Part shown: positions 1 to 64,000 of the stretch, one piece after another
Position numbering within the stretch: the first letter of the stretch is position 1
Layout of the letters: the number at the start of each line of letters is the position of its first letter
Assembly (NCBI GenBank): GCA_002163155.1
Contig: MAAO01000011.1
Span: forward strand, 1-64,000
Reading direction: 5' to 3'
DNA length: 64,000 bases
Source: Halobacteriovorax marinus
GTDB taxonomy: Bacteria > Bdellovibrionota > Bacteriovoracia > Bacteriovoracales > Bacteriovoracaceae
Notes under the pieces: generated by a model
The model's database searches: none
Told to the model about the DNA's origin: nothing
The model's input: only the letters and a program-made list of their open reading frames with translations
Translations under genes and position numbers: made by a program

Positions 1-243
1 TTCTGACCCCACTTCTTCCTCAACTGGTCTATTTGTAAATATGTTTTTTGCTTTTATGTTTTATAAAGCAATAATGTCGTTAAAGACGATGCCAGCTAAT
101 GTATAGATTTCTTAATTCCATTATTTAATTAAGTTTTCTTGATATTTCTATGAATAAATCAACAGATGAAAGTAAAAAGGTTCTATGAAAGAAGTGCCAT
201 TCTATAACCCAAGCAAGTGCAGCTAGTTAGGAACAATTGTTAA
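1..243. other. Intergenic, no gene seen
   Basis: No convincing reading frame on either strand. It holds one copy of a dispersed 27-bp repeat (181-207, entered separately) just 3' of the first gene. Confidence 0.5.
181..207 (+). repeat. Dispersed 27-bp intergenic repeat, copy A
   Basis: Begins TTCTATGAAAGAAGTGCCAT. By eye 25 of 27 bases match copy B (1446-1472) and 23 of 27 match copy D (44302-44328). A shorter, diverged relative lies near 2694-2712. Function unknown. Confidence 0.6.
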
Positions 244-1281
244 TCAGTAGCAACCATAATCTCTATCAATAACAGACAAGGACTGATCTTTTCCTAGCTT
301 GTACGAAAAACTATTATTTATTTCGATTATGTCTGGAAAACCATCTTCATTTAAATCAAATGCATTAGTAATCACGTATTTATAATATGATTTAAGATGC
401 TGAGGCACTCCTTTCTTTTTTCGAATATATACAAATCGACTCGAGCACCATGAGCCATCACCAACAAAAAAAGGGGTTTTCTTGTTAAATTTAAAATGAA
501 TTAATGGAAAATCCAATGTTCTTCCTGAAGCAAAAGTAGTCGCACTTTCCGCTTCTGTCCCCCAGCCTTTGAAGTTATAGACATTATTTAAGTTTTGTAT
601 TTTAAAATGACTGATAATCATTTCAAACTGATTACCTACTTTAGCGATACTTGACCTAGGACTAGAAAAGTTTACAACATCCTTAAAACTGAGTCTCTTC
701 TCATCCGAAGAACCGTTAACTCTTCTTGAGAGTACTGTCGAATTTTTCTTAAAATCGTTTTGAATTACGCTAATATCTCCAGATGAAAGCTCATATCTTT
801 TATTCTTAGAGATATATAACTTAACTGGAAACTTAACTTCTCCACTAATGAGGTTAATTACTGCAAACCCTTTCTCGGGAACAGATTTAAGAAAGTTCTT
901 ACATTTATTTAATTTAAAAGAATAAGGAAAGTTAACTCTAGAGCACATCCCATCTTTACCATTGAGGGACCATTTAGAGTCTAGACTACATTTTGATCCC
1001 CTAAAGCTTACTGATGTAATCTTTGTTCCTTCTGAATTCATAAAGGATCTTTCAGGATCATTACTATTGAGTCCATAAGAAATTGATCCATCTGGACCTT
1101 TTTGATACAACAAGTAAGTTTCCTTATCATCTTTAATCTTATAGTCGGCCACTGTATGAATTCTAAAAGCTGCTGCTTCACAGTTAGCATAGGATTCTTT
1201 GACCAAGAATATATTAAAAACAATAAGTATTAGAAGTTTAAATCTCTTCACAAATATCCTTAGATTAATAGTTCTCTTCAT
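244..1281 (-). CDS. Exported protein of unknown function with Asp-rich FG-GAP-like C-terminus
   Basis: Unrecognised 345-residue protein. A positively charged N-terminus and hydrophobic stretch (about residues 11-31, ending KESYA) form a signal peptide, so the product is exported. The mature part is Cys-containing. Its C-terminus carries DLNEDGFPDIIEI, the Asp-rich loop typical of FG-GAP/VCBS-type calcium-binding repeats (family knowledge); only one copy is visible. The ATG at 1281 has an AAGG four bases upstream. A GTG at codon 11 also has a Shine-Dalgarno and would give a more typical signal peptide, so the start is uncertain. The gene stands alone, on the same strand as its right-hand neighbour. 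Confidence 0.6.
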   Translation of the reverse strand: MKRTINLRIFVKRFKLLILIVFNIFLVKESYANCEAAAFRIHTVADYKIKDDKETYLLYQKGPDGSISYGLNSNDPERSFMNSEGTKITSVSFRGSKCSLDSKWSLNGKDGMCSRVNFPYSFKLNKCKNFLKSVPEKGFAVINLISGEVKFPVKLYISKNKRYELSSGDISVIQNDFKKNSTVLSRRVNGSSDEKRLSFKDVVNFSSPRSSIAKVGNQFEMIISHFKIQNLNNVYNFKGWGTEAESATTFASGRTLDFPLIHFKFNKKTPFFVGDGSWCSSRFVYIRKKKGVPQHLKSYYKYVITNAFDLNEDGFPDIIEINNSFSYKLGKDQSLSVIDRDYGCY

Positions 1282-1658
1282 TAAACCTTCACCGTAACGA
1301 TTACAGACTTAGGAAGCGAGCTTTTAATTTACTAAAATTATACACTATATTTAATTTAGCCTGACAGGCTACGAAAAGACTTCCGTCATGAACTTCATTC
1401 TTCAAGAAATCTCTATGAAAGAACAAACAGGAAAAAGGAATTAACTTCTATGAAATAAGTGCCATTCAATAATTCAACAGTTTCTCTATCTGTAGAAAGT
1501 TGGGCCATCTTTTAAAAATTCATATTTCTCGAATTTTGGAACTTTTCATAGATTCATCAGACGGTAATACAATGAAGCCATTTGTCCATATGGTCTCCTC
1601 TGGTAGACCATCGATTATAGAATGATCTTTTTAGAATAGAAAAATAATATTTACACGA
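1282..1658. other. Intergenic 377 bp with repeat and possible coding remnant
   Basis: Contains repeat copy B (1446-1472). The stretch AAATTATACACTAT near 1333 recurs near 2625, so the upstream regions of the two flanking genes look related. A short 6-bp inverted repeat lies at 1591-1596/1605-1610. About 36 codons open on the minus strand (roughly 1530-1640) read protein-like but have no start codon. This could be a gene remnant, but I cannot support it further. Confidence 0.35.
1446..1472 (+). repeat. Dispersed 27-bp intergenic repeat, copy B
   Basis: Begins TTCTATGAAATAAGTGCCAT. It differs from copy A at two positions only. It lies in the spacer between two exported-protein genes. Confidence 0.6.
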
Positions 1659-2336
1659 CTATTTTGTTATTAATCTAGTCCCTGATTCAGGCCCTAGATC
1701 AAATTCACCAGCTTCAACAGGCTTGATGTGTTTCCTTGCAGAGTTATCAATTTTAGAATGTTCTTTTTGAATGTGCTCAAATTGTTCCTTAAGCACTTTT
1801 TTTCCGTTGTATGACTGCGAAACCATTTTTGCAGCACAGTAAGAAAAGTACTTGTCGAGCTGTTTTCTATTTTCTTTTAAAAAATTCCTACTCAAAATAA
1901 CTTCTAATTCTTCACCCTTTTTGTATACCATTCTTCTCTGACCCGAATTGGTTTTATTACTGTTAAATAAACTTTTCATAATACTAGTTTCTAATCCAAC
2001 AAACTTTAATTTTAATTCACTTGGCTTATTCTTGCTGTAAAAGCTTTCCATCACATTTATTAGTAGTCCACAAGAATCTAAATTTGCAGGATAAAGGTAT
2101 GAAGTACTTGTATACTTTGAGTTGAAACTACCATCTGACTTATTTTTTTGAACATTTACTGAAATCTTACCCCGCTTAGGTATCTTATCTCTCATATCAT
2201 TTCCAAAAAGAGTGTCTAGAATTGGCTTCGAATTTTCATGCTCATACTTTGTTTTAGGAAATATAAAATCAAGAAATCCTTCTGCAAATACAGACGTAGA
2301 GAGTGTAAACATCACCAGCAACGCAATTTTCTTCAT
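1659..2336 (-). CDS. Exported protein of unknown function
   Basis: A 225-residue protein with a clear signal peptide (MKKIALLVMFTLSTSVFA, cleavage expected after FA). The mature protein is Lys/Ser rich with two Cys and no motif I recognise. The start is supported by GGAG eight bases upstream of the ATG. That GGAG lies in the 3' arm of an 8-bp inverted repeat (AATTCTCC at 2341-2348 with GGAGAATT at 2369-2376), which could mask the ribosome site if transcription starts far enough upstream. A TCCGATGA box at 2364-2371 resembles the recurrent FliA-like element but would start transcription inside the hairpin, so both readings cannot hold. Confidence 0.6.
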   Translation of the reverse strand: MKKIALLVMFTLSTSVFAEGFLDFIFPKTKYEHENSKPILDTLFGNDMRDKIPKRGKISVNVQKNKSDGSFNSKYTSTSYLYPANLDSCGLLINVMESFYSKNKPSELKLKFVGLETSIMKSLFNSNKTNSGQRRMVYKKGEELEVILSRNFLKENRKQLDKYFSYCAAKMVSQSYNGKKVLKEQFEHIQKEHSKIDNSARKHIKPVEAGEFDLGPESGTRLITK

Positions 2337-2780
2337 ATTTAATTCTCCTACTCGAACACTAGCTCATCGGAGAATTAAATAGAAACTCAAGCTTGAATAA
2401 GAAATTTTTCCTCTTCATCAATAGAATCCAGTACATAAGAATCCTCTTATAGAAAGAAATACTCAGAATTAAAATTTGAGAGTAAACGTTAAACAAACTA
2501 AAAAAATAAGGAGCTCTCTTACTTATCTTTGATCTATGTTATAAGTAAAGTTTGAGATGGTTCAATTAAAATAAAGTTCTATATGTGTTTTTCATTATAC
2601 TAATCTTTTCATCATAGACTTACGCAAATTATACACTATTTTGATTTCAGACAGGCAAGGAACAAGTAGGAAAAAGAAATCCACTTCTATAAATTAAGTG
2701 CTTCTATCAAATAAATATTTTTAAAACGGAAAGTTCAATCCCAACTTCCTTAAAGAACTCTACTTCTCTCTATTTTTTTG
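2337..2780. other. Intergenic 444 bp
   Basis: Upstream region of the exported-protein gene on its left, with the 2341-2376 inverted repeat. It also contains a diverged partial copy of the dispersed repeat near 2694-2712 and the AAATTATACACTAT-type stretch near 2625. No gene seen. Confidence 0.4.
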
Positions 2781-3356
2781 TTAAATTGGTCCCGTCCAGT
2801 TTCCGTTCTTATACAACTCAAACCAACGATTTGCTCTTTCTTTGTCAAAGACATTTAGTTTAACAAGTAAGTGCTGAGCAAACTCGATAGAACCAATACC
2901 TGAAGCAGTAATTAAGTTTTCATCTACTACTGCAAGATTTTGAGAGTAATGTTTCTCTCCCATATATTCTGGAACGACATGCTTGAGGTAGTCCAAGTTG
3001 TTACTTGTATGTTTTCTTGTATCTATTATTCCTGTACGAGCTAGTACAAAGGTAGCTCCACAAATAGCGGCGATAGTCTTTTTATTAGAATGTAATTTTC
3101 TTATTAAAGATAGAAAACCTTCAGGTTGCCCTTCTTCCCATAAAGTACCACCTGGGATAATTATAGTTTCAATTTCATCTTCATTCACATCTTTAAGACT
3201 TAGGTCAGGAGTAATAGTTAGACCTCCCATGCTTTTTACAGAATCATTTGTAAGTCCAAGAGTTACTATCTCCACTGAGTTGTTTCTTAGTTCTGGAAGT
3301 ATGTAGGCTATCTCCCAGTCGGAGAACCCTTCAAATATTAAACAATGTACTTTCAT
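2781..3356 (-). CDS. DJ-1/PfpI family protein
   Basis: A 191-residue single-domain protein of the DJ-1/PfpI (class I glutamine amidotransferase-like) superfamily. The nucleophile-elbow Cys is C99 in AAICGATFVLA, followed by a GIIDTRKHTSN stretch typical of the family, and an IIIPGG segment lies at about residues 65-70. Members act as chaperone/deglycase-like or hydrolase proteins in stress responses; the exact reaction is unknown here. The start is well supported by AGAGGA ahead of the ATG. It is divergent from the adjacent MarR-type regulator and shares a palindromic control region with it, so it is probably that regulator's target. Confidence 0.85.
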   Translation of the reverse strand: MKVHCLIFEGFSDWEIAYILPELRNNSVEIVTLGLTNDSVKSMGGLTITPDLSLKDVNEDEIETIIIPGGTLWEEGQPEGFLSLIRKLHSNKKTIAAICGATFVLARTGIIDTRKHTSNNLDYLKHVVPEYMGEKHYSQNLAVVDENLITASGIGSIEFAQHLLVKLNVFDKERANRWFELYKNGNWTGPI

Positions 3357-3394
3357 GTTTCCTCTTTATCTTTTTCATTGTGCTATCTGCAACA

Positions 3395-3431
3395 TTGACA
3401 GCATACTGTCATTATGCTATTTTGCTGTCAA
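3395..3431. promoter_or_regulatory. Palindromic operator/divergent promoter between pfpI-like and marR-like genes
   Basis: TTGACAGCA (3395-3403) and TGCTGTCAA (3423-3431) form a perfect 9-bp inverted repeat. Inside it, TGACAG (3396-3401) also pairs with CTGTCA (3406-3411). On the plus strand TTGACA (3395-3400) is followed after 17 bp by TATTTT (3418-3423). On the minus strand another TTGACA begins at 3431. The arrangement fits a MarR dimer site blocking both promoters (inference). Confidence 0.6.
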
Positions 3432-3432
3432 C

Positions 3433-3882
3433 ATGAAAAAGACTGAAGAAAATATATTATTAGGGAATTTAATACTACTAAGCTTTCGGCTCAACGGATT
3501 ATTTATGAAGGTTGGAGATAGTATAACTAAGCCCGCTGGACAATCTAGTGCAAGATGGCAAGTAATGGGTTCAATCTATATTGAACAATCAAGCGTCCCA
3601 CAAATTGCTCGTAGAGTGGGAATAACAAGGCAAAGTGTTCAGAGAATTGCTGATGTCTTGGTTTTGGAAAAGATAGCGGTTTTTATTGAAAACAAATTAC
3701 ACAAGAAATCCAGACTTTTAAAGCTAACACCAAAAGGTATTAAAGCTATGGAATCAATTCAGAAAGAACAGATGAACTGGGCCAATAAGATTGGCGGAGA
3801 AATTGGCCTTAGCACTTTAAAAAAAGCAATTGTTGAGCTAGAAAAAATTGAACTTATTGTTCAACCTAATGCTGATTTTTAA
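3433..3882 (+). CDS. MarR family transcriptional regulator
   Basis: A winged-helix protein of the MarR type. The helix-turn-helix (PQIARRVGITRQSVQRIADVL) is followed by the wing (KSRLLKLTPKGI) and a C-terminal dimerisation helix. I start it at the ATG at 3433 (149 residues), because the longer frame from 3355 would run through the palindromic operator and overlap the divergent gene. No Shine-Dalgarno precedes 3433 and the predicted -10 (3418-3423) is only nine bases away, so the mRNA may be leaderless. MarR proteins usually repress themselves and a neighbour in response to small phenolic or oxidising ligands, which fits the divergent DJ-1 family gene. Confidence 0.82.
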   Translation: MKKTEENILLGNLILLSFRLNGLFMKVGDSITKPAGQSSARWQVMGSIYIEQSSVPQIARRVGITRQSVQRIADVLVLEKIAVFIENKLHKKSRLLKLTPKGIKAMESIQKEQMNWANKIGGEIGLSTLKKAIVELEKIELIVQPNADF

Positions 3883-3909
3883 AAGGTAATGATCAACGAA
3901 TCTAGATCA

Positions 3910-4476
3910 CTACTTCTTTCGCAAACTTGGTATTTTTCGACCTTCTTCAGATGAAACAATCAATATGCCAAGCCTTCTTAATCGTGTTTCTTCTTTCTTG
4001 GCGCTCATTACCCACCAGATAGATTCTCTTTTATAGGATGGTGCTAAATTAGTAAAAAATAACCAAGCCATTTGATTTGCCTTGATTAGATCCTCATACA
4101 CTCTAGAAAGTTGTACACTTCTATCTGCAGATGAATATCCAACTTTGTTAGTTCTTTTATTAAAGAGGTACATTCCTGCTGGTTTCATCTTCCCAAGCTG
4201 TATTAGTGCCTTTACTTTATTTACGTTCACAGCACTCCATACACTAGTTACCTTGCGCGGAGTAAAACGAATTTTATAGCTTTGTTCATCAATTGTTTTT
4301 CGTATACCGTCAATCCATCCAAAACAAAGAGCGACATCTACAGATGTTGACCATGTAAAAGTTGAACGGCCAGTACTTTTCTTATAATAACCCACCCAAA
4401 CTTCACTAGTTGTTGCATGTTTTTCTAACCAACTGCTAAACTCTTCTTGGTTGTTGAAAAAAATCACTTCAGTCAT
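3910..4476 (-). CDS. YdeI/OmpD-associated family protein
   Basis: A 188-residue protein resembling the YdeI/OmpD-associated family. It has the early F-x-x-WLEKH segment, a CFGWIDG motif at about residues 50-56, and the PRK...WSAVNVNKVKALI region followed by a C-terminal helical part. Members are small soluble proteins linked by genetics to peptide or bacteriocin resistance, but the biochemistry is unclear. It probably shares an operon with the VOC protein 25 bp upstream on the same strand. Confidence 0.75.
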   Translation of the reverse strand: MTEVIFFNNQEEFSSWLEKHATTSEVWVGYYKKSTGRSTFTWSTSVDVALCFGWIDGIRKTIDEQSYKIRFTPRKVTSVWSAVNVNKVKALIQLGKMKPAGMYLFNKRTNKVGYSSADRSVQLSRVYEDLIKANQMAWLFFTNLAPSYKRESIWWVMSAKKEETRLRRLGILIVSSEEGRKIPSLRKK

Positions 4477-4501
4477 TCGCTAGTCTCCATACTTGGCAGC
4501 A

Positions 4502-4867
4502 TTAAACGCTTAACTCAAAAAAACATAGCTTGTTCTTGTCCAAATCTCTCAAATAAGCAGAAAAAAAAGGTCCTCTCTTCTTTGGTTCGCCCTCACAGGT
4601 GCCACCCAATTCAATCGCCTTTCTATGAAGCCTTTTAACTTCTTCACTAGAACCAACATCAATACCGATCATTGTTCCGTTTCCATTTGTTGCGGGTTCC
4701 TCATTGAAGGGTAAAGCTATTGCAAACGTAAATTCTTCACACTGCCAGTACGTCATTCTCTCATTTGATAAAACTTGCTTAAGTTCAGTATGTTCAAAAA
4801 GTGAATCATAGAATCTAATTGAAGCTTCCATGTTGTTTGTTCCAAGAACGGTATAACTCATTTTCAT
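4502..4867 (-). CDS. VOC/glyoxalase superfamily protein
   Basis: A 121-residue protein with the beta-alpha-beta-beta-beta plan of vicinal-oxygen-chelate proteins. It opens YTVLGTNNMEASIRFYDSLF, and ends AYLRDLDKNKLCFFE, which matches the family's closing D-PdGn-xE strand. Substrate unknown; the family covers glyoxalases, dioxygenases and antibiotic-binding proteins. It is the upstream gene of a likely two-gene operon with the YdeI-like protein. Confidence 0.75.
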   Translation of the reverse strand: MKMSYTVLGTNNMEASIRFYDSLFEHTELKQVLSNERMTYWQCEEFTFAIALPFNEEPATNGNGTMIGIDVGSSEEVKRLHRKAIELGGTCEGEPKKRGPFFSAYLRDLDKNKLCFFELSV

Positions 4868-5072
4868 AATTTAGTATCCCCTACGCTTAATAGAGATATT
4901 ATACATGTGCATTTTCTTTATTAAAATACTAATTTTCGCATGCAGTTCATGCAAAAATGCACAACTGTTGAAGTAGAAAAAATGCTTATAAGCAGATCAT
5001 GATGAACAGGAATAGTCTGAAATCTTTTGTGAAGGGTATCCCGGGGAGATAGAAAGAAATGTTACCCTATAT

Positions 5073-5100
5073 AATAAGGGCCTACTTTGAGGCCCTTATT
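5073..5100 (-). terminator. Strong hairpin terminator, probably bidirectional
   Basis: AATAAGGGCCT (5073-5083) pairs over 11 bp with AGGCCCTTATT (5090-5100) around a 6-base loop, just 3' of the stop codon at 5111. The T-tracts are weak on both sides. Confidence 0.7.
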
Positions 5101-5110
5101 TCTTTAAAAC

Positions 5111-5533
5111 TTATAAAGCTGTTTGAACTTCGACACATTTAGTTCTGTAAACAAAACCATTTTTTCCCGTTACATAACTTGAACGTTTTGATGGATGATT
5201 AACTACTAAGTTAAAGTCTTTTACTGTATCAGAATCTAAGTTTACATATTTTAAGAAAATAGCTTCTTTTGGTCCAAAGACACCAGCAGCGATAACCTTG
5301 TAAGAACCTTCTACAAAAAGATGCTCTTCAAAACGTACGGCATCTAATCCGGCCCTATTAAACTCTATAACTACATGTCCTTCAAACTTGTTAGTTTGTT
5401 CATTTAAAGAAATTGTTGTTGCTGAGATATTAGCATTATTTAGAATATCTTGAGCTTCACAAGTGATAACCATATCTCTAGCAAAACTAGATACTGATAA
5501 AAGTGAAACAATAGCGATTAAAGTTGATTTCAT
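5111..5533 (-). CDS. Small exported protein of unknown function
   Basis: A 140-residue protein with a signal peptide (MKSTLIAIVSLLSVSSFA). The mature part is mostly predicted beta strand, with one Cys near the N-terminus (VITCEAQDIL) and one near the C-terminus (TKCVE), which may form a disulphide. No family recognised. A TTGGAG precedes the ATG. The leader contains a TCCGATAA box (5570-5577) 36 bp upstream. A hairpin terminator follows the stop, so this is a single-gene unit. Confidence 0.65.
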   Translation of the reverse strand: MKSTLIAIVSLLSVSSFARDMVITCEAQDILNNANISATTISLNEQTNKFEGHVVIEFNRAGLDAVRFEEHLFVEGSYKVIAAGVFGPKEAIFLKYVNLDSDTVKDFNLVVNHPSKRSSYVTGKNGFVYRTKCVEVQTAL

Positions 5534-5569
5534 ATTTTCTCCAATAATTAAGTGTGTATTGGCAGCATA

Positions 5570-5577
5570 TTATCGGA
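5570..5577 (-). promoter_or_regulatory. CCGATAA (FliA-like -10) box
   Basis: TCCGATAA on the minus strand, one mismatch from the sigma-28 -10 consensus GCCGATAA. No convincing TAAA lies at the classical spacing. Confidence 0.4.
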
Positions 5578-5757
5578 AAAATAACTGTTTAGCTATCTAT
5601 AGTGTAATTTAATCACTTTTCTTTGCTTCTACACGCTAGTTAAAAATTAATAGACAAGAAAATTTACGTCTACTTTATCTTTTATAAATTTCAATTTAAT
5701 AAAAGATCAATCTGTTTTTTAACTCATTTAAAATAACTTCCAGTCGACAAGCTTTTA

Positions 5758-7458
5758 ATGATGAAATTATTACTACTTTTTTCCATTATGACTTGCGTCT
5801 TTGCCAATGAAGATAATGATATAGGTCTTCAAAAAGACACCTCGACTGAACACCTCCTAAAAGAGCGTGTAAAGAATTCTCATATTAAAATATTCATTCC
5901 AAGTCTTCCCTACCTAGCAATATCGCATTCCATCAATGCTGCACTAGTGAGACCTGCAAACAATTTAAAAGGATGGGAGTATGATCTCGCTGAATCACAT
6001 CGAAAGGTTAGCGAGAAAGTCTATGAATTTAAACTTAGAAAAGGAATAAGGTTTCAAGATGGAACATCTTTTAATGCAGATTCTGTTTTAAGTAACATGC
6101 ATTACTTCAAGAAGAAGCCATTTACCTTTTCTGAATTTTATAAGATATTTGATCGAGTTGAAAAAATCGATCAGTATACAGTCAAGTTTATTTTAAAAGA
6201 GCCCTATGCTTTATTTATGCAAGATGCCTTGTGGCTACAGTTTTACACCAAAACTTATCTTAAGAAGTTTGGATGGAATGGAAAACCTAGTTGTCCAAAT
6301 TTAGCAGCACCTGGTCCTTACGGGGCAGGTCCATTTATTTTAAAAAGTGGCTACATTGAAGGAGATCGTGCAACAGCTGTAGCAGAACTAGTCGCCAATC
6401 CTTATTACTGGGATCAACGATATCCAAAAGTTGAGAAGATTACGGTATACACTGATTTAGAACGTTTTAAAGCAACACAAATGGTTATTGGTACAGAGGG
6501 ACTATTAGACATCTCACCTATAGCGTTTGCAGACGAAGTCGATACAGTTTTGTCAAAGTATGCAAAGTTGTACTCAAGTGCTTCTACCAATAGTTATGCC
6601 ATCCATTTTAATATGATTAATGGAAATAAAGCTCTCTTAGATAATACTATCCGTAAAGTTATCAATGATTCCATTGATAAGGAAATGATTTTAAATCTTT
6701 CCATGTTAGGAGAAGGACGAATGTCTCCTACCATGGCCTCTCCTAACTTTGTGGATATTGAGAGGGCCCTGAGCATGAAAAAACTCAATCACCTTAAAAA
6801 ACAAAGATACAACTCGGATAACACATATTTATTAAAACAGTTAGTTTTGGATTATAAGAAACAAGCAGGACTCGATACAACAACCCCACTTAAATTAAAA
6901 CTTATCACACAAGAACAATTTGTTTTTTTAATAAACGACATAAAACATTACTTAGAACAAGTGTTCATTGAACTTGAAGTAGAGATAGTTAAATCTGAAA
7001 GACTAGTTTTTGGACCATTATTAAGTACGGTTGCTAATAAAAACAAAAAGAAATGGGATCTAATAATATGGAGCAATTTTGATTGGTTTAAACATCTCTG
7101 GTCTGCTCTATTTGTTTACCGAATAGGTGACAATTGGTCCACAATTGATAAAGACGATGTCCTTTTGTCATATATCGACGATATTAAATGGACAGACCCT
7201 TTGGGAGATAAATATGTACCTCTCATTGCAAGAATACTAGAACGCGTTTATGACAAGAATTATATGCTCTCTCTACCGAGTCCAAATATTGTTTTTGCAG
7301 TCAACAAAGAAGTCTCATTTATTCCTCGCATGTCTGCCATTATTCCCTTATGGGAGATGCAAATCAGCAGTCGACACTGGTCAGTCAGGTCTGAACCAAA
7401 CTATCCGAAGAACTTATTAAGGCCCATTGAAATTAAAAGATTTAACTTTAACAAATGA
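5758..7458 (+). CDS. Exported substrate-binding protein (SBP family 5-like), probable co-sensor of the next kinase
   Basis: A 566-residue protein with a signal peptide (MMKLLLLFSIMTCVFA). It resembles family 5 solute-binding proteins of oligopeptide/nickel ABC importers. It shows YEFKLRKGIRFQDGTSFNADSV (split here only by my reading), the standard F-x-L-R-x-g-x-x-F-x-D-G-t-p-l-t-a-d-D-V signature, then GAGPFILKSGY and NPYYWDQRYPKVEKI. No permease or ATPase gene is nearby. Instead the stop lies next to a histidine kinase gene, which suggests it presents a periplasmic ligand to that kinase rather than feeding a transporter (inference). No clear Shine-Dalgarno precedes the tandem ATGs. Confidence 0.75.
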   Translation: MMKLLLLFSIMTCVFANEDNDIGLQKDTSTEHLLKERVKNSHIKIFIPSLPYLAISHSINAALVRPANNLKGWEYDLAESHRKVSEKVYEFKLRKGIRFQDGTSFNADSVLSNMHYFKKKPFTFSEFYKIFDRVEKIDQYTVKFILKEPYALFMQDALWLQFYTKTYLKKFGWNGKPSCPNLAAPGPYGAGPFILKSGYIEGDRATAVAELVANPYYWDQRYPKVEKITVYTDLERFKATQMVIGTEGLLDISPIAFADEVDTVLSKYAKLYSSASTNSYAIHFNMINGNKALLDNTIRKVINDSIDKEMILNLSMLGEGRMSPTMASPNFVDIERALSMKKLNHLKKQRYNSDNTYLLKQLVLDYKKQAGLDTTTPLKLKLITQEQFVFLINDIKHYLEQVFIELEVEIVKSERLVFGPLLSTVANKNKKKWDLIIWSNFDWFKHLWSALFVYRIGDNWSTIDKDDVLLSYIDDIKWTDPLGDKYVPLIARILERVYDKNYMLSLPSPNIVFAVNKEVSFIPRMSAIIPLWEMQISSRHWSVRSEPNYPKNLLRPIEIKRFNFNK

Positions 7459-7465
7459 AAAACAA

Positions 7466-9007
7466 ATGATTAATGAAATTGAAAAACTAGATTCAAAGTT
7501 ACTATCAAAAAAGATTTTATATCTTTTTTTAGCAGCGTCTTCCATTTTGATTATTCAAAGTATCTATAACATCTTTACACTGGGGGAAGTTGATGGATCG
7601 ATAAAAACAGTCCACTCCTCAACAGAAAAACTAGAAAGTCTTACAAGAGAAGTTTCGACCCCCATTTCTAGGTTACGGATGCTTTCAATGGAACTTGTAA
7701 TGGCACCGAACGTGAAATCACAAACAATTTTATTAAATCACATGAATAGGATAGAAGTAAAAATAGATAAGACAGTACTTCTTTGGCTTAAAGAACTAGA
7801 AGAGAACATGCAAACTAAGCAAGTTCAGGAAAAGAATGAATTCGTACTTTTTGAAAAAATTATCAAGAAGTGGAATGATTATAAAAAAGCGATATCAAAA
7901 ACCAAATACTATGTAAGAAAAGAAATTCGTGTAGCTTCGTTTATATCAGTCACAAAGCAAGAGAGTGAAATTTATAACAAACTCATTATGAGTATTGAGA
8001 AATTCAATAAGAAACAACTCGAGTTAAGTCAGATCGTTTATAATGAAGCAGAAAGCACAGCTGCTTATGCATATACAGTTATGATCATGACTACAGTAAT
8101 AGAAGTGATTATATTAAAATTAATTATGTTCTTTGTTTTAAGACTTGTTAAAACATATTCTAAGAACAAGGAGATCTATGAGGATCACCTTGAACTGCAA
8201 ATAACTCAAAACGAAATGATGCAAACTAAAATAAACGCTCAAGAAAAACTTGCTTCTCTCGGAACATTAACCACAGGGATAGCACATGAAATAAATAAAC
8301 CCATCAATTTAATAAATAGCTCAGCTTTGTCTATACAAGATTTATTTTTAAAGAAACTAGCGATTCTTGGAAAAGATCTCAGTGAAAACAATAAAAATAT
8401 CTTTAATACCTTATCAACTGATTCAAACAAGCTTCTAAACATCATTACTGAAAATGGAAAACGAGCTAGTCTCATTATAAACAATATGATTCTACAGACA
8501 CAATCGAAAGAATCTAAAATTGAAAGAATAAATTTAAAACAACACCTCAGAACCTACATAGAAAAATATAACGATTCGTCTGTAAAATTAATAAAAGATT
8601 TAAATCTACAGCAAGATATAGATCTTTCAGATCATGGAGATATCAACATTTACCCTAAAGAATTAGGTCGCGCCATTTTAAACATTGTTGATAACTCTCT
8701 CTTCTCAATGAAAGAGAAGTTCGACTCACTAGGTAAAGAAAAATATAGTCCTAGATTAAAAATAACAACAAGAGATTTTGATCATAAATTCATAGAAATA
8801 TATATATATGATAACGGAAATGGAATAGATGAAACACTAATAGATAAAGTATTTGATCCTTTCTTTACAACAAAGGGCACAGGAAATGGATCAGGTCTAG
8901 GACTTTCAATTGCCTATGACTTAATCGTAATACTACACAGCGGAAAGATTACAATAAACAGTGAGTCCGGGGATTTCACAGAAGTAGTTATATTAATCCC
9001 TGCATAA
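7466..9007 (+). CDS. Membrane sensor histidine kinase
   Basis: About 513 residues from the ATG at 7466. A longer frame begins at a TTG (7427) with an AAGG upstream and would overlap the preceding gene by 32 bases, so the start is uncertain. Domains in order: transmembrane helix (LYLFLAASSILIIQSIY), a mostly helical periplasmic sensor region, a second transmembrane helix (about residues 205-230), and the H-box with phospho-acceptor His274 in TTGIAHEINKPINL. The ATPase domain has N-box NIVDNSLFSM, G1 box YDNGNGID, F-box FDPFFTTKGTGNGSG and G2 GLGLSIAYD. All ATP-site motifs are present, so it should be active. It pairs with the exported binding protein upstream. The receiver protein downstream is a candidate partner. 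Confidence 0.9.
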   Translation: MINEIEKLDSKLLSKKILYLFLAASSILIIQSIYNIFTLGEVDGSIKTVHSSTEKLESLTREVSTPISRLRMLSMELVMAPNVKSQTILLNHMNRIEVKIDKTVLLWLKELEENMQTKQVQEKNEFVLFEKIIKKWNDYKKAISKTKYYVRKEIRVASFISVTKQESEIYNKLIMSIEKFNKKQLELSQIVYNEAESTAAYAYTVMIMTTVIEVIILKLIMFFVLRLVKTYSKNKEIYEDHLELQITQNEMMQTKINAQEKLASLGTLTTGIAHEINKPINLINSSALSIQDLFLKKLAILGKDLSENNKNIFNTLSTDSNKLLNIITENGKRASLIINNMILQTQSKESKIERINLKQHLRTYIEKYNDSSVKLIKDLNLQQDIDLSDHGDINIYPKELGRAILNIVDNSLFSMKEKFDSLGKEKYSPRLKITTRDFDHKFIEIYIYDNGNGIDETLIDKVFDPFFTTKGTGNGSGLGLSIAYDLIVILHSGKITINSESGDFTEVVILIPA

Positions 9008-9126
9008 CTTTCTAAAAATACAATATTACCTATTCCTTATAATTATTAAGAACAAAATAAGTCCACTTCTAAAGCTTATTCAAGTCTTAAATTGTTTAAA
9101 ACCTTGATTCAATTCATAATTAAGAA

Positions 9127-9534
9127 GTGAAAAACTTACTTTATGTAGAAGATGAAAAAGAATTACAAAGCTTTCTAGTAGAAAGTCTGGATTCATTGCC
9201 TATAAATATACACCTTGCCCACGATGCAGAATCGGCCATAGAGTTAATATCTAAGGTGTCGTTTGATATTATCGTTCTGGATTTATATTACACTGAACAA
9301 GGAACAGTAGAAGATATCTTCTTTAACATAGTCGAGTCCAAGGGAAACCTTTGTACTGAGATATTTCTAATATCTGGATTTCTCTATGAGAAAAAGCAAA
9401 TGTTAGATGATTTCTTTTATCTCTTAAATCCAAAAAATATCTTTCAAAAGCCGCAAGGCTTTAAAGACCTCCTCACTATTTTACACTCGAGGATTGAAGA
9501 GAATAAAGTTTCTGTAAATCTAACATGGTATTGA
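9127..9534 (+). CDS. Single-domain response regulator (receiver only)
   Basis: A 135-residue protein consisting of a receiver domain with no output domain. The acidic pocket is VEDE (residues 7-10), the phospho-acceptor is Asp52 in IIVLDLYY, the switch Ser/Thr is Ser83 in FLISGF, and the conserved Lys is Lys108 in FQKPQG. It starts at GTG with AAGAA upstream. Stand-alone receivers act by protein contact, for example on motility or in phosphorelays. Its place between two histidine kinase genes suggests it serves one or both of them (inference). Confidence 0.85.
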   Translation: MKNLLYVEDEKELQSFLVESLDSLPINIHLAHDAESAIELISKVSFDIIVLDLYYTEQGTVEDIFFNIVESKGNLCTEIFLISGFLYEKKQMLDDFFYLLNPKNIFQKPQGFKDLLTILHSRIEENKVSVNLTWY

Positions 9535-9740
9535 TTAAGTATAATATATAGCAAATTTATCTTTTGAAATTATCTCTTTTATTTTTCGAGCATTAAACGG
9601 TAAGTTCATATTTCTTTAAACTCCCTCAACGTATTTTCAGACAGTTAAGTTAAAATAGAACCACAATATATTATTGATGCCCTTCACAAATCATAAAAAT
9701 TTGTTTAAAAAGAACTACTTCAAAATCAAGGGCCTTTTAA

Positions 9741-10220
9741 ATGAAAATCATTCAAGTTTTACTTCTATGTTCGATTAGTTTCTCAATTTTTGCTGAAAAA
9801 GTTCCCCGCCAAAAGGTCTACATAAAGGGCCTAGTAAAGGCAGAAAAAACTTATAAAATGAATGAACTTTCGACTCTGCCACAGATTGAAATTAAAATCA
9901 TTGATCCCTACTCTAAGAATCAAGAGATAAATTTTAAAGGTGTATTGCTAAGTGAGATCTTTAGAATTCACGCCTCTAAAGCGGCCAAGAAAATTAGAGT
10001 GATCGCCATTAATGATTATAAGGTAGAAATCCCTATTGAGTTAGCTAAGAAAGAGAAAATGATTCTCGCCTATAGAGGTGATGGAAAATATCTATCAGTA
10101 AGTAACAGAGGACCCGCTCGCATCGTTATCCCTGGAAAAGGAATACTAGATGAAGGGTCCTTAGCAAATGCAGGACTTAACTGGGTCTGGTTTGTAAAGA
10201 CGATTGAATTTATTAAATGA
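9741..10220 (+). CDS. Exported molybdopterin-oxidoreductase-fold protein lacking the Mo ligand, paired with a kinase
   Basis: A 159-residue protein with signal peptide MKIIQVLLLCSISFSIFA. The mature part resembles the sulfite-oxidase/YedY molybdopterin-binding fold in miniature: VYIKGLVK, FKGVLLSEIF, INDYKVEIP, LAYRGDGKYLS, GPARIVIP and a closing W-V-K-x-I-E-F. The mature sequence has no Cys at all, so the thiolate ligand of molybdenum is missing. It is more likely a binding or sensing domain than an enzyme. Its stop overlaps the start of the next kinase gene by four bases (ATGA), implying coupled translation and a shared function. Confidence 0.7.
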   Translation: MKIIQVLLLCSISFSIFAEKVPRQKVYIKGLVKAEKTYKMNELSTLPQIEIKIIDPYSKNQEINFKGVLLSEIFRIHASKAAKKIRVIAINDYKVEIPIELAKKEKMILAYRGDGKYLSVSNRGPARIVIPGKGILDEGSLANAGLNWVWFVKTIEFIK

Positions 10221-11620
10221 GTAATAGTAAGTTAAAAAAATATTTCTTAAAGAACTACGCTCTTAGCTGCTTGTTCTTTCTTCTGTTAGGGCTCTTTGTG
10301 GCCTTCGTAGGTTATTGGACCTTATCTCTTAACGATAAGTCACTAAAGCGGGTCTATTCTTTTAGACTCTTTTCTAGAGCTCACTTTCAAGTGATCAACG
10401 CTAACTCAAAAGCACTCTATCTGATGAATCAGGGAGTTTTACTCAATGACTCAGAAGCTCTAGAAGAAGGATACTCGCATCTAGAAACATCGAAGGGATT
10501 TATTCTCTCTCTAAATTCAGAGATGTTTTTAAATGATCAGATGACTACTTTCGATAAGTTCTTAGATGAATACGATGACTTAATCACTTCCTATGAAAGC
10601 TTATTAGATAGAGACATCACGACTCTTGATAAGGCGCTAATAAAGGATCTTTCGAAACGTATTAGAAGTATTTCAAAATCTTTTGCTTTTTCAGAATCTG
10701 ATTTTTGGCGAAAAAGATCTAGTGACTTTGAAAATATTCGCGTGAGAAATAGCATCATTCAAAAAGTTTATTGGGGAGTTCTTACTTTTTTCTTTATAGG
10801 TATCGTTGTGCTGGTCTACTCTTCTTATGAACGAAGTAAATTAGAAATAGCGCTTGAGCAACAGCGAGTTCAAAATGTTTCGAGATCTCGACTTACTGCC
10901 CTTGGACAATTTTCAGCAGGTGTGGCCCATGAGATTAACAACCCTCTAACGGTTATTCTCTGGCGTTTAAAGTCTATTAAGAAGAAGTACGAAGATAGTT
11001 ATGAGTTAAGTATTTTCTCTAAGGATATTGATAGTATTGAGACCAATACCAAGAGAATTGATAAAATCATCAAAGGGATAAAGACTTTGACGGCCAATGC
11101 CAATGAAGATGCGTTTGAAAAAGTTTCAGTCAAATCTATCAAGGAACAATTAGATGATATTCTAGCTCCAAAAGTCGATTTAGGGAATTTCAAATACACT
11201 TTTACTTCGAATATCCTAGACACTGAAACCGACATGAGAGAAGTACAGATAATCCAAGTACTCATTAACTTGATCAATAATAGTATTGATGCCATTGAAA
11301 CTTTGGATGAGAAGTGGATAAGGATTGAGACAAATATAGAAGCGAACTTCTTAATCTACTCTGTAACTGATAGTGGTATGGGGATTAATAAAGACGCGCA
11401 GGGATTACTTTTTAAACTCTTCTACACAACGAAATCAAAGAACAAGAAAGGAACGGGAATTGGATTAACACTTGCTTCCCAAATTTTAAAAGATCACAGA
11501 GGATCTTTGGAATATAATCCAGAATCTAAACATACTCAATTTCTCATTAAACTTCCTATTAATCTCGAACAATCTTCCCTTCTCGTGAAAGCATCCCAAG
11601 AAAAAGAATTAACCACCTAG
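10217..11620 (+). CDS. Membrane sensor histidine kinase
   Basis: A 467-residue kinase. Transmembrane helix 1 (about residues 17-37), a helical periplasmic four-helix-bundle-like region, and transmembrane helix 2 (about 184-203) precede the H-box with His238 in SAGVAHEINNPLTVI. Then come the N-box INLINNSIDAI, G1 VTDSGMGI, F-box LFKLFYTTK and G2 KGTGIGLTLA. All catalytic motifs are intact. It overlaps the exported molybdopterin-fold protein upstream by four bases, so the pair is probably one sensory unit. It converges on the next gene, overlapping its 3' end by four bases. No dedicated response regulator is attached; the receiver at 9127 is the nearest. Confidence 0.9.
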   Translation: MSNSKLKKYFLKNYALSCLFFLLLGLFVAFVGYWTLSLNDKSLKRVYSFRLFSRAHFQVINANSKALYLMNQGVLLNDSEALEEGYSHLETSKGFILSLNSEMFLNDQMTTFDKFLDEYDDLITSYESLLDRDITTLDKALIKDLSKRIRSISKSFAFSESDFWRKRSSDFENIRVRNSIIQKVYWGVLTFFFIGIVVLVYSSYERSKLEIALEQQRVQNVSRSRLTALGQFSAGVAHEINNPLTVILWRLKSIKKKYEDSYELSIFSKDIDSIETNTKRIDKIIKGIKTLTANANEDAFEKVSVKSIKEQLDDILAPKVDLGNFKYTFTSNILDTETDMREVQIIQVLINLINNSIDAIETLDEKWIRIETNIEANFLIYSVTDSGMGINKDAQGLLFKLFYTTKSKNKKGTGIGLTLASQILKDHRGSLEYNPESKHTQFLIKLPINLEQSSLLVKASQEKELTT

Positions 11621-11982
11621 TACTCAACAACTCCACCAGTACCAGTTCCACTACCACCATCACCTGCTTTCCTATCAAACCTTGGGGGCCTAGGTCCTAG
11701 AATAGCTCTTCTTCTCTTTAAACCAAAGTAAACTTTAGGAGTGACTTTCTTTTGCTTTTTAAGCTTCTCTAAGTACGGCCAGAAGCGCTCATTGTACTTC
11801 GAGATAAAGGTTATCATGGGTTTTAAATTCTTGGATTCAGAGACATCGTGATTACTCTTTACACACACACCATTTTTGACCGCAATAAGCTCCTCATCGT
11901 CACCGCGAGCGGCGTTTACTTGTAAGGTGGAAAGAGTGAATAAGAGAATTAAAAATACTTTCATAAGTCTATTGTTAACCAT
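11617..11982 (-). CDS. Small exported protein with Gly-rich tail
   Basis: A 121-residue unknown. A signal peptide (MKVFLILLFTLSTLQVNA) starts at internal codon 7, so translation may begin at 11964 rather than 11982; neither has a good Shine-Dalgarno. The mature protein is basic with one Cys and ends in a Gly/Thr-rich tail (GDGGSGTGTGGVVEY). The last four bases overlap the convergent kinase gene. No family recognised. Confidence 0.55.
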   Translation of the reverse strand: MVNNRLMKVFLILLFTLSTLQVNAARGDDEELIAVKNGVCVKSNHDVSESKNLKPMITFISKYNERFWPYLEKLKKQKKVTPKVYFGLKRRRAILGPRPPRFDRKAGDGGSGTGTGGVVEY

Positions 11983-12070
11983 ATTTCATTTATAAGGAAA
12001 AACTAGTTAACTTTGACGTATTAATCGACACTTAGATCTTTTCCCAGTGCCAATAAAAGCTGTTTTGAGG

Positions 12071-12196
12071 CTAGAAGTAGTGAGTGATGATAACCAGGGC
12101 GAGTATCACTATGGAGCTCACTCCCATCACCACAAGACTCCAACGAAGTGCTTCTTTAATGTCTTCAAATACAATCTTCATTTCATTAGTTTCCAT
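12071..12196 (-). CDS. Small 41-residue single-pass membrane protein
   Basis: ATG at 12196 to TAG at 12071. It starts METNEMKIVFEDIKEALRW, followed by a hydrophobic helix of about 20 residues (SLVVMGVSSIVILALVIITH) and ends HYF. An AAAAGGAACG sequence six bases before the ATG is a good ribosome site. The acidic amphipathic start plus one membrane span suggests a membrane microprotein. The only support is codon pattern, ribosome site and hydrophobicity. It stands alone between hairpins, and a GCCGTAAA stretch lies upstream. Confidence 0.55.
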   Translation of the reverse strand: METNEMKIVFEDIKEALRWSLVVMGVSSIVILALVIITHYF

Positions 12197-12264
12197 TAAC
12201 CGTTCCTTTTAGTTTACGGCAGATCTTAAGGCCATGATGAGAGAATGTTAACTTTTGGGTGATC

Positions 12265-12293
12265 AAAGTGCTCCAATGTAAATGGAGCACTTT
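12265..12293 (-). terminator. Hairpin, probable terminator of the HD-domain gene
   Basis: AAAGTGCTCCA (12265-12275) pairs perfectly over 11 bp with TGGAGCACTTT (12283-12293). It lies 36 bp 3' of the stop at 12329. The T-tract is short. Confidence 0.6.
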
Positions 12294-12328
12294 ATTCTAA
12301 AGATTTCATGATGATTAAGAGTTGGTTC

Positions 12329-13309
12329 TTACACCATTGCTTTGACGACTTCTTTTAATTTTTCAAAATACTTCAATTCGAAATTTCCAATTTCCTCAGT
12401 TTTTAAACTAGAGAAAGCTTCTGCTATTTCTAGATTTTCAAATGTCACTTTCTTATCAAAGCGATTAGAAATACCAAGTATCTGAGAGAGAGGTTCAGGC
12501 TTGTCTACTTTATTAGGATAACCACCACCACCTAATTCTTCTTCATGTGACTCAATTAGCTTTAAGATATTTGGATTCACAAAATCTTTTTTAGAAAGAA
12601 TGCGAATTCCTTCGGCCACATGATCTTTATAAATTAACTTATCGTTAGGCTTTAGACGATTCTTAGGTCTGGGAAAGAGAATATCTATATCGTCTTGTTT
12701 CATTTGCTTCAAACCAATATCGTGAAGTAAGCAAGCGGCTCCCAAGTTGTCTAGATCATCCCCTCTAAAGCCACAAGAAAAAGCAATCTTTAGCGCAATC
12801 GCCGCTACGTTTGAACAATGTTGTTGAATTTTCTCGGTCTTCTTTTTCTTCTTAGAAAAGAGTTTAGTTAAGGCCTTGGGATTATCGCTAACGACTTTCC
12901 TAAGTCCTTTAGCTGCCTTTAGCGTCAGGTTGTAGGCTTCCTGTGATTCAGGGTCTTCGAAATTAACTTCTACAGCTGCGGTGGCAATGTCATTAATGAT
13001 ATCGAACTTTTCATCTTCATCTAGGTTTTCATTAGTGAGAGCTTCATCAATTTCTTCATCAATAAACCCTTCAAACTCTTCTCGGTCTTCCTTTGGACAA
13101 AAGAGGCGTTGCACATCTTTTTGTTTGAGCTTTTGAATTTTCTTAAAACTCTCCAGCCGACCTTCGGCCATATCATCACCTTTTCTAATGTAGTGAATAT
13201 ATTTCTCATTAACTTTAATATAGAGATCAAACGTAAAAGGACAATTAGCTCTAATGATATCTATATTGACTGGCATGAAATGTTCTTCGTTCTTGTCTAC
13301 TTCGTCCAT
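12329..13309 (-). CDS. HD-GYP-like domain protein
   Basis: A 326-residue cytoplasmic protein. An N-terminal region (about 1-80) has the strand pattern often found before HD-GYP domains. A helical linker follows, then an HD domain from about residue 160: His164 (QQHCSNVAA), the HD pair His196-Asp197 in LLHDIGLKQ, His230 (DHVAEG), and His255 in ESHEEELGGGGYP. That last stretch matches the HHE...DGSGYP signature with one His and the Asp altered. HD-GYP proteins hydrolyse cyclic-di-GMP; with these changes activity is uncertain. A GTCGATAA box lies six bases before the ATG and no Shine-Dalgarno is visible, so the mRNA may be leaderless. It has a more degenerate relative at 30909. Confidence 0.75.
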   Translation of the reverse strand: MDEVDKNEEHFMPVNIDIIRANCPFTFDLYIKVNEKYIHYIRKGDDMAEGRLESFKKIQKLKQKDVQRLFCPKEDREEFEGFIDEEIDEALTNENLDEDEKFDIINDIATAAVEVNFEDPESQEAYNLTLKAAKGLRKVVSDNPKALTKLFSKKKKKTEKIQQHCSNVAAIALKIAFSCGFRGDDLDNLGAACLLHDIGLKQMKQDDIDILFPRPKNRLKPNDKLIYKDHVAEGIRILSKKDFVNPNILKLIESHEEELGGGGYPNKVDKPEPLSQILGISNRFDKKVTFENLEIAEAFSSLKTEEIGNFELKYFEKLKEVVKAMV

Positions 13310-13315
13310 AAAGGC

Positions 13316-13323
13316 TTATCGAC
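13316..13323 (-). promoter_or_regulatory. CCGATAA-type box immediately before the HD gene
   Basis: GTCGATAA on the minus strand, one mismatch from GCCGATAA, ending six bases before the start codon. A Shine-Dalgarno is absent, which predicts a leaderless transcript. Confidence 0.4.
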
Positions 13324-13399
13324 AGTGGAAGTAAAATTCTTTTGTTACGAGAGCTAGAATGGACTCAATTTTACAATAAGTTTTAAAGTGAAGTGTTTC

Positions 13400-14497
13400 T
13401 TACTCAACAACTTCAGCTAAAACTGAAATACCTTCGCGCTCAAGAATAGCTTTTGCTTCTGGTGTCACTCCCCTTAAGAAGGCCACAGTGGGAAAGAAGG
13501 TCTCTTCTAGACCTAGAAAACGAATAATCTGAATGGTCTCTAATTGTTGATCAAAAATCGTCTTATTACGACCGCGACCAGCACTCACTTCACTGCGAGA
13601 TATTGGTTTCTTATAATTTTTGACTTCAACCACAGAGTAGCGATTATGCTTTTTTACGATGAGATCAAATTCCTTTGTTTCAAGAAAAGTTTTAGCTCTT
13701 CTTAACACTTCATCGTTAGAAAGATTATCAAGATTTTTAAAAACTTTTGGATATTTTTGCATTAATTGAGGAATTTGTTCAACACTTAGCCTTGCTAGTT
13801 TTTGTTCAAGTGCTGTAGCAAAAATATCATTCACAACTTGTGACTTAGGATTTAATAAATTCTGCCTTACAAGATAGACTCCTTGCGCTTGCAAGTTTCC
13901 AAGGCGAAGTAGAACATCTAACTCTCCTAAGTGTCCCTTGTAATTTGTCCAGCCAAGAGAATCAAAGATTCTCCTTTGTTCAGGTTTTCTAAGGTCAAAG
14001 TTTGTATTGAATAGATCTCGCATAGACTCATCACTTCTAAATGCCGAAATTTTATTTAACTTAGAATCTCCAAGGTCAATATGGGCGGCGCTCATTTCTA
14101 AGTAGTGATCCAACTCCTCACTATGGCCTTTTCCACTTCTTATATGAGAGGCCAGGTCTTGGTGAGCAGTCACAAAGAAATCCAGTGCATCTTTAACTTT
14201 TGGACTTTGACCACCATGGGAATCTTGATAGATTTTAGTGAATTTATCCATCGAAGGTCTCTTATTTAACATTTCACTTCTAAAATTTTCAAAGTTTGGA
14301 ATCTTTGTGGCGAGAGAGTTCTCTCCCGTTCTAATGGGTCCACTCTTAGTGGGATTGGCCGCAATGAAAGCGCGCGCTGAATCTCTACAGTCTCTTAGAT
14401 TTGCAGAACTGGCCGGATCCCGATGACTATAGTCATGAATACTAGTGGCACAAGAGCTGAGAAGGAGAAAACTTAGAACTAAAAAGATTTTATTCAT
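13400..14497 (-). CDS. Lipoprotein with a PD-(D/E)XK nuclease-like C-terminal domain
   Basis: A 365-residue protein. It has a lipoprotein signal peptide with lipobox LLSSC (Cys16), a helical region (about 30-180), then a C-terminal domain matching the PD-(D/E)XK nuclease plan: helix GHLGELDVLLRLG (Glu192), then EFDLIV (Asp278), VVEVKNYKKP (Glu291, Lys293) and a helix with FDQQLETIQI. The order E...D...ExK is that of YraN/Holliday-resolvase-type members. A membrane-anchored nuclease outside the cytoplasm would be unusual and would suit degradation of foreign or prey DNA (inference). The N-terminal half resembles the lipoprotein at 47084. A GCCGATAA box with TAAA 12 bp away lies upstream. Confidence 0.65.
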   Translation of the reverse strand: MNKIFLVLSFLLLSSCATSIHDYSHRDPASSANLRDCRDSARAFIAANPTKSGPIRTGENSLATKIPNFENFRSEMLNKRPSMDKFTKIYQDSHGGQSPKVKDALDFFVTAHQDLASHIRSGKGHSEELDHYLEMSAAHIDLGDSKLNKISAFRSDESMRDLFNTNFDLRKPEQRRIFDSLGWTNYKGHLGELDVLLRLGNLQAQGVYLVRQNLLNPKSQVVNDIFATALEQKLARLSVEQIPQLMQKYPKVFKNLDNLSNDEVLRRAKTFLETKEFDLIVKKHNRYSVVEVKNYKKPISRSEVSAGRGRNKTIFDQQLETIQIIRFLGLEETFFPTVAFLRGVTPEAKAILEREGISVLAEVVE

Positions 14498-14525
14498 TAA
14501 ACACCTATTTTATTTATTATAGTGT

Positions 14526-14549
14526 TTATCGGCTAAGAGGGAGATTTTA
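14526..14549 (-). promoter_or_regulatory. FliA-like promoter of the nuclease-like lipoprotein gene
   Basis: On the minus strand TAAA (14546-14549), 12 bp, then GCCGATAA (14526-14533), an exact match to the sigma-28 -10 consensus. The spacing is three bases shorter than the enterobacterial TAAA-N15-GCCGATAA. The same short spacing recurs at 23177 and 47710. Confidence 0.5.
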
Positions 14550-14563
14550 TGAGGGAAATATAC

Positions 14564-14592
14564 TCTTCTCCGACAAGATTTATCGGAGAAGA
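14564..14592 (-). terminator. Terminator hairpin of the ptsGHI operon
   Basis: TCTTCTCCGA (14564-14573) pairs over 10 bp with TCGGAGAAGA (14583-14592), eight bases after the ptsI stop codon at 14600. The following U-tract is weak. Confidence 0.65.
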
Positions 14593-14599
14593 AAATGCT

Positions 14600-16285
14600 T
14601 TAGAATGAAAATATTTTGAGAACTTCTTCTTTGTCTTTAGCCGCAAGTACGCTTGGAACTAATTTATGACATTCGTCTTTATTGGCGATAATAATATTCT
14701 TTCTCACAGAGAGAATACTTCCAGAAGTTACACTGAAAGAATCAAGACCAAGTCCAATCAGAAGTTCAGTTAACTGAAGCTCCGAGGCCATAGATCCACA
14801 CATTCCTACAGGAATTCCTGCTTTATTCGCCCCTTCAATAGTCATATTAATCAATCTAATGACTGAAGGATCAAAGTAAGAGTAGAGATTTGATAATTTA
14901 TCATTCATACGATCTACAGCAATTGTGTATTGAATAAGATCGTTAGTTCCAATACTAAAGAAGTCCACTTCTTCAGCAAGAACATCTGACATAACTGCAG
15001 CTGCAGGAATTTCAATCATGATTCCAATTTTAATATCTGGATCAAAAGAGATATTCTCTGCATGTAACTCTTTCTTACAAGTTTCAAGAATTTCTTTCGC
15101 TTTGATTATTTCATTATGAGTAGCGATCATAGGAAACATAATTTTTAAGTTTCCATAATCAGACGCTCTAAGAATTGCTCTTAATTGCGGCTTGAAGAGA
15201 TCTTCTCTATCCAAACAAATTCTAATGGCACGGTATCCAAGAAAGGGATTATCTTCTGGGTCAAGACCTAGGTAATCAACTTCCTTATCTCCACCAATAT
15301 CAAGAGTCCTAATCGTTACAGGACGATCACCCATGGCGAGTGCAATTTTCTTATAGAATTCAAATTGACTCTCTTCACTTGGAGCAGTCTTGTGCTCCAT
15401 AAAGAGAAATTCAGTTCTAAGTAATCCAATACCTTCTCCGCCATTCTTTAAAACAGCTTCCGTATCTTCTACAGAAGAAATATTGGCAAGTACACTTAAC
15501 TGATGTCCATCTTCAGTAACTGACTCTGCATCGATATACTTAAAAAGCATTTCTTTATACTTAGTATCATCTTCAATGTGACGATCCCATTTCTCTAACA
15601 AATCATTAGAAGGATCTAAGAAGATCTCAGCTTTTAATCCATCAATGGCAACGACACTGGCATTAGCAGCACTTTCTAAAATTCCCCTAGCACCAACAAT
15701 GGCTGGAATTTCAAGAGTACGTGCAATAATCGCCGTATGAGAAGTGATGCCTCCGACTTCAGTAATGAAAGCTCTCACTTTATCTTTATCTATTTGAGCT
15801 GTCTGAGAAGGAGTTATATCTTTAGCAATAAGAACAACATCATTATCTAGTTGTCTTAGGCTTGAAGAATTTATATTTAAAGCTTTAGTGAGGAAACGGC
15901 TGGCCACATCTTTAATGTCCAGTGCTCTCTCTTTAAAGTAATCATCATCAAGGGCCTCAAATTTTGCCATGAAACTAAGAGCAGTTTCTTTAACGGCACA
16001 GCTTAAAACAAGAGACTTCTCATTAATGAGTTTTACGATATCTTTCTTAAAAGAAGGATCCGCAGCGAGCATTGAATGGGCCTCAAAAATTGCCGTCTGA
16101 TCTTCAGTCGTGGCATTTTTAGACAACTCTTCAAGTTCACTGACAACAATTTTACTGATTCTCTCAAATTCACTTAACTCATGATCGATATCCGTAGATG
16201 TTTTTGAAACCACTTTTTCAAAAACATCTTCAAGGATAACAATTTTTCCGTAAGCAAATCCAGGTGACGCGCTTTTACCGATCAT
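14600..16285 (-). CDS. ptsI: Phosphotransferase system enzyme I
   Basis: A 561-residue enzyme I, the usual length. It takes phosphate from phosphoenolpyruvate and passes it to HPr in the cytoplasm. The phospho-acceptor is His183 in GGITSHTAIIARTLEIPA. The C-terminal PEP-binding barrel shows GGEGIGLLRTEFLFM, TIRTLDIGGDK, SIGTNDLIQYT and the active-site Cys in GMCGSMAS. It starts two bases after the ptsH stop codon and is last in the ptsG-ptsH-ptsI order, giving the whole phosphorelay in one operon. Confidence 0.97.
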   Translation of the reverse strand: MIGKSASPGFAYGKIVILEDVFEKVVSKTSTDIDHELSEFERISKIVVSELEELSKNATTEDQTAIFEAHSMLAADPSFKKDIVKLINEKSLVLSCAVKETALSFMAKFEALDDDYFKERALDIKDVASRFLTKALNINSSSLRQLDNDVVLIAKDITPSQTAQIDKDKVRAFITEVGGITSHTAIIARTLEIPAIVGARGILESAANASVVAIDGLKAEIFLDPSNDLLEKWDRHIEDDTKYKEMLFKYIDAESVTEDGHQLSVLANISSVEDTEAVLKNGGEGIGLLRTEFLFMEHKTAPSEESQFEFYKKIALAMGDRPVTIRTLDIGGDKEVDYLGLDPEDNPFLGYRAIRICLDREDLFKPQLRAILRASDYGNLKIMFPMIATHNEIIKAKEILETCKKELHAENISFDPDIKIGIMIEIPAAAVMSDVLAEEVDFFSIGTNDLIQYTIAVDRMNDKLSNLYSYFDPSVIRLINMTIEGANKAGIPVGMCGSMASELQLTELLIGLGLDSFSVTSGSILSVRKNIIIANKDECHKLVPSVLAAKDKEEVLKIFSF

Positions 16286-16287
16286 GG

Positions 16288-16539
16288 TTAAGCGCTTAAA
16301 AAGGTAGAAATTGACTTAAAGGCCGCATCTTTATCTGGACCATCAATTTTCAAATTGCAAGTCTCACCATTTGTTATGCCAAGAGACATAATGCCCATGA
16401 TAGATTTACCGTCTACTTCTTCTTCATTATAAGTAAGAGTGATTTCACTCTCAAAAGTCGTTGCAAGTTTTACGAATTCTGCAGCAGGACGTGCGTGAAG
16501 TCCGTGCTCTTTTGTAACTGTGATATTTTCGTTAATCAT
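16288..16539 (-). CDS. ptsH: Phosphocarrier protein HPr
   Basis: An 83-residue HPr. The phospho-acceptor is His15 in EHGLHARPAAEFV. Ser46 in GKSIMGIMSL is conserved at the site that HPr kinase modifies in bacteria that have it; no such kinase is seen in this window. It lies between the EIICBA gene (47 bp upstream) and ptsI (2 bp downstream). Confidence 0.97.
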   Translation of the reverse strand: MINENITVTKEHGLHARPAAEFVKLATTFESEITLTYNEEEVDGKSIMGIMSLGITNGETCNLKIDGPDKDAAFKSISTFLSA

Positions 16540-16586
16540 AGTGTCTCTCTCTTTCTTAAATAACAGGCAAGTGTGTATGTGCCTTT

Positions 16587-18482
16587 TTATAGTGTAACAA
16601 TATTTTCTTGACCAAGTTTAACTGAACCAGAGGCGATAACATCAACACCTTCTTTATGGTTCGTAAAAATTATGGGCGTGATCACAGATGGTGCATTCTT
16701 CGATACGAATTCGAAATCGATATCTAAGAGAAGTTCACCTTTTGTAATTTTATCGCCTTTTTTGACTAAAGATTTGAAACCTTCGCCTTGTAACTTCACA
16801 GTGTCAATACCAAAGTGAATTAACACTTCGCGTCCACAATCAGACTTTAGGCCAATAGCGTGATTTGTCTTAAATAACGAAACAACCTCACCATTAAACG
16901 GTGCATGAACTTGTCCATCAGTTGGCTTAATAGCAAATCCAGAACCCATAAGACCTTCACTAAACACTTTGTCAGGAATATCACCTAGAGCTAAGATTTC
17001 TCCTTTAAGTGGATTAACGAAATCAAATTTGTTCTCAGCTACTACTGCAACCGGTCCAGCCTTCATGATCTGATCCATTTCAGTTTTTAAGATATCTGAG
17101 CTCGTTCCAAAGATCGCCTGTACGTTTTCACCTACAAAGAGAACTCCCGCAGCACCAAGTGCCATGAGTTTTTCTTTAGAAACTTGATCTACATTGTGAA
17201 CACTGACTCTAAGTCTTGTAATACAAGCATCTAAGTTCTTAATATTCTTAGCACCACCAAAGGCCACAAGAATTTCTTGTGCTTTCTCTGATCCTTCAAA
17301 ATTTGAATCAGTCATGACAGCATCTTCTCTACCAGGAGTTAAAATGTTGAATTTCTTAATAATAACTCTGAAAGTCGTATAGTAAATCGCCGCAGTGATA
17401 GGTCCTAGAATAAGGATCAACCATGGTTTTGTATTTAATGAGTAATAAAGAACGTAATCAATGAAACCGTGAGAGAAAGTAACTCCAAGTTTGGCTCCAA
17501 GTACGTTAGTCGCTACAAAACAAAGTCCCGCTAAGATGGCGTGAACTCCGTAGAGCATAGGTGCTACAAAGAGGAAAGCAAATTCAATTGGCTCAGTGAT
17601 ACCTGTTAGAAATGATGTGAAAGCTGCTGAAATCATTATAGATCCCACCATTTTCTTATTCTCAGGTTTTGCTGAATGCCAAATAGCAACTGCTGCTGCT
17701 GGAAGACCAAACATCTTAAAGAGGAACCCACCACCTAAGAAACCGGCAGTTGGATCACCTGCGAAGAACCTTGTTACGTCACCGTGAAGAACTTCTCCTG
17801 CTGCATTTGTGAAGCTTCCAATTTCAAAGAAGAAAGGAACATTCCAAATATGATGTAATCCAAATGGAATTAATAATCTTTCTACAAGCCCGTAAGTAAA
17901 GGCCATAGCTGTTGCATTTTCATTAACAGCGTATGCCGACATACCGTTAATAACTCCTTGAACAGGAGGCCAGATGAAACTCATGGCAATACCCACAAAA
18001 ATCATAGCAAAGGCAGTAACGATAGGAACAAATCTCTTTCCACTAAAGAATCCTAAGTAATCAGGAAGTTTAATTTTATAGAAGCGTTTAAACATCACGG
18101 AAGCGACAAAACCACTGATGATACCACCGAAAACCCCTGTCTCTATAGACTGGATTCCCATGATAGCTTTCGTATCAAGTCCAAGTAGTTTACCTACAAC
18201 ACCCATGGTTCCAAGTAGCACAACAAATCCCACAGTGGCCGCAATACTAGCAACACCGTCGTTATCAGTAAGACCAATGGCCACACCGAGTGCAAAGATA
18301 AGGGCAAGGTTTGAGAAGATAGCTCCACCGGACTGCGCCATGATGAGAGAGAGCTCTGTTGGAAGCCAAGAGAAACTCGCGCTACCTATTCCTAAAAGTA
18401 ATCCAGCGATAGGTAAAACCGATACCGGAAGCATTAAAGATTTTCCAATCTTTTGTAGTGTTGCGAAAAATTGTGATGCCAT
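16587..18482 (-). CDS. ptsG: Glucose-type PTS permease, fused EIICBA
   Basis: A 631-residue permease carrying all three sugar-specific domains. The N-terminal membrane EIIC domain is close to enterobacterial Pts[48 protein letters not shown], and the linker TPGREDA. The EIIB domain has its phospho-Cys in [12 protein letters not shown]. The C-terminal EIIA(Glc) domain has its phospho-His556 in LIHFGIDTV. Enterobacterial PtsG lacks a fused EIIA. NagE-type GlcNAc permeases share the EIICBA layout, but the EIIC sequence looks glucose-like. It is divergent from an exported glucoamylase, so imported glucose probably comes from glucan breakdown. Confidence 0.92.
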
Positions 18483-18564
18483 AAAATCTATTCCTAATTA
18501 AAAAATAATAGTTGACCATTTAGTGTTCGGGAAACATAGTATGCGAAACATTATTTAACCAGAA

Positions 18565-18588
18565 AAGAATAAATATTATTTTATTCTT
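18565..18588. promoter_or_regulatory. Inverted repeat between ptsG and glucoamylase genes
   Basis: AAGAATAAA (18565-18573) and TTTATTCTT (18580-18588) form a perfect 9-bp palindrome around TATTAT. It lies in the 171-bp divergent promoter region, which also carries two GAAACAT direct repeats. It is a candidate operator coordinating glucan breakdown and glucose uptake (inference). Confidence 0.45.
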
Positions 18589-18653
18589 ATGTTTTACATT
18601 GCTTTTACAAACCACACACTATTGTAAGAAAAACATCGAAAAAAGGGGATTAT

Positions 18654-20003
18654 ATGAAAGCCAAACTAATACTTTCATTCGTACTATTAGTATCAATGCT
18701 TAACCAGTCGCACGGTAAAATGAATTACCTTGTAGACAAACTGATGGACAACATTTCTCCATCTGATGCTGTTCGCGGTATCGTTGTAGCTTCACCATCT
18801 AAAGAAGAGCCAAATTACTACTACCACTGGGTAAGAGATGCAGCGCTTGTAATGGATGTTGTGAACAGTCTTTATAACCGTGAATTAGATCCTATTAGAA
18901 AACAATTCTATAAAGAAGCTATGATGGATTACACTTATCTTGTTAAGAGTAACCAAGAAACTTTCACTTACTCTGACTTAGGTGAGCCAAAATTCTACGT
19001 GAACGGAGACGCTTATTTAGAGCCATGGGGAAGACCTCAGAATGATGGTCCAGCACTTAGAGCGATCACGCTTATTAAGTTTGCGAACAGTCTTTTAGAT
19101 CAAGGTGAATATGATCTTGTAAAAAACCTCTTCTATAACGGATCAATTCCAGCGACTAGTGTTATTAAGAGAGATCTTGAATTTGTTTCTCACCACTACC
19201 AAGAAATTTCTTTTGATTACTGGGAAGAAGTTATTGGATACCACTTCTCTACTGAGATGGTTCAAAGACGTGCTTTAATTGAAGGGGCTAAATTAGCAAG
19301 AAGATTAGATGATAATGCAGCTGCTGATTGGTATGTTTCTCAAGCGAAGAAAATAGAAACTATGATTCACGCTCACTGGGATGAATCAAAGAATATCATC
19401 AGAGCAAGTAGACACATCAACAATAAGCCAAGTGGATTAGATGTGGCGACAATTCTTGGAGTTCTTCACGCCAAGGGTGATGACAACTTTTACTCTTTCT
19501 CTGATGAGAGAGTTCTTTCAACTGCCATTTACATAAAAGATTCTTTCAAAGCGATTTACAAAATCAATCAAGATTCTAAATTTGGAACTGCCATTGGTAG
19601 ATACCCAGAAGATACTTATGACGGTTACACAACAGCTTCAAGAGGAAACCCTTGGTTCTTAGCAACTGTTGCTTACGCAGAACTTTACACACATATTAAG
19701 AAAGACTTTCTTAGAAAGAACGTGATTAACATCACTGCAGTTTCTGCTCCTTTCTTTAGAGATATCATTGGTGAAACTTTTCTTCCAATGTCTGAAAACA
19801 TCTCTCTAACGTCAAGCCTTGGGAAGAGAATTCTCTCTGGTCTTGATAGAAAGATTGAAGGATTCTATAAGAGAGTTGAGCACCACAGAAGTAGAAGTGG
19901 AAATATCTCTGAGCAAATGCACAGAGACTATGGACGCATGCAAGGTGCAAGAGATTTAACTTGGAGTTATGCAAGTTACATCAGTGCTCTTCTAGCAAAA
20001 TAA
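18654..20003 (+). CDS. Exported GH15 glucoamylase-type glycoside hydrolase
   Basis: A 449-residue protein with signal peptide MKAKLILSFVLLVSMLNQSHG. Family GH15 signatures: YHWVRDAALVMDV (substrate-binding W-x-R-D-A), FDYWEEVIGYHFSTE with the catalytic acid in WEE, GNPWFLATVAYAE, and SEQMHRDYGRM followed by ARDLTWSYASY, where the Glu of SEQ is the likely catalytic base. It should release glucose from glycogen or maltodextrins in the periplasm or outside the cell. Strong ribosome site AAAAGGGG. It lies divergent to a glucose PTS operon. Its transcript ends at a hairpin that overlaps the next gene. Confidence 0.9.
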   Translation: MKAKLILSFVLLVSMLNQSHGKMNYLVDKLMDNISPSDAVRGIVVASPSKEEPNYYYHWVRDAALVMDVVNSLYNRELDPIRKQFYKEAMMDYTYLVKSNQETFTYSDLGEPKFYVNGDAYLEPWGRPQNDGPALRAITLIKFANSLLDQGEYDLVKNLFYNGSIPATSVIKRDLEFVSHHYQEISFDYWEEVIGYHFSTEMVQRRALIEGAKLARRLDDNAAADWYVSQAKKIETMIHAHWDESKNIIRASRHINNKPSGLDVATILGVLHAKGDDNFYSFSDERVLSTAIYIKDSFKAIYKINQDSKFGTAIGRYPEDTYDGYTTASRGNPWFLATVAYAELYTHIKKDFLRKNVINITAVSAPFFRDIIGETFLPMSENISLTSSLGKRILSGLDRKIEGFYKRVEHHRSRSGNISEQMHRDYGRMQGARDLTWSYASYISALLAK

Positions 20004-20016
20004 TTAAATTTTAAAA

Positions 20017-20691
20017 TTATTCTTTTTCATTAGAGGCCTCGTTTGAGGCCTTTTTTGTTTCTAGAAACTTAGGAAGATCGGCCAGATCACTAAGACCTGC
20101 GCGCGAGTAGTACATTCTATCCGTTATAAGCTTAAACACGCTCTCTAAAGACTTTTGCAACTCACTCCCCTCACAAACACCAAGTGCTCTGGCAATCGCT
20201 TCAAAAGTACAAACAGCGCCGGGAGCAGGTGCGGTTCTCAGTCGATAGCTAGACTCTTCCCCCGTAGGAAGAACAACTGATTGCAATCCTCCTAGAAAAG
20301 ATTCCCTCTTCTTCATTTTCTTCGCCTGTCTCCATGAACCATCGGGCACAATCAAAAGCGGAGGTTTCTCTAAGGTATCTAGAAAACTTGGATCAAGAGT
20401 TTTTGCCTCTTCATCTGGGAATAAATAGAGAGGCGTGTAATTTTCTGTGTCTACATGGTTTACAAGATCTAGTGGTTCATCTTTGAACCCACGTACACGA
20501 ATGACAGAGTTCTTTAACAATTTATCGGCAAAGTAAGCGGTATTAGTGGTGAGTTCAAGTTCTGCCCTATGCATGACAATAACCACAGGGGTTTGATTAT
20601 CATTTAAAACCAATTCCTGACAGAAACACAATGAAGGATTAATACGACAATTGGGACAGCGTTTAAATTTGTTAGCATAGCGTGAGGTCAT
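20017..20691 (-). CDS. DTW domain-containing protein, probable tRNA aminocarboxypropyltransferase
   Basis: A 224-residue DTW-domain protein. The N-terminal zinc-type cluster is RCPNCRINPSLCFCQ. The signature near residue 110-125 is VPDGSWRQAKKM, where DTW has become DGSW, as is common in the family; LRTAPAPGAVCTFEAIARAL follows. The E. coli member TapT adds a 3-amino-3-carboxypropyl group to tRNA uridine 47 using SAM; the same class of reaction is likely but the site is unknown. The last residues, KKASNEASNEKE, are a duplicated, low-complexity tail forced by the embedded terminator of the facing gene. Confidence 0.85.
   Translation of the reverse strand: MTSRYANKFKRCPNCRINPSLCFCQELVLNDNQTPVVIVMHRAELELTTNTAYFADKLLKNSVIRVRGFKDEPLDLVNHVDTENYTPLYLFPDEEAKTLDPSFLDTLEKPPLLIVPDGSWRQAKKMKKRESFLGGLQSVVLPTGEESSYRLRTAPAPGAVCTFEAIARALGVCEGSELQKSLESVFKLITDRMYYSRAGLSDLADLPKFLETKKASNEASNEKE
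20034..20056 (+). terminator. Terminator of the glucoamylase gene, inside the convergent coding sequence
   Basis: AGGCCTC (20034-20040), loop GTTT, GAGGCCT (20045-20051), then a T-run to 20056. The hairpin lies within the last codons of the convergent DTW gene and encodes its ASNEASNE tail. Confidence 0.8.
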
Positions 20692-20766
20692 AAGTAATTT
20701 CTGTTGTAAAAGTTCTAAAATTTATTACCATAAGAGCATAACCAAATATACAAAAGAGAGAAAATT

Positions 20767-21147
20767 ATGAAATTAAACCTTGGATTACTCATTTTGCGCG
20801 TCAGTGTTGGACTTATTATGTTCTTGCAGCACGGACTTCCTAAACTCAGTAAGTTTACAGTGCTATCTTCAAGTTTCCCAGATATCATGGGAATAGGCTC
20901 TCAGGTAAGTTTAAGCTTAGCGGTCTTTAGTGAATTCTTTTGTTCAATTTTTCTGATTGCAGGTCTTCTCACCAGATGGGCAGCGATTCCCCTTATTTGC
21001 ACAATGTTAGTGGCGATACTTGTAGTGCATGGAAATGATCCCTTCAAAGTTAAAGAATTGGCCGTTATGTATCTCGTAAGTTACATCGTGATTCTCATCA
21101 CAGGACCAGGTGAATACGCCGTGGATAAATTTCTAAAGAAGAGTTAG
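20767..21147 (+). CDS. DoxX family membrane protein
   Basis: A 126-residue integral membrane protein of the DoxX type with four predicted helices. It opens NLGLLILRVSVGLIMFLQHG, with SEFFCSIFLIAGLLTRWAAI in the middle. Members are small quinone- or redox-associated membrane proteins with few defined functions. Ribosome site AGAGAG. It ends two bases before the convergent gene's stop codon. Confidence 0.85.
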   Translation: MKLNLGLLILRVSVGLIMFLQHGLPKLSKFTVLSSSFPDIMGIGSQVSLSLAVFSEFFCSIFLIAGLLTRWAAIPLICTMLVAILVVHGNDPFKVKELAVMYLVSYIVILITGPGEYAVDKFLKKS

Positions 21148-21149
21148 GA

Positions 21150-23159
21150 TTAATCCATTTTTTCAAAAACCTCAAGGCCCCTGTTATATTTTAAAATCTG
21201 TTTAAAATATATATTCTTATAAGGAGTAGCAGTGGCCTTGGTGATCTCACTAGATTTACCCATGTAAATATAGTGAATATAATCAAACCTATTGTCTGAA
21301 TTAATTTTTGGATGATGTTTTTCCTTAGACTTTAATTCTGATAAGGCCTCGGCCAAAAATCCCATCGTCGCCACAGCGGCCTTCTTGGGATCTTCCAAGT
21401 TAGACTTTGTGACTCCGTACTTTCTAGCTATCTTTCTAGGTACAGTTTTAATTTGGGTTGGTCCCCTAGAATTACTAGAAGTATTAAATCGATTTCCCTT
21501 AGCGATAGAGACCACAAAAGGCACCGCCTCTTTTAGCCAGTACTTCTTAGAGTTTCCAAACTGTGACTCATTTCCTAGAATCCCAAAGGCCAATTTTGAA
21601 AGTTCGTTATACTCATGATTGGTTAAACTATACATTTTAATGAGCTCTTTCTTTCTCTTATCTATCTCACCCATGAACGTTACTGCCGTCTTCGTCTGGT
21701 AGTTTCTATTGGTAATTACAGATCTGACCTTTTTAACCGCAGAGTCTTTCTTAGAGAAATTATAGGGAGCGTAATCTGGCTTCTTCCCCTTGACGGTGAA
21801 GTGCATTTTTCCACCTTTAATTTTAAAGTGGTGATCCTTTCCGAGCGGTAGAATATATAGAGGAGTCTTGGCGTCTAGGCCTTTAACATTAACACCCTCT
21901 AGTGGTCTAACTTCTCCGCGCTCATCTTGAATGTATAATACGCCGTTTCTATAACTGTGGACGAAGTAATTACCAGCGCCACCTCTTTGTTTCTCGTCTC
22001 CCAGCATTCCTTTGAGATCAAGAGGAGTGGAGCTCTTAAGTCTTCCGTTTTTGTAGTAAATTTTTAAAAGAGAATTCTTCTTATCAAAAATAACATAGGT
22101 TTCACTGTCCGCATGTTGATGAAAGGATCTAATTTTCCACTCATCACCTAGAGTGTTTAATCCTTTCTCTAGTCTTTTTACATCACTTTGATTGACCCAG
22201 TAGTGGTCATGAATCCTAATATCAGCAATCGATGTATAATCTAATTTGGGAGGAATTAGACTTAGAGGAGTTTCCTTTAAGTACTCTTTCCCAGTGGGTA
22301 GTTCTAAGAGTTGAAACTTATACTTCCCAGCTTGTTCTGTAATTGACCCCTCAAGAGATTGCAGTTCACGATTATTTATTTCTTTTGTGAGATCCATGAG
22401 TGATTGAGAAAATAATAAATCTGAAAAGTTTCGATCGTAGAAACAAGATCCCGCAAAGTAAATCCCATTAAAACAACTAGAGCCAAGAGAAATGACTAGT
22501 CCTCTATGGAGTTTTTCCATTTCATTTGAGATATCTTTTTTGATCGTCGCAATTTCTCTTTCTATTTCACTATCAGTGAGAGACCTCTTACTAGCGAGTC
22601 CTCCAGTGTAACGAATGAGTCTTGAAGTGAGATTTGTGCGATTAAAATTGGCACTTCCCTTACCTGATAACTCTCCCGCCTTATCACTGACAGAATTCAT
22701 AAACCAAGTAATGGCAGCATCTCTACTATTTAAACCAAGTTCGGGTTTAACCGCTCTTGCCATGAGAATAAATGCACTGACATCTTCATTGTAGAAGCGC
22801 TGAGAGCTCTTCCAATAACTTGTGGTGCGCATGGAGCTGAGCACTTTCTTTAAATCATCTTTGTAACCAAATTCTTTATAGAGAGCATCTACCTCTTTTA
22901 ACTTTGGATCATTGGGATCAATGCTCTTGGCGAGTTTATTAATAGTACTCTCAAGTGTTCCTCTGCTCTCACCTAAACTGGCGCGGGCCAATTTTAGAGT
23001 CGTGAGCTGGAATTGTTTTCCAAGAATATTCGCCTTATCGTTGGCGATGGCATCTTGATAGAAGGCAATCGCCTTGTCTCGACAAAGATCTTGGTCATAC
23101 TCAATCGCCATCACTGTGAGTGATAGACTAAATAGGGTAATCAATTTTAATATTTTCAC
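21150..23159 (-). CDS. Large exported protein with C-terminal lysozyme/transglycosylase-like domain
   Basis: I start it at GTG 23159 (669 residues). It has GGAGAG six bases upstream, whereas the frame-extending GTG at 23171 lacks one. A signal peptide (KILKLITLFSLSLTVMA) precedes a helical N-terminal half of unknown function, with repeated Tyr/Lys-rich beta stretches in the middle. The last 150 residues contain AFGILGNESQFGNS (candidate catalytic Glu at about residue 531) and NSRGPTQIK, matching the E-S-x-F-G ... S-x-G-P-x-Q-I motif of SLT/goose-lysozyme-type transglycosylases. It may cut peptidoglycan in the periplasm or in prey walls (inference). An ACCGAGAA box lies upstream. Confidence 0.65.
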   Translation of the reverse strand: MKILKLITLFSLSLTVMAIEYDQDLCRDKAIAFYQDAIANDKANILGKQFQLTTLKLARASLGESRGTLESTINKLAKSIDPNDPKLKEVDALYKEFGYKDDLKKVLSSMRTTSYWKSSQRFYNEDVSAFILMARAVKPELGLNSRDAAITWFMNSVSDKAGELSGKGSANFNRTNLTSRLIRYTGGLASKRSLTDSEIEREIATIKKDISNEMEKLHRGLVISLGSSCFNGIYFAGSCFYDRNFSDLLFSQSLMDLTKEINNRELQSLEGSITEQAGKYKFQLLELPTGKEYLKETPLSLIPPKLDYTSIADIRIHDHYWVNQSDVKRLEKGLNTLGDEWKIRSFHQHADSETYVIFDKKNSLLKIYYKNGRLKSSTPLDLKGMLGDEKQRGGAGNYFVHSYRNGVLYIQDERGEVRPLEGVNVKGLDAKTPLYILPLGKDHHFKIKGGKMHFTVKGKKPDYAPYNFSKKDSAVKKVRSVITNRNYQTKTAVTFMGEIDKRKKELIKMYSLTNHEYNELSKLAFGILGNESQFGNSKKYWLKEAVPFVVSIAKGNRFNTSSNSRGPTQIKTVPRKIARKYGVTKSNLEDPKKAAVATMGFLAEALSELKSKEKHHPKINSDNRFDYIHYIYMGKSSEITKATATPYKNIYFKQILKYNRGLEVFEKMD

Positions 23160-23176
23160 ATTTCTCTCCACCTACC

Positions 23177-23200
23177 TTCTCGGTAAGACCAAGTCTTTTA
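23177..23200 (-). promoter_or_regulatory. FliA-like promoter of the transglycosylase-like gene
   Basis: TAAA (23197-23200), 12 bp, ACCGAGAA (23177-23184) on the minus strand. Same geometry as the boxes at 14526 and 47710. Confidence 0.4.
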
Positions 23201-23317
23201 GTAAGTTAATTTAAGAGTTTATGCATAATATCAGACAGTTATCTTGTAAATAGACCCTCTGCGCAGTGACGAACTCTCTTTTTAACCATAAAAAGTATTC
23301 ACGAAATTGGAGAAACT

Positions 23318-24553
23318 ATGACTTTTTGCAAATCCCTGCTCTTACTTTTATTACCCCTACAAATTAGCGCTGCTGTTTGGCATGCTGACAATGCTTGGAA
23401 CGAAAACTTTGAGCGCAAGTATCAGAGTTGGGTAACTTCAAATAAAGTTCACGCAAATATCTTTACGGACAGCTCTTCTGACTACTATGGAATTAAGGCC
23501 GATTGCGCAGACGCCGCTTATGCTATTCGTGCCATTTTCAGTTTAGAAAATTCACTGCCTTTTGCTATTACTAACCCTTCAGGATCTAGAGGACAGAATA
23601 AAGCTCTTTCAAATACAGTTTCAGCTTTTGATAATATTTCAAATTCCAAGAAGAGATTTGTCGCTTTCATCAATTACATTGGGAATAGTGTTGGTTCTGA
23701 AAACTTAACAAGACTTGATACATATCCAGTGAAGCTTTCAAGTATTAAAGCTGCAAGTTTATTTACTTATAGAATCAAAGGTCGTTTTGGAAAAGCAATT
23801 CGCCACGTCTACACAATCAAAGATGTAGTCGAAACAGGAAATTTCGATCTCATCTACTCCACTCAAGCGATTAGAAAAGATGGTCTCCCAATGAACTATA
23901 GACCAGGAAAGGAATTAGTAAATCTTCCTCATGACGTGTGGGGATTTAAGAGATTTCTCTGGCCTGCGCACTTAGGAAGAAGCACTTCTCACTATCCAGA
24001 ACACTATGAATATAGCCAGGAACAATTTACACTAGCTAAGAAATATAGCTCTGCTGAATTCTTTTCCTATGTTAAAAATATTTTAAAAACAACAGACGAA
24101 ACACCCAATGCTAAAATTAAGCGTGCTCTTACAAATATTTGTCATGAGGCCACGCAACGAATTCATAACATACAACAAGGTGTAAACTTTAACCTCTCTA
24201 TAACTGGTCGTTGTATGAATTATCGCGAGTATGATATCTACTCAACTCCTGCAAGAGATAAGGCGCTAAAGGCAAGTTACGAATCGCTGATCTATCACTG
24301 GAATAATGTAGGAAATCAAGTATCTGACAATGAGCTGGCCATATTATCTGAAAGTATTTTGGACTCAGACTATGCAGACGCTTCGGCGCTGCTTACTTTT
24401 TGTCCAATAGCTGTTGCGGGACTTAAAACTTTTCATCTCTCTGAGATTTGGGAAGGTATTAAAAGAGGTGACCTCTCCTCTCACCCCAACGATTCTCTCA
24501 GCGCCAGATGGGGCATGCCAGGATCTCGCACAAATTGTAAGGTTTGGTACTAA
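23318..24553 (+). CDS. Exported protein of unknown function, possible cysteine-peptidase fold
   Basis: A 411-residue protein with a signal peptide ending ISAA. The mature part opens with Trp-rich sequence and then KADCADAAYAIRAIF (Cys63) and, 100 residues on, RHVYTIKDV (His163, Asp169). The spacing and the Cys-at-helix-start context look like a papain/NlpC-P60 or transglutaminase-type catalytic core, but I could not match it to a named family. Several further Cys lie in the C-terminal half. An AATTGGAGAAAC ribosome site precedes the ATG. It is divergent from the lysozyme-like gene. Confidence 0.55.
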   Translation: MTFCKSLLLLLLPLQISAAVWHADNAWNENFERKYQSWVTSNKVHANIFTDSSSDYYGIKADCADAAYAIRAIFSLENSLPFAITNPSGSRGQNKALSNTVSAFDNISNSKKRFVAFINYIGNSVGSENLTRLDTYPVKLSSIKAASLFTYRIKGRFGKAIRHVYTIKDVVETGNFDLIYSTQAIRKDGLPMNYRPGKELVNLPHDVWGFKRFLWPAHLGRSTSHYPEHYEYSQEQFTLAKKYSSAEFFSYVKNILKTTDETPNAKIKRALTNICHEATQRIHNIQQGVNFNLSITGRCMNYREYDIYSTPARDKALKASYESLIYHWNNVGNQVSDNELAILSESILDSDYADASALLTFCPIAVAGLKTFHLSEIWEGIKRGDLSSHPNDSLSARWGMPGSRTNCKVWY

Positions 24554-24588
24554 TTCTAGGCACCAAGACTCCACTAAATTCATCTTAT

Positions 24589-24621
24589 AGAGCACTGTAA
24601 CTACCCAGAAACTAGTGCTCT
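24589..24621 (+). terminator. Weak hairpin between two exported-protein genes
   Basis: AGAGCACT (24589-24596) pairs with AGTGCTCT (24614-24621), followed by TTAACCTTT. The loop is long, so the terminator is only possible. Confidence 0.4.
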
Positions 24622-24644
24622 TTAACCTTTCCTATGAAAAGACT

Positions 24645-24671
24645 CAAGATTAAGGCCTAAATAGGCGATAA
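24645..24671 (+). promoter_or_regulatory. FliA-like promoter giving a predicted leaderless mRNA
   Basis: CAAG (24645-24648), 15 bp, GGCGATAA (24664-24671): classical sigma-28 spacing with imperfect boxes. The -10 box ends seven bases before the ATG at 24679 and there is no Shine-Dalgarno. Confidence 0.45.
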
Positions 24672-24678
24672 TATTAAT

Positions 24679-26631
24679 ATGAAAGCGATTAAATCTCTCT
24701 TCATATTCACCGCCCTACTACTCTGTTTCATACCTACAGTTTTGGCAGAACCACAAGCGCAGGCCATCGATGAAAGTGCACCTACTACTCACTTTCAACA
24801 ACACAATGATGAAGTGGATAAACTCTCAAAACTTTTAGAAATTTCTGAAGTGAAGGCCATTTATGAGCAGTGTTCAAAGAAAGATCCTGCAGTAGAGATG
24901 TCTAACTGTCTCTGGAATGGTGATGGTGTTGGTGGAACGATTCAAGGAATCGCTGCCAATGAAAACTTGATGGACAAAATTCAAAACAAACTTGATGAAA
25001 CTTTAAACGATGGAAATATTAACCAATATGAATCAGTCACTACTATTTCTCTAAAGAAAGAAACCACTGGTGCGCAGAAGAAATTAGAAGACTTCTATTT
25101 AAACAAAATGGGTAAGGAAATTTTTGGAGAATACGATGCCCAGGGGAAACCTGTTGGGGGAAAACATAAAATCATTGATCACACTAAGTTTAATACTCTC
25201 TATCAAAATCAACTGACAAAGAATATCCTAACCGGGATTAGTTCTTTTTGTATTGAAGCGAAAGTCATTAAAAAATTCCCTCTCATCAGTCAAAGTGAAT
25301 CAAAAAGAAAAACTCAACGAATAACTAATGTAACTTCTCTTAAAGATCCGGTCAGTGGTGGCACTAACCCATTAACTGGAGCCGAGATTGCTTCAGAAAA
25401 TTGGAAGAATTGTTTTGTTAATGCTCAATACCTTTGTCATGGAGGTGTAAAGATCTCTAAGGCCGATGATGGAACCGTGAGTAAGAAATATGCTAAGACT
25501 GAATTGGGTGTTAAAACTTGTGACGATCCTAGCGATTGCGATGCCTCATCAGTTACTGACAAACCAAAATGTAAACGTGATATAAAAACCTGCAAACAAA
25601 AAAACAAAGACTATAAATACACTAAGACTCGCGCCTGCGAACTGACTAATTTTCTAAAGGTCACCAGACAAAACCTAAAGACAGTTGAAAAAATATCAGC
25701 GGGCTACGATCAAGTTTTTAGTAAAGGTGGTCGTGGAATTCAGGGAACAGACTCTAAAAACCAAGCCAATACTCAACAAGTGGTTATTGATAAGAAGATC
25801 GATACTATGACTTCTGTCACTTCAAATGAATTCATTAATGATTCTGGTTTTAGTGATGGAGCGAAAGAAGATCTAGCAGAACTTGAAAAATGTATTCAAG
25901 CTGATCAAAACGGAAATGCTGTCGCCATCGCCGATGCCAATGCTTGCAAGAAATTTCTCAATACCGACAAAGAGGCCAGTGAAAAACTCAAAGCGGAACA
26001 TGCCATTAGACTAAAAGCTCTAACAGAGAAAGTGAAAAAGATTGATATCGAGACGGAAGATACTAAAGAGTTAGAAAGTTTCCTACAAGATCAGGGAATG
26101 AGTGATGATGATATTGGTAATCAATTAGCGAACGTGGACATCGTTAAACTAAAAGAGCAAATCATTAGTCGCTACAAAAGAGAAAAAGAAGAGCTGATCA
26201 AGAGCTTAAATGATGAAATTAATAAAACCACTTCGACAGAGGATGGAAAATTTGATTTTGACAAAGGTGACGCTAGTGCAGATTTACAAAAATTAAAGAA
26301 AATCCATTCTGAACTCTCCTCTAAAACTGAAAGTTACGCTCAATTAATTCACTTTAATAACGTGGTTTCTGGTTTCTTAGATATTGAAGATCAAAGTGGT
26401 AAGAAGACTAGAAACACCGCTTCAGTTAAGCGCGAGCTCGCCAATAGTGCCTTCTCGCAGGATAATCTCGGCAAGACCGGGGCGTTGGGAGATGCTCGTT
26501 ATGTGGATCAAAATGAAACAATTCAAGAGAGCTTAAAGAACGTTGAACTCACTGATGACGGTGGAGAACAGGGTGCAACTCTAGGCGTCGACAAAATCAA
26601 CACGGTTATTTTAAAGTACGATACAGAGTAA
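24679..26631 (+). CDS. Large exported coiled-coil, Cys-rich protein of unknown function
   Basis: A 650-residue protein with signal peptide MKAIKSLFIFTALLLCFIPTVLA. It is very hydrophilic and mostly helical, with coiled-coil character in the C-terminal 250 residues (Lys/Glu/Leu rich). A Cys cluster lies in the middle (KTCDDPSDCD, KPKCKRDIKTCK), probably disulphide-bonded. No family recognised. The start has no ribosome site and a -10-like box lies only seven bases upstream, predicting leaderless translation. The exported unknown that ends at the right edge of this window has a similar style (signal peptide, scattered Cys, helical). Confidence 0.6.
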   Translation: MKAIKSLFIFTALLLCFIPTVLAEPQAQAIDESAPTTHFQQHNDEVDKLSKLLEISEVKAIYEQCSKKDPAVEMSNCLWNGDGVGGTIQGIAANENLMDKIQNKLDETLNDGNINQYESVTTISLKKETTGAQKKLEDFYLNKMGKEIFGEYDAQGKPVGGKHKIIDHTKFNTLYQNQLTKNILTGISSFCIEAKVIKKFPLISQSESKRKTQRITNVTSLKDPVSGGTNPLTGAEIASENWKNCFVNAQYLCHGGVKISKADDGTVSKKYAKTELGVKTCDDPSDCDASSVTDKPKCKRDIKTCKQKNKDYKYTKTRACELTNFLKVTRQNLKTVEKISAGYDQVFSKGGRGIQGTDSKNQANTQQVVIDKKIDTMTSVTSNEFINDSGFSDGAKEDLAELEKCIQADQNGNAVAIADANACKKFLNTDKEASEKLKAEHAIRLKALTEKVKKIDIETEDTKELESFLQDQGMSDDDIGNQLANVDIVKLKEQIISRYKREKEELIKSLNDEINKTTSTEDGKFDFDKGDASADLQKLKKIHSELSSKTESYAQLIHFNNVVSGFLDIEDQSGKKTRNTASVKRELANSAFSQDNLGKTGALGDARYVDQNETIQESLKNVELTDDGGEQGATLGVDKINTVILKYDTE

Positions 26632-26735
26632 GAGAAAAATCTGTCTAAATCCCCTTCCAATTCTTGGTAATTGAACAAATCTAGGTTAAAATTCTACAAT
26701 TAAATTGATCAACCTCCGTAATGAAAGGATTTATT

Positions 26736-28493
26736 ATGAATTATTACAGCGACGAGAAAGACTGGAAATGGCTCTTTAGAAACGGATTAGATTGGGACAC
26801 TATAATTCCTCTGTACTACGAAAGTTTTCCTACAGAAGATGGTTTCAATTCAAAAGAAGAAGTCATTGATTTTCTCGAAGAAATTTTAATTAGCACTGGT
26901 GAATGGGCCGGTACTAAAGTGGCCGACAGGGCCCACCTCTTAGACGTAGAAGGTGCTGGTGTTGTTAAAGATGGTAAGACCTTCCCTGGACCTCACTTGC
27001 AGGCGCTCTACAAAGAAGCCGCCGAACTAGAAATGATTGGTCTTCCTTTTCCTGCCAAACTCGGCGGAATGGAAACTCCCACATCAATTCTTCTTATTGT
27101 ACTAGAGCAACTCTCTAGGGCCTGTCTTTCAAGTTCAACTCAAATGGCATTTTTCACATCCATTGGTGAGATGATTCATCGCTTCTGTGATGAAGAGACA
27201 GCAGAAAGACTCATTCCAAAAATCGCCCGCGCTGAAATTTCAGGTTCCATGTGTTTAACAGAACCAGGATGTGGATCAGATCTAGGTATGATTTCAACTT
27301 CGGCAACTCCTAGAGAAGATGGAAAGTATCTACTCAATGGAGCAAAGATTTTCATCACTAACGGTGGTGGAGGACTAGGATTTGTTCTAGCTAAAGTGAA
27401 AGGAAGTGAAGACGGACTCTCTGGAATCTCTCTCTTTCTCGCTGAGCAAGAAATTGATGAAGTAGAAGGTCTTAACTACATTGTCGCTAAGAACGAAGAA
27501 AAAATGGGAATGCACGGATCATTTACCTGTGAAGTTGTCTATGAAAACACGGTAGCAACACTAGTAGGAGAAGAGGGAGCAGGATTTAAGTACATGCTAC
27601 ACCTCATGAATGAGGCCCGTATTGCTGTTGGTATGCAAGCGCTAGGAACGATTGAAGCTTCCCTAGGATACGCTGTAAATTACGCCAATGAGCGAGTGCA
27701 ATTTGGAAAACCTCTAAGTGAACTTCCTCTCATGAGAAGAAACCTAGAAGATTTCACCACAGAAAGAGATGCTATTCGCGCTCTCTTAATAGACACTATT
27801 TCTCATTATGATATTTTTCAAAAACTAGATCTCAAAAAGAAGAAAACAGGAGAGCTCACTAAAGAAGAGGAAATTCTCTTTAATGAAGCTCAACTGTGGA
27901 CTAGAAAGAGAACACCTCTGGTTAAATACTATGCCTGTGAAGCGGCCACTACGCTTACACAAAGATCAATTCAAGTTCTTGGTGGATATGGATTCATGCA
28001 GGAATATCCTGTAGAGAGAATTCACCGTGATAGTTTTGGTCCTCTGCTCTATGAAGGGACTTCGCAAATTCAAGCTCTCATGGCACTAAAAGATATCATG
28101 AAGTACGCCATGAAAGATCCTAAACGCTTCTTTAGCAACGTACTTTTTAAACACCCAACGACTGAGCTTTTAAACGGAAATAATGAATGGTCTAAATCAT
28201 TTAAATCAAATCATTATAAGTTTAAAAAGAAAATGGTTGGTCTGTTGATGAAGTGTCTAAGACCAAATGTCTCAGAACTCTTGAACGCTAAGTCATGGGC
28301 CTCTGATGAGAATGTCTCAGAACTTATGGAGCATGCTGAAACTCTTTGTCAGGCGCTAAGTTACATGGAAACTGCTAGAGTTCTCTGTGAGCACGCCAAT
28401 AAAGATGAAGCGAGAAAAGATCTCTACTTCAGGTACAATACTTTAATTGTTCCAAGACTTGCGGCGATTTATGCGGATTGGTCAATTAGATAG
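26736..28493 (+). CDS. Acyl-CoA dehydrogenase
   Basis: About 585 residues. I start at ATG 26736 because AAAGGA lies seven bases before it; the in-frame ATG at 26721 has no ribosome site. Flavin-dependent acyl-CoA dehydrogenase with the standard blocks: GLPFPAKLGGMETP, MCLTEPGCGSDLGMI, GAKIFITNGGGG, and VLGGYGFMQEYPVERIHRDS followed by LYEGTSQIQ, whose Glu is the usual catalytic base. A C-terminal helical extension of about 130 residues makes it longer than the 380-residue short-chain enzymes and closer to FadE-type members. Probable role in fatty-acid beta-oxidation; chain length unknown. Confidence 0.92.
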   Translation: MNYYSDEKDWKWLFRNGLDWDTIIPLYYESFPTEDGFNSKEEVIDFLEEILISTGEWAGTKVADRAHLLDVEGAGVVKDGKTFPGPHLQALYKEAAELEMIGLPFPAKLGGMETPTSILLIVLEQLSRACLSSSTQMAFFTSIGEMIHRFCDEETAERLIPKIARAEISGSMCLTEPGCGSDLGMISTSATPREDGKYLLNGAKIFITNGGGGLGFVLAKVKGSEDGLSGISLFLAEQEIDEVEGLNYIVAKNEEKMGMHGSFTCEVVYENTVATLVGEEGAGFKYMLHLMNEARIAVGMQALGTIEASLGYAVNYANERVQFGKPLSELPLMRRNLEDFTTERDAIRALLIDTISHYDIFQKLDLKKKKTGELTKEEEILFNEAQLWTRKRTPLVKYYACEAATTLTQRSIQVLGGYGFMQEYPVERIHRDSFGPLLYEGTSQIQALMALKDIMKYAMKDPKRFFSNVLFKHPTTELLNGNNEWSKSFKSNHYKFKKKMVGLLMKCLRPNVSELLNAKSWASDENVSELMEHAETLCQALSYMETARVLCEHANKDEARKDLYFRYNTLIVPRLAAIYADWSIR

Positions 28494-28520
28494 ATTTTGA
28501 ATTAGAAATTGAAAGAGATA

Positions 28521-28553
28521 AAAAAATAGGAGGTCTTAGACCTCCTTTTTTTT
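28521..28553. terminator. Bidirectional terminator
   Basis: AGGAGGTC (28528-28535), loop TTA, GACCTCCT (28539-28546), flanked by an A-run on the left and a T-run on the right. It serves both convergent genes. Confidence 0.9.
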
Positions 28554-29172
28554 ATTGATTAGAACAAGTTTGAGCGGTTCTATCCATGGCCGAAGATGAG
28601 CTATATCTTCTTGAATGAGTTGGGTAAAAAGTTTCTAAACACTCAAGTGAATCAACAACAAGTATCTTAATGTTGGCAATGGCCTTATCCATGGCGCTAG
28701 ACTTGGTATATTGTCTTTCATGTTTAGCGTAGGCAAATCTTAAAAGTGGTAACTTACCTTCTACCGCAAAACCAGATGCCTTATCAGCTGAGCGATCAAG
28801 AGCAGATGAGTCTGTGTAAATTGTTCTAAGAGCTTCAAAAACAAATTTAAAAACAGGAAGATCACTCACCTTGCGACAAGTTTGTTGTGCTTTTTCTACG
28901 GCGCGACTTGAGCTGTAATATCTCTCATAAATAGGAAGTGTATAATTAATACAAGCAAGTGGGCTTGTTCCACCATCACCTTTTAGTGTGGCAAGAATTC
29001 TTCTTAGTTTTTCGTGAGATTCTCTTAGGGCCGAATTAGAGACATTAGTTTCAAAGACCTCAATATCAATTCTTCTAGCTAAGCGAGCGACGCGCTCTTT
29101 TAATTGTGTTCTTGATTGTGCACCTGCTGCAAATGACGACAAAAGTAGACACGCGAGTATAATGGCCTTCAT
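28552..29172 (-). CDS. Exported protein with four-copy SSAMDR-type repeat
   Basis: A 206-residue protein with signal peptide MKAIILACLLLSSFAAGA. After an N-terminal helical segment it carries four copies of a roughly 35-residue repeat whose core is aromatic-x-x-SS-A-hydrophobic-D/E-K/R-A: YYSSSRAVEKA (85-95), IYTDSSALDRSA (118-129), QYTKSSAMDKA (154-164) and RYSSSSAMDRTA (189-200). Copies 1 and 4 end in a shared A-Q-T-C, and other Cys occur between repeats. I know no named family with this core. GGAGGAT is a strong ribosome site. Confidence 0.65.
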   Translation of the reverse strand: MKAIILACLLLSSFAAGAQSRTQLKERVARLARRIDIEVFETNVSNSALRESHEKLRRILATLKGDGGTSPLACINYTLPIYERYYSSSRAVEKAQQTCRKVSDLPVFKFVFEALRTIYTDSSALDRSADKASGFAVEGKLPLLRFAYAKHERQYTKSSAMDKAIANIKILVVDSLECLETFYPTHSRRYSSSSAMDRTAQTCSNQ

Positions 29173-29250
29173 AGATCCTCCAAATTCATTAATAGATTAT
29201 TAATCTAATTAAGATCTATTTGGTCTCAAGAGTAAAGCAATGTAAGTAAA

Positions 29251-29946
29251 TTAAAGGATTGAATCGAGAAATTGAAAACTAGTTTCATTGGTCTTGTTTT
29301 CACCACAAACTTTTGAAGTTGTTGTACTTGTAACTGTACCTAGTAATTTATCATCAGTGGTTGAAGTAAGCACATCAATCACAATGACTTCATCGGAAAT
29401 ATAGCTCGTTTTATCATCATTCAATTTTGCATGAATGAGAGAGAAGCGGTCTAGTGTTGGAGAGACATTAACAAAAGTTGTGTAAATGCGATCACTGCCT
29501 GACGAGATAAATTCTAGAGGAGTTGACCCGGCCAAAATAGTGGGACACACAGTTCTTAAGTCTCCATGTAAATCAGTCTGAACTTCTTTATCGTAATTTT
29601 CAGATGAGAGGCTATCAAAGACCATGGGAGAAGAAAGAAGTGGCCCTTTAATAATAGAGGCAATGTCTATGTCGGCCGTATCGCTGTCGCAATCTGTATA
29701 ACCAAAGCTTATATTTGCCGTCATGCCAATAACGGGCTGAGCATGCCAGTAGTTACGTTTGGAACGAAAGGCATTACAAATTTTATAAGCGACCTCAACA
29801 GATTGGAAATTCAAGGACTTTACTTCAGTACTAAAACTCGCTCCAGTTTGAGCGTCACTTATATCGTTCCCATGTTTTGATGCTCCACAGGAAAATAGTA
29901 GAGCGCACATAAGACATAGTAGAAAATTTGTTCTATAAGTAATCAT
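29251..29946 (-). CDS. Lipoprotein of unknown function
   Basis: A 231-residue protein with a lipoprotein signal peptide (lipobox LLFSC, Cys20, followed by GASK). The mature part is Ser/Thr/Asp rich and probably mostly beta, with Cys pairs (AYKICNAF, YTDCDSD, VCPTI, KVCGENK). No family recognised. The start codon has no Shine-Dalgarno; a TCCGATAA box ends seven bases before it, predicting a leaderless mRNA. Divergent from the methyltransferase gene. Confidence 0.6.
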   Translation of the reverse strand: MITYRTNFLLCLMCALLFSCGASKHGNDISDAQTGASFSTEVKSLNFQSVEVAYKICNAFRSKRNYWHAQPVIGMTANISFGYTDCDSDTADIDIASIIKGPLLSSPMVFDSLSSENYDKEVQTDLHGDLRTVCPTILAGSTPLEFISSGSDRIYTTFVNVSPTLDRFSLIHAKLNDDKTSYISDEVIVIDVLTSTTDDKLLGTVTSTTTSKVCGENKTNETSFQFLDSIL

Positions 29947-29953
29947 CAGTGAT

Positions 29954-29981
29954 TTATCGGACTAAAGTGGATAGATATTTA
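29954..29981 (-). promoter_or_regulatory. FliA-like promoter of the lipoprotein gene, predicted leaderless
   Basis: TAAA (29978-29981), 16 bp, TCCGATAA (29954-29961) on the minus strand. The box ends seven bases before the ATG at 29946. Confidence 0.5.
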
Positions 29982-30041
29982 CTCACTTTCCAACATATTT
30001 GGAATAACCGAGTAATTCCCACAGGATATAAGACAATAAAA

Positions 30042-30824
30042 ATGAAAGAAAAGAAGAAATTTGACGGTATTTTAGGAACTTACACCATAGTGGAAACTGA
30101 GGACCAGAGCTTCACCCTCCACAGCGAGTACTTTGATGAGAATTGCCACTCAGAGTCCGGAGCCGTTGCTGAAACACTCTACAATTACTTCGAAGGCTGT
30201 GAAGTCGCCCAACAAATTCAAAATGGACAGAATGATTTAAAAATATTTGAAGTGGGCTTTGGATTAGGAATTGGCGCAAAGGTGACATATGAGCAATTGA
30301 AGAGTTCAAAGGCCAAGTGTACTTTCATTAGCACTGAGATCGATGAAGCTCTCGTGACTTGGACTATGGCAAATGATACTAGTGTTATATACAACTCCCT
30401 AGAGAAAATTACTGACCACAACCTCACCTACTATAAATCAACTACCGACAATTTCACTCTGCTAATTCTTATCGGTGACGCTAGAGTTTCTACCGTAGAG
30501 GCCATGAAACTTGGACTAGTATCTAATGTAAATGCCATCTATCAAGATGCTTTCTCTCCAAAGAAAAATCCCGCACTATGGACCAATGAATGGTTTACTC
30601 TTTTAAAAGAGCTAAGCGATAAAGATGTCATCATGAGTACATACTCTAGTGCTGGAGAAGTTAGAAAGAGTTTGTTAAACGCTGGTTGGAAAGTCTTTAA
30701 GCGATTGGGTTTCAAAGCTAAGCGCTCTGCAACCATTGCTAAATTCTACGGCGAGATGGATGAAAATTTCATAGCCAATGTTCACAGAACTCCAAATCCC
30801 GCCCTAGAAGATAAGCAACTTTAA
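30042..30824 (+). CDS. MnmC-type tRNA methyltransferase domain protein
   Basis: About 260 residues from ATG 30042. A longer frame from GTG 29949 would end two bases from the divergent gene and run through that gene's promoter, so I reject it. The SAM-binding motif is FEVGFGLGIGAKV and the family motif is YQDAFSPKKNPALW, followed by STYSSAGEVRKSLLNAGW, as in the N-terminal methyltransferase half of MnmC (MnmD when separate). That enzyme makes the final methylation of 5-methylaminomethyl-2-thiouridine at wobble position 34. The FAD oxidase half of MnmC is absent here. Confidence 0.8.
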   Translation: MKEKKKFDGILGTYTIVETEDQSFTLHSEYFDENCHSESGAVAETLYNYFEGCEVAQQIQNGQNDLKIFEVGFGLGIGAKVTYEQLKSSKAKCTFISTEIDEALVTWTMANDTSVIYNSLEKITDHNLTYYKSTTDNFTLLILIGDARVSTVEAMKLGLVSNVNAIYQDAFSPKKNPALWTNEWFTLLKELSDKDVIMSTYSSAGEVRKSLLNAGWKVFKRLGFKAKRSATIAKFYGEMDENFIANVHRTPNPALEDKQL

Positions 30825-30908
30825 TGCTCAAATGATTCCCTGTAGCTTTAATTTTCAATACCTTGTAAAATAATAGAGTCACTATTTATTGAAAAAAGGG
30901 GATCTCTT

Positions 30909-32270
30909 GTGTCTCAAGTTATATTAATTGAGAAAAACGATAATCTAAAAGACTTGCTTTCCATAAATTTAAAAACCTATGTGGGTTGCGAAGTCATTCC
31001 AAGAAATAATTCAACCGAGGCGATTGCCCTCTTAAACATACTACCCAATGTTGACTTAATTATTACTCACGCCAGTGGTGCTAATGAAGAAACTGCCAGC
31101 TTACTGCTCGACTATATTCAAGAGAATAATCTAGAAATATCAATTATTGTGAATGGTAAATTTAAACACGCCGATGAAGATCATCTCGTTGTTATCCAAG
31201 ACGAAAAAAATTGGGAACAAGTGATTAAAGTTTCTGCCAAAGTTCTAGGAGTGAGTGCAGAGAGTTTAGAAGCGAGAGTGCTTCCGGAATTTATTCCCAT
31301 AGAAGTTCGCTACTTTCTCCCCCTTGATACTTCATGTTGTGATGTCTTTATTAGGATTAAAAAGTCCCCTACTGAATTTCAATTCATCAAGAGGATTCAC
31401 TCAGGAGATAAATATTCCAAAGCTCTCATTGAGAAATACATAGAGCAGGACCTGTCCTACTTCTATATTCCAAAAGATTATCAAGAAAATTTCACAAACT
31501 TTGTCTCAGATCATCTCTCCAAGAAGCTTGATGACAATAAATTTAGTAATATTGAAAATAAGATTGAAGTCATAGCTCAGAGTTACAATATTGCCCTAAA
31601 AGAAATTAAGAAGTTAGGTTTCAATAGTGCCACCATTCAGCTCACTGACAGTATTGTAAAAAGTATGATCTCTACTGCTAAAGATGCTCCCGAAGTAAAT
31701 AATGTTCTTCACAAAATTATTAATTCAAAAACAGGTTATCTCTACCAACATGGACACATGACCTCCATTGTTGCCAGTGAGATTGCTAAAAATCTTGGTA
31801 TCGGTAGCGATTCAGTATTTTTAAAATTGGCCTACGCAAGTTTCTTTAAAGATATCTCTTTTGTCGATAATGAAGAACTCGCTAAGATTGGAAGTTTTGA
31901 AGAATTAGAAACAGCAGATATCGATGAAATGGAATGGGACTTAGTTTTTAGTCACGCCCTAGATGGAGCGCTACTGATTAGAAAACATCCGGAATGTCCC
32001 ATTGATGTAGATACTATTATCAAACATCATCATGGTGCACATAATGGCAAAGGATTTTCCGCGGTGAGTATCACAAAGACTCCGGAAATTTCAAAAGTCT
32101 TTGTCATTGCCTGTGAGTTTGTCAAAAAGCTCTTAAACTTTAAAGAAAAAGGTGGCAAGGCCTCACCAATCGTAGAAGAGTTGTACACAAAGTACTCCAC
32201 TCCCGATATGGTGATTATTATTAAAGCACTAGAGAAAACTCTTAAAAAGAAAAAGAAGAAGAAAATATGA
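30909..32270 (+). CDS. Receiver-like plus degenerate HD-GYP domain protein
   Basis: A 453-residue protein starting at GTG with GGGGA upstream. Residues 1-110 look like a receiver fold (VILIEKNDNLKDLL ... VDLIITHASG) in which the phospho-Asp has no clear equivalent. Residues 125-200 resemble the N-terminal region of the HD protein at 12329. From residue 270 an HD-GYP-like domain follows: His281/His283, but the HD pair is replaced by FFKDIS (Lys314-Asp315), and HHHGAHNGKGF (373 on) stands where HHE...DGSGYP would be. It is probably not a phosphodiesterase but may bind partners or nucleotides. Its stop overlaps the next start by four bases. The protein ends in a Lys-rich tail. Confidence 0.7.
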   Translation: MSQVILIEKNDNLKDLLSINLKTYVGCEVIPRNNSTEAIALLNILPNVDLIITHASGANEETASLLLDYIQENNLEISIIVNGKFKHADEDHLVVIQDEKNWEQVIKVSAKVLGVSAESLEARVLPEFIPIEVRYFLPLDTSCCDVFIRIKKSPTEFQFIKRIHSGDKYSKALIEKYIEQDLSYFYIPKDYQENFTNFVSDHLSKKLDDNKFSNIENKIEVIAQSYNIALKEIKKLGFNSATIQLTDSIVKSMISTAKDAPEVNNVLHKIINSKTGYLYQHGHMTSIVASEIAKNLGIGSDSVFLKLAYASFFKDISFVDNEELAKIGSFEELETADIDEMEWDLVFSHALDGALLIRKHPECPIDVDTIIKHHHGAHNGKGFSAVSITKTPEISKVFVIACEFVKKLLNFKEKGGKASPIVEELYTKYSTPDMVIIIKALEKTLKKKKKKKI

Positions 32271-33223
32271 ATCAAATGCCAACGCCATTTAAAGATCAAA
32301 CCATCACCAAACTCTTTAATATAAAATACCCCATCATCCAGGCCGGCATGGTCTGGGTTTCAGGGGCCAAGTTAGCGGCCGCTGCTGCTAATGCTGGGTG
32401 CTTAGGTATCATTGGTGCAGGTAGTATGAATCCGGAAGTTCTAGAGCTTCATTTAAAGAAAGTTAAAACGCTCACAGACAAACCTGTAGCGGTGAATATT
32501 CCCCTACTTTATAGATTTGCCCAAGAACAAATTGATTTGTCTTTAAAATACGGAATTAAAATTTTCTTTATGAGCGCTGGAAGTCCTAAGAAGTACACTC
32601 AGTATTTAAAAGATAAAGGCTGCACTGTGGTTCACGTGACGAGCTCTCCGGAGCTTGCTAAGAAATGTGAAGCCGCAGGAGTTGACGCCATCGTAGCGGA
32701 AGGTTTTGAGGCCGGAGGTCACAATGGCCGCGACGAAATCACAACCATGGCACTAATTCCACAAGTGATAGACGCTGTTAAAATTCCAGTGATCGCCGCA
32801 GGAGGAATTGCTTGCGGAAGATCCATCGCTGCAGGACTGGCCCTTGGTGCGAACGCTGTACAAATGGGTTCTCGCTTTGTCTGTACTAAAGAATCCTCTG
32901 CCCATGATAATTTCAAAGAGATGATTAGAAATTCAAAAAGTGGAGACACTAAACTTTCTATGAAAGGCGTAGTTCCTGTACGTCTCTTAAAAAATAAATT
33001 CTATGAAGAAATATGTGCTCTTGAGGCCAAGTGTGCAACGAGTGAAGAACTTGTCTCGCACCTTGGTAAAGGACGAGCGAAGAAGGGAATGTTAGAAGGT
33101 GACCTCGTTGAAGGTGAGCTGGAAATTGGGCAAGTAAGTGCTCATATTATAGATGACCCCACTGTAGCTGAGCTAGTCTCTGAACTTGTCACTACTTATG
33201 CTAAAGCTGTTGAGAGACTATGA
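32267..33223 (+). CDS. Nitronate monooxygenase / FabK-like FMN enzyme
   Basis: A 318-residue TIM-barrel flavoprotein of the 2-nitropropane dioxygenase family. It shows YPIIQAGMVWVSGAKLAAA, EGFEAGGHNGRDEITT (with the family's GxxxGGH, His being the usual catalytic base), VIAAGGIACGRSIAAGLALG and GANAVQMGSRF. The same fold includes enoyl-ACP reductase FabK, so either nitronate detoxification or fatty-acid synthesis is possible. Translation is probably coupled to the HD-like gene through a four-base overlap. Confidence 0.85.
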   Translation: MNQMPTPFKDQTITKLFNIKYPIIQAGMVWVSGAKLAAAAANAGCLGIIGAGSMNPEVLELHLKKVKTLTDKPVAVNIPLLYRFAQEQIDLSLKYGIKIFFMSAGSPKKYTQYLKDKGCTVVHVTSSPELAKKCEAAGVDAIVAEGFEAGGHNGRDEITTMALIPQVIDAVKIPVIAAGGIACGRSIAAGLALGANAVQMGSRFVCTKESSAHDNFKEMIRNSKSGDTKLSMKGVVPVRLLKNKFYEEICALEAKCATSEELVSHLGKGRAKKGMLEGDLVEGELEIGQVSAHIIDDPTVAELVSELVTTYAKAVERL

Positions 33224-33243
33224 AATCAGAAATACTAAGTCCT

Positions 33244-36200
33244 TCATTCCTCACTTGCAACAAAAGTATAGAGGCAGGGAATTAAAACCAGCGTTATACA
33301 AGTTGCAAATACCAGTCCCCAACCCATGGCCAACATCATTTCAGCGAGCATTGAATCATGCCCAGCAATCCCATAAGCGGTGGGAAGAATTCCTACAACA
33401 GTAGTAATAGTCGTAACTAAAACAGGACGCAATCTTGTTGAGGCAATTTTAGCGATTGAACTGAGAGATCTTCTTGAGTCTTTTTCAAATTTATCAATCA
33501 TTACGATGGCATCATTAATAACAACTCCCACCATTCCAAGCGCTCCAATTGCTGCAAAGAAACCATAAACACTCATTCCATGAAGTATAAATACATAGAC
33601 CACTCCAACAAGTGCAAAAGGAACTATAGATAAAACTAGAAAGGGTTTGGTTAAGGAATCAAACATAATAGCAAGGATCATAAAGATCATTACAACCACC
33701 ATGATAACTGAATTTCGAAATTCTCCCTGACTCTCCCTCGTATCTTCGATCTCACCTTTAAAAGTGATTAGAGTCGTAGGATATAGCCCTGAGACTTTTG
33801 GAAAAACAAGTTCTTCTAATTTTTCAGCAATTTGCAAAGGTGTTGTGTCAGAACCTTTTTCTATATTGGCGTAGATCATGGTTGTTCTTTTAAAGTTAGT
33901 CCTCTTAATATTTACAGGCCTATCTACTTCTTCAATATCAACGATTTTTCTTAAGTAGACTAACCTTCCCGACTTATTTTCAACTCTTAAATCTAAGAGT
34001 TTCTTTAGGTCTCTCTTAGCGTCATCAGGCACACTAAGTCTCACATCAATTTCCTCATCGCCTTTATTGATGGAATAGAGAATACTCCCTTCCACAAAGG
34101 ATCTAAGCGTAGATGTGACTTTCTCAGCAGTGACATTGTAGCGAATAAGTCTGTCTTGTTTTATACGAAACAAGTATTCATTCTTCATTAAAGGTTTTTC
34201 AACTTCAACATCTACAATACTATCGATCTCCTTCATTTTCTTTTCAATGAGATCAACAGCTTTTATTCGCTTCTCTTCATCATTTTCTTGCACTTGAATT
34301 TCAATCGAGTTTCCAGATGAATGTCCCCATCTCCCTCGCAGTATTTTTACAGAATCAAGGTCCTTAATATTTCCTGACTTCTGCTTCCAATCCTTAATTA
34401 ACACGCTAAGAGGAGTTGATCTTTGATCAGCAGGTAAGAGTTCAACATTTATTGAAGCTTCATTTTCCTTAACCTCTCCTCCACGTCTAGAGAGACCAAC
34501 CCGAGAACGAACGGCCACAACATTTGCCCCACTATCAATGAACATTTTCTCAAGAGGAGCTATCGCCCTTGCTGTTTCATCTCTGACAAAACCTTTTCTT
34601 GCTTTAACTTTAATATAAAGCTCTTTACTCTCTTCTCGTGGAAACATCACAAACTTCATTTTTGTTTTAAAAAGATATCCACCCGCTGCAAGTAAAGTCA
34701 CAAAGACACTTAGAACAATGAGCCGGTGATTAAAGATTCTTAGGAGAACATTTGCATAGATGTCTTCATACTTATGAAACCAGCTCTTTTGACCCACGTC
34801 TTTTTTAAATCTATCTAAGAGCGGCGTCTTTCCCGCCATGTGCGCAGGCAAGATAAAGAGTGACTCTATTAGAGAACCACCAAGCATTAAGATGACAACC
34901 AAAGGAATAAAAGAGACGAGTTTTCCAAAGAATCCTTCAAAGTATAAAAGCGGCAAGAAGGCCACACAAGTAGTCAAGATACTGGCCACAATGGGCTTAA
35001 AGACTTCAGCCGTTCCATGAGAGACAGCTTCATAGAGAGGCATGCCCTCTTCCCTGTGTCTGGAAATATTCTCAGCAACAATAATGGCATCATCTACAAC
35101 AATTCCAAGCACAATAATAATTCCCGCTAGGGTCATATTATTTACGGTGTAACCCAAAAGATGGGCAATAATTAAGGTAAATCCCATTGAAAATGGAATT
35201 CCCATTGCCACCCAAAAGCCCGTTTTAATATCTAAAAAGAGCAGTAGTATAAGAGTAATAAGAAAGAAGCCGATGACTCCATTTTTAGTAATTATATTTA
35301 AACGATTTGTCACAGCAAAAGACTCGTCATCCATGGTGACAATTTCAATGGGAGAATCCGAATTATTCTTTCTAAAGTTTTCGATAAAAGTCATGACTGA
35401 TTTTTGAGCTGACAGAATATCTGTCGAGACACTTTTTTTAATATTTAAAAGCACCGCCTCATGACCATTCACTTTAAAAATAGAGCTACTTTTTTCAAAG
35501 CCGTCCTTAACGGTGGCAATGTCACCAAGCAGAATACCTTGACCTTCATAATTACCCCTAAGAATTAAGCTATTAAGTGATTTCACATCCTCTAACTCAT
35601 TTATAGCAGTGACCTTACTCTCGCCGCGGTCGCGCATAGACCCAATTGGGACTCGAATATTATTGGATTTAATTTGATTTCTAATCTCAGAAAGAGAGAT
35701 TTCATTTTTGAGATTCTCATTTGGATTGACTAGAATTTGTAATTCTGGTTTTCTATAATAGGATCTATCAACAATACTAATTTCCTTTAAGGCCAGTAGT
35801 TGCGACTCAAAGCTTTGAACATACTGCTGTAATTTCTTTCGACTTTCCCCATCTAAATATGGTTTACCTTTTACATAGATTCCAATATCTAAAATAGCTT
35901 TGGCGGCACTTTTAAACTGTCTCATTTTTGGAAGGTTTCGCACCTCACTTGGGAGATCAGTCCTTAGAATCGCGTCCTTAATCTCTTGAGTCACTTCCTC
36001 TTTATTAGGATAATCGTCATCTAGAATGATTCTTATGCTTGATACTCCTACACTTGAAGTCGTAGACACTTCTTCAATCCCTACAACTCCTTTAAGTTCA
36101 TCCTCAAGAGGTTTAGTAACAAAGAGTTCCACATCTTCTGCAGGAGCTCCTGGATAGACCGCCGTTACGCGAATCCAATTACTGGCAAACTCAGGCATCT

Positions 36201-36309
36201 CCTCTTTTCCCACATTCATCCAGGTAAAGATGGCAAAGATAATGGTTCCAACAAAGATCATATTTGTAAGAAGGTGTTTTTGGGCGGCGTATAGGATTAT
36301 ATTTTTCAT
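33244..36309 (-). CDS. RND-family efflux transporter (AcrB/HAE-like)
   Basis: A 1021-residue inner-membrane proton-driven pump of the resistance-nodulation-division superfamily. It has the 2 x 6 helix layout with two large periplasmic loops. Transmembrane helix 4 has the proton-relay acids in LGIVVDDAIIVAENI, and the second half has the matching GVVINDAIVMIDKF. The start LTNMIFVGTIIFAIFTWMNV is followed by EEMPEFASNWIRV, as in HAE/CusA-like members. No membrane-fusion or outer-membrane channel gene lies next to it, so partners must be elsewhere. Its substrate cannot be told from sequence. Confidence 0.92.
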   Translation of the reverse strand: MKNIILYAAQKHLLTNMIFVGTIIFAIFTWMNVGKEEMPEFASNWIRVTAVYPGAPAEDVELFVTKPLEDELKGVVGIEEVSTTSSVGVSSIRIILDDDYPNKEEVTQEIKDAILRTDLPSEVRNLPKMRQFKSAAKAILDIGIYVKGKPYLDGESRKKLQQYVQSFESQLLALKEISIVDRSYYRKPELQILVNPNENLKNEISLSEIRNQIKSNNIRVPIGSMRDRGESKVTAINELEDVKSLNSLILRGNYEGQGILLGDIATVKDGFEKSSSIFKVNGHEAVLLNIKKSVSTDILSAQKSVMTFIENFRKNNSDSPIEIVTMDDESFAVTNRLNIITKNGVIGFFLITLILLLFLDIKTGFWVAMGIPFSMGFTLIIAHLLGYTVNNMTLAGIIIVLGIVVDDAIIVAENISRHREEGMPLYEAVSHGTAEVFKPIVASILTTCVAFLPLLYFEGFFGKLVSFIPLVVILMLGGSLIESLFILPAHMAGKTPLLDRFKKDVGQKSWFHKYEDIYANVLLRIFNHRLIVLSVFVTLLAAGGYLFKTKMKFVMFPREESKELYIKVKARKGFVRDETARAIAPLEKMFIDSGANVVAVRSRVGLSRRGGEVKENEASINVELLPADQRSTPLSVLIKDWKQKSGNIKDLDSVKILRGRWGHSSGNSIEIQVQENDEEKRIKAVDLIEKKMKEIDSIVDVEVEKPLMKNEYLFRIKQDRLIRYNVTAEKVTSTLRSFVEGSILYSINKGDEEIDVRLSVPDDAKRDLKKLLDLRVENKSGRLVYLRKIVDIEEVDRPVNIKRTNFKRTTMIYANIEKGSDTTPLQIAEKLEELVFPKVSGLYPTTLITFKGEIEDTRESQGEFRNSVIMVVVMIFMILAIMFDSLTKPFLVLSIVPFALVGVVYVFILHGMSVYGFFAAIGALGMVGVVINDAIVMIDKFEKDSRRSLSSIAKIASTRLRPVLVTTITTVVGILPTAYGIAGHDSMLAEMMLAMGWGLVFATCITLVLIPCLYTFVASEE

Positions 36310-36539
36310 TAAGTGACTCAGTATTTAGAGATTTAGAGAATAAAGATACGCTTAATTATAACCACTACAACTTCGCTTCAGAAATGATTTTGTGAGAATT
36401 CACCAAAAATTAACAAAACCTAACCCTCTACAGACCTGTGCTTTAAGCTGAGTCACAACACTGCGCAACAATGAGCGCCATTTATCTGTAAAAAAGTAAG
36501 AGTTGCTGCACATTTTCCTCACTTCTGATACTTAGAGAC

Positions 36540-37307
36540 ATGGAAAAAGTATTCACAGCGGGACCTCATACACATATCAATGGGGACTCAACAAAATTAG
36601 ATAATTACAAAGAAATCATGGGAAATCATAAGGCCAAAATGCTCTATGCTGATCCTCCCTACTGTCTCCTAGTCAGAAGAAATAAGAAGACTGGCGCCCT
36701 AAGAGACCCTAAGAAAGCAAAAATTAATCATGAAGCCGTGACTCGTTACGAGAACGTTAAGTCCTATAGAAGATTCACTGAGGCCTGGATGACGGCTGCC
36801 TGTGAGTACATTGCAGATGATGGCGTACTCGTTATCTGGACGAACTACTTAGGAACAAATCCTATTAAGGCCACGGCTGAAAAGTTAGGCTTCACTCACT
36901 TCTATGGTGAATTTTTATGGGGGAAGTTGGCGAAGGAAACTAATAGTGGAAACGAAATCAATGTTCGTCTCTACGAAGTGGCACTAGTCTTTTCAAAAGT
37001 TCCACAGAAAGTTTTAACTCCAAGTGATCCACCCATGCAATGGTCAGTGATTACGAAATACGATGAAGAAGGTGAGGCCTCTAAATGGGGAGATCATCCC
37101 AATCACAAACCTTTCTCTTCTCTTGAACCTCTAATTAGAAATTACACAAGTCCTGGAGACAGAATTCTTGACCCTTTCACAGGCTCAGGATCAACTCCTG
37201 CAGCGGTGATTCAACTTGACCGTGTACTTTGTGGTATAGAACTTAGGCAAGACTGGGCGCAGATGAGCCAGAAGAGAATTAAATATCTAGTAGAGAATAA
37301 GTCTTAG
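36540..37307 (+). CDS. Orphan DNA methyltransferase (beta-class N6-adenine/N4-cytosine)
   Basis: A 255-residue SAM-dependent DNA amino-methyltransferase. Catalytic motif IV, DPPY, lies at residues 38-41 (LYADPPYCLL) and the SAM motif FxGxG at 210-218 (LDPFTGSGS), so motif IV precedes motif I as in beta-class enzymes. No restriction gene is near, which suggests a solitary regulatory or protective methylase. The target site is unknown. It converges on the cyclic-nucleotide-binding gene. Confidence 0.88.
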   Translation: MEKVFTAGPHTHINGDSTKLDNYKEIMGNHKAKMLYADPPYCLLVRRNKKTGALRDPKKAKINHEAVTRYENVKSYRRFTEAWMTAACEYIADDGVLVIWTNYLGTNPIKATAEKLGFTHFYGEFLWGKLAKETNSGNEINVRLYEVALVFSKVPQKVLTPSDPPMQWSVITKYDEEGEASKWGDHPNHKPFSSLEPLIRNYTSPGDRILDPFTGSGSTPAAVIQLDRVLCGIELRQDWAQMSQKRIKYLVENKS

Positions 37308-37332
37308 AGATTGAATACTATCAAAAACAATT

Positions 37333-37794
37333 TCAAGCGCTCTTTTTCAATTCATGATTCTCTACACTCAATTCTTTAATCCTGCCTCCCGTGTCCTTTA
37401 ACCTAGTCGCAAGCATACGGGAAAGATTGAGCATCAAAAGAGAAAACACCTTATTATTTTGTTCATAGAGACCAAAGAGATCGTCATACTCCAGCACCAG
37501 TACATCAGAAAAACTATCTATACAAATATCAGCATGGCGAATCTGATCCTTTAAGAGAACCATCTCACCAAAGAGATCACCTTTTCTAAGTTTGGCTATT
37601 TCTATGTCACCACTTTTAACAACAGCGGAGCCCGTTAAAATTAAAAATATCTCGTTACCCGTCTCACCTTTTCTAAAAACGTAATCACCGTCCTCTAAGG
37701 AGAGAACTCTACACTTTTCTACAATCTTCATGATCTCTTCATCATAGAGCTCGTAAAATAAAGGACAAGACTTAACAACCTGAATAATACTCAT
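37333..37794 (-). CDS. Cyclic-nucleotide-binding domain protein of the motor operon
   Basis: A 153-residue stand-alone cNMP-binding domain. The beta roll has DYVFRKGETGNEIFLILTG and the phosphate-binding cassette GEMVLLKDQIRHADI, which retains the conserved Gly-Glu and Arg. A C-terminal helix follows (SLLMLNLSRMLATRLKDTGG). There is no DNA-binding domain. It is third in an operon, 7 bp after the MotA-like gene, with AGGTG as ribosome site. It may let cAMP or cGMP gate the motor or report on it (inference). Confidence 0.85.
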   Translation of the reverse strand: MSIIQVVKSCPLFYELYDEEIMKIVEKCRVLSLEDGDYVFRKGETGNEIFLILTGSAVVKSGDIEIAKLRKGDLFGEMVLLKDQIRHADICIDSFSDVLVLEYDDLFGLYEQNNKVFSLLMLNLSRMLATRLKDTGGRIKELSVENHELKKSA

Positions 37795-37801
37795 TTCACA
37801 C

Positions 37802-38719
37802 CTAGCTTGCTTTCTTTATTTCTTTTTCATTAAGAGCTAATCTATTAACTCGAACCTCTTCTAACAATTCTTCCATGACCTTTCGAATCATAGGAAGTTC
37901 TTTTTCAGCACTAGATTTATCTCTCTCAGCATGTAAGTGGTACCAAAGAGTTTGCAGAACAACTTCCACTTTTTCGAAAGTATTTTCCCTTGTGATTTCT
38001 ATGGGAGAAACTGTGTTCAAAGTGGTTAAAAGAATAGAAAAGAAAATACCTGCAATAGAAGTTTTCATGGCAAAGGTCACATTCACAACGAATTGTGATA
38101 ACGTCTTTCCCGATTCTTCAAGATTCGCAAAGTCCATTTTGGCAATTTCAGGCAAGGCCATGGAAATCCCAATGAAAGTCCCAAACACTCCTAGAATAAT
38201 AAACATTGTAGGTAATACATCTAAGACTCTGGTCACTCCATCAATTGGAATACGATTAAAGAGTTTCGACCAATTGTCATCCTCACTCATCACTCGCTCA
38301 GTAAGCTGAGAAAAGTCTGGCTGAACATGAGAAGTAAAGATTCCAGCTTCACTTTGAATATTGGCGATTAAACCGTGCTTACTCCCAACGTACTCTTTTA
38401 GTGTAAGACCAACCATACGATCATCAGTTGTCTCGTTTGAGCTCTTCGAAAAGCCCTTTCTTAAGTTTCTCTCAGGTAGTTTTTGATTCACTCGTCCTAG
38501 AATGTTATTTAAAGAATCAGAGACATTTTCGATACGTGCCCCCTTTTCTTTATCTGATGAAAGAGTGGAGGCCAGCTCTCTGGTGAAATGAGAGAAGTAA
38601 GCTTCATCTCTTTTACTGTGGTTGTAGGACATCCATCTAAGTGAGAGTGCAATAGCGACAACTACCAACATAACCTCAATTAAATATTGACCAAAAAATA
38701 CAAGGATTAATTCAATCAT
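37802..38719 (-). CDS. MotA/TolQ/ExbB-like (ZorA-like) stator membrane protein
   Basis: A 305-residue inner-membrane protein. Transmembrane helix 1 is at residues 3-28. A cytoplasmic helical region of about 130 residues follows. Then come two helices with the family pattern VLPTMFIILGVFGTFIGIS and FAMKTSIAGIFFSILLTTL. The order matches MotA/TolQ/ExbB subunits of ion-driven motors, and ZorA of the Zorya defence system. Its start overlaps the stop of the MotB-like gene by four bases, so the two are made together. ZorA's very long cytoplasmic tail is absent here; in this system the coiled coil is on the partner. Confidence 0.85.
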   Translation of the reverse strand: MIELILVFFGQYLIEVMLVVVAIALSLRWMSYNHSKRDEAYFSHFTRELASTLSSDKEKGARIENVSDSLNNILGRVNQKLPERNLRKGFSKSSNETTDDRMVGLTLKEYVGSKHGLIANIQSEAGIFTSHVQPDFSQLTERVMSEDDNWSKLFNRIPIDGVTRVLDVLPTMFIILGVFGTFIGISMALPEIAKMDFANLEESGKTLSQFVVNVTFAMKTSIAGIFFSILLTTLNTVSPIEITRENTFEKVEVVLQTLWYHLHAERDKSSAEKELPMIRKVMEELLEEVRVNRLALNEKEIKKAS

Positions 38720-41700
38720 AGTCCACCTTCTTGAAAATTTAATATCTTTTCTAAAACTTTAGGATTATCTTTTAAGGTAAAGCTTAATTCAACTCGCTGA
38801 CTAAGATCACAACTATAGTTTCCACAGTCTTGATCTGTATTCCCCTCTCTGATGGAGGCAATACTTCTTCCAGCAGGTCTCACTGGCATCATGTATCCAT
38901 GGCCAATTGAGCGGGTAATTTTTCTCATGTGCATTTTATTTTTAAATTCTTTTGTTTTTCTACTGTAAATAAAATTACTGATGGCGGTAGCACGCCTCGC
39001 TGATAAATTAAGGTTATAATTATAGGCCTCGGGATCATTCTTAAGTGGGTCAGAGTACTTCTTCATAAAACTTGGAGAAGAATGTCCCTCAACATTGAAA
39101 CTTGAGATTTTCTCTTTAATTTTTTCATCCCCAAAGAGAACTTCTGAATAAAGAGGAATAATTTGCGAGAGTTTCTCTTTGGCAACTTTACTCAATTTAG
39201 AACTATTCGTTTCAAAGAGTAAGTTCTTGTCCATTAATAGAGTCACAGTTCCAGTTTTTGGATCTACCATGGCCCTTACATTAGCTTCTTTGAATTTCTT
39301 TGATAATTTCTTAGCGATATTGGCCCTAAGATTCTTCTTCTCATCTTTAACCTTTTCACCAATGAGAACTATTCTATTCTTTAAATCTTTATTTTGTAAT
39401 TCTTGTTTGTCTTTTATAGTTACACAATTAGTTCTTGCGACTTTCTCTTCACTTAAACTCTTATTTAAAATACTTTGATCACTCTGACAGCCTTGAAAAG
39501 AATTACCTAGAGATGCGACTTGGTTGCTTAGACCATTATTCCTCTCTCTTTCGTTCTCTAAGACCTTGTGACTAGAAGCTAATTGATTATTCTTATTTTC
39601 AAGTTCATTATCTAATTTTCTTATTTCACCATCAGAATAGATCACTCGCTGAGTTGCATCGATGATGTCCTTCTCTAATTTACCCAATTTATTATTGGCC
39701 TTATTTAAGTTGTAACTAAGGCCACCATTTTGCCCCAATAAGTCTCCAATCTTTGCATTAGCAAGGCCTAGTTTATCAGAGAGACCTTGTTTCTCTCCGG
39801 CCATTCCTTTTAACTTTCCATCGAGTTTACCAATTTGATCCTTAAGACCACCATTCTCGCCCTGAAGTTTCCCAACTTTTCCATTAGCTAGACCTAGCTT
39901 ATCGGAGAGACCTTTGTTCTTTCCGGCCATGCCTTTGAGCTTACCGTCTAGATTTCCGATTTTGTCTTTTAGTCCACCGTTTTCACCCAATAGCTTTCCA
40001 ACTTTACCATTAGCTAATCCAAGCTTATCAGAGAGGCCCTTATTCTTTCCGGCCATGCCTTTGAGTTTACCGTCGAGTTTTCCGATTTTGTCCTTAAGGC
40101 CTCCATTCTCACCTAGGAGACTTCCTATCTTACTATCGGCCGATCCTAATTTATCAGAGAGACCTTGGTTTTTTCCGGCCATACCTTTTAGTTTGCCGTC
40201 CAGTTTGCCTATTTTATCTTTAAGCCCACCGTTTTCACCCTGGAGTTTTCCTACTTTACTATCTGCCTGTCCCAGTTTGTCAGAGAGGCCCTTGTTCTTA
40301 GCAGTCATGCCCTTGAGTTTTCCGTCTAGCTTTCCAATCTTGTCTTTCAAACCACCATTTTCCCCCTGAAGGTTTCCTACTTTACTATCAGCTTGAGCCA
40401 GCTTAGCAGAGAGTCCCTGATTCTTAGAGGCCATACCTGTTAAGTTTCCATCGAGTTTACCTATGGCATCTTTAAGGCCACCATTCTCCTTCATAAGTCT
40501 TTTGATTTCACTATTTGAGTTTTGCAGCTGTGAGACTCTCTTAGCCTGAAGAGACTTTAGCTCACCAATTTTAGAATTATGCTCATTAGTCATTTTTTGT
40601 ACTTCATTTTTCGAATCTGAAGTTACTTTGGCAAGAGCTTGCCCCTGCTCTTTTTGAAGTTTTGCAATAGTACCGGATTGTGTGGTCTTAAGATTTTTAA
40701 TTACACTATCTTGCCCTGCTATTGCACTTTGTTGCTGTTTTTTTAGATCTTCTATAATTTTCTTAAATTTCTTATTCTGAATACTAAGCTCTTGCTGTTT
40801 AGCTAAGGCCTGTGACTTAACTAAATTATCCGATTCTAATTTTACTTGGGCCACTTGCCTCTTCGCAATTTGAATCTGCTTAGAACTCTCTTTTTGGATC
40901 TCCTGAACCATTCTTTCAGTCTGTTGTGACTTTTTCGCTGAAACCTTCTGGGCTTCACTCATGATATGTTTGTGTTCAATATTATTTTGCTTTATTTGGT
41001 TTTCATACTTCGCAGACTGTTCCTGATTTCTTACCTTTGCAACTTGTTCAGATTTCATCATAGCAAGTTGAACTGACTTAAGTTTTTCACTTGAAACACT
41101 TTGATTTTGTTTTAATTGACTTAAGTATTGTTGTTTTTGATCCTTTATATTTTTTACTTGCCTTGCTTCTAAGTTGATTTGTTCTTTTTTCATTTTCTTA
41201 ATTTCATTTTCTCTAACTAGAATTTCTTCTTTCTTTTCTTGTTTTAGGTTGGCCATCTCAACTTTAAGTTGTTTTTCAATTTTTTTACTATTCTGCTCTT
41301 CTTTCTTTAAGGCCGCTTCAAACTTTATGATTTCTTTTCTCTTCCCTTCGATATCACTATTCACCTTGGCAATCTCTTGAATTTTACTTTCTAGATTTGC
41401 ATCCTTATTCTTTATATCTTTCTTTAGCTGATCATTTTTAGATGATTTAATTGCTAAGTCTCTTTTCTTCTTCTGTAGGTTATCTCTTACCTTAGCTAGA
41501 ATGGCCTCTTTCTTGGCCTGCTCCTTAACCATCTCTTCCATAACTTCTCTGTTATTTTCTAATCCCTTTACCAACTGATTTAATTCGATAACCTTACTAT
41601 TTATAATATTTTTAAACTCACCTACTTTGTTAATAGACTTCTCTATCTTCTCAACTCTCTTCTGAGCTTCTAATTGAGCTTTCTTTGGAATAGAACCTTC

Positions 41701-41877
41701 AAGTTCTTGTTCATGGGATTTCTTCTCTGCAATTTTCTCCATGGTAGTAACGCCAACTTTAATCATCGCAAAGACAAACATTGTTAAGAAAATAATTGCA
41801 ACAGTAGTAAACAAATCGGAATAAGCACTCCAGACTTGTCCATCATCACTCTTCTTCTTTTTCTTCCTTCTTGCCAT
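38716..41877 (-). CDS. Giant MotB/ZorB-like protein: proton-path helix, coiled coil, 42-residue repeats, OmpA domain
   Basis: 1053 residues from ATG 41877. GGAG lies six bases upstream; the GTG at 41889 has no such support. A Lys-rich cytoplasmic start precedes a single membrane helix with VWSAYSDLFTTVAIIFLTMF; Asp21 lies where MotB/ZorB carry the ion-binding Asp. About 410 residues of Lys/Gln/Glu-rich coiled coil follow. Next come six near-identical 42-residue repeats (about residues 464-715) with core ENGGLKDKIGKLDGKLKGM and GLSDKLGLANGKVGKL, then more coil. A C-terminal OmpA/MotB peptidoglycan-binding domain (about 890-1053) shows FNVEGHSSPSF and LSARRATAISNFIY. First gene of an operon with a MotA-like and a cNMP-binding protein. 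MotB and ZorB are usually under 350 residues. Confidence 0.85.
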   Translation of the reverse strand: MARRKKKKKSDDGQVWSAYSDLFTTVAIIFLTMFVFAMIKVGVTTMEKIAEKKSHEQELEGSIPKKAQLEAQKRVEKIEKSINKVGEFKNIINSKVIELNQLVKGLENNREVMEEMVKEQAKKEAILAKVRDNLQKKKRDLAIKSSKNDQLKKDIKNKDANLESKIQEIAKVNSDIEGKRKEIIKFEAALKKEEQNSKKIEKQLKVEMANLKQEKKEEILVRENEIKKMKKEQINLEARQVKNIKDQKQQYLSQLKQNQSVSSEKLKSVQLAMMKSEQVAKVRNQEQSAKYENQIKQNNIEHKHIMSEAQKVSAKKSQQTERMVQEIQKESSKQIQIAKRQVAQVKLESDNLVKSQALAKQQELSIQNKKFKKIIEDLKKQQQSAIAGQDSVIKNLKTTQSGTIAKLQKEQGQALAKVTSDSKNEVQKMTNEHNSKIGELKSLQAKRVSQLQNSNSEIKRLMKENGGLKDAIGKLDGNLTGMASKNQGLSAKLAQADSKVGNLQGENGGLKDKIGKLDGKLKGMTAKNKGLSDKLGQADSKVGKLQGENGGLKDKIGKLDGKLKGMAGKNQGLSDKLGSADSKIGSLLGENGGLKDKIGKLDGKLKGMAGKNKGLSDKLGLANGKVGKLLGENGGLKDKIGNLDGKLKGMAGKNKGLSDKLGLANGKVGKLQGENGGLKDQIGKLDGKLKGMAGEKQGLSDKLGLANAKIGDLLGQNGGLSYNLNKANNKLGKLEKDIIDATQRVIYSDGEIRKLDNELENKNNQLASSHKVLENERERNNGLSNQVASLGNSFQGCQSDQSILNKSLSEEKVARTNCVTIKDKQELQNKDLKNRIVLIGEKVKDEKKNLRANIAKKLSKKFKEANVRAMVDPKTGTVTLLMDKNLLFETNSSKLSKVAKEKLSQIIPLYSEVLFGDEKIKEKISSFNVEGHSSPSFMKKYSDPLKNDPEAYNYNLNLSARRATAISNFIYSRKTKEFKNKMHMRKITRSIGHGYMMPVRPAGRSIASIREGNTDQDCGNYSCDLSQRVELSFTLKDNPKVLEKILNFQEGGL
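39733..40488 (-). repeat. Six tandem 126-bp repeats inside the MotB-like gene
   Basis: Six copies of 42 codons, with a seventh diverged partial copy just to the left (from 39732). Forty-two residues equal six heptads. The protein copies are nearly identical while many third codon positions differ between copies, so the repeats look old and held by protein-level selection rather than recently duplicated. Confidence 0.9.
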
Positions 41878-41942
41878 AGAGTACTCCACTTACACCAAGT
41901 AAGATTTTGTCGATTACCATTATCTGCCATATCAGTGTTCGA

Positions 41943-41950
41943 TTTTCGGA
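41943..41950 (-). promoter_or_regulatory. CCGAAAA variant of the FliA-like box upstream of the motor operon
   Basis: TCCGAAAA on the minus strand, 66 bp before the start, preceded by TTTTCTCT. The promoter of the gene at 59637 has the same TTTTCTCT-N5-6-CCGAAAA arrangement (61221-61228). Confidence 0.35.
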
Positions 41951-42566
41951 CAATTAGAGAAAAGAAAGGAAATGATGTATATCCCAACACTTAAGTACGA
42001 ATATTTGTGATTTTTCTCTTTAGCTAGTCTCTAGATTGAAGAAGTGATTTCGTAATTCTGCCAGTTTTACGTGCTCTTAGAAACACTCCTAATGAGTACG
42101 AAGACTTAGGACTTTCTGATTTGAAGAGTGGATCAGGCTAAGCTAACCAACCAAGATTACGACCAATGTAGAAATCTCGAATATTACAATGGTTTCGATT
42201 CTTATTTTGGTACGGATACTCAAGAGTCTGGAACAAACTCTTACATAAGCTTAAATTGACTAACTTGCCCTTATGAAAGAATGGCCAATCTTTTACAAAG
42301 GGATTTCAGTTGGGCTTTGGAGTTATTTCATAGAGATTCAATTTACAAGACAACAAATTCCAATATGAGTTCAACAGCAAGAAATCTTGAGTATCAATAT
42401 CCACAAAAGACAACCTAAGTCCCCGAAACCTATTAAACACTTTTAATTGTAAAGAATATACGGTATCTGTTTTACGAATATACCAAATGGTATAAAAACC
42501 TTCTTTAACAATTAGATACAAGCAGTCATCACGAGTTCTTTTAGACTCAAAGAAATACGGAGAACC
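41951..42566. other. Intergenic region with coding-like remnants
   Basis: No complete gene supported. A 44-codon frame 42128-42259 (plus strand, GTG start, no ribosome site) reads protein-like, with NGFDSYFGTDTQ near its middle. A minus-strand frame of about 90 codons (42306 to about 42590) is also protein-like (LIVKEGFYTIWYIRKTD) but lacks an ATG and a ribosome site, and runs under the start of the next gene. These may be remains of decayed genes. Confidence 0.35.
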
Positions 42567-43022
42567 ATGAAAGCTAAGATTCTTTTTCTATTACTAATTA
42601 CATCATTTTCAACGCAAGTCTTTGCTGAGCTAAGCCTGGCCCAGACGTTTGAATATATTCAAAATAAAGTGTCTCAAACTTATTACGAGGAAGACTCAGC
42701 TGAATTCACAATGTCTCAATCTAATGACGATAAATGCGTTGTTAAGTTTACTAAGAACATTGAGTCTCAAATTCGTTCAACTGTAACTTTTTCAGTCTCA
42801 GACATTAAGCCCTTTAGTAACGATCCTATTAATTCCGCTATTGTATTTATCTGTAAGGACGCTCCTAACAAGTGTATGACAACAAAAGACTTCTCCTTCA
42901 ACAGTCACGACAAGGCTTTTGCAACTGGTTTGTTTGGTTTTGGTTCAAATGAGTTAGCAAAGAAAACAACAAAAGCTTTCAATCATTTAATCAAACTATG
43001 TATAGAAAGTGATCCATTTTAG
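42567..43022 (+). CDS. Small exported protein, paralogue of the gene at 43459
   Basis: A 151-residue protein with signal peptide MKAKILFLLLITSFSTQVFA. The mature part has an early helix (FEYIQNKVSQ), a beta stretch with DKCVVKF, and ends AFNHLIKLCIESDPF. That ending, the first helix and the DKC motif match the protein at 43459, so the two are diverged paralogues. Ribosome site CGGAGAA. The first gene of a probable three-gene operon of small exported proteins. Function unknown. Confidence 0.65.
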   Translation: MKAKILFLLLITSFSTQVFAELSLAQTFEYIQNKVSQTYYEEDSAEFTMSQSNDDKCVVKFTKNIESQIRSTVTFSVSDIKPFSNDPINSAIVFICKDAPNKCMTTKDFSFNSHDKAFATGLFGFGSNELAKKTTKAFNHLIKLCIESDPF

Positions 43023-43065
43023 GCAAAACAACAGCGCTCTACTATATTATATAAAAGGACAACGA

Positions 43066-43428
43066 ATGAGAAAACTAATTTTAACACTATCACTACTAAT
43101 AACAGCAAGCTCATACGCAGCTTCTGGGTACACTTTTTACTATATGTCAGAATGCTCAAGTGGTATTGAAGAAAAGTACGGAGAATACTGTGCCGCAATT
43201 ATCACAGATGTTTTTTATATGAATGATTGCAGCCCTTCTCAATACGATGGATGTAGCCAACAAGACCTAAAAGATGAATACGGTGATGGATTATTTATTG
43301 ATACGCCAAGTGCGAGCTATCCTGAATCTTCAAAATCTGAAGCAAAAAGGGAAAGAAGAAAGAGGATTAATAAATGGAAGAATTCTTCCTTTAAGGACTA
43401 TTACATTAAGCAAGTTAATTGGAATTAA
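43066..43428 (+). CDS. Small exported Cys/Tyr-rich protein
   Basis: About 120 residues from ATG 43066. AAAGGACAACGA lies directly upstream and a signal peptide follows (MRKLILTLSLLITASSYA), so the longer frame from 43009 is not used. The mature protein has at least five Cys (SECSSGIEE, EYCAAI, NDCSPSQYDGCSQQD) and a basic C-terminal helix. Probably a disulphide-bonded exported protein. No family recognised. Middle gene of a three-gene group. Confidence 0.6.
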   Translation: MRKLILTLSLLITASSYAASGYTFYYMSECSSGIEEKYGEYCAAIITDVFYMNDCSPSQYDGCSQQDLKDEYGDGLFIDTPSASYPESSKSEAKRERRKRINKWKNSSFKDYYIKQVNWN

Positions 43429-43458
43429 TTTAAAAATATACTTATAACCGGAAAAATT

Positions 43459-43986
43459 ATGAAAGTGATATTAACACTTCTAATATTATTAAACATATCC
43501 AATGTTTCTGCAGAAGCAACAATGGAGGAATCTCAAGACTGGGTTCTAGGTAAATTAAACAAGTATCAAAAAAAGAATTTCTCGATCGCGAATAATCGAA
43601 ACATTGTACTTAACCAAGAGTATAAATTTGATAAATGTAATTTCTACGCGACAAGTATTCATGAACGATCCTATGGTAAATTTCAAAAGAAAATCCAAAC
43701 AATGCCATTAAAGAAATTTTATAATATGTATGATGATTATAAATACCTCGCCCTAGGAACACTTGGGGACTATGTTCGACACAAAGAATATAGAAGTAAA
43801 GAAAGTGATGGACATTGGCGAACATCAGATGATGCTATGTATGACTGGGTTAGTCTCTACATAAAAGTGCACGACACTGACGAAAGTAGAATGTACAAAA
43901 GAATAATTAACGCTTTTGAGCATATGGCAAAGTTAGCAAAACAATCCTGCAAAAACGATGGTGACGGTGACGGTGAACCATTCTAG
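43459..43986 (+). CDS. Small exported protein, paralogue of the gene at 42567
   Basis: A 175-residue protein with signal peptide MKVILTLLILLNISNVSA. It shares with the 42567 product an N-terminal helix (QDWVLGKLNKY), a beta segment with FDKCNFYAT, and the ending INAFEHMAKLAKQSC ... EPF. It adds a charged middle region (YDDYKYLALG). A short Asp/Gly run (DGDGDGEPF) ends the protein. A strong terminator follows at 44016. Function unknown. Confidence 0.65.
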   Translation: MKVILTLLILLNISNVSAEATMEESQDWVLGKLNKYQKKNFSIANNRNIVLNQEYKFDKCNFYATSIHERSYGKFQKKIQTMPLKKFYNMYDDYKYLALGTLGDYVRHKEYRSKESDGHWRTSDDAMYDWVSLYIKVHDTDESRMYKRIINAFEHMAKLAKQSCKNDGDGDGEPF

Positions 43987-44015
43987 AAATAATTTATAAT
44001 AAAACACTAAGAACT

Positions 44016-44042
44016 GACCCATCTAATGTGGGTCTTTTTTTT
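44016..44042 (+). terminator. Rho-independent terminator
   Basis: GACCCA (44016-44021) pairs with TGGGTC (44029-44034), followed by eight T. It ends the operon of small exported proteins. Confidence 0.85.
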
Positions 44043-44301
44043 GTGCATAATGGTAAAAATCATTGTTTTTAGATATACTAATACTAGTCAATATCTATAT
44101 TCACTAAACGCTTTTTACTCCTAGATGAATAGTTACTTAGATCCGGTCATTATAGATACTCACTAAAAAGACTACTAATCTAGTCACACATCCTCATTCA
44201 GCAAGGGAGAAGATACAACTCTAGCTCTTTCCACATCAGGATAGTACTAAGTTGTCCTCTTTTATTTTTTATTAAATAACGCCAGAGAAATAGCAAAAGA
44301 G

Positions 44302-44328
44302 TTCTATGCTAGAAGTGCCATTCTAACA
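44302..44328 (+). repeat. Dispersed 27-bp intergenic repeat, copy D
   Basis: TTCTATGCTAGAAGTGCCAT followed by TCTAACA. 23 of 27 bases match copy A, more than 44 kb away. Here part of the repeat forms the left arm of a hairpin. Confidence 0.55.
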
Positions 44329-44652
44329 TAGTGAAGAGTTAGTCGGTTAACATTGGCACTTTACCTAAAAGGTACTTTTAGTAACCTTTTATAACCTTCA
44401 ATTCATTAATTTAGTTTCAGGTGAAAAACTCGATAATCTTATTGTAATGTAAATTGTCACTTTAAGTACTGAGTTGGTCATGGTCGCTTACAAGTAAACC
44501 TGAAATTATCGAAAATTACCTACAATTAACCTTAAAGGCTGCCTATAAATTAAGACACTTAATCAAGAGCACTTAGCGCATAACACGCTGAAATGACGTT
44601 GGGAAAAGATTCCTGATTCTTTCAAACATAAAAGTACTTTACTATGTAATAG

Positions 44653-46329
44653 ATGAATAAAATCTCCACCTTAATAATATATATTCTTATAAATCAAAGC
44701 TCATGGGCCCACGAAGCTCCAGTTAACATTTCCAAGACAAGAGCTGATCAATGTGGTCGAAGTAGTCATGCAGGAATGGGATCCATCTATACAAACTCCT
44801 ACGAGGCTGAAATAAAGCTGAGAAAGCAATGCCAACAGTCGCCTAGTGTTGTTCAACTTGGAAACTTTTGCCAAGAAGCTATTTCAACCTTAAATTATAG
44901 CGAAAACTCTACTTTAAATGATGTAGCAGAAGGCGCTACAAATCTCTACTTTAAATCTTACGCTGCTGATGTCCTGATCTCTGAAATAGAAATTTCAGGC
45001 GTAAGCCCTAAACCTCTTCCAAAATGTTTAAAAGGCATCGCTACAAATTCAAAACCTCACTTAGAGGCAAGGAAAAGCTCACTTAAGCCCGAGAATATGG
45101 TCTCTGCTGGAGTACTTATGGAAATATATGATGGGGGTTTTCTGTCTTTTGAATTTGATAACTATACCGAACGCTTAACTGATACTTTTCCCGTATTGTT
45201 CAAACCAAAATCACGTGGAGAATCTCTGTCAGGATTAGTTGAAGAATCTCTAGGTGACAAGTATGAATACTCAAATAAAGATGGAAGAAGTCATGCTGAT
45301 ATAATGGATGCCTTTAATGCCCTTTATTCTAATGACTCTACATTTAGTAATAAAGTTAATTCAAAGATTTCTTCTATTAAAAAAGAATATGCAAATAGCC
45401 TAAAGACAAAATTAAAGGACATTTGTTCTAGAACTCCCATGCAAATTCAAAAAGAACATCCTGAAATCTTTAAGCAAGCAATTTTGGATATGAATGACAA
45501 TCAGCGCCTAGGTGCCAACCAATATCTATGCAAACAAAAAGATTACTACGACCCAAGTGATTATGATTCAGACTGTGACGGTGAAAGTGACAAGGATGAT
45601 CCTGTACCATTAGATCCCTTTAAACCAAATCCTAATAAGTCTCATTCAGGAAGTAGTATGACTAACCCTCCTTACAGTTCAAGTTATGATTACGAAGTTA
45701 CTCAGAATAAGAATAAAGTCGAATTAAAAACTAAACTTTCTTTTGATACTTCAACTCTGTCTGTTGAGGACGCCAAAAGCTTTAAGGCCAATCTAACTAA
45801 ATGTAGCGAGACTCTAGAAAAATCTATGAATGATAGTTATGAAGATCTAAAAAAGGAAAATCCAAATTTTTCTGGAAAAATGAGTACAAAAATTGAAATT
45901 GAATTTGGAGATTTTACATTTCCAAGCTTCAGTGTAACTAAGTGTTACTGCTCTGACTGTAAAGACCGGGTAGTCGATCCAGATGACAGTACAACCCTAT
46001 TATTTTTTGATAATTATATTAGTCACACTACATGTTGGGAAGATTTAACTGACACACAAAAAAAAGCTGTCGAAGAAGAATTTCCAGACGGTGAATATCG
46101 TTGGAGAAATAGAGAGAATGCGGCGAATTTAACAACTAAAGTAGACTGTAAAACTATGAAACATGAAATCCTTCATCGCTTCGGATTACCAGATGAGTAC
46201 TCTGATCGAAACAGCTACCCTTATAATAGAATCGGCTGTAATATTATGGGTGATTATAATAGAAAGAATGACGAACTCATTGAAGGTAGACATATAGAGG
46301 CCATAATTTCGCCGGAGCAGTGTAAATGA
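44653..46329 (+). CDS. Exported metzincin-type zinc metalloprotease
   Basis: A 558-residue protein with signal peptide MNKISTLIIYILINQSSWA. Near the C-terminus KHEILHRFGLPDEYSD gives a HExxHxxG-L-P-D-E-Y zinc site (His504, Glu505, His508), followed by CNIMG at about residue 532 as a probable Met-turn, as in metzincins. Ahead of it, DYDSDCDGESDKDDPVPLD resembles a thrombospondin-type-3 calcium loop. The first 300 residues are Cys-containing and unassigned and may be a prodomain or targeting part. No ribosome site; a TACTAT lies seven bases before the ATG, so the mRNA may be leaderless. Coupled by a four-base overlap to the next gene. Confidence 0.75.
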   Translation: MNKISTLIIYILINQSSWAHEAPVNISKTRADQCGRSSHAGMGSIYTNSYEAEIKLRKQCQQSPSVVQLGNFCQEAISTLNYSENSTLNDVAEGATNLYFKSYAADVLISEIEISGVSPKPLPKCLKGIATNSKPHLEARKSSLKPENMVSAGVLMEIYDGGFLSFEFDNYTERLTDTFPVLFKPKSRGESLSGLVEESLGDKYEYSNKDGRSHADIMDAFNALYSNDSTFSNKVNSKISSIKKEYANSLKTKLKDICSRTPMQIQKEHPEIFKQAILDMNDNQRLGANQYLCKQKDYYDPSDYDSDCDGESDKDDPVPLDPFKPNPNKSHSGSSMTNPPYSSSYDYEVTQNKNKVELKTKLSFDTSTLSVEDAKSFKANLTKCSETLEKSMNDSYEDLKKENPNFSGKMSTKIEIEFGDFTFPSFSVTKCYCSDCKDRVVDPDDSTTLLFFDNYISHTTCWEDLTDTQKKAVEEEFPDGEYRWRNRENAANLTTKVDCKTMKHEILHRFGLPDEYSDRNSYPYNRIGCNIMGDYNRKNDELIEGRHIEAIISPEQCK

Positions 46330-47069
46330 CTAAAGTAATAGTTCTTCTCTTCCTTTCTTTAAGCAGTTACGGAGAACAAGCAAAACTTGTTTTTAGTTTA
46401 AAAAAAGTTGTTGAGTATAATGAATTTAAAACAAAAGCAGTCTTTACTCTTTTAGATAATGGTAAGTACTCATTTAAAACATCAACTGGTGGGTTCCACC
46501 TATGTACAGGTTCACCTTCTGGTTCATTCAAAGGAAAGCTTAACAAGAAAGAATTAGAGACTCTAGTAAAGCAATTTGAAGAAATGGACAAAGTATGTTC
46601 AAAACTTAAGTCATGTTCTAATAAGAAGAACAATGAGAATAAGAACTCATTTGATTGGAGTTTACTTGGATGGGGAGATTATTCAAACAAGCAGTACTTC
46701 TTCAAAGGTTCAGCTAAAAGACCTAAGCTTTTTACTAAAATATTTGAACTTGAAAAAACTTTATATTCAAATCCTGAGACATCTCTAACCATAAAAAAAG
46801 AAAGTCACAAAAATAACAAATTAAGACTGAGCGTTAAGTACTTAGGGAAAGATCATTTTGAGTTTATAAAAGATGATTCCAGTTTTATAGTGCTTGGTAG
46901 TAAAAAACAAAGAAGACTAAACCCAGGTCAATATATTGTTAAAAAATTACATTCCGGTGAAACCACATTCTACACAATAGATACAAAAATTCATAAATTA
47001 AGAAAAAGTGACTATCTCATTTACTCTCCTCCCTCAAAAGAAGGAATAAATGCTTGTATTGTTATTTAA
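46326..47069 (+). CDS. Exported protein of unknown function coupled to the metalloprotease
   Basis: A 247-residue protein with a short signal peptide (MTKVIVLLFLSLSSYG). The mature part is predicted mainly beta, rich in Lys and Phe, with three Cys in the first half (HLCTG, KVCSKLKSC). It starts inside the protease stop codon (ATGA), with CGGAG upstream, so it is made in proportion to the protease. It could be an inhibitor, chaperone or accessory subunit; nothing in the sequence decides which. Confidence 0.6.
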   Translation: MTKVIVLLFLSLSSYGEQAKLVFSLKKVVEYNEFKTKAVFTLLDNGKYSFKTSTGGFHLCTGSPSGSFKGKLNKKELETLVKQFEEMDKVCSKLKSCSNKKNNENKNSFDWSLLGWGDYSNKQYFFKGSAKRPKLFTKIFELEKTLYSNPETSLTIKKESHKNNKLRLSVKYLGKDHFEFIKDDSSFIVLGSKKQRRLNPGQYIVKKLHSGETTFYTIDTKIHKLRKSDYLIYSPPSKEGINACIVI

Positions 47070-47083
47070 AAATAGTGAACTAA

Positions 47084-47701
47084 CTACTCAACTTCAGGAA
47101 AGATGTCGGGACGTAATTTATGAAGGAGATTCTTCTCTAGAGTTGTATCACTCATAAAGATTTCTAGCATCATATCGGCCTGAACACTTCCTCCTTTGAG
47201 TTTTCCATTTCTCATCGCCTTAATTGTATTTGCCGCGTGATGAATAATACTTTCTGTTTTCAAATCACTTCCTATTTCATGAAGTTTAATTAAATTCTTA
47301 GAAACTTCATTGAAAAAGTATACGACTTCTTTATCATCAGTCTCGATCACCTCAGCAAAGAGTCTACCAAGATTATCCGGGACATTTCTATACTCTTTAG
47401 CAAATGTAGTCGTCTCTATACTAAGTAGCGCCCTGGTATGATCATTAATATCTCCAGAAAGAGCAAGACGACTTAGAGCGATCCCTCTTTCTGCCACCGC
47501 ATCTAATTCGTTGAATTTTAATATATTATGATTTGAATTTATGAAACCTTTAGCTAAATCAAAACAACTCTGATCTGAAAGAGAGCTAACTCCAGAAATT
47601 GATCTTCTATTAGATTGATTAGGAACACTGGTGGCACAAGATACAAGAACTACTGAGATGAGTAGTTTTAGTATAAAGGAATCAGCATTATTTATATTCA
47701 T
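47084..47701 (-). CDS. Lipoprotein related to the N-terminal half of the nuclease-like lipoprotein
   Basis: A 205-residue protein with lipobox LVSC (Cys22) followed by ATSVPNQSNRR. The mature sequence is all-helical. Its first part (SCFDLAKGFINSN) and middle (VVYFFNEVSKNLIKLHEIG) resemble the N-terminal half of the protein at 13400 (RDCRDSARAFIAANP; ALDFFVTAHQDLASHI), while the nuclease domain is missing. An ACCGATAA box with TAAA at 12 bp precedes it, the same promoter geometry as its relative. Function unknown. Confidence 0.6.
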   Translation of the reverse strand: MNINNADSFILKLLISVVLVSCATSVPNQSNRRSISGVSSLSDQSCFDLAKGFINSNHNILKFNELDAVAERGIALSRLALSGDINDHTRALLSIETTTFAKEYRNVPDNLGRLFAEVIETDDKEVVYFFNEVSKNLIKLHEIGSDLKTESIIHHAANTIKAMRNGKLKGGSVQADMMLEIFMSDTTLEKNLLHKLRPDIFPEVE

Positions 47702-47709
47702 ACCCTACT

Positions 47710-47733
47710 TTATCGGTAACTTAATAAATTTTA
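47710..47733 (-). promoter_or_regulatory. FliA-like promoter of the lipoprotein gene
   Basis: TAAA (47730-47733), 12 bp, ACCGATAA (47710-47717) on the minus strand. Same layout as the promoter at 14526. Confidence 0.45.
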
Positions 47734-48115
47734 TTAAGGGCAGTAATTCTTAGGACTACTTGAAGCTAGCTTCATCTCAGGATTACAAAAAATCACTCTA
47801 AAATAAACCTATTGAACTCTCCAACAAGATCAATAGAAAATTCCATAAAATATTATTTAAAAATCGCCCATCCAATTAATTCGATTTAAGGTTAAGACAA
47901 TTTTCACCCTTTTAAGAACTCTTTTCATAGTAAGAAATTATGATCATATGTTAAAATTAACCAAACAAAAATGTACTCTCCCACTTGTCTTTAATTAGAG
48001 ATTCTTAATATCTCTCATTAAATAAAAGTAGAGAATCAAATTTTCTATCTCTCTTAATGAGATAGGAAAAATTAAACGGCCAATCTAAACTTGGCAAAAT
48101 TATAAGGAGGCTTAT
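47734..48115. other. Pilin upstream region with inverted repeat
   Basis: No gene seen. TCTCATTAA (48013-48021) and TTAATGAGA (48054-48062) form a 9-bp inverted repeat shortly before the pilin gene. It is either an mRNA leader hairpin or a regulator site. No sigma-54 signature (GG-N10-GC) was found. Confidence 0.4.
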
Positions 48116-48697
48116 ATGAAAAGCTTTAAAAATGAAGAAGGCTTTACACTAGTGGAGCTGATGGTTGTGGTTGCAATTATTGGTATTCTCTCAGCAGTTG
48201 CGATTCCAAATTTTAAGCAGTATCAAGCAAAAACAAAAACTTCAGAAGCAAAATTACAATTGGCTTCAATCTATTCTGCAGAAACAGCATTGCAAGCGGA
48301 TTTTGATGCCTATGCATCTTGCCTCGCATTTGCGGGATATATTCCTCCTTCAGGTGGTAACTACTATGCGGTTGGTTTTCAAGCTGCAGATACTGGAGGA
48401 ACAGCTACAGTTCTCGCCAACGGTGGTACTGGTTGTGCGGCAGGAGCTGGTAATGGTGGTGGCGCTGCTAAAACGGTGGCCGGTCAACAAGCTGCTGATG
48501 GTGATCTTGGTCACACTGTTGTGAACACACCTCTATTTTCAAATGGTCTTGCTTCAGTTATGACAGAAGCCGATGGTCTTGCATTCATTGCTGGTGCCGT
48601 AGGTTATATTGATTCTGATTCTGCAAAAGCAGGTACTGCAGATGTATGGTTGATTGATGAAAACAAGAACCTTGTTCACGATGTCTTTGGTTACTAG
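48116..48697 (+). CDS. Type IV pilin (PilA-like major pilin)
   Basis: A 193-residue prepilin. The short leader ends at Gly9, cleavage giving F-T-L-V-E with Glu at mature position 5, then the hydrophobic assembly helix ([19 protein letters not shown]). The C-terminal part has two Cys about 65 residues apart (ASCLAF, GTGCAAG) and an unusually Gly/Ala-rich loop. AAGGAGG is the best ribosome site in the window and a strong terminator follows at once, as expected for an abundant single-gene product. Type IV pili are needed for prey entry in related predators (established for Bdellovibrio). I withhold the symbol because several pilins may exist. Confidence 0.88.
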
Positions 48698-48728
48698 AAT
48701 TTAATTAAATAATTAAAAAAAAACAATG

Positions 48729-48755
48729 AGGAGGGATCTATTCCCTCCTTTTTTT
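48729..48755. terminator. Terminator after the pilin gene
   Basis: AGGAGGGA (48729-48736) pairs with TCCCTCCT (48742-48749), followed by a T-run. An A-run on the left side may let it also end the convergent gene. Confidence 0.9.
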
Positions 48756-48760
48756 ATTCT

Positions 48761-49861
48761 TTATTCTGAAACAGTAAAGAATGTCTCAATACGATGACCT
48801 AGTCCATTGTCACCAATGCTCTTATAGACATTTAACTTAACTTTATACTTTGTCCCTTTAGCAAAAATGTCTTTAAAGACTTTTGCCCTTCCAATATTAA
48901 TACTCATCACATCTCCATCTTGAACTACATCTAAGTACTTAGATGAAGCACTACCAACAATTATGTAGTAGTCAATAAATGGGTGGTAAGCATAAATAGT
49001 AAAAGAGAAGCTATTTTTTAAAGTGGTATCTAGAAACAAAGGATCTCTTAAAGAAAGAGTTGTCGAGGAACCACTATGAGCACTTCCCATAAATTCTGTA
49101 TCAAAGAGTTCACTCTTATAAATAATATTCTTTATATGAATGCTTTTCTCACCACTTGTTTCAATGAAATCATAATCAATTAAAACTTTTAATTTCTTAT
49201 CATTCTTATAAAGAAAAACTTTCGTTTTCCGATTGTAGTTTGAGTTGTATTTAACTTCTAATGAGAGATCCGCCAGATCTAATGCTTGTACTTTATCAGA
49301 GAGCTTCACTTTAAGAGTGGTATAAGAAATCTTATCAAAGTATCTATATGTATTTCTAATAACCGAATCTCTATGAAGAAGATCTTTTGCTCCAGTGTTT
49401 TCAATCCAAGAGTTAGTAGAGAAGATCAAGTTGCTTTGATGAGCAGAAACCATAGAGATCTTATTCGTAAAAACTTGCTTAGGAAGAAGTTTCTCTCCTT
49501 TTACTAATGACAGGTACCCAAGGATTCCATTGTATCCGTCTCTTGATCGAACTGGGTAAGAGTCACAGTTATAAGAAGTTCCTCTTTGTCCTCTACGTCC
49601 GCCTAAACCACCACTCATATTGAGTTGAATATTCTTTAAGTCACTTATATCTGTAAAATAAATAACAGCATCTTCTCCATTGTTACCATTTTTGCCGTCT
49701 TCACCAGCTTCACAGGCCTCACCTCTATGTCCATCTCTTCCATTATATCCAGAGAGGTCTAGCGTAAGCTCAGATCCATCAGCAATGATTGTTCTTGCAG
49801 TGACATTATTCGTAGCGATTAAGCATAGTAATAATAGGGAAAACTTTATTATTGATTTCAT
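48761..49861 (-). CDS. Exported protein with collagen-like Gly repeats
   Basis: A 366-residue protein with a signal peptide (ending NNVTA). After a short strand, residues of about 38-110 contain two Gly-x-x runs (NGRDGHRGEACEAGEDGKNG and GGLGGRRGQRG) around a beta segment, like short collagen-type or Gly-rich loop repeats in exported proteins. The remaining 240 residues are predicted beta rich and unassigned. Two Cys flank the Gly runs. Ribosome site TTTGGAG. Possibly a surface protein. Confidence 0.6.
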   Translation of the reverse strand: MKSIIKFSLLLLCLIATNNVTARTIIADGSELTLDLSGYNGRDGHRGEACEAGEDGKNGNNGEDAVIYFTDISDLKNIQLNMSGGLGGRRGQRGTSYNCDSYPVRSRDGYNGILGYLSLVKGEKLLPKQVFTNKISMVSAHQSNLIFSTNSWIENTGAKDLLHRDSVIRNTYRYFDKISYTTLKVKLSDKVQALDLADLSLEVKYNSNYNRKTKVFLYKNDKKLKVLIDYDFIETSGEKSIHIKNIIYKSELFDTEFMGSAHSGSSTTLSLRDPLFLDTTLKNSFSFTIYAYHPFIDYYIIVGSASSKYLDVVQDGDVMSINIGRAKVFKDIFAKGTKYKVKLNVYKSIGDNGLGHRIETFFTVSE

Positions 49862-50055
49862 TTTTTTTGCTCCAAAAAGATTTTCCTAGTGGATACAAAT
49901 TAAATATAGAGGTGTGAAGTATTTTTTTAAAACTGTGAAACCTGCTTGTGTAATTTTAATAAGATAAGAAAACTGACATTTAAATTAATTACAGGTGGTG
50001 TCAAAGTGGACTCAACTTGGGTATGATTTTTTTACATGAGAGTGATTTAAGAAAT

Positions 50056-50081
50056 CCGCTGGCCTATGAAAACACCAGCGG
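50056..50081 (-). terminator. Terminator of htpX
   Basis: CCGCTGG (50056-50062) pairs with CCAGCGG (50075-50081). On the minus strand it is followed by ATTTCTT, 23 bp after the htpX stop codon. Confidence 0.7.
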
Positions 50082-50103
50082 TTGATATGAATTTGTCTAT
50101 TTA

Positions 50104-50991
50104 CTAATTTCCCTGCGAGAGAGCTTCGATTCTCTTCTCAAGAGGAGGATGTGATCTAAAGAGAAAAGCGACTCCCCTATTACTTGAAATTTTCATGCAA
50201 GCTAAACTCTCACTAGCACCTTTTTCTTCAGCGAAATCAAGGTTCTTCTGTAGCGCTTGTAGCGCTGAGATCATTTTATGTTTCGAAGATAATTGTGCGC
50301 CACCGGCGTCCGCTCTAAATTCTCTCCATCTTGAAAACCATGCCGTAAGAGGTGCAGCTAGAATACCAAAAACTATATCTAATAATATAACAACTCCAAA
50401 TCTGGCAAAACCACCAAGGCCGCCACGTCCCTCTTCATCTCTAAGGGCATTATCAATGGCAAAGGCCACGATTCTAGAGAAGAACATAACAAAGGCGTTC
50501 ACAACCCCTTGCACTAGCGCCATGGTGATCATATCTCCATTGGCCACGTGGGCAATTTCATGGGCGAGCACACCTTCGACTTCATCTTCACTCATTCTAT
50601 TGAGCAGACCAGAAGAAACCGCTACGAGAGAACTATTACGACTAGGTCCCGTGGCGAAAGCATTGATCTCATCACTTTGATAAACACCTACTTCTGGCAT
50701 TTTCGTTAAATTCGCTTTCTTAGCAAGCGTGTGAACAGTTCTTACAAGACTTCCGTACTGACCATTCAGTTCAACTACTTGCACACCCATGAATCTCTTT
50801 GCCATGAATTTTGACATCATCAGCGAGATGAGAGAACCAGCTGAACCCCATAGGAGACAGAAAATCAGTAGAGATTGATAATTGAGACCAGTTCCTTGAA
50901 GATACGGGGCTATATTGAAAACAGACATGATGATGTTCATCATCACCAAAACAAGTAAATTGGTCGCTATAAATAAAATTACTCTTAACAT
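50104..50991 (-). CDS. htpX: Membrane zinc metalloprotease HtpX
   Basis: A 295-residue M48B protease with the usual length and layout. Two N-terminal membrane helices (MLRVILFIATNLLVLVMMNI; SLLIFCLLWGSAGSLISLMM) precede the active site HEIAH (His144, Glu145, His148) in EGVLAHEIAHVANGD. Two further membrane helices and the third zinc ligand region (WREFRADAGGA) follow. HtpX removes damaged membrane proteins together with FtsH. The start matches the E. coli protein's N-terminus. Confidence 0.95.
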   Translation of the reverse strand: MLRVILFIATNLLVLVMMNIIMSVFNIAPYLQGTGLNYQSLLIFCLLWGSAGSLISLMMSKFMAKRFMGVQVVELNGQYGSLVRTVHTLAKKANLTKMPEVGVYQSDEINAFATGPSRNSSLVAVSSGLLNRMSEDEVEGVLAHEIAHVANGDMITMALVQGVVNAFVMFFSRIVAFAIDNALRDEEGRGGLGGFARFGVVILLDIVFGILAAPLTAWFSRWREFRADAGGAQLSSKHKMISALQALQKNLDFAEEKGASESLACMKISSNRGVAFLFRSHPPLEKRIEALSQGN

Positions 50992-51105
50992 TAGATTCTC
51001 CTATGAATTCATACTTCTATTTTGGACGCAGATTGATTGATGTCAAGGTTTGCGGGAATTCTTGACTAAAACTTTACATTAATCGCCCAAATACTAAGAA
51101 TTAGC

Positions 51106-51132
51106 TAAAGAAAATGGGAAAATACCCGATAT
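51106..51132 (+). promoter_or_regulatory. FliA-like promoter of the K+ channel gene, classical spacing
   Basis: TAAA (51106-51109), 15 bp, CCCGATAT (51125-51132). This is the best match in the window to the spacing of TAAA-N15-GCCGATAA. Confidence 0.55.
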
Positions 51133-51167
51133 ATTAAGAGGATTAACCCTTTGGTAGAACTGGAATA

Positions 51168-52460
51168 ATGATTCACTTACACAAAGCTAAATTGACCACA
51201 AATGAACTACTCTGGAATGGATTAATATTCTTGGCGGTATTCTTTACGGCAATTGAAGCTCCTTTTAGTTTTACCTACAGAACCAGCATCCAAAATTGGC
51301 AACTTGTTTCAGATTTCATGATCTCTTCAATATTTGTCATCGATATTATCTATCAATTTAGAGAGAGATATTTCAAAAGAGCTTATCAAACTAAAAATGG
51401 TAATTCCGGTTACTGGTGGTCGATGATTTTCGTCGATATGCTGGCCTCAATTCCTTTTGATGTGATCACTTATAGTTTTGATCTTCACGGTTACCAAATC
51501 TTCGCCCTCTTTAGAATGTTGAGACTTGTTAGAGTTGCTAGACTTTACGCCTTAATGAGTAATCTCGCACTTGTCCCAAAAACTCTTAGAGTCTCCATGT
51601 TATTCTGTGTTTCAATTATGGTTATTCACTGGATTGCATGTGGATGGTCACTGATTTATCCAACACTAGAGACAAATATAACTACTCACTATATTAAATC
51701 ACTCTACTGGGCCATTACCACTCTTACGACCATTGGTTACGGTGATATTACCCCAGACACAAACCTTGGAAGAATCTACACCATGCCTATTATGATCTTA
51801 GGTGTTGGTATTTACGGTTTTGTTATTGCCAATGTCACGAGACTCTTCACAACTGCTGATAGACATAAAGAACTATCAAAACAACGTCTTGGTGATGTGG
51901 CCAATTATATGAAATATTATAAAATTCCTGAAAGACTTCAAGGTCAGGTTTTTGGTTACTATAACCATCTCATCAATAAGAGATTTACAGAAAATGATAG
52001 CTCCATCATTTCTGATCTGCCCATGGCACTTCAAAATGAATTACAAACTTATATGAATATGAAATTGATTAGAACGGTCCCCGTCTTTAAGAATTGTTCC
52101 CATTCTTGCTTAAAAGATGTTTCCGCCGCTCTTGTGCAAAAGTCCTATTCTCCCGGACAAAATGTGATACGCATCGGAGAAATTGGTGACGAGATGTTCA
52201 TGATTGGACATGGAACTGTAGAAGTCATCTTTAAAGACGGAACAGTTGTCGCCTCTCTACATGAAGGACAAATCTTTGGGGAAGCAGCACTTTTACGTGA
52301 AACAACAAGAAATGCTGATGTGAGAGCGCAGACCTATTGTGATCTCTACATTCTTAAGAAAGCAGACTTCTTAGAAATTATTGAGAAGCACCCAGATCTT
52401 CTTGATAGTATGGAGAAAGTAACTTCTAGAAGAGTCACAGACAGAAGAAGAGCTGCTTAG
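51168..52460 (+). CDS. Cyclic-nucleotide-gated, voltage-sensor-type potassium channel
   Basis: A 430-residue six-helix channel. S1-S3 occupy the first 110 residues. S4 is FRMLRLVRVARL with Arg at every third position (116, 119, 122, 125). The pore has the K+ filter TTIGYGD (187-193). S6 follows, then a linker and a cNMP-binding domain (about 303-420) with GDEMFMIGHG and the cassette FGEAALLRETTRNADV. This is the bacterial CNG/HCN-like layout of SthK or MloK-type channels. With the cNMP protein of the motor operon it makes two cyclic-nucleotide-responsive systems in 15 kb. Confidence 0.92.
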   Translation: MIHLHKAKLTTNELLWNGLIFLAVFFTAIEAPFSFTYRTSIQNWQLVSDFMISSIFVIDIIYQFRERYFKRAYQTKNGNSGYWWSMIFVDMLASIPFDVITYSFDLHGYQIFALFRMLRLVRVARLYALMSNLALVPKTLRVSMLFCVSIMVIHWIACGWSLIYPTLETNITTHYIKSLYWAITTLTTIGYGDITPDTNLGRIYTMPIMILGVGIYGFVIANVTRLFTTADRHKELSKQRLGDVANYMKYYKIPERLQGQVFGYYNHLINKRFTENDSSIISDLPMALQNELQTYMNMKLIRTVPVFKNCSHSCLKDVSAALVQKSYSPGQNVIRIGEIGDEMFMIGHGTVEVIFKDGTVVASLHEGQIFGEAALLRETTRNADVRAQTYCDLYILKKADFLEIIEKHPDLLDSMEKVTSRRVTDRRRAA

Positions 52461-52562
52461 ACAAATCCCCTTTCACCTTAATTCAATTCAAATCAATGCA
52501 CCAAGTCTAACAAATCCTCCTCATAGGCGTTACACTACTGACGCTTAATAAAGGAGTAAAAT

Positions 52563-53951
52563 ATGTTAAATCCACAAATTGCTACAGAGGTTATTGAATA
52601 CGGAATCTCTCTTGGAGCAGATTTCTGTGAAATCTATGTTGAAAAACATAATTCAACCAATATCTCTATCCTCAGTTCTAAAGTTCATGAAATCAAATCA
52701 GGTATTGATTTTGGAATTGGAATTAGACTTATCTATGGAACGAAAGTTCTCTACGGTTATACAAATAAGTCAGATAAAGAGGAGCTCCTACGTATCACAC
52801 GCGCCCTTGCGGCCCAGGATCAACGTGATGCCATAGCGACAGGCCTTGCGCTCAATTTCATTAAGAATGTAGACTATCATACTGTAAAAAATGGTCTTAG
52901 CTCTACCAATGTAAATACTGAACAAAAAATTCAATACCTACTGCAAATTGATCAAGCTGCCAGAGCGCAGTCAGATAAAATAAGCCAAGTAAATTGTGGG
53001 GCATTTCAGCGTCTACAAAATATTGAGATCTTCAACTCAGAAGGTCTTCACATCACTGACACTAGAAACTATGCCCGCTTAATGGCCAATGCTATTGCCA
53101 GTGACGGATCAGAGCAAAGTACTGGCTACGAGGCTCCTGGAGCTCTTAGTGGATGGGAATTTATTGAAAATATAGACCCAAAAGAACTTGGAACGAATGT
53201 TTCTAAACAAGCTCTCATCAAACTTACTGCTGACGATTGTCCCGCAGGAAAAATGCCTGTCGTTATTGACAGTGGTTTCGGAGGAGTGATTTTTCATGAA
53301 GCTTGTGGACATTCCCTAGAGACTACTTCAGTACAAAAGAAAGCTTCTGTTTTCTGGGACAAGATGGATCAAATGATAGCTAATCCTGCTGTCAGTGCCG
53401 TAGATGACGGAACTATGAAAAACTATTGGGGATCTATCAATATTGATGACGAAGGAATGGAAACTAAGAAAACTCAATTGATAAAAGATGGAAAACTCAC
53501 AAGTTTCCTAGTGGATAAAGTGGGTGCTATGAAAACGGGTTACGAAAGAACTGGTTCCGGAAGAAGACAGAGTTATAAATTTGCTCCAGCTTCGCGTATG
53601 AGAAATACTTATATTGAACCAGGTGATCATTCTCTAGAGGAAATTATCGCAACTATTGATAATGGAATTTACTGCAAGAAAATGGGTGGTGGTTCAGTTA
53701 ATCCTGGTACTGGAGAATTTAATTTCTCAGCGCAAGAGAGTTACCTTATAAAAAATGGAAAAATTGATCGTCCTCTAAAAGGAGCTACACTCATAGGTTC
53801 CGGATCTGATATCCTGCAAAAAATTAGTATGGTGGGAAATAATCTAGAACTAGCGGCCGGAATGTGTGGTTCAGTTTCTGGTGCCATCCCTACAAGTGTT
53901 GGTCAAGCAGCACTAAAAGTAGATGAGATTTTAGTTGGAGGAAAAGCCTAA
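52563..53951 (+). CDS. tldD: Metalloprotease subunit TldD
   Basis: A 462-residue TldD. The zinc motif HEACGH (residues 245-250) in GGVIFHEACGHSLE carries the HExxxH pattern of the active subunit. The C-terminal MCGSVSGAIPTSVGQ is also typical. TldD/TldE form a heterodimeric protease that trims unfolded peptides in the cytoplasm. Ribosome site AAAGGAG. It overlaps the start of tldE by one base. Confidence 0.95.
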   Translation: MLNPQIATEVIEYGISLGADFCEIYVEKHNSTNISILSSKVHEIKSGIDFGIGIRLIYGTKVLYGYTNKSDKEELLRITRALAAQDQRDAIATGLALNFIKNVDYHTVKNGLSSTNVNTEQKIQYLLQIDQAARAQSDKISQVNCGAFQRLQNIEIFNSEGLHITDTRNYARLMANAIASDGSEQSTGYEAPGALSGWEFIENIDPKELGTNVSKQALIKLTADDCPAGKMPVVIDSGFGGVIFHEACGHSLETTSVQKKASVFWDKMDQMIANPAVSAVDDGTMKNYWGSINIDDEGMETKKTQLIKDGKLTSFLVDKVGAMKTGYERTGSGRRQSYKFAPASRMRNTYIEPGDHSLEEIIATIDNGIYCKKMGGGSVNPGTGEFNFSAQESYLIKNGKIDRPLKGATLIGSGSDILQKISMVGNNLELAAGMCGSVSGAIPTSVGQAALKVDEILVGGKA

Positions 53952-55288
53952 TGAAAATGCAAAAATTAGAAAAAATAATTGAAGTTGCCATGGCGGCCGG
54001 TGCTGACCAAGCAGATATTGTTGTGGATAGCGGCGAATCTATCAACGTTAAAGTCGAGTCAGGAGAGGTTTCATCATATGAAGTCTCAGGAACACAAGTA
54101 ATCGGTCTTAGAGTTATAAAAGATGGAAAAATTGGGAGTTCATACTGCGAGACAGCTGACGATGAAACGATTAAAACTCTTGTTCATCAGGCACTAGATA
54201 ATGCTCACTACTCAAAAGTTGAAGAACTTGAATTGATTGAAGTGAAAAGAAGTGAAGTTCTAGATGGGACGAGAGACTTTAAATATGACGATTCAAGGGC
54301 CGATGCAAAAGATCTCATAGAGATGGCGATAAAACTTGAAAGTGAATTGATGAAGAAAGATAGCAATTTAAAAACTCCTCCCTACAATGGAGTTGGTGAA
54401 TATATTGATGAGAGGCTCTATCTCAATCACCTAGGAACAAAGTGTGTAGAGAAGAGCAAGGCCTATTCTTGTTATACAGCGGCGCTCTTAGACACTGGAG
54501 ACAAGCAAAGTATGCACGTACACCAGTCTCTCACTAGAAAATTTGAAGATCTTGATCCGACTATTTGTATTGAGCAAGCTTTCTTGCATGCCAAGGGTTT
54601 AATTGATGGTAGCGCACTTAAGACTGGCCACTATGATATTGTCTTTTCAACAGATAAATTAGCTCAATTCTTTTCCGTATTTTCAAGTCTCTTTTCTGCA
54701 AAAGCTGCTGTTAATGACATGAACCCATGGAAAGAAAAATTGAATGAAGTGGTCGCCTCAAAAGATTTAAAAATTATTGATAACCCCATGTTAGAAAATG
54801 GTTTCGCTTATTCCCTCTTTGATGGAGAGGGAAACTTAATGAGTGAAACAACATTAATAGAAAATGGTGTTTTGAAGAATTTCTATCAAAATTCAGCTAC
54901 AGCAAAGAAGTTGGGATTAGTGAATACCTTCAATGCCACTAGAGGACCAAAATCTTCTCTAGGAGTTGGTGGGACAAATAAAATCATTTCACCAGTTGCC
55001 GCAAACGATGCAAACTTTGAAGAAGGAACTTATTTTGAGATTGTTTCTGACCAGGGAATGCACTCGGGAGCGGATCATATAAGTGGTGATTTTTCATTTG
55101 CAGCAAGTGGTTATCTTGTGGTTAATGGACAGAGAGTTCAGGCCGTAAAAGGAGTGACTGTTTCTGGAAACTTCTTTAATGCCTTAAAGAATATCTCTCA
55201 CATCGGACATGCCCTAGAATCAAATACTAGTGCTACATTCTTTTCTCCTAAGATTAGATTTGATGCTTTAAGTGTTGCCGGAGAATAA
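53951..55288 (+). CDS. tldE: Metalloprotease subunit TldE (PmbA)
   Basis: A 445-residue partner of TldD with the same fold but without HExxxH. It shows VVDSGESINVKVESGEVSSY near the start and SGDFSFAASGYLVVNG near the end. The start ATG overlaps the tldD stop codon (TAATG) and is served by GGAGG ten bases upstream. A second ATG two codons on could also be used. Confidence 0.94.
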   Translation: MKMQKLEKIIEVAMAAGADQADIVVDSGESINVKVESGEVSSYEVSGTQVIGLRVIKDGKIGSSYCETADDETIKTLVHQALDNAHYSKVEELELIEVKRSEVLDGTRDFKYDDSRADAKDLIEMAIKLESELMKKDSNLKTPPYNGVGEYIDERLYLNHLGTKCVEKSKAYSCYTAALLDTGDKQSMHVHQSLTRKFEDLDPTICIEQAFLHAKGLIDGSALKTGHYDIVFSTDKLAQFFSVFSSLFSAKAAVNDMNPWKEKLNEVVASKDLKIIDNPMLENGFAYSLFDGEGNLMSETTLIENGVLKNFYQNSATAKKLGLVNTFNATRGPKSSLGVGGTNKIISPVAANDANFEEGTYFEIVSDQGMHSGADHISGDFSFAASGYLVVNGQRVQAVKGVTVSGNFFNALKNISHIGHALESNTSATFFSPKIRFDALSVAGE

Positions 55289-55312
55289 AGCACACAAACC
55301 AAATTAAAAGAG

Positions 55313-55341
55313 TTGATGCATATAGAGATTGCCCTTATTAT
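55313..55341 (+). promoter_or_regulatory. Sigma-70-type promoter with predicted leaderless start
   Basis: TTGATG (55313-55318), exactly 17 bp, TATTAT (55336-55341), then only six bases to the ATG at 55348. No Shine-Dalgarno is visible. Confidence 0.55.
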
Positions 55342-55347
55342 TTACTA

Positions 55348-56358
55348 ATGAAATTAAATGATAAGGGTTTTTCTCTCATCCAAGTTCTTATTTCTTCTGG
55401 AATGCTAGGTGCTGCTGCTGTCGTGGGAATCAAAATGATGACCATGCAAGCGAAAATGGCCGAGAGTTCTAATCAGAGATATGAGATGGCCTATATTTAC
55501 GAAGAAATTTGGCGCACCCTTCAAAATCCTGAATCTTGTGAAGCTACGTTGGCAGGTAAGTCCATTACCGATTGGCAAACGAAGGGTCTAAATTCTATCT
55601 CCACAGTTTATTATAAATCTAAAAATAGAAGAGTTCTAAAAACATATAAGACATTCAACTCAGGTTTTACTTTCTACGGTGTAGGAAACTTGAAGATTGA
55701 GAATTACCATCTTTCAAGGGACGAAAACTCTGACATCCCTCAAATGCATCTCAGAGTTGATTTTAATAAGGGTAAGGACACGATTGGCGCCAAAGTTGTG
55801 AGTAAGACCATCCCTCTTGTTTTTAGTACACTGGATGGAAAAATTCAGGACTGTAACGCTCTACCTCTAAGTGATGTCGCGGTGGACGATGAAGAGACTA
55901 CGCTTAAAAAATCTGAAACAAATAATCTCCTGCTTCGACTCAATACTGTTATCGGAGAAGACACTGAGCCTCATGTCCCTTTGACCATTTCTGGAACTCT
56001 ATCCCTCGTGGAAAATAATACTCTTGAATGTAACAACAAGACAAAGGGTGTTATTCGCTTCAACGGCCAATTGCAAACATATGAGCTTTGTAATGGTGTG
56101 GCCCCTTGGAAAACCTGGGGAAAGGATAAACTAGATTGGGGAAAATACATAAGAATTATCGTATCGCCAAGTCGTAAAAGTCAGACACAGGTGGGAAGTT
56201 TTCGTTTCTGTACACTGGGAGGAGTTGAGAATATTTCTCCTGCGTCCTGTAAGCTTGTTAAGAACAATGTCGATTTCACGAAAAAAATAGACTGGGTACT
56301 AGAAAAGTCCAGAGTCAAGAATACATCAGGGAGTTGTAATTTCTTATGTTTCGATTAA
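55348..56358 (+). CDS. Pilin-like protein 1, Gln at mature position 5
   Basis: A 336-residue prepilin-like protein. The leader MKLNDKG is followed by FSLIQVLISSGMLGAAAVVG, a prepilin cleavage site and assembly helix in which the usual Glu5 is Gln. A conserved block LQNPESCEATLAGKSI follows, then a beta-rich region. Near the C-terminus is ECNNKTKGVIRFNGQLQTYE, then a Cys-rich end module (FRFCTLGG ... SGSCNFLCFD). The blocks recur in the next two genes. It is likely a minor pseudopilin of a type IV pilus or type II-like machine. First gene of a tightly overlapping trio. Confidence 0.75.
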   Translation: MKLNDKGFSLIQVLISSGMLGAAAVVGIKMMTMQAKMAESSNQRYEMAYIYEEIWRTLQNPESCEATLAGKSITDWQTKGLNSISTVYYKSKNRRVLKTYKTFNSGFTFYGVGNLKIENYHLSRDENSDIPQMHLRVDFNKGKDTIGAKVVSKTIPLVFSTLDGKIQDCNALPLSDVAVDDEETTLKKSETNNLLLRLNTVIGEDTEPHVPLTISGTLSLVENNTLECNNKTKGVIRFNGQLQTYELCNGVAPWKTWGKDKLDWGKYIRIIVSPSRKSQTQVGSFRFCTLGGVENISPASCKLVKNNVDFTKKIDWVLEKSRVKNTSGSCNFLCFD

Positions 56359-57101
56359 ACAATAAGGGCTTTTCCCAATTAAATCTTCTCGCAGGTGTTT
56401 TCTGTCTGGGCATAGTCGTCGTCATTGTGATGCGAACGATTAAGAAACAAACTGAAACTTTAAATAACATTACCGCCGAAGCTGAAATAGTGAATTACAT
56501 TAATAAGGTTAGAGGTTATCTATCCTCTCCTACTAACTGTTATGCCACTTTTTCAGGAAAAACCATCGATGGCACGAATGTAAATTCTATCGTTACAGTA
56601 AAGGATGGATTAGAGTCCAATAGGTATGAGGTCTTTTCAATCTCTAAGAAAGCTTTTGGAACTCAGGAAATCAAAGTTATAAAATACGAACTTGCTGACA
56701 GTAACGCCAAAGATGAAATCGTTTCTGATTACGGCCTCATGTATTTAAATATTCACTTAGATAAGAATCTGGATTCAATCACGGCCTCAAAGGCGATTAG
56801 GAAAATTAAAGTCTACGTTAAATTAGTGAATCAAAAGATTTCTGAATGTGCCTACGGAGGTCTACCAGAGGGTTCTAATATTTCACAAGATAGAGGCAAC
56901 TATACCTTTCTCAACTCTAAGGCCATAGGACTTGGTACACAGAACTTATCGGCGACACTCAATGTGAATAACTATATTCAACTAGAGGGAAGTTTAGAAG
57001 AATGTACAGAAAACACTCTTGGAAGTCTTAGGTTTAATGAAGAGTTAAGTCAATTTGAAGAGTGCGCAACTATTGGTAGTTGGAAGAAGGTACACAAGTG
57101 A
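56346..57101 (+). CDS. Pilin-like protein 2, Asn at mature position 5
   Basis: A 251-residue prepilin-like protein. After leader MFRLNNKG the mature N-terminus is FSQLNLLAGVFCLGIVVVIV, with Asn at position 5 and Gln at 3. It shares SSPTNCYATFSGKTIDG and ECTENTLGSLRFNEELSQFE with its neighbours but lacks their Cys-rich C-terminal module. It starts 13 bases inside the preceding gene and its stop overlaps the next start, so all three are translationally coupled. Confidence 0.72.
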   Translation: MFRLNNKGFSQLNLLAGVFCLGIVVVIVMRTIKKQTETLNNITAEAEIVNYINKVRGYLSSPTNCYATFSGKTIDGTNVNSIVTVKDGLESNRYEVFSISKKAFGTQEIKVIKYELADSNAKDEIVSDYGLMYLNIHLDKNLDSITASKAIRKIKVYVKLVNQKISECAYGGLPEGSNISQDRGNYTFLNSKAIGLGTQNLSATLNVNNYIQLEGSLEECTENTLGSLRFNEELSQFEECATIGSWKKVHK

Positions 57102-58114
57102 AACTCTTAAAAAATCAACAAGGGACAATGCTTCTTCAAGCGATTATTTCTTTTGCCATCTTTGGCGCGGTCACCGCCTCCATCGTTAGACTTCTTCAGC
57201 TACAAGAAGGCATAGCCATTAAAACCACAGAGCAATTTGAAATGGTTTACTTCGTGGATGAAGTACGAAATATATTATCAAACCCAAAGGCGTGTAGTGC
57301 GACCTTGCTAGACAAAAAGTCGAGGCAAGACAGAAGCATAATCTCCATCAAACAATTCATGAAGGACTCTTCTGAAAATGGTTATACCTTTCCCATTTTC
57401 GAAAAAGGTGAAATATTCAAAGAATCAGGTTTCTTTACTTTAAGACTTAGTGAAGTTTATCTGCAACAAGACGATGCGGAAGTGCTAGTCAATGGCGGTA
57501 CCACAGGACTGCATTTTGTGGTTGAATTTAGAGATAAAAGAACTGGGCGCATCAAGATGATTGAGAGAAAGCTAAAACTCTTTATCACCATAAATGAAGG
57601 AGAGAGAATCACCTCTTGTTACACCTTAAGAGGGATTGGTCTCAATAAAGAAATTGTAACAAAATCTACTCACTGGCTGCGCTCTTCAGATAATAAAGGT
57701 TATTTTTTAAATAACAAAGTTCTCTCCATTGCCACTAAGGCCAACACAGCTCCCTTAAGTATTGGAGGAGCACTGCAACTCTCGGGAGATTCAGGAAATT
57801 GTAGTGATGCTCAGGCCTACGCTCTTAGATACAATAAAGATCAGGCGCAATTTGAAATCTGTGCCCCCTCTCCCTATAAGTGGCGAGACCTCAACCAAAG
57901 TCCTCCTGTAAGTAAAAGAGGAAAGACGCTAAGGGTGAAGTTTCCATCAACCACCACTAAGACTACAAAACCTTATAAGTACTGTGAACTTATCTATAAG
58001 AGTTATGAAAATGGTCATTGTAATGTATCAAGACTGAGCGATGGGCTTTGGCAAATTGAACAGCATAATGAGAAACAAGACTTTGGATCTTGTGAAGCAA
58101 AATGTTTGAACTAG
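57098..58114 (+). CDS. Pilin-like protein 3, Gln at mature position 5
   Basis: I start it at GTG 57098 (338 residues), which overlaps the previous stop codon (GTGA) and has AAGAAGG upstream; the ATG at 57080 is less likely. The leader ends NQQG, with mature start TMLLQAIISFAIFGAVTASI, i.e. Thr1 and Gln5. It carries SNPKACSATLLDKKS, NCSDAQAYALRYNKDQAQFE and the Cys-rich end module (YKYCELIYK ... GSCEAKCLN) also seen in pilin-like protein 1. Probably forms a complex with the other two. Confidence 0.73.
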   Translation: MKLLKNQQGTMLLQAIISFAIFGAVTASIVRLLQLQEGIAIKTTEQFEMVYFVDEVRNILSNPKACSATLLDKKSRQDRSIISIKQFMKDSSENGYTFPIFEKGEIFKESGFFTLRLSEVYLQQDDAEVLVNGGTTGLHFVVEFRDKRTGRIKMIERKLKLFITINEGERITSCYTLRGIGLNKEIVTKSTHWLRSSDNKGYFLNNKVLSIATKANTAPLSIGGALQLSGDSGNCSDAQAYALRYNKDQAQFEICAPSPYKWRDLNQSPPVSKRGKTLRVKFPSTTTKTTKPYKYCELIYKSYENGHCNVSRLSDGLWQIEQHNEKQDFGSCEAKCLN

Positions 58115-58144
58115 AGGTCATTTCCCCCTAGTTCATAACAAAAC

Positions 58145-59476
58145 TTATCTTGCTTTCTTTATGGCCTCATCAATCATGGCCTTTCTAATTTTCTCATCAC
58201 CCCATCTCTGTTGTGCTTCTGGAGATAATTTTCCTATTGGATCAAAGTAAGTAAAGAGCTCACCAGGTTTAACATGTGGTGCTTTCCAAACAGAAATACC
58301 ATTCTCTTCATCGTAGTATTCATAAGAGGCCACGTGTCTCTTACCACCACCACCAGGCAGGTCACAAACAAATGTAGGAGTGTTGAAACCAGCTGTGGTA
58401 CCACGAACCGCTTTCTCTAACTCCACACCTTCTCTAAGAGTAGTTCTAAAGTGCTCACATCCAGGAACCATATCGTGCATGTAAACATAGTAAGGTTGAA
58501 TATTTAGAAATCCTACTTGTCTAGTGAGTAAGACCATTTCATCAACATGATTATTTACGCCATTTTGTAGTACGGCCTGGTTACGAACAATAATTCCCGC
58601 TTGGAAAATTTTGTCCATCGCCATTTGTGACCATTTAGTAATTTCTCTTGAACAAGAAAAATGGGTATGGATAACAACTTGTTTACCAAAGGCCTTTCCG
58701 AATTTATGAATATGTTTTACCGCATCAAACCAAGCATCATCAGTAAGGATTTTTTGAGGAAAAATAGCAATCCCTTTCGTGGCCAAACGAATTCTTCTAA
58801 TGTGTGGGATCTTTAAAAGGTTCTCACCAATGTAGCGAATTTGCGCAGGTGTTAACATGAAAGCGTCACCACCAGAGATTACGACATCTTCAATCATAGG
58901 ATGTTGTAAGAGGTATTCAAAAACATCGTCCCATTTCTTTTGATTGGCACCGTAAGTTTCTTTTTCAATCGTCTCAGTAGATCCACCAATAATTCTTGAT
59001 CTTGTACAATAAGAACAATAGACAGGACAGATTGTCGTTGGGAGAAATAAAACTTTATCTGGATATCTATGAGTTAACATAGGTACTGGACTGTCATCAT
59101 CTTCAGAAAGAGAGTCAGCTAAGTACATTGGATGATCAGGTAAGAATTGGCTCGCCATAGGCAAGAACTGTTTTCTAAGAGGATCATCTAATGGGTTTTC
59201 CCAGTCAATTAAAGCAAATATGTAGGGAGTGATTCTGATATTCATAGGAGTGATTTTCTGTCCCTCTAAAATATCATTGAAGTCTTTCTCAGCTAGTCTT
59301 GAACCTAGAATCTTCCTAACTTGTTCTACCTTTCTAATGGAGTGTTTCATCTGCCATTTATGGTCAGCAAACTCTCCACGAGTGACAGCACTCCAGCCTG
59401 GAATCTCTTTCCAAAAATCATCGTTTCTAAAGTTTCTATGTTCTAATTCTCTTATCTTAGAGTGGTCATCAGTCAT
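58145..59476 (-). CDS. KamA-family radical SAM aminomutase (lysine 2,3-aminomutase-like)
   Basis: A 443-residue radical SAM, PLP-dependent aminomutase. The cluster motif CPVYCSYC gives Cys150, Cys154 and Cys157. PGGGGKRH carries the PLP Lys. The lysine-contacting Asp residues of clostridial KamA are matched in HDMVPGCEHFRTT and VCDLPGGGG. The length fits KamA rather than the shorter EpmB. It would convert L-lysine to beta-lysine. No acetyltransferase (ablB) is adjacent, so whether it serves osmolyte synthesis, lysine breakdown or another substrate is open. AAGGAAAAC precedes the ATG. Confidence 0.85.
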   Translation of the reverse strand: MTDDHSKIRELEHRNFRNDDFWKEIPGWSAVTRGEFADHKWQMKHSIRKVEQVRKILGSRLAEKDFNDILEGQKITPMNIRITPYIFALIDWENPLDDPLRKQFLPMASQFLPDHPMYLADSLSEDDDSPVPMLTHRYPDKVLFLPTTICPVYCSYCTRSRIIGGSTETIEKETYGANQKKWDDVFEYLLQHPMIEDVVISGGDAFMLTPAQIRYIGENLLKIPHIRRIRLATKGIAIFPQKILTDDAWFDAVKHIHKFGKAFGKQVVIHTHFSCSREITKWSQMAMDKIFQAGIIVRNQAVLQNGVNNHVDEMVLLTRQVGFLNIQPYYVYMHDMVPGCEHFRTTLREGVELEKAVRGTTAGFNTPTFVCDLPGGGGKRHVASYEYYDEENGISVWKAPHVKPGELFTYFDPIGKLSPEAQQRWGDEKIRKAMIDEAIKKAR

Positions 59477-59636
59477 GTGTTTTCCTTAATTTATCAGTTT
59501 CTCTCTTTAATTATCTTAAATTATTGTAGCTGTGTAAATGCTAAACGCACTGCAAATGAAATTCTTACAATACCACTTATTGCGACTGTACTAGTCGTCC
59601 TACCTTTTAGGTCTAATTCACTAAAATACTTACATT

Positions 59637-61190
59637 TTAATTGTGAAAATACCGGTGGAATATGGGTCGAGTTTCTTTCAGTTCCTTCTTAACATTATAG
59701 GGCACTTTTCTACGCCCGCGATACTTTCTGGCCTCTCTACTAAGGGCGATAAATTTTATGTATCTCTTGTAATCATTCTCTTTAAAGTCTTGTAAAACCT
59801 CATGCATTTCAATGGGACTTAATGTCCTCTTAGCAATCGCCTGAGCATCACTTAATTTGTTATAGAGCTTCTCTCCTACCAGATCTAAGACCAAGAAGAG
59901 CTTGAGTTGCCGTGCCTTCATATTGAGAGGAAATTTATCCTCCAACATTTTCTTCACAAAGGGAGTCCTTCGCATAAGCCATGAGAAACGGCTCTTTACG
60001 ATTATTCCAGCTGGAGCAAAGAGGCGATAATTGTCAACTTCAATCCACTCAAAGATTTTTGTGAGCACTACATCTTTAAAACGATTATCCCTCATTTTCT
60101 TTGGATTTCTCCACTCGGCCACGATACTAAAGCTAGGATCAAATTGGATATCTCCGGGGCCAAAAGTATCAGAGGATGAAATATTTGATGCATTTACCTT
60201 GAGACCTAGATCCTTAAGAAAAGAGAGTAAACCTTTTTCAAAATTTGTCTTATAGAGAGGAAGATCTAGCTTTTTACTGTACAACTTCTTGGCTGCATTT
60301 TTAAAAGCATGATAAATAATTTCAGCGGAAAATAAATTCTTTGAATCCTTGTAATTCATTTCAAAATCGTAGGCAATATTCTTCTTCTTCAATTGCCTTG
60401 CTCTCACCTTTTGGTACATGGACTTTGCGGCCTCATGGGCGAGTTTAGAGTCGCTGTGACGAAGCACAACAGAACGTACATTTTTCTGGTCGATATACAC
60501 CTGCATGGGCGCCGTTACCGCTCCTACCTCTGTCAGTGACTCAATTGTGTGAAGATCATTGGACTCGTCTCTATACACCAGAGAGAGATGAGAAAATTGT
60601 GACTCATTCTCACCAATTCTTGCAATGGCAGCACTTGAATAACCATGACCTCTAGAGAGAATAATGTCCCCTGATTTTAAATCTGCTTTGCTTGAAAATT
60701 CAAAAACGGGATTCACAAGAAATTGACTTCCAGAACCTGCAAAAGTGACAAAGTCCATAGACTTTAAATAACCCAGTCTAAAGAACTTTATTTCGATCAT
60801 ATAATCTTCAACATATCTAAGCGCCCTCACTATATCTTTAATAGAATGAAGGCAGGCAACACCAATAGCAGAAACAACTTTCAGCCCTTTCATTTTTTCT
60901 TTGATTTCTAGTCTAGTTCTAAAGGATTTTTTAATAATTTGATCAATTTTACCATCAGTAATTAGCGCTGAATCAATATGCTCATCACTAAGAGACAAGA
61001 GTCTCTTACCATAATTTGATAATTTTGCTGAACAGAGCTTTGTATCAACTATACCAGCAACAACAGATGAGCTGATTTCACCTATGAGTTTATTTAGGTT
61101 GTAATCAGTAGATGAAGGAGTTCGACTTCCTCCCCCATGGGAGCAAGAAAATAGAAACAACCCCAGCAAAACAATCAAGTATTTTCTCAT
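59637..61190 (-). CDS. Lipoprotein with permuted papain (YiiX-like) domain, Cys replaced by Ser
   Basis: A 517-residue protein with lipobox LFSC (Cys16). An N-terminal helical part (30-150) precedes a domain resembling the YiiX/YebB permuted NlpC/P60 amidases: LKSGDIILSRG (172-181), QFSHLSLVY with His201, then TIESLTEVG, AYDFEMNY and NLFSAEIIYHAF. In active members that last stretch reads YCSE; here the Cys position is Ser288. The protein may be an inactive binding relative or use Ser. The C-terminal 200 residues are unassigned and basic. Upstream is a GCCGAAAA box (61221-61228). Confidence 0.6.
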   Translation of the reverse strand: MRKYLIVLLGLFLFSCSHGGGSRTPSSTDYNLNKLIGEISSSVVAGIVDTKLCSAKLSNYGKRLLSLSDEHIDSALITDGKIDQIIKKSFRTRLEIKEKMKGLKVVSAIGVACLHSIKDIVRALRYVEDYMIEIKFFRLGYLKSMDFVTFAGSGSQFLVNPVFEFSSKADLKSGDIILSRGHGYSSAAIARIGENESQFSHLSLVYRDESNDLHTIESLTEVGAVTAPMQVYIDQKNVRSVVLRHSDSKLAHEAAKSMYQKVRARQLKKKNIAYDFEMNYKDSKNLFSAEIIYHAFKNAAKKLYSKKLDLPLYKTNFEKGLLSFLKDLGLKVNASNISSSDTFGPGDIQFDPSFSIVAEWRNPKKMRDNRFKDVVLTKIFEWIEVDNYRLFAPAGIIVKSRFSWLMRRTPFVKKMLEDKFPLNMKARQLKLFLVLDLVGEKLYNKLSDAQAIAKRTLSPIEMHEVLQDFKENDYKRYIKFIALSREARKYRGRRKVPYNVKKELKETRPIFHRYFHN

Positions 61191-61220
61191 ACATTTTTCC
61201 TTAATAACAAACTCCTCTAC

Positions 61221-61228
61221 TTTTCGGC
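61221..61228 (-). promoter_or_regulatory. CCGAAAA variant of the FliA-like box
   Basis: GCCGAAAA on the minus strand, 31 bp before the ATG, preceded by TTTTCTCT as at 41943-41950. Confidence 0.35.
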
Positions 61229-61322
61229 AGATAAGAGAAAACTTGTAGCTGCAACTTTGAATTTCTCTTAAGAAAAAGTACTAGAAAACCGATTGAGTTA
61301 ACGACTAAAGATTAGGAATACT

Positions 61323-61574
61323 ATGGAAGACCTCGATTTAGATGAAAAAGAAGAATACCAAGAGTTAGAGGTTCAGCAATCCTATGAACCTGAGTCAAAT
61401 GGTCATGTAGAAGATCTCTACGGAACTTATCTAAGTGCAGAAATTAGCCTCTTTGGAAAAGCTGTCATGCTCTTCATGCTCGTTTCATTTGCCTTCGCCA
61501 TCTGTCTTTTAGTCTTTAGTTACACTCCTTGGGGAATAGAATTTCTAAGAGGATTAAAAATCAAAATCATCTAG
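61323..61574 (+). CDS. Small acidic single-pass membrane protein
   Basis: An 83-residue protein. The first 45 residues are very acidic (EDLDLDEKEEYQELEVQQSY), followed by a membrane helix (AVMLFMLVSFAFAICLLVF) and a short basic C-terminus (GLKIKII). AGGA lies seven bases before the ATG. An ACCGATTG box (61288-61295) with TAAG 15 bp before it precedes the gene. No family recognised. It resembles in plan the 41-residue protein at 12071. Confidence 0.6.
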   Translation: MEDLDLDEKEEYQELEVQQSYEPESNGHVEDLYGTYLSAEISLFGKAVMLFMLVSFAFAICLLVFSYTPWGIEFLRGLKIKII

Positions 61575-61692
61575 GTCTAACCCTACCTTTTTCGCTAAAC
61601 GCTCTATTTCGTGATTTCAGTGCTTTACAATTCTGTATATTCATATAATATAAATTATACGAACATATAATCAGTAACTTAGTTGAGACGCC

Positions 61693-62676
61693 ATGAGTAA
61701 TCATATTTTAAGCAAGAAACACCAGGCATGGCTCGATCTATATCTTGATAATTGTAAGAAGTTAAATAAGAGCACTTACACCCTTATAAATTACCGCTGT
61801 GATTTAGAAAAATTTCTCACTTGGTATGAGTTTAAATTCAACTCAACCATTGAAAAATCCAAGAAAAATTTCGTCAGCGAATACAAGAGTTTTCTAGTTG
61901 ATGGTGGAGAAATTTCTAAGCAGAAAAAGGGGAGAATCATCACCCTCTTTATAAAGATATTTTTGCGCTTTCTAGTTAAAGAAAAGTCCCTACCTCTTGT
62001 GCAAACTCCCCTAGCTGTCAGCTCCGTAAAGAGACATCTAAGTTCGATTAAGAATTTCTTTGAATATCTTAAACAGGGCCATGAGGATCACTCGAAATTA
62101 TTTCTTATTAATCCCGTAAAAAATAAAATCCACGCCATCAAATTAAAAGAAAAGGATATTAAACACACCGTGATGCTACCCAAGGACCAGTGGCGTGACC
62201 TCATAGAAAATACCTACAGAACCAAAGAGAAAACCATTCTGTTGCTGCTCTACTGGGGAGGATTTCGCTTGAGTGAGCTTACTCAACTGCGTTTTTCTAA
62301 TTTTGATTTTAAAAAGAAAGTGATTAGTCTTGAGCGAAAAGGTGGCTACATCCACACCTTTAGGCCACAACAAGAAGACGCCATCTTTAAAAATATCCTC
62401 TATATGCGAGAACATATTGTCACCTCAGGGGACTTTCTCTTCATTAATCACCAAGGCAATTGTCTCAGCACACGCAGTATGTACAATCTCATTAAGAAAC
62501 TACTGCAAAGAAATCTGTGTGATAGTGATCTCGGTCCCCATAGTTTTAGAAAGGCCTGTGCTACAAATCTCTACGAGAAAACCAAAGACCTACTACTGGT
62601 GCGAGATTACTTAAATCACCACGATGCCAAAGTGACTCAAACCTATATTGAAACGAAACACCTAAGTATCTATTAA
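61693..62676 (+). CDS. Tyrosine recombinase (XerC/XerD-like)
   Basis: A 327-residue tyrosine recombinase with an N-terminal SAM-like core-binding domain (about 10-130) and a complete catalytic set: Arg192 (GGFRLSEL), Lys216 (LERKGGY), His283 and Arg286 (PHSFRKA), His309 (YLNHHDAK) and Tyr318 (QTYIE). The motif usually read LGH is LNH. It might be a chromosome-dimer resolvase or a mobile-element integrase; no element ends, dif-like site or phage genes are visible around it. The upstream 60 bp is very AT-rich, with two CATATAAT direct repeats. Confidence 0.88.
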   Translation: MSNHILSKKHQAWLDLYLDNCKKLNKSTYTLINYRCDLEKFLTWYEFKFNSTIEKSKKNFVSEYKSFLVDGGEISKQKKGRIITLFIKIFLRFLVKEKSLPLVQTPLAVSSVKRHLSSIKNFFEYLKQGHEDHSKLFLINPVKNKIHAIKLKEKDIKHTVMLPKDQWRDLIENTYRTKEKTILLLLYWGGFRLSELTQLRFSNFDFKKKVISLERKGGYIHTFRPQQEDAIFKNILYMREHIVTSGDFLFINHQGNCLSTRSMYNLIKKLLQRNLCDSDLGPHSFRKACATNLYEKTKDLLLVRDYLNHHDAKVTQTYIETKHLSIY

Positions 62677-62783
62677 TACGTAGAAAGTGCAAATAAATAG
62701 AGGCAGGGATTATGGGGTTAAATTTACCTATTTTCAGTTAATTAGCACCAATTCCTACTAGTAATCATAATTAGAACTGGTTT

Positions 62784-62791
62784 GCCGATAT
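62784..62791 (+). promoter_or_regulatory. FliA-like -10 box of the last gene
   Basis: GCCGATAT, 21 bp before the ATG. CATAA lies at the same distance upstream as in the promoter at 14526. Confidence 0.45.
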
Positions 62792-62812
62792 ACTAAGTAT
62801 TAAGGATTATTT

Positions 62813-64000
62813 ATGAAAGCAATATGTAAAATTATCATTCTATTTCTCTTGTTCCAAAATGCTTGGGCCAATGAATTTGCTGCCCAAAGAGAACAGTGTT
62901 CCAAAGATTCTTCTAGAACATGGAGCACGAGATTAAATAGATGTATGACGACTAAAGAGTTTAACGAGTCTCTCGCCAATTATAAGAATTGTACAAGTAA
63001 AACGACCAAAGAAAAACGTGACACATGTATGCGAGATCTTGTCTTAGCAGTGAGTGGCGATGTCTCCCTTGATTCATTTGAGTGGGACGATGTGGCGATG
63101 ACCACCGTCTCATCCATAATGACTTTTTCCAATATGCAATTTAAAAGTGACTCTGTGTACGCCACTTGTACCTCACTAAAAATCGCTGGTGGCTGTGGTG
63201 TCGCTTCAATTTTAAAAACTGTTTATGTTTCCATGTTGGCCAAGAAAGAAACAGAGAGTAATGAGAAAGACTTTAGAGAGAAAGTGGCGAGTAAAGATGA
63301 TTATGAAACGCAAATTATTGCTTATCAGTCACAAGTTGATCAACTCAATAGTCTCTCAAAATACTACTATATGAAGTCAAAGTTAAATAAATTTGTAGCT
63401 GCCTGTTATGGAGCTGCTGCTATTGCTGCGGCTTATGAAATGACTATGGGTAATAATACTTGCCTCATGACAGAGTCACAACAAACTGAGCATACCAAAG
63501 AAGTAGATGCGGCCAAAAAACTAGATCCTAGTGCCACAGTCGATGGACCGTCAGGTCTTTTTGGGAAATTTGTTGGAGGAGGAACCGGTGTTGATGCAAC
63601 TGCTGGTGCCAATAAGTTTACTAGGTTTATGAAAACACCTGTAGGAGTTGCCTCTCTCTCAGTTATCAACATGGGCTGGAATATATACAAGGCAGGAAAG
63701 ATGGACGAACAAGGAGAGAAATCCAAACTCCTTGCCCTAAGAGCTGATATCGCCAAAAACCAATTTATTACAGGAATGACTAAATACTGTCCAAAAGGAC
63801 ATGAAGATAAGAGTGATGCCGTTTGCTATTGTTATGACGGTGGCAAGAAAATGGAAAATAGATCAAACTCTAAAGTCTGTCAGGATTTATGGAGTACGCG
63901 TAATCGTAATCTCTTTGCCAACTCAAGTGATAAAACAAGAAAAGATCCCAACAGAGTTAGAATGGGTTGTGTCTCACAGGCCGGAGGATTTGATGCAAAT
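62813..64000 (+). CDS. Exported Cys-rich protein, truncated by the window edge
   Basis: An open frame of 396 codons with no stop before the window ends, so the gene is incomplete here. ATG 62813 has AAGGA nine bases upstream. The signal peptide is KIIILFLLFQNAWA-like (starting MKAICKIIILF). The mature part has many spaced Cys (REQCSKDS, NRCMTT, KNCTSK, DTCMRD, VCYCYDGGKKM, KVCQDLW), two hydrophobic stretches (FVAACYGAAAIAAAYEM and a Gly/Val-rich segment) and helical linkers. I do not recognise the family. Confidence 0.65.
   Translation, partial: MKAICKIIILFLLFQNAWANEFAAQREQCSKDSSRTWSTRLNRCMTTKEFNESLANYKNCTSKTTKEKRDTCMRDLVLAVSGDVSLDSFEWDDVAMTTVSSIMTFSNMQFKSDSVYATCTSLKIAGGCGVASILKTVYVSMLAKKETESNEKDFREKVASKDDYETQIIAYQSQVDQLNSLSKYYYMKSKLNKFVAACYGAAAIAAAYEMTMGNNTCLMTESQQTEHTKEVDAAKKLDPSATVDGPSGLFGKFVGGGTGVDATAGANKFTRFMKTPVGVASLSVINMGWNIYKAGKMDEQGEKSKLLALRADIAKNQFITGMTKYCPKGHEDKSDAVCYCYDGGKKMENRSNSKVCQDLWSTRNRNLFANSSDKTRKDPNRVRMGCVSQAGGFDAN

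Follow-up and report, generated by a model that had tools for sequence, protein, structure and literature searches.

In the 64,000-nucleotide stretch of DNA analysed here (the window, lying in a genome of 4.5 Mb), a gene on the minus strand had been described by an earlier note as encoding a lipoprotein with a PD-(D/E)XK nuclease core. The locus raises the question of what a nuclease of this kind would act on once it has left the cytoplasm. In our reading, which the evidence favours by a modest degree, the protein is an exported, membrane-anchored nuclease and one of a set of leader-tagged proteins that act on prey. The features discussed below are collected in Table 1.

Table 1. Positions of the nuclease gene, its predicted parts and related features in the window.
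Feature	Positions	Strand	Basis
Whole gene, predicted exported PD-(D/E)XK nuclease, 365 aa	13400..14497	-	ORF, motif positions, family comparison
Predicted signal peptide and lipobox LSSC, Cys16, residues 1-16	14450..14497	-	Sequence; N-terminal hydropathy
Shared leader RDPASSANLRDCRDSARAFI, R26 and C37, residues 26-45	14363..14422	-	Leader alignments, leave-one-out tests
Predicted helical domain, lying between leader and core, residues 62-180	13958..14314	-	AlphaFold, pLDDT mostly 86-95
Predicted PD-(D/E)XK catalytic domain, residues 187-365	13403..13939	-	Model pLDDT, fold matches
Three-helix insertion between core strands 1 and 2, residues 217-274	13676..13849	-	Secondary structure of the model
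Glu192 codon, core helix 1	13922..13924	-	Invariant in 29/29
Asp278 codon, predicted metal ligand	13664..13666	-	Invariant in 29/29
Glu291-Val-Lys293 codons, ExK motif	13619..13627	-	E291 and K293 invariant in 29/29
Gln317 codon, trailing helix	13547..13549	-	Kept in 25/29
Terminator-like hairpin between upstream gene 14600-16285 and nuclease gene	14563..14593	-	Consensus match only
Second leader-bearing lipoprotein of the window, 205 aa, unrelated body	47084..47701	-	Leave-one-out 20.1 bits, genome-wide E 0.0018

The gene and its predicted nuclease fold

The reading frame begins with ATG. The gene upstream of it is a PTS enzyme I by sequence, and the hairpin between the two (stem of 14 pairs, loop of 3 nt) suggests that the nuclease gene may be a separate transcription unit. 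Among 15 loci, no conserved adjacent gene or operon partner of the nuclease was found outside the genus and its close relatives, and no defence genes adjoined it; there was also no immunity-like gene among its neighbours at these 15 loci, so the arrangement of a polymorphic toxin with its immunity gene is not seen here. Within the genus, an exported protein of 317-319 aa (SANIW.SIPFIRG; L025-L028, four genomes) is often encoded near the nuclease; it has no Pfam match (e.g., L027:3617-4576) and does not adjoin the nuclease in the window. Elsewhere in the window, positions 38716-41889 (minus strand) encode a protein of 1057 aa in which a near-identical repeat (GLSDKLG...VGKLQGENGGLKDKIGKLDGKLKGM) occurs many times, and which adjoins a proton-channel-like gene (37802-38719) in a region of strong GC and AT skew.

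The lipobox Cys16, E192 (GHLGELD), D278 (EFDLIV) and E291/K293 (VVEVKNYK) all lie where the earlier note had read them, and the Gln of its trailing helix is Q317 in DQQLE. AlphaFold, run with seven sequences, gave a pLDDT of 79.7 for the whole nuclease and 84.9 for residues 176-365. The modelled core starts with a helix (187-198, carrying E192) and a strand (202-208), continues after the three-helix insertion (217-274) with two strands at 276-283 (D278) and 286-293 (E291/K293 at its end), and closes with a helix at 314-327 (Q317, E320) and a strand at 334-344. This is the canonical PD-(D/E)XK element order. The structure prediction and fold comparison suggested as a check thus placed E192, D278 and E291/K293 on the canonical core elements, and gave no sign of a fold that would keep these residues apart.

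The top structural match of the catalytic domain was AF1548 (1y88; Z 8.2, 105 residues, 2.8 A), followed by Card1 (Z 7.9), EndoMS (7.6 and 7.5), Cdn1 (7.2), XisH (7.1) and Can2 (6.9 and 6.3); restriction enzymes such as FokI and BstEII ranked lower. The best structural matches are all PD-(D/E)XK proteins, and nearly all rows of the comparison belong to this superfamily despite the modest Z scores. The alpha-beta-beta-beta-alpha-beta core was found both in the predicted models and in the fold matches, with Z modest at 6 to 8.2, and Foldseek alone gave a best E of 0.002 for the catalytic domain. Residues 62-180 matched only generic helical bundles such as talin. At the level of sequence profiles, NERD (PF08378) was the best Pfam match, reached by 9 of 13 members (best 5e-5); the window protein itself scored 20.9 bits, below the Pfam gathering cut-off of 22.1, and is thus not a formal NERD member. 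Other profile matches (SfsA, UPF0102, CARF_PDDEXK and LmuA) point to the same superfamily. Endonuclease I (PF04231) was absent from the Pfam matches of the window protein up to E 10, and no sequence match to a solved nuclease was found.

Conservation follows the predicted active site. Among 13 aligned relatives of the order, the invariant residues are C37, G188, G191, E192, K275, E276, D278, E291, K293, K312, Q317 and E320. Across the phylum, E192, E276, D278, E291 and K293 are present in all 29 family members compared (drawn from families f1, f22 and f26), and Q317 in 25 of them. The agreement of the nuclease motifs with the superfamily pattern is far beyond chance, and that proteins with as little as ~20% identity share an unchanged predicted active site argues strongly for a working enzyme; judged from these sequences, the nuclease is very probably catalytically active. 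Relatives are present in 16 of 129 genomes of the order, and the nuclease is therefore not a core predation gene. A profile search placed the nuclease family (families f1, f10, f22 and f26) in 30 of 368 genomes of the phylum, a count in which some matches are confined to the N-terminus or to a portion of the domain. No relatives were found in viral contigs. Relatives also occur in longer frames with extra N-terminal regions (L015/L037 and L077; 710 and 832 aa).

Export and lipidation were judged by simple rules for lipobox and hydropathy, not by SignalP. The N-terminal hydropathy of the window nuclease reaches 3.19, compared with at most 2.00 elsewhere in the protein, and a hydrophobic N-terminal segment is found in nearly every family member (the exceptions include L071, an ORF near a contig end). 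The window protein has a lipoprotein signal by these rules (LSSC16), as do 8 of 29 members in all; those that lack a lipobox mostly carry an ordinary signal peptide or an anchor-like hydrophobic segment instead. Of the earlier reading as an exported lipoprotein, the export signal generalises to nearly all members and the lipobox does not. We concluded that the conserved family property is predicted export, and that lipidation is not conserved. The signal peptide would remove the nuclease from the cytoplasm, and the organism's own chromosome could therefore be spared without an immunity protein. Taken together, sequence and model describe a PD-(D/E)XK superfamily nuclease that is predicted to be exported and membrane-anchored and is probably metal-dependent.

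A leader shared with other exported proteins

The nuclease-family profile also matched the N-terminal ends of further exported proteins, which are longer and have no nuclease domain. In an alignment of these N-termini, the lipobox Cys, one Arg and a second Cys were invariant in 16 sequences; with the signal peptide removed and lipobox-less nuclease orthologs added, the Arg and the second Cys were still invariant in 16. The leader pattern consists of R-x-[PIVL]-[AS]-[SA], a short spacer, C, and then a helix with hydrophobic spacing. The window nuclease has R-x-P-A-S ... C followed by a hydrophobic helix, and it carries R-x-x-[AS]...C after an export signal, the pattern used for membership in the set. 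Nuclease orthologs that lack a lipobox still have the leader (HRLPASEAPSGSC, MRGPASISTEGC and KRSLASVNDEGC). The earlier note had not described it.

For a leave-one-out test, leader-only profiles were built with each protein group withheld and searched against 400 kb from the window's genome, with E values scaled genome-wide. The withheld leaders gave E values of 3e-7 (a 580-aa protein), 3e-6 (a GT4 protein), 4.5e-5, 1.5e-4, 4.6e-4, 7e-4, 1.1e-3, 1.8e-3 (the second window lipoprotein) and 0.014; background reached 10 to 14 bits at best. The leaders of L088, L091, L093 and L094 were at background, and the window nuclease's own leader was weak when the nuclease family was withheld (E 2), with a close ortholog at 2.6e-6. 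With a model made from the nuclease leaders and three others, 32-33 of 35 further leaders scored no lower than the best background (8.8 bits). Because these 35 had been preselected by a leader-containing profile, the figure serves to check consistency and does not count as independent.

In random stretches of this and related genomes, the leader core occurred in 1 of 37 lipoproteins and the full motif in 0 of 37 (an earlier pass that included the window gave a biased 3 of 21). We therefore concluded that the leader marks a small set, and rejected it as a general lipoprotein feature. A phylum-wide leader is not supported either: matches outside the family lie mostly in short frames, those in frames of at least 120 aa being 6 of 21 outside the family vs. 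25 of 28 inside (Fisher p 1.7e-5). Leader matches in 123 of 125 genomes were discounted, as many of them cover the generic signal peptide only. As defined by these alignments and profiles, the leader is shared by otherwise unrelated, predicted exported proteins of Bacteriovoracales.

Of the leader proteins, about half match no Pfam family. In the second leader-bearing lipoprotein of the window, the first 57 residues resemble the nuclease N-terminus (BLASTP E 5e-5) and the body belongs to no clear family. A leader-bearing lipoprotein of the same genome (L068, G000:C1:476753 onward) carries a glycosyltransferase of GT4/GT1 type (Pfam 5e-22), a normally cytosolic enzyme, and another genome of the genus has an ortholog (L207). 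The nuclease and this GT4 protein are the only leader bearers of the window's genome with clear enzymatic families; several other bodies belong to no clear family, with sub-threshold kinase-like and methyltransferase-like matches among them. In other genomes of the order, the leader precedes class-III aminotransferases (three proteins), amidoligases (two), phospholipase D-like proteins (two, HKD motifs intact), a circularly permuted ATP-grasp and a Fic protein with an intact motif (HPFVDGNGR); a further leader-bearing lipoprotein, L231:372-1997 (plus strand), combines an ADP-ribosyltransferase with Fic (HPFLDGNGR intact). Fic gene counts across the phylum were uninformative, Fic being common. 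A GH32-like glycosidase, which could act outside cells, also bears the leader in other genomes.

Most of the recognisable leader bodies are enzymes whose usual substrates are cytosolic. None of the leader-set enzyme families occurred in ten ordinary lipoproteins of the window's genome; their domains were L,D-transpeptidase (YkuD), gamma-glutamyltranspeptidase (GGT), solute-binding, redoxin, DsbA-like and phosphatase, and four had no match. This contrast is one of small numbers, with ten controls. A candidate third leader bearer of the window, a 517-aa lipoprotein at 59637-61190 (minus strand), was rejected: RTPSS is present and SCSHGGGSRTPSS near its start forms part of the leader pattern, its profile score is at background, and it has no Pfam family.

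Predicted action on prey and alternative roles

The named relatives of the nuclease come from metagenome-assembled genomes of Bacteriovoracaceae and Bacteriovoracales. Bacteriovoracales includes the predators Bacteriovorax and Halobacteriovorax, and from the lineage of the relatives we infer that the window's organism is predatory too. An enzyme that depends on ATP, NAD or a sugar nucleotide would not be expected to find its substrate in a predator's own periplasm. Since most recognisable enzymes of the leader set need cytosolic substrates, the set most plausibly acts on the contents of another cell, and given the Bacteriovoracales lineage this other cell would be prey. The shared leader favours a predicted role of the nuclease on other cells; the tagged set is, we infer, used on other cells, most likely prey, and the tag could be a marker of prey-directed proteins.

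In the proposed mechanism, the signal peptide would export the nuclease from the cytoplasm, the lipid or anchor would retain it at the envelope, the leader would direct its sorting or release, and the nuclease domain would cut prey nucleic acid. Cleavage at the leader, vesicles and direct contact in the bdelloplast are conceivable ways into the prey cytoplasm; no secretion-system link or delivery machinery for the leader set was identified. For the separate parts, the leader stands an even chance of being a sorting or delivery signal, and we are evenly divided on whether prey is the target. More tentatively, and with somewhat less than even confidence, the 20-residue R-x-P-A-S ... C leader could be an undescribed sorting, release or translocation signal that sends a set of enzymes into prey, namely this nuclease and the Fic, ADP-ribosyltransferase, glycosyltransferase, ATP-grasp, amidoligase, aminotransferase and phospholipase D-like proteins.

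The nuclease might instead be a surface or periplasmic DNase that scavenges environmental DNA or shapes the organism's own biofilm and has no particular part in attacking prey, with the leader as no more than a lineage-specific sorting or anchoring motif of some exported proteins. Its patchy distribution (16 of 129 genomes), the effect of exported Bdellovibrio nucleases on biofilms (PMC3593177) and the post-lipobox sorting motifs of Bacteroidota (PMC5080379) are consistent with such a role; we nevertheless consider it unlikely, as it does not explain why the same leader is found on Fic, ADP-ribosyltransferase, ATP-grasp and GT4 proteins, which have no substrates outside cells. An envelope nuclease that cuts phage or plasmid DNA during its passage through the periplasm is a good deal less probable still. 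The membrane-anchored location and weak PADLOC matches to defence-associated PD-(D/E)XK domains would suit that function, but the matches reflect the common fold, the 15 loci hold no defence genes alongside, viral contigs hold no relatives, and the shared leader is again left unexplained. Equally improbable is a polymorphic-type toxin for killing competitors or kin: the modular N-terminus with varied enzymatic bodies resembles one, yet neither an immunity gene beside the nuclease nor a neighbour conserved outside the genus was found, and Pfam scans gave no known toxin-trafficking domain. Finally, some PD-(D/E)XK superfamily members are inactive, and the fold could have lost catalysis and bind nucleic acid or protein only, which is very improbable with every predicted catalytic position invariant in 29 of 29 members.

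Comparison with known nucleases and export signals

AF1548, EndoMS, Card1/Can2/Cdn1 and XisH have the same core fold and the same E...D...ExK order as the window nuclease. To our knowledge these proteins are cytoplasmic; the window nuclease adds a signal peptide, a leader, a helical N-terminal domain and the three-helix insertion.

Exported nucleases are also found in a related predator: Bdellovibrio Bd0934, Bd3507, Bd1244 and Bd1934 are assigned to the endonuclease I superfamily. They are expressed one after another as predation proceeds, and predation continued after deletion of those tested (PMC3593177, PMC7925074). The window nuclease has another fold than these endonuclease I-type enzymes, and so adds one not described among exported predator nucleases in the searchable literature. 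The genome of the window (G000) also has nine or ten endonuclease I family genes (e.g., L223-L227), an unusually large DNase set.

We found no shared signal described in the accessible literature, which discusses secreted hydrolases of predators, and no description of the present leader in the searchable literature, which is not proof of novelty. A common leader on exported enzymes of cytosolic type would offer a way into the question of how invasive predators bring their enzymes into prey, as it would predict which proteins are delivered and which residues are key. We regard the leader set as the novel part of this work, the nuclease itself being of a known kind.

The lipoprotein export motif of Bacteroidota is acidic. 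Like the present leader, it is a short motif soon after the lipobox Cys, and it sends lipoproteins to the surface (PMC5080379); unlike it, the present leader is R-x-P-A-S...C and is retained also in orthologs without a lipobox. The set likewise resembles modular effector and polymorphic toxin repertoires, in which one N-terminal module is joined to many bodies (Fic, ART, nuclease, glycosyltransferase), and differs from these repertoires in its Sec or lipoprotein signal at the N-terminus and in the absence of an immunity gene beside the nuclease.

Follow-up and report, generated by a model that had tools for sequence, protein, structure and literature searches.

ORF analysis of the 64-kb stretch of DNA studied here, which we refer to as the window, placed a putative motor operon of three minus-strand genes at 37333-41889, in the order B-A-cNMP. 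The genes, and the features within them that are discussed below, are the following.

38716..41877, minus strand: B subunit, MotB/ZorB-like (ORF; conserved N-terminal transmembrane helix with its Asp, and C-terminal OmpA fold)
41755..41817, minus strand: channel Asp25 (YSDLF, numbered from the GTG start) and single transmembrane (TM) helix of B (sequence)
39340..41685, minus strand: proline-free coiled-coil region of B, residues 69-850 (3.5-residue periodicity)
39756..40485, minus strand: about six 126-bp / 42-aa (six-heptad) repeats within the coil of B (Tandem Repeats Finder; heptad pattern)
38716..39363, minus strand: C-terminal OmpA-like peptidoglycan-binding domain of B (AlphaFold model, fold comparison and PADLOC ZorB1 profile)
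37802..38719, minus strand: A subunit, ZorA/TolQ/ExbB-like, three TM helices, 305 aa (ORF, profiles, fold)
38057..38179, minus strand: GTFxG (Thr181) in TM2 and Ser221 in TM3 of A, invariant in 70 A proteins
37333..37794, minus strand: stand-alone cyclic-nucleotide-binding (cNMP) protein, 153 aa (Pfam cNMP_binding)
37531..37572, minus strand: phosphate-binding cassette of the cNMP protein, FGEMVLLKDQIRHA

The B protein has 1053 aa when read from the ATG at 41877 and 1057 aa from the GTG at 41889. To judge from the sequence the ATG is the more likely start, since the GTG sits inside a GTGGAG Shine-Dalgarno-like stretch directly before it and the closest homologue begins with MARKHKKKK. B and A overlap by 4 nt (ATGA), whereas 7 nt separate A from the cNMP gene. 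A preliminary description of this DNA had reported B, A and cNMP genes at this place, as we find them, and had called them overlapping, which is correct for the first pair and not for the second. Downstream of the operon there are a DNA methylase (the next gene) and an RND pump, upstream there are small exported proteins, and among the neighbours checked around the window there was no sign of a defence island. A second cNMP receptor is located 10 kb away, a cyclic-nucleotide-gated ion channel of 430 aa (51168-52460, plus strand; Ion_trans and cNMP_binding). The set of three genes recurs in 32 loci, against 15 cNMP domains in the 4.5 Mb of the window's genome, and chance is therefore excluded as its origin.

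Sampling 241 genomes of the Bdellovibrionota, we found relatives of A in 113, and the relatives picked up by one scan of genome contigs all belonged to this phylum. We retrieved about 80 loci with their flanks, some 75 of which were inspected for effectors by gene size and order. They include a clade with the B-A-cNMP arrangement (type I, 33 loci) and a sister clade (type II) in which the third gene codes for an FHA-coiled-coil-TM protein. In the family loci inspected across the phylum, B precedes A, and the gene after A codes for a cNMP protein, an FHA protein or something else that is not an effector. Type I is patchy even in the window's genus (two of five genomes), and the operon flanks differ between two species of one genus. 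The flanks read as ordinary chromosomal genes (for example, an apparent ribosomal protein S1 in L083). A mobile or phage-borne element was rejected, as no relatives were found in viral contigs (IMG/VR) or plasmids.

The B subunit starts with a Lys/Arg-rich, cytoplasmic N-terminus ahead of its single TM helix. The Asp of YSDLF, described at the outset as of MotB type in a one-helix protein, is indeed conserved: in the alignment, every B protein of full length (about 500-1758 aa, each with an OmpA domain) has it within SD[LMV]F or a near match to this motif. Between the two ends, residues 45 to 850 contain one proline (residue 68) and have a hydrophobic period of 3.50 residues. The long coiled coil first described is thus present, with about 780 proline-free residues instead of the some 840 claimed, and the heptad pattern suggests that it forms a parallel dimer. 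Its length is 328-1531 residues in type I and 268-476 in type II, and B proteins with A partners 76% identical differ in it by about 400 residues. The range within type I and the change between such close relatives led us to reject a ruler of fixed length. The longest B (L091, 8748-14024) has 1758 aa, about 1530 of them in the coil. Among gaps of at least five residues in B pairs, 149 of 352 were multiples of seven (42% versus 14% by chance), a count inflated by heptad-driven alignment and by the use of related, non-independent pairs; as far as alignments go, this agrees with selection for the coil register while the length drifts. Taking 0.15 nm per residue, some 780 residues in a straight coil would span about 116 nm, several times the depth of the periplasm. 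As even 300 coil residues exceed this depth, the arm has to extend sideways, following the wall, or fold back on itself.

At the C-terminus, B of the window scored 25.1 bits against Pfam OmpA, below the cut-off of 27.2, and 63 of 66 family members matched OmpA at an E of 0.01 or better. The AlphaFold model of this part (pLDDT 87) was closest to ZorB II (Z 19.5 over 193 residues), followed by ZorB I (16.3), MotB (about 14) and OmpA (about 13), and the PADLOC ZorB1 profile was matched at 8.5e-35. Both the OmpA domain that had been proposed for B and its ZorB-like character are borne out by these data. In the wall-binding motif N, LS and R are invariant in the family, while “TD” of the peptidoglycan motif, with its acidic residue, has given way to an S-P pair (GHSSP). 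Two Cys five residues apart (38809-38826; C180 and C185 of alignment A2) are invariant in 66 OmpA domains and may form a periplasmic disulphide.

In the AlphaFold model of the A subunit (pLDDT 90) the TM helices are residues 5-30, 159-193 and 200-237, the limits of TM1 having been set by eye inside the model's first helix. A cytoplasmic domain separates TM1 from TM2, and there is a short C-terminal helix. This matches the three-helix protein of MotA/TolQ type proposed before. A GxxGTFxG motif with Thr181, and Ser221, are invariant across 70 aligned A proteins, and by homology with the Ser/Thr ring of ZorA (PMC11890865) both residues are likely to line a polar ring facing the Asp of B.

As to its relatives, A of the window reached 16.3 bits with Pfam MotA_ExbB (cut-off 22.9) and 35 bits with the ZorA model NF033915 (cut-off 100), and less with other ZorA models, all far below the curated cut-offs; as a reference, a true ZorA of the same phylum scored 751 bits on its PADLOC model. 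A PADLOC ZorA model was matched by 67 of the 70 A proteins, and an NCBIfam ZorA subfamily model likewise by 67. When a profile of the 70 was compared with PDB sequences, the sole meaningful matches were to ZorA (9e-9 to 2e-4), and the remaining ones were unrelated proteins with E of 0.02 or worse. By fold, ZorA I, ExbB and TolQ were found at a Z of about 11, which between helical proteins is weak support by itself, and PomA at 7.4. The two-TM motor subunit GldL was not among the listed sequence or fold matches, an absence that does not amount to exclusion. In a tree of the TM2-TM3 region, 72 A proteins formed one clade (SH-aLRT 99) apart from ZorA, TolQ, ExbB and MotA; with 110 columns and some long branches, the label pattern is strong and the deep branching moderate. 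The pair had been announced as a family of its own within the class of MotAB and ZorAB. The separate clade, and the scores of the window's A below the curated ZorA cut-offs, agree with this, and the profile search did not place the pair inside a characterised family. The class was right too, with the refinement that ZorA and ZorB in particular stand closest, not MotAB or TolQR.

The third protein is a clear match to Pfam cNMP_binding (9.4e-15), with GE and R of the cassette kept in 30 of 30 aligned members. The match and the intact cassette uphold its description as a stand-alone cNMP-binding protein. Conservation of its gene with the other two had been set beforehand as a test, and among the 33 loci of type I the gene lies next to A in 32; in L088 it is inverted yet adjacent, and L107 is without it. 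As a partner, however, it is one of two main alternatives. The third gene of type II codes for a protein of 466-1440 aa with an N-terminal FHA domain and a long coiled coil; inspection by eye adds a TM segment, with the C-terminal part on the outer side. The FHA domain was recognised by Pfam in three clear type II cases tested; L057 gave nothing, and the motif is visible in most others. The FHA looks degenerate in the third genes of L047, L069, L120 and L121, where the phosphothreonine-binding GR / SRxH residues are missing. Single loci have either no third partner or a response-regulator receiver protein in this slot (L068, 3463-4002), a third kind of sensor module. No catalytic domain was found in the third proteins. 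The kind of third gene tracks the A tree, on which cNMP and FHA each need a single change. We place the third protein as a regulator because it has no catalytic domain, follows the phylogeny of A and is swapped for another sensing domain. The window's genome codes for two class III nucleotide cyclases.

To the family relationship, the conserved channel and wall-binding residues, the conserved operon and the swap of the third module, all of them observed, we add the stoichiometry, ion flow, gating and output that we infer for the A/B motor. A and B would together be a rotary motor of the Zorya branch, driven by ions and with a 5:2 stoichiometry: a pentamer of A in the inner membrane would surround a dimer of B, and the Asp of B would conduct the ion. 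Ions would pass this Asp against the Thr/Ser ring of A, as reported for ZorAB and MotAB (PMC11890865), and their flow would turn B against A or put it under strain. Meanwhile the OmpA domain, at the tip of the very long periplasmic coiled-coil dimer, would grip the peptidoglycan and hold the wall. The third protein would act as an interchangeable cytoplasmic sensor (cNMP here, FHA-coiled-coil-TM in the sister clade) that binds the cytoplasmic face of A and switches ion flow or rotation on and off. The output may be mechanical, work done on the wall or tension applied to it from a long distance, rather than attack on DNA, and envelope remodelling, shape and predator-prey contact are candidates for it. 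To this whole, an ion-driven, wall-anchored 5:2 motor gated by an exchangeable cytoplasmic sensor and acting on the envelope, we give a probability of about 0.5. That A and B are a motor is highly probable, gating by the third protein is evenly balanced, and a role in the envelope or in predation is a tentative proposal that falls somewhat short of even odds. The replaced acidic residue of the TD motif, the patchiness of type I within a genus and a straight coil several times longer than the periplasm is deep all count against the explanation.

The closest system, Zorya, was compared through ZorAB of its types I and II (8qyd/8qyy, 8vvn, 8vvi; PMC11890865). The channel region and fold of A, the TM Asp of B, an OmpA domain closest to ZorB II and membership of the two-subunit ion-driven class are common to both. 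However, the gene order is reversed (B-A), a cNMP or FHA sensor stands in third place and ZorC, ZorD and ZorE are missing; A, with 305 aa, is without the long cytoplasmic tail of ZorA, and the long coil is on B instead, as the preliminary description had pointed out. The window's A does not reach the cut-off of a curated ZorA model and has no long ZorA tail, and the order zorA-zorB followed by zorC-zorD or zorE was not found in the family loci inspected. As controls we used three genuine Zorya-type loci of Bdellovibrionota (L144, L145 and L146), with a ZorA of 458-669 aa, a ZorB of about 250-330 aa and then a ZorC-like protein and ZorD (the ZorC position was unrecognised in L146). They look different from the family loci, and Zorya with its effectors was rejected; the absence of an adjacent effector, another point made at the outset, stands up against these controls.

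An anti-phage system of Zorya type could nevertheless work in other ways, with AB sensing envelope damage by phage and the third protein signalling to an effector that is encoded elsewhere or unrecognised. The kinship of both subunits with ZorA and ZorB, the patchiness of type I in the genus, the different neighbours in two species of one genus and the methylase next to the operon in the window would all fit. On the other hand, none of the roughly 75 loci inspected had ZorC, ZorD or ZorE beside it, whereas the true Zorya loci of the phylum keep ZorA-B-C-D together; the third genes code for sensors that have no catalytic domain, the related loci checked do not have the methylase next to them, and in one genus 16 of 17 genomes carry type II. 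Ordinary chromosomal surroundings, the lack of an effector gene and of any match in plasmids or viral contigs make defence less likely than a role in gliding or invasion, and on the whole we consider it improbable.

Motility offers two further readings. A second, regulated flagellar stator might be expected from FliF being present in 213 of the 241 genomes, with most A-bearing genomes flagellated, and from B ending in an OmpA domain as MotB does. The family indeed shares with MotAB/PomAB the motor class and the OmpA-type wall anchor on B, but there MotA spans the membrane four times and carries a torque interface, and MotB is short. The family has no flagellar link. A is modelled with three TM helices, does not reach the MotA_ExbB cut-off, belongs to the TolQ/ZorA type and is far on the tree from the genome's own MotA (a very long branch), which is part of a separate MotAB (L010). 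Moreover, A is present and FliF absent in G109 and G188 (97% and 99% complete). We rejected the stator on these grounds and regard it as extremely improbable. The TolQR, ExbBD and AglRQS motors share the three-TM fold of A (Z about 11), but according to a survey of MotAB relatives (PMC12505986) they have short B subunits lacking an OmpA domain, which is not the case of B here. The same survey states the lack of this domain for non-flagellar B subunits in general and treats Zorya as a remote exception.

That the motor serves invasion or movement on surfaces, by gliding or by turning inside the prey while the long arm of B pushes on the wall, is unlikely too, although less so than defence. Motor and FHA bitopic protein together, as found in type II operons, recall the Agl-Glt machine of Myxococcus and Bdellovibrio with its GltG (PMC3169522), but no Glt proteins were recognised in the family, there are no short TolR-like subunits and A belongs to a different clade. 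Neither adhesin nor Glt genes were recognised beside the operon, and Agl-Glt loci are already present in Bdellovibrio (PMC3169522). The window's genome itself has, besides its MotAB, TolQR and AglR-like/Agl-type motors (L009 and L012).

The Bdellovibrionota are known for their predators. In a Bdellovibrio-like family, genus g70 has type II in 16 of its 17 genomes, among them the single-contig G073, which we take to be B. bacteriovorus HD100, and genus g40 has it in none of six, including G005, presumably the epibiotic B. exovorus JSS. This contrast hints at a link to prey invasion, a correlation with lifestyle that is confounded by ancestry and opposed by G008, which we read as the invasive H. 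marinus, type strain of the window's genus, and which has neither type.

Our search of open papers yielded no description of either operon, B-A-cNMP or B-A-FHA, and the regulated wall-anchored motor that we favour is probably a cell-envelope machine so far undescribed. The job is known for few of the ion-driven 5:2 motors, and the ZorAB-type motors that we found described are all defence devices. In the present family a core of Zorya type is kept and the DNA-attacking effectors are replaced by an exchangeable signalling protein, which can show what the motor itself does. More speculatively, and with less confidence than in the envelope role alone, this could be a widespread non-defence family of Zorya-type motors, gated by second messengers or phosphoproteins, with an arm longer than the periplasm is deep, that predators use to pull on or sense the wall; Zorya and a housekeeping envelope motor would then share an origin. 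YcgR controls flagellar stators in a c-di-GMP-dependent manner. The model proposed here resembles this control in having a small cytoplasmic second-messenger-binding protein that would regulate a stator, and differs in that the domain is CNB, not PilZ. As the type II form occurs in G073, assumed to be HD100, the question is testable in a predator that is amenable to genetics. The type II locus of G073, interpolated from the position of dnaK (Bd1298), would lie near Bd1165-1172 and may include Bd1167, which has been called coiled-coil and crescentin-like and down-regulated on predation (PMC2797640).

Finally, the window's genome contains a second, diverged B-A-cNMP operon (L043, 8083-11135 of G000 contig C9) with an A 40% identical, indicating that two paralogous motors coexist. 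A further odd pair, MotA-like and MotB-like (248 and 291 aa), was found in the same genome (L013, in the region of G000 C1:1064363).
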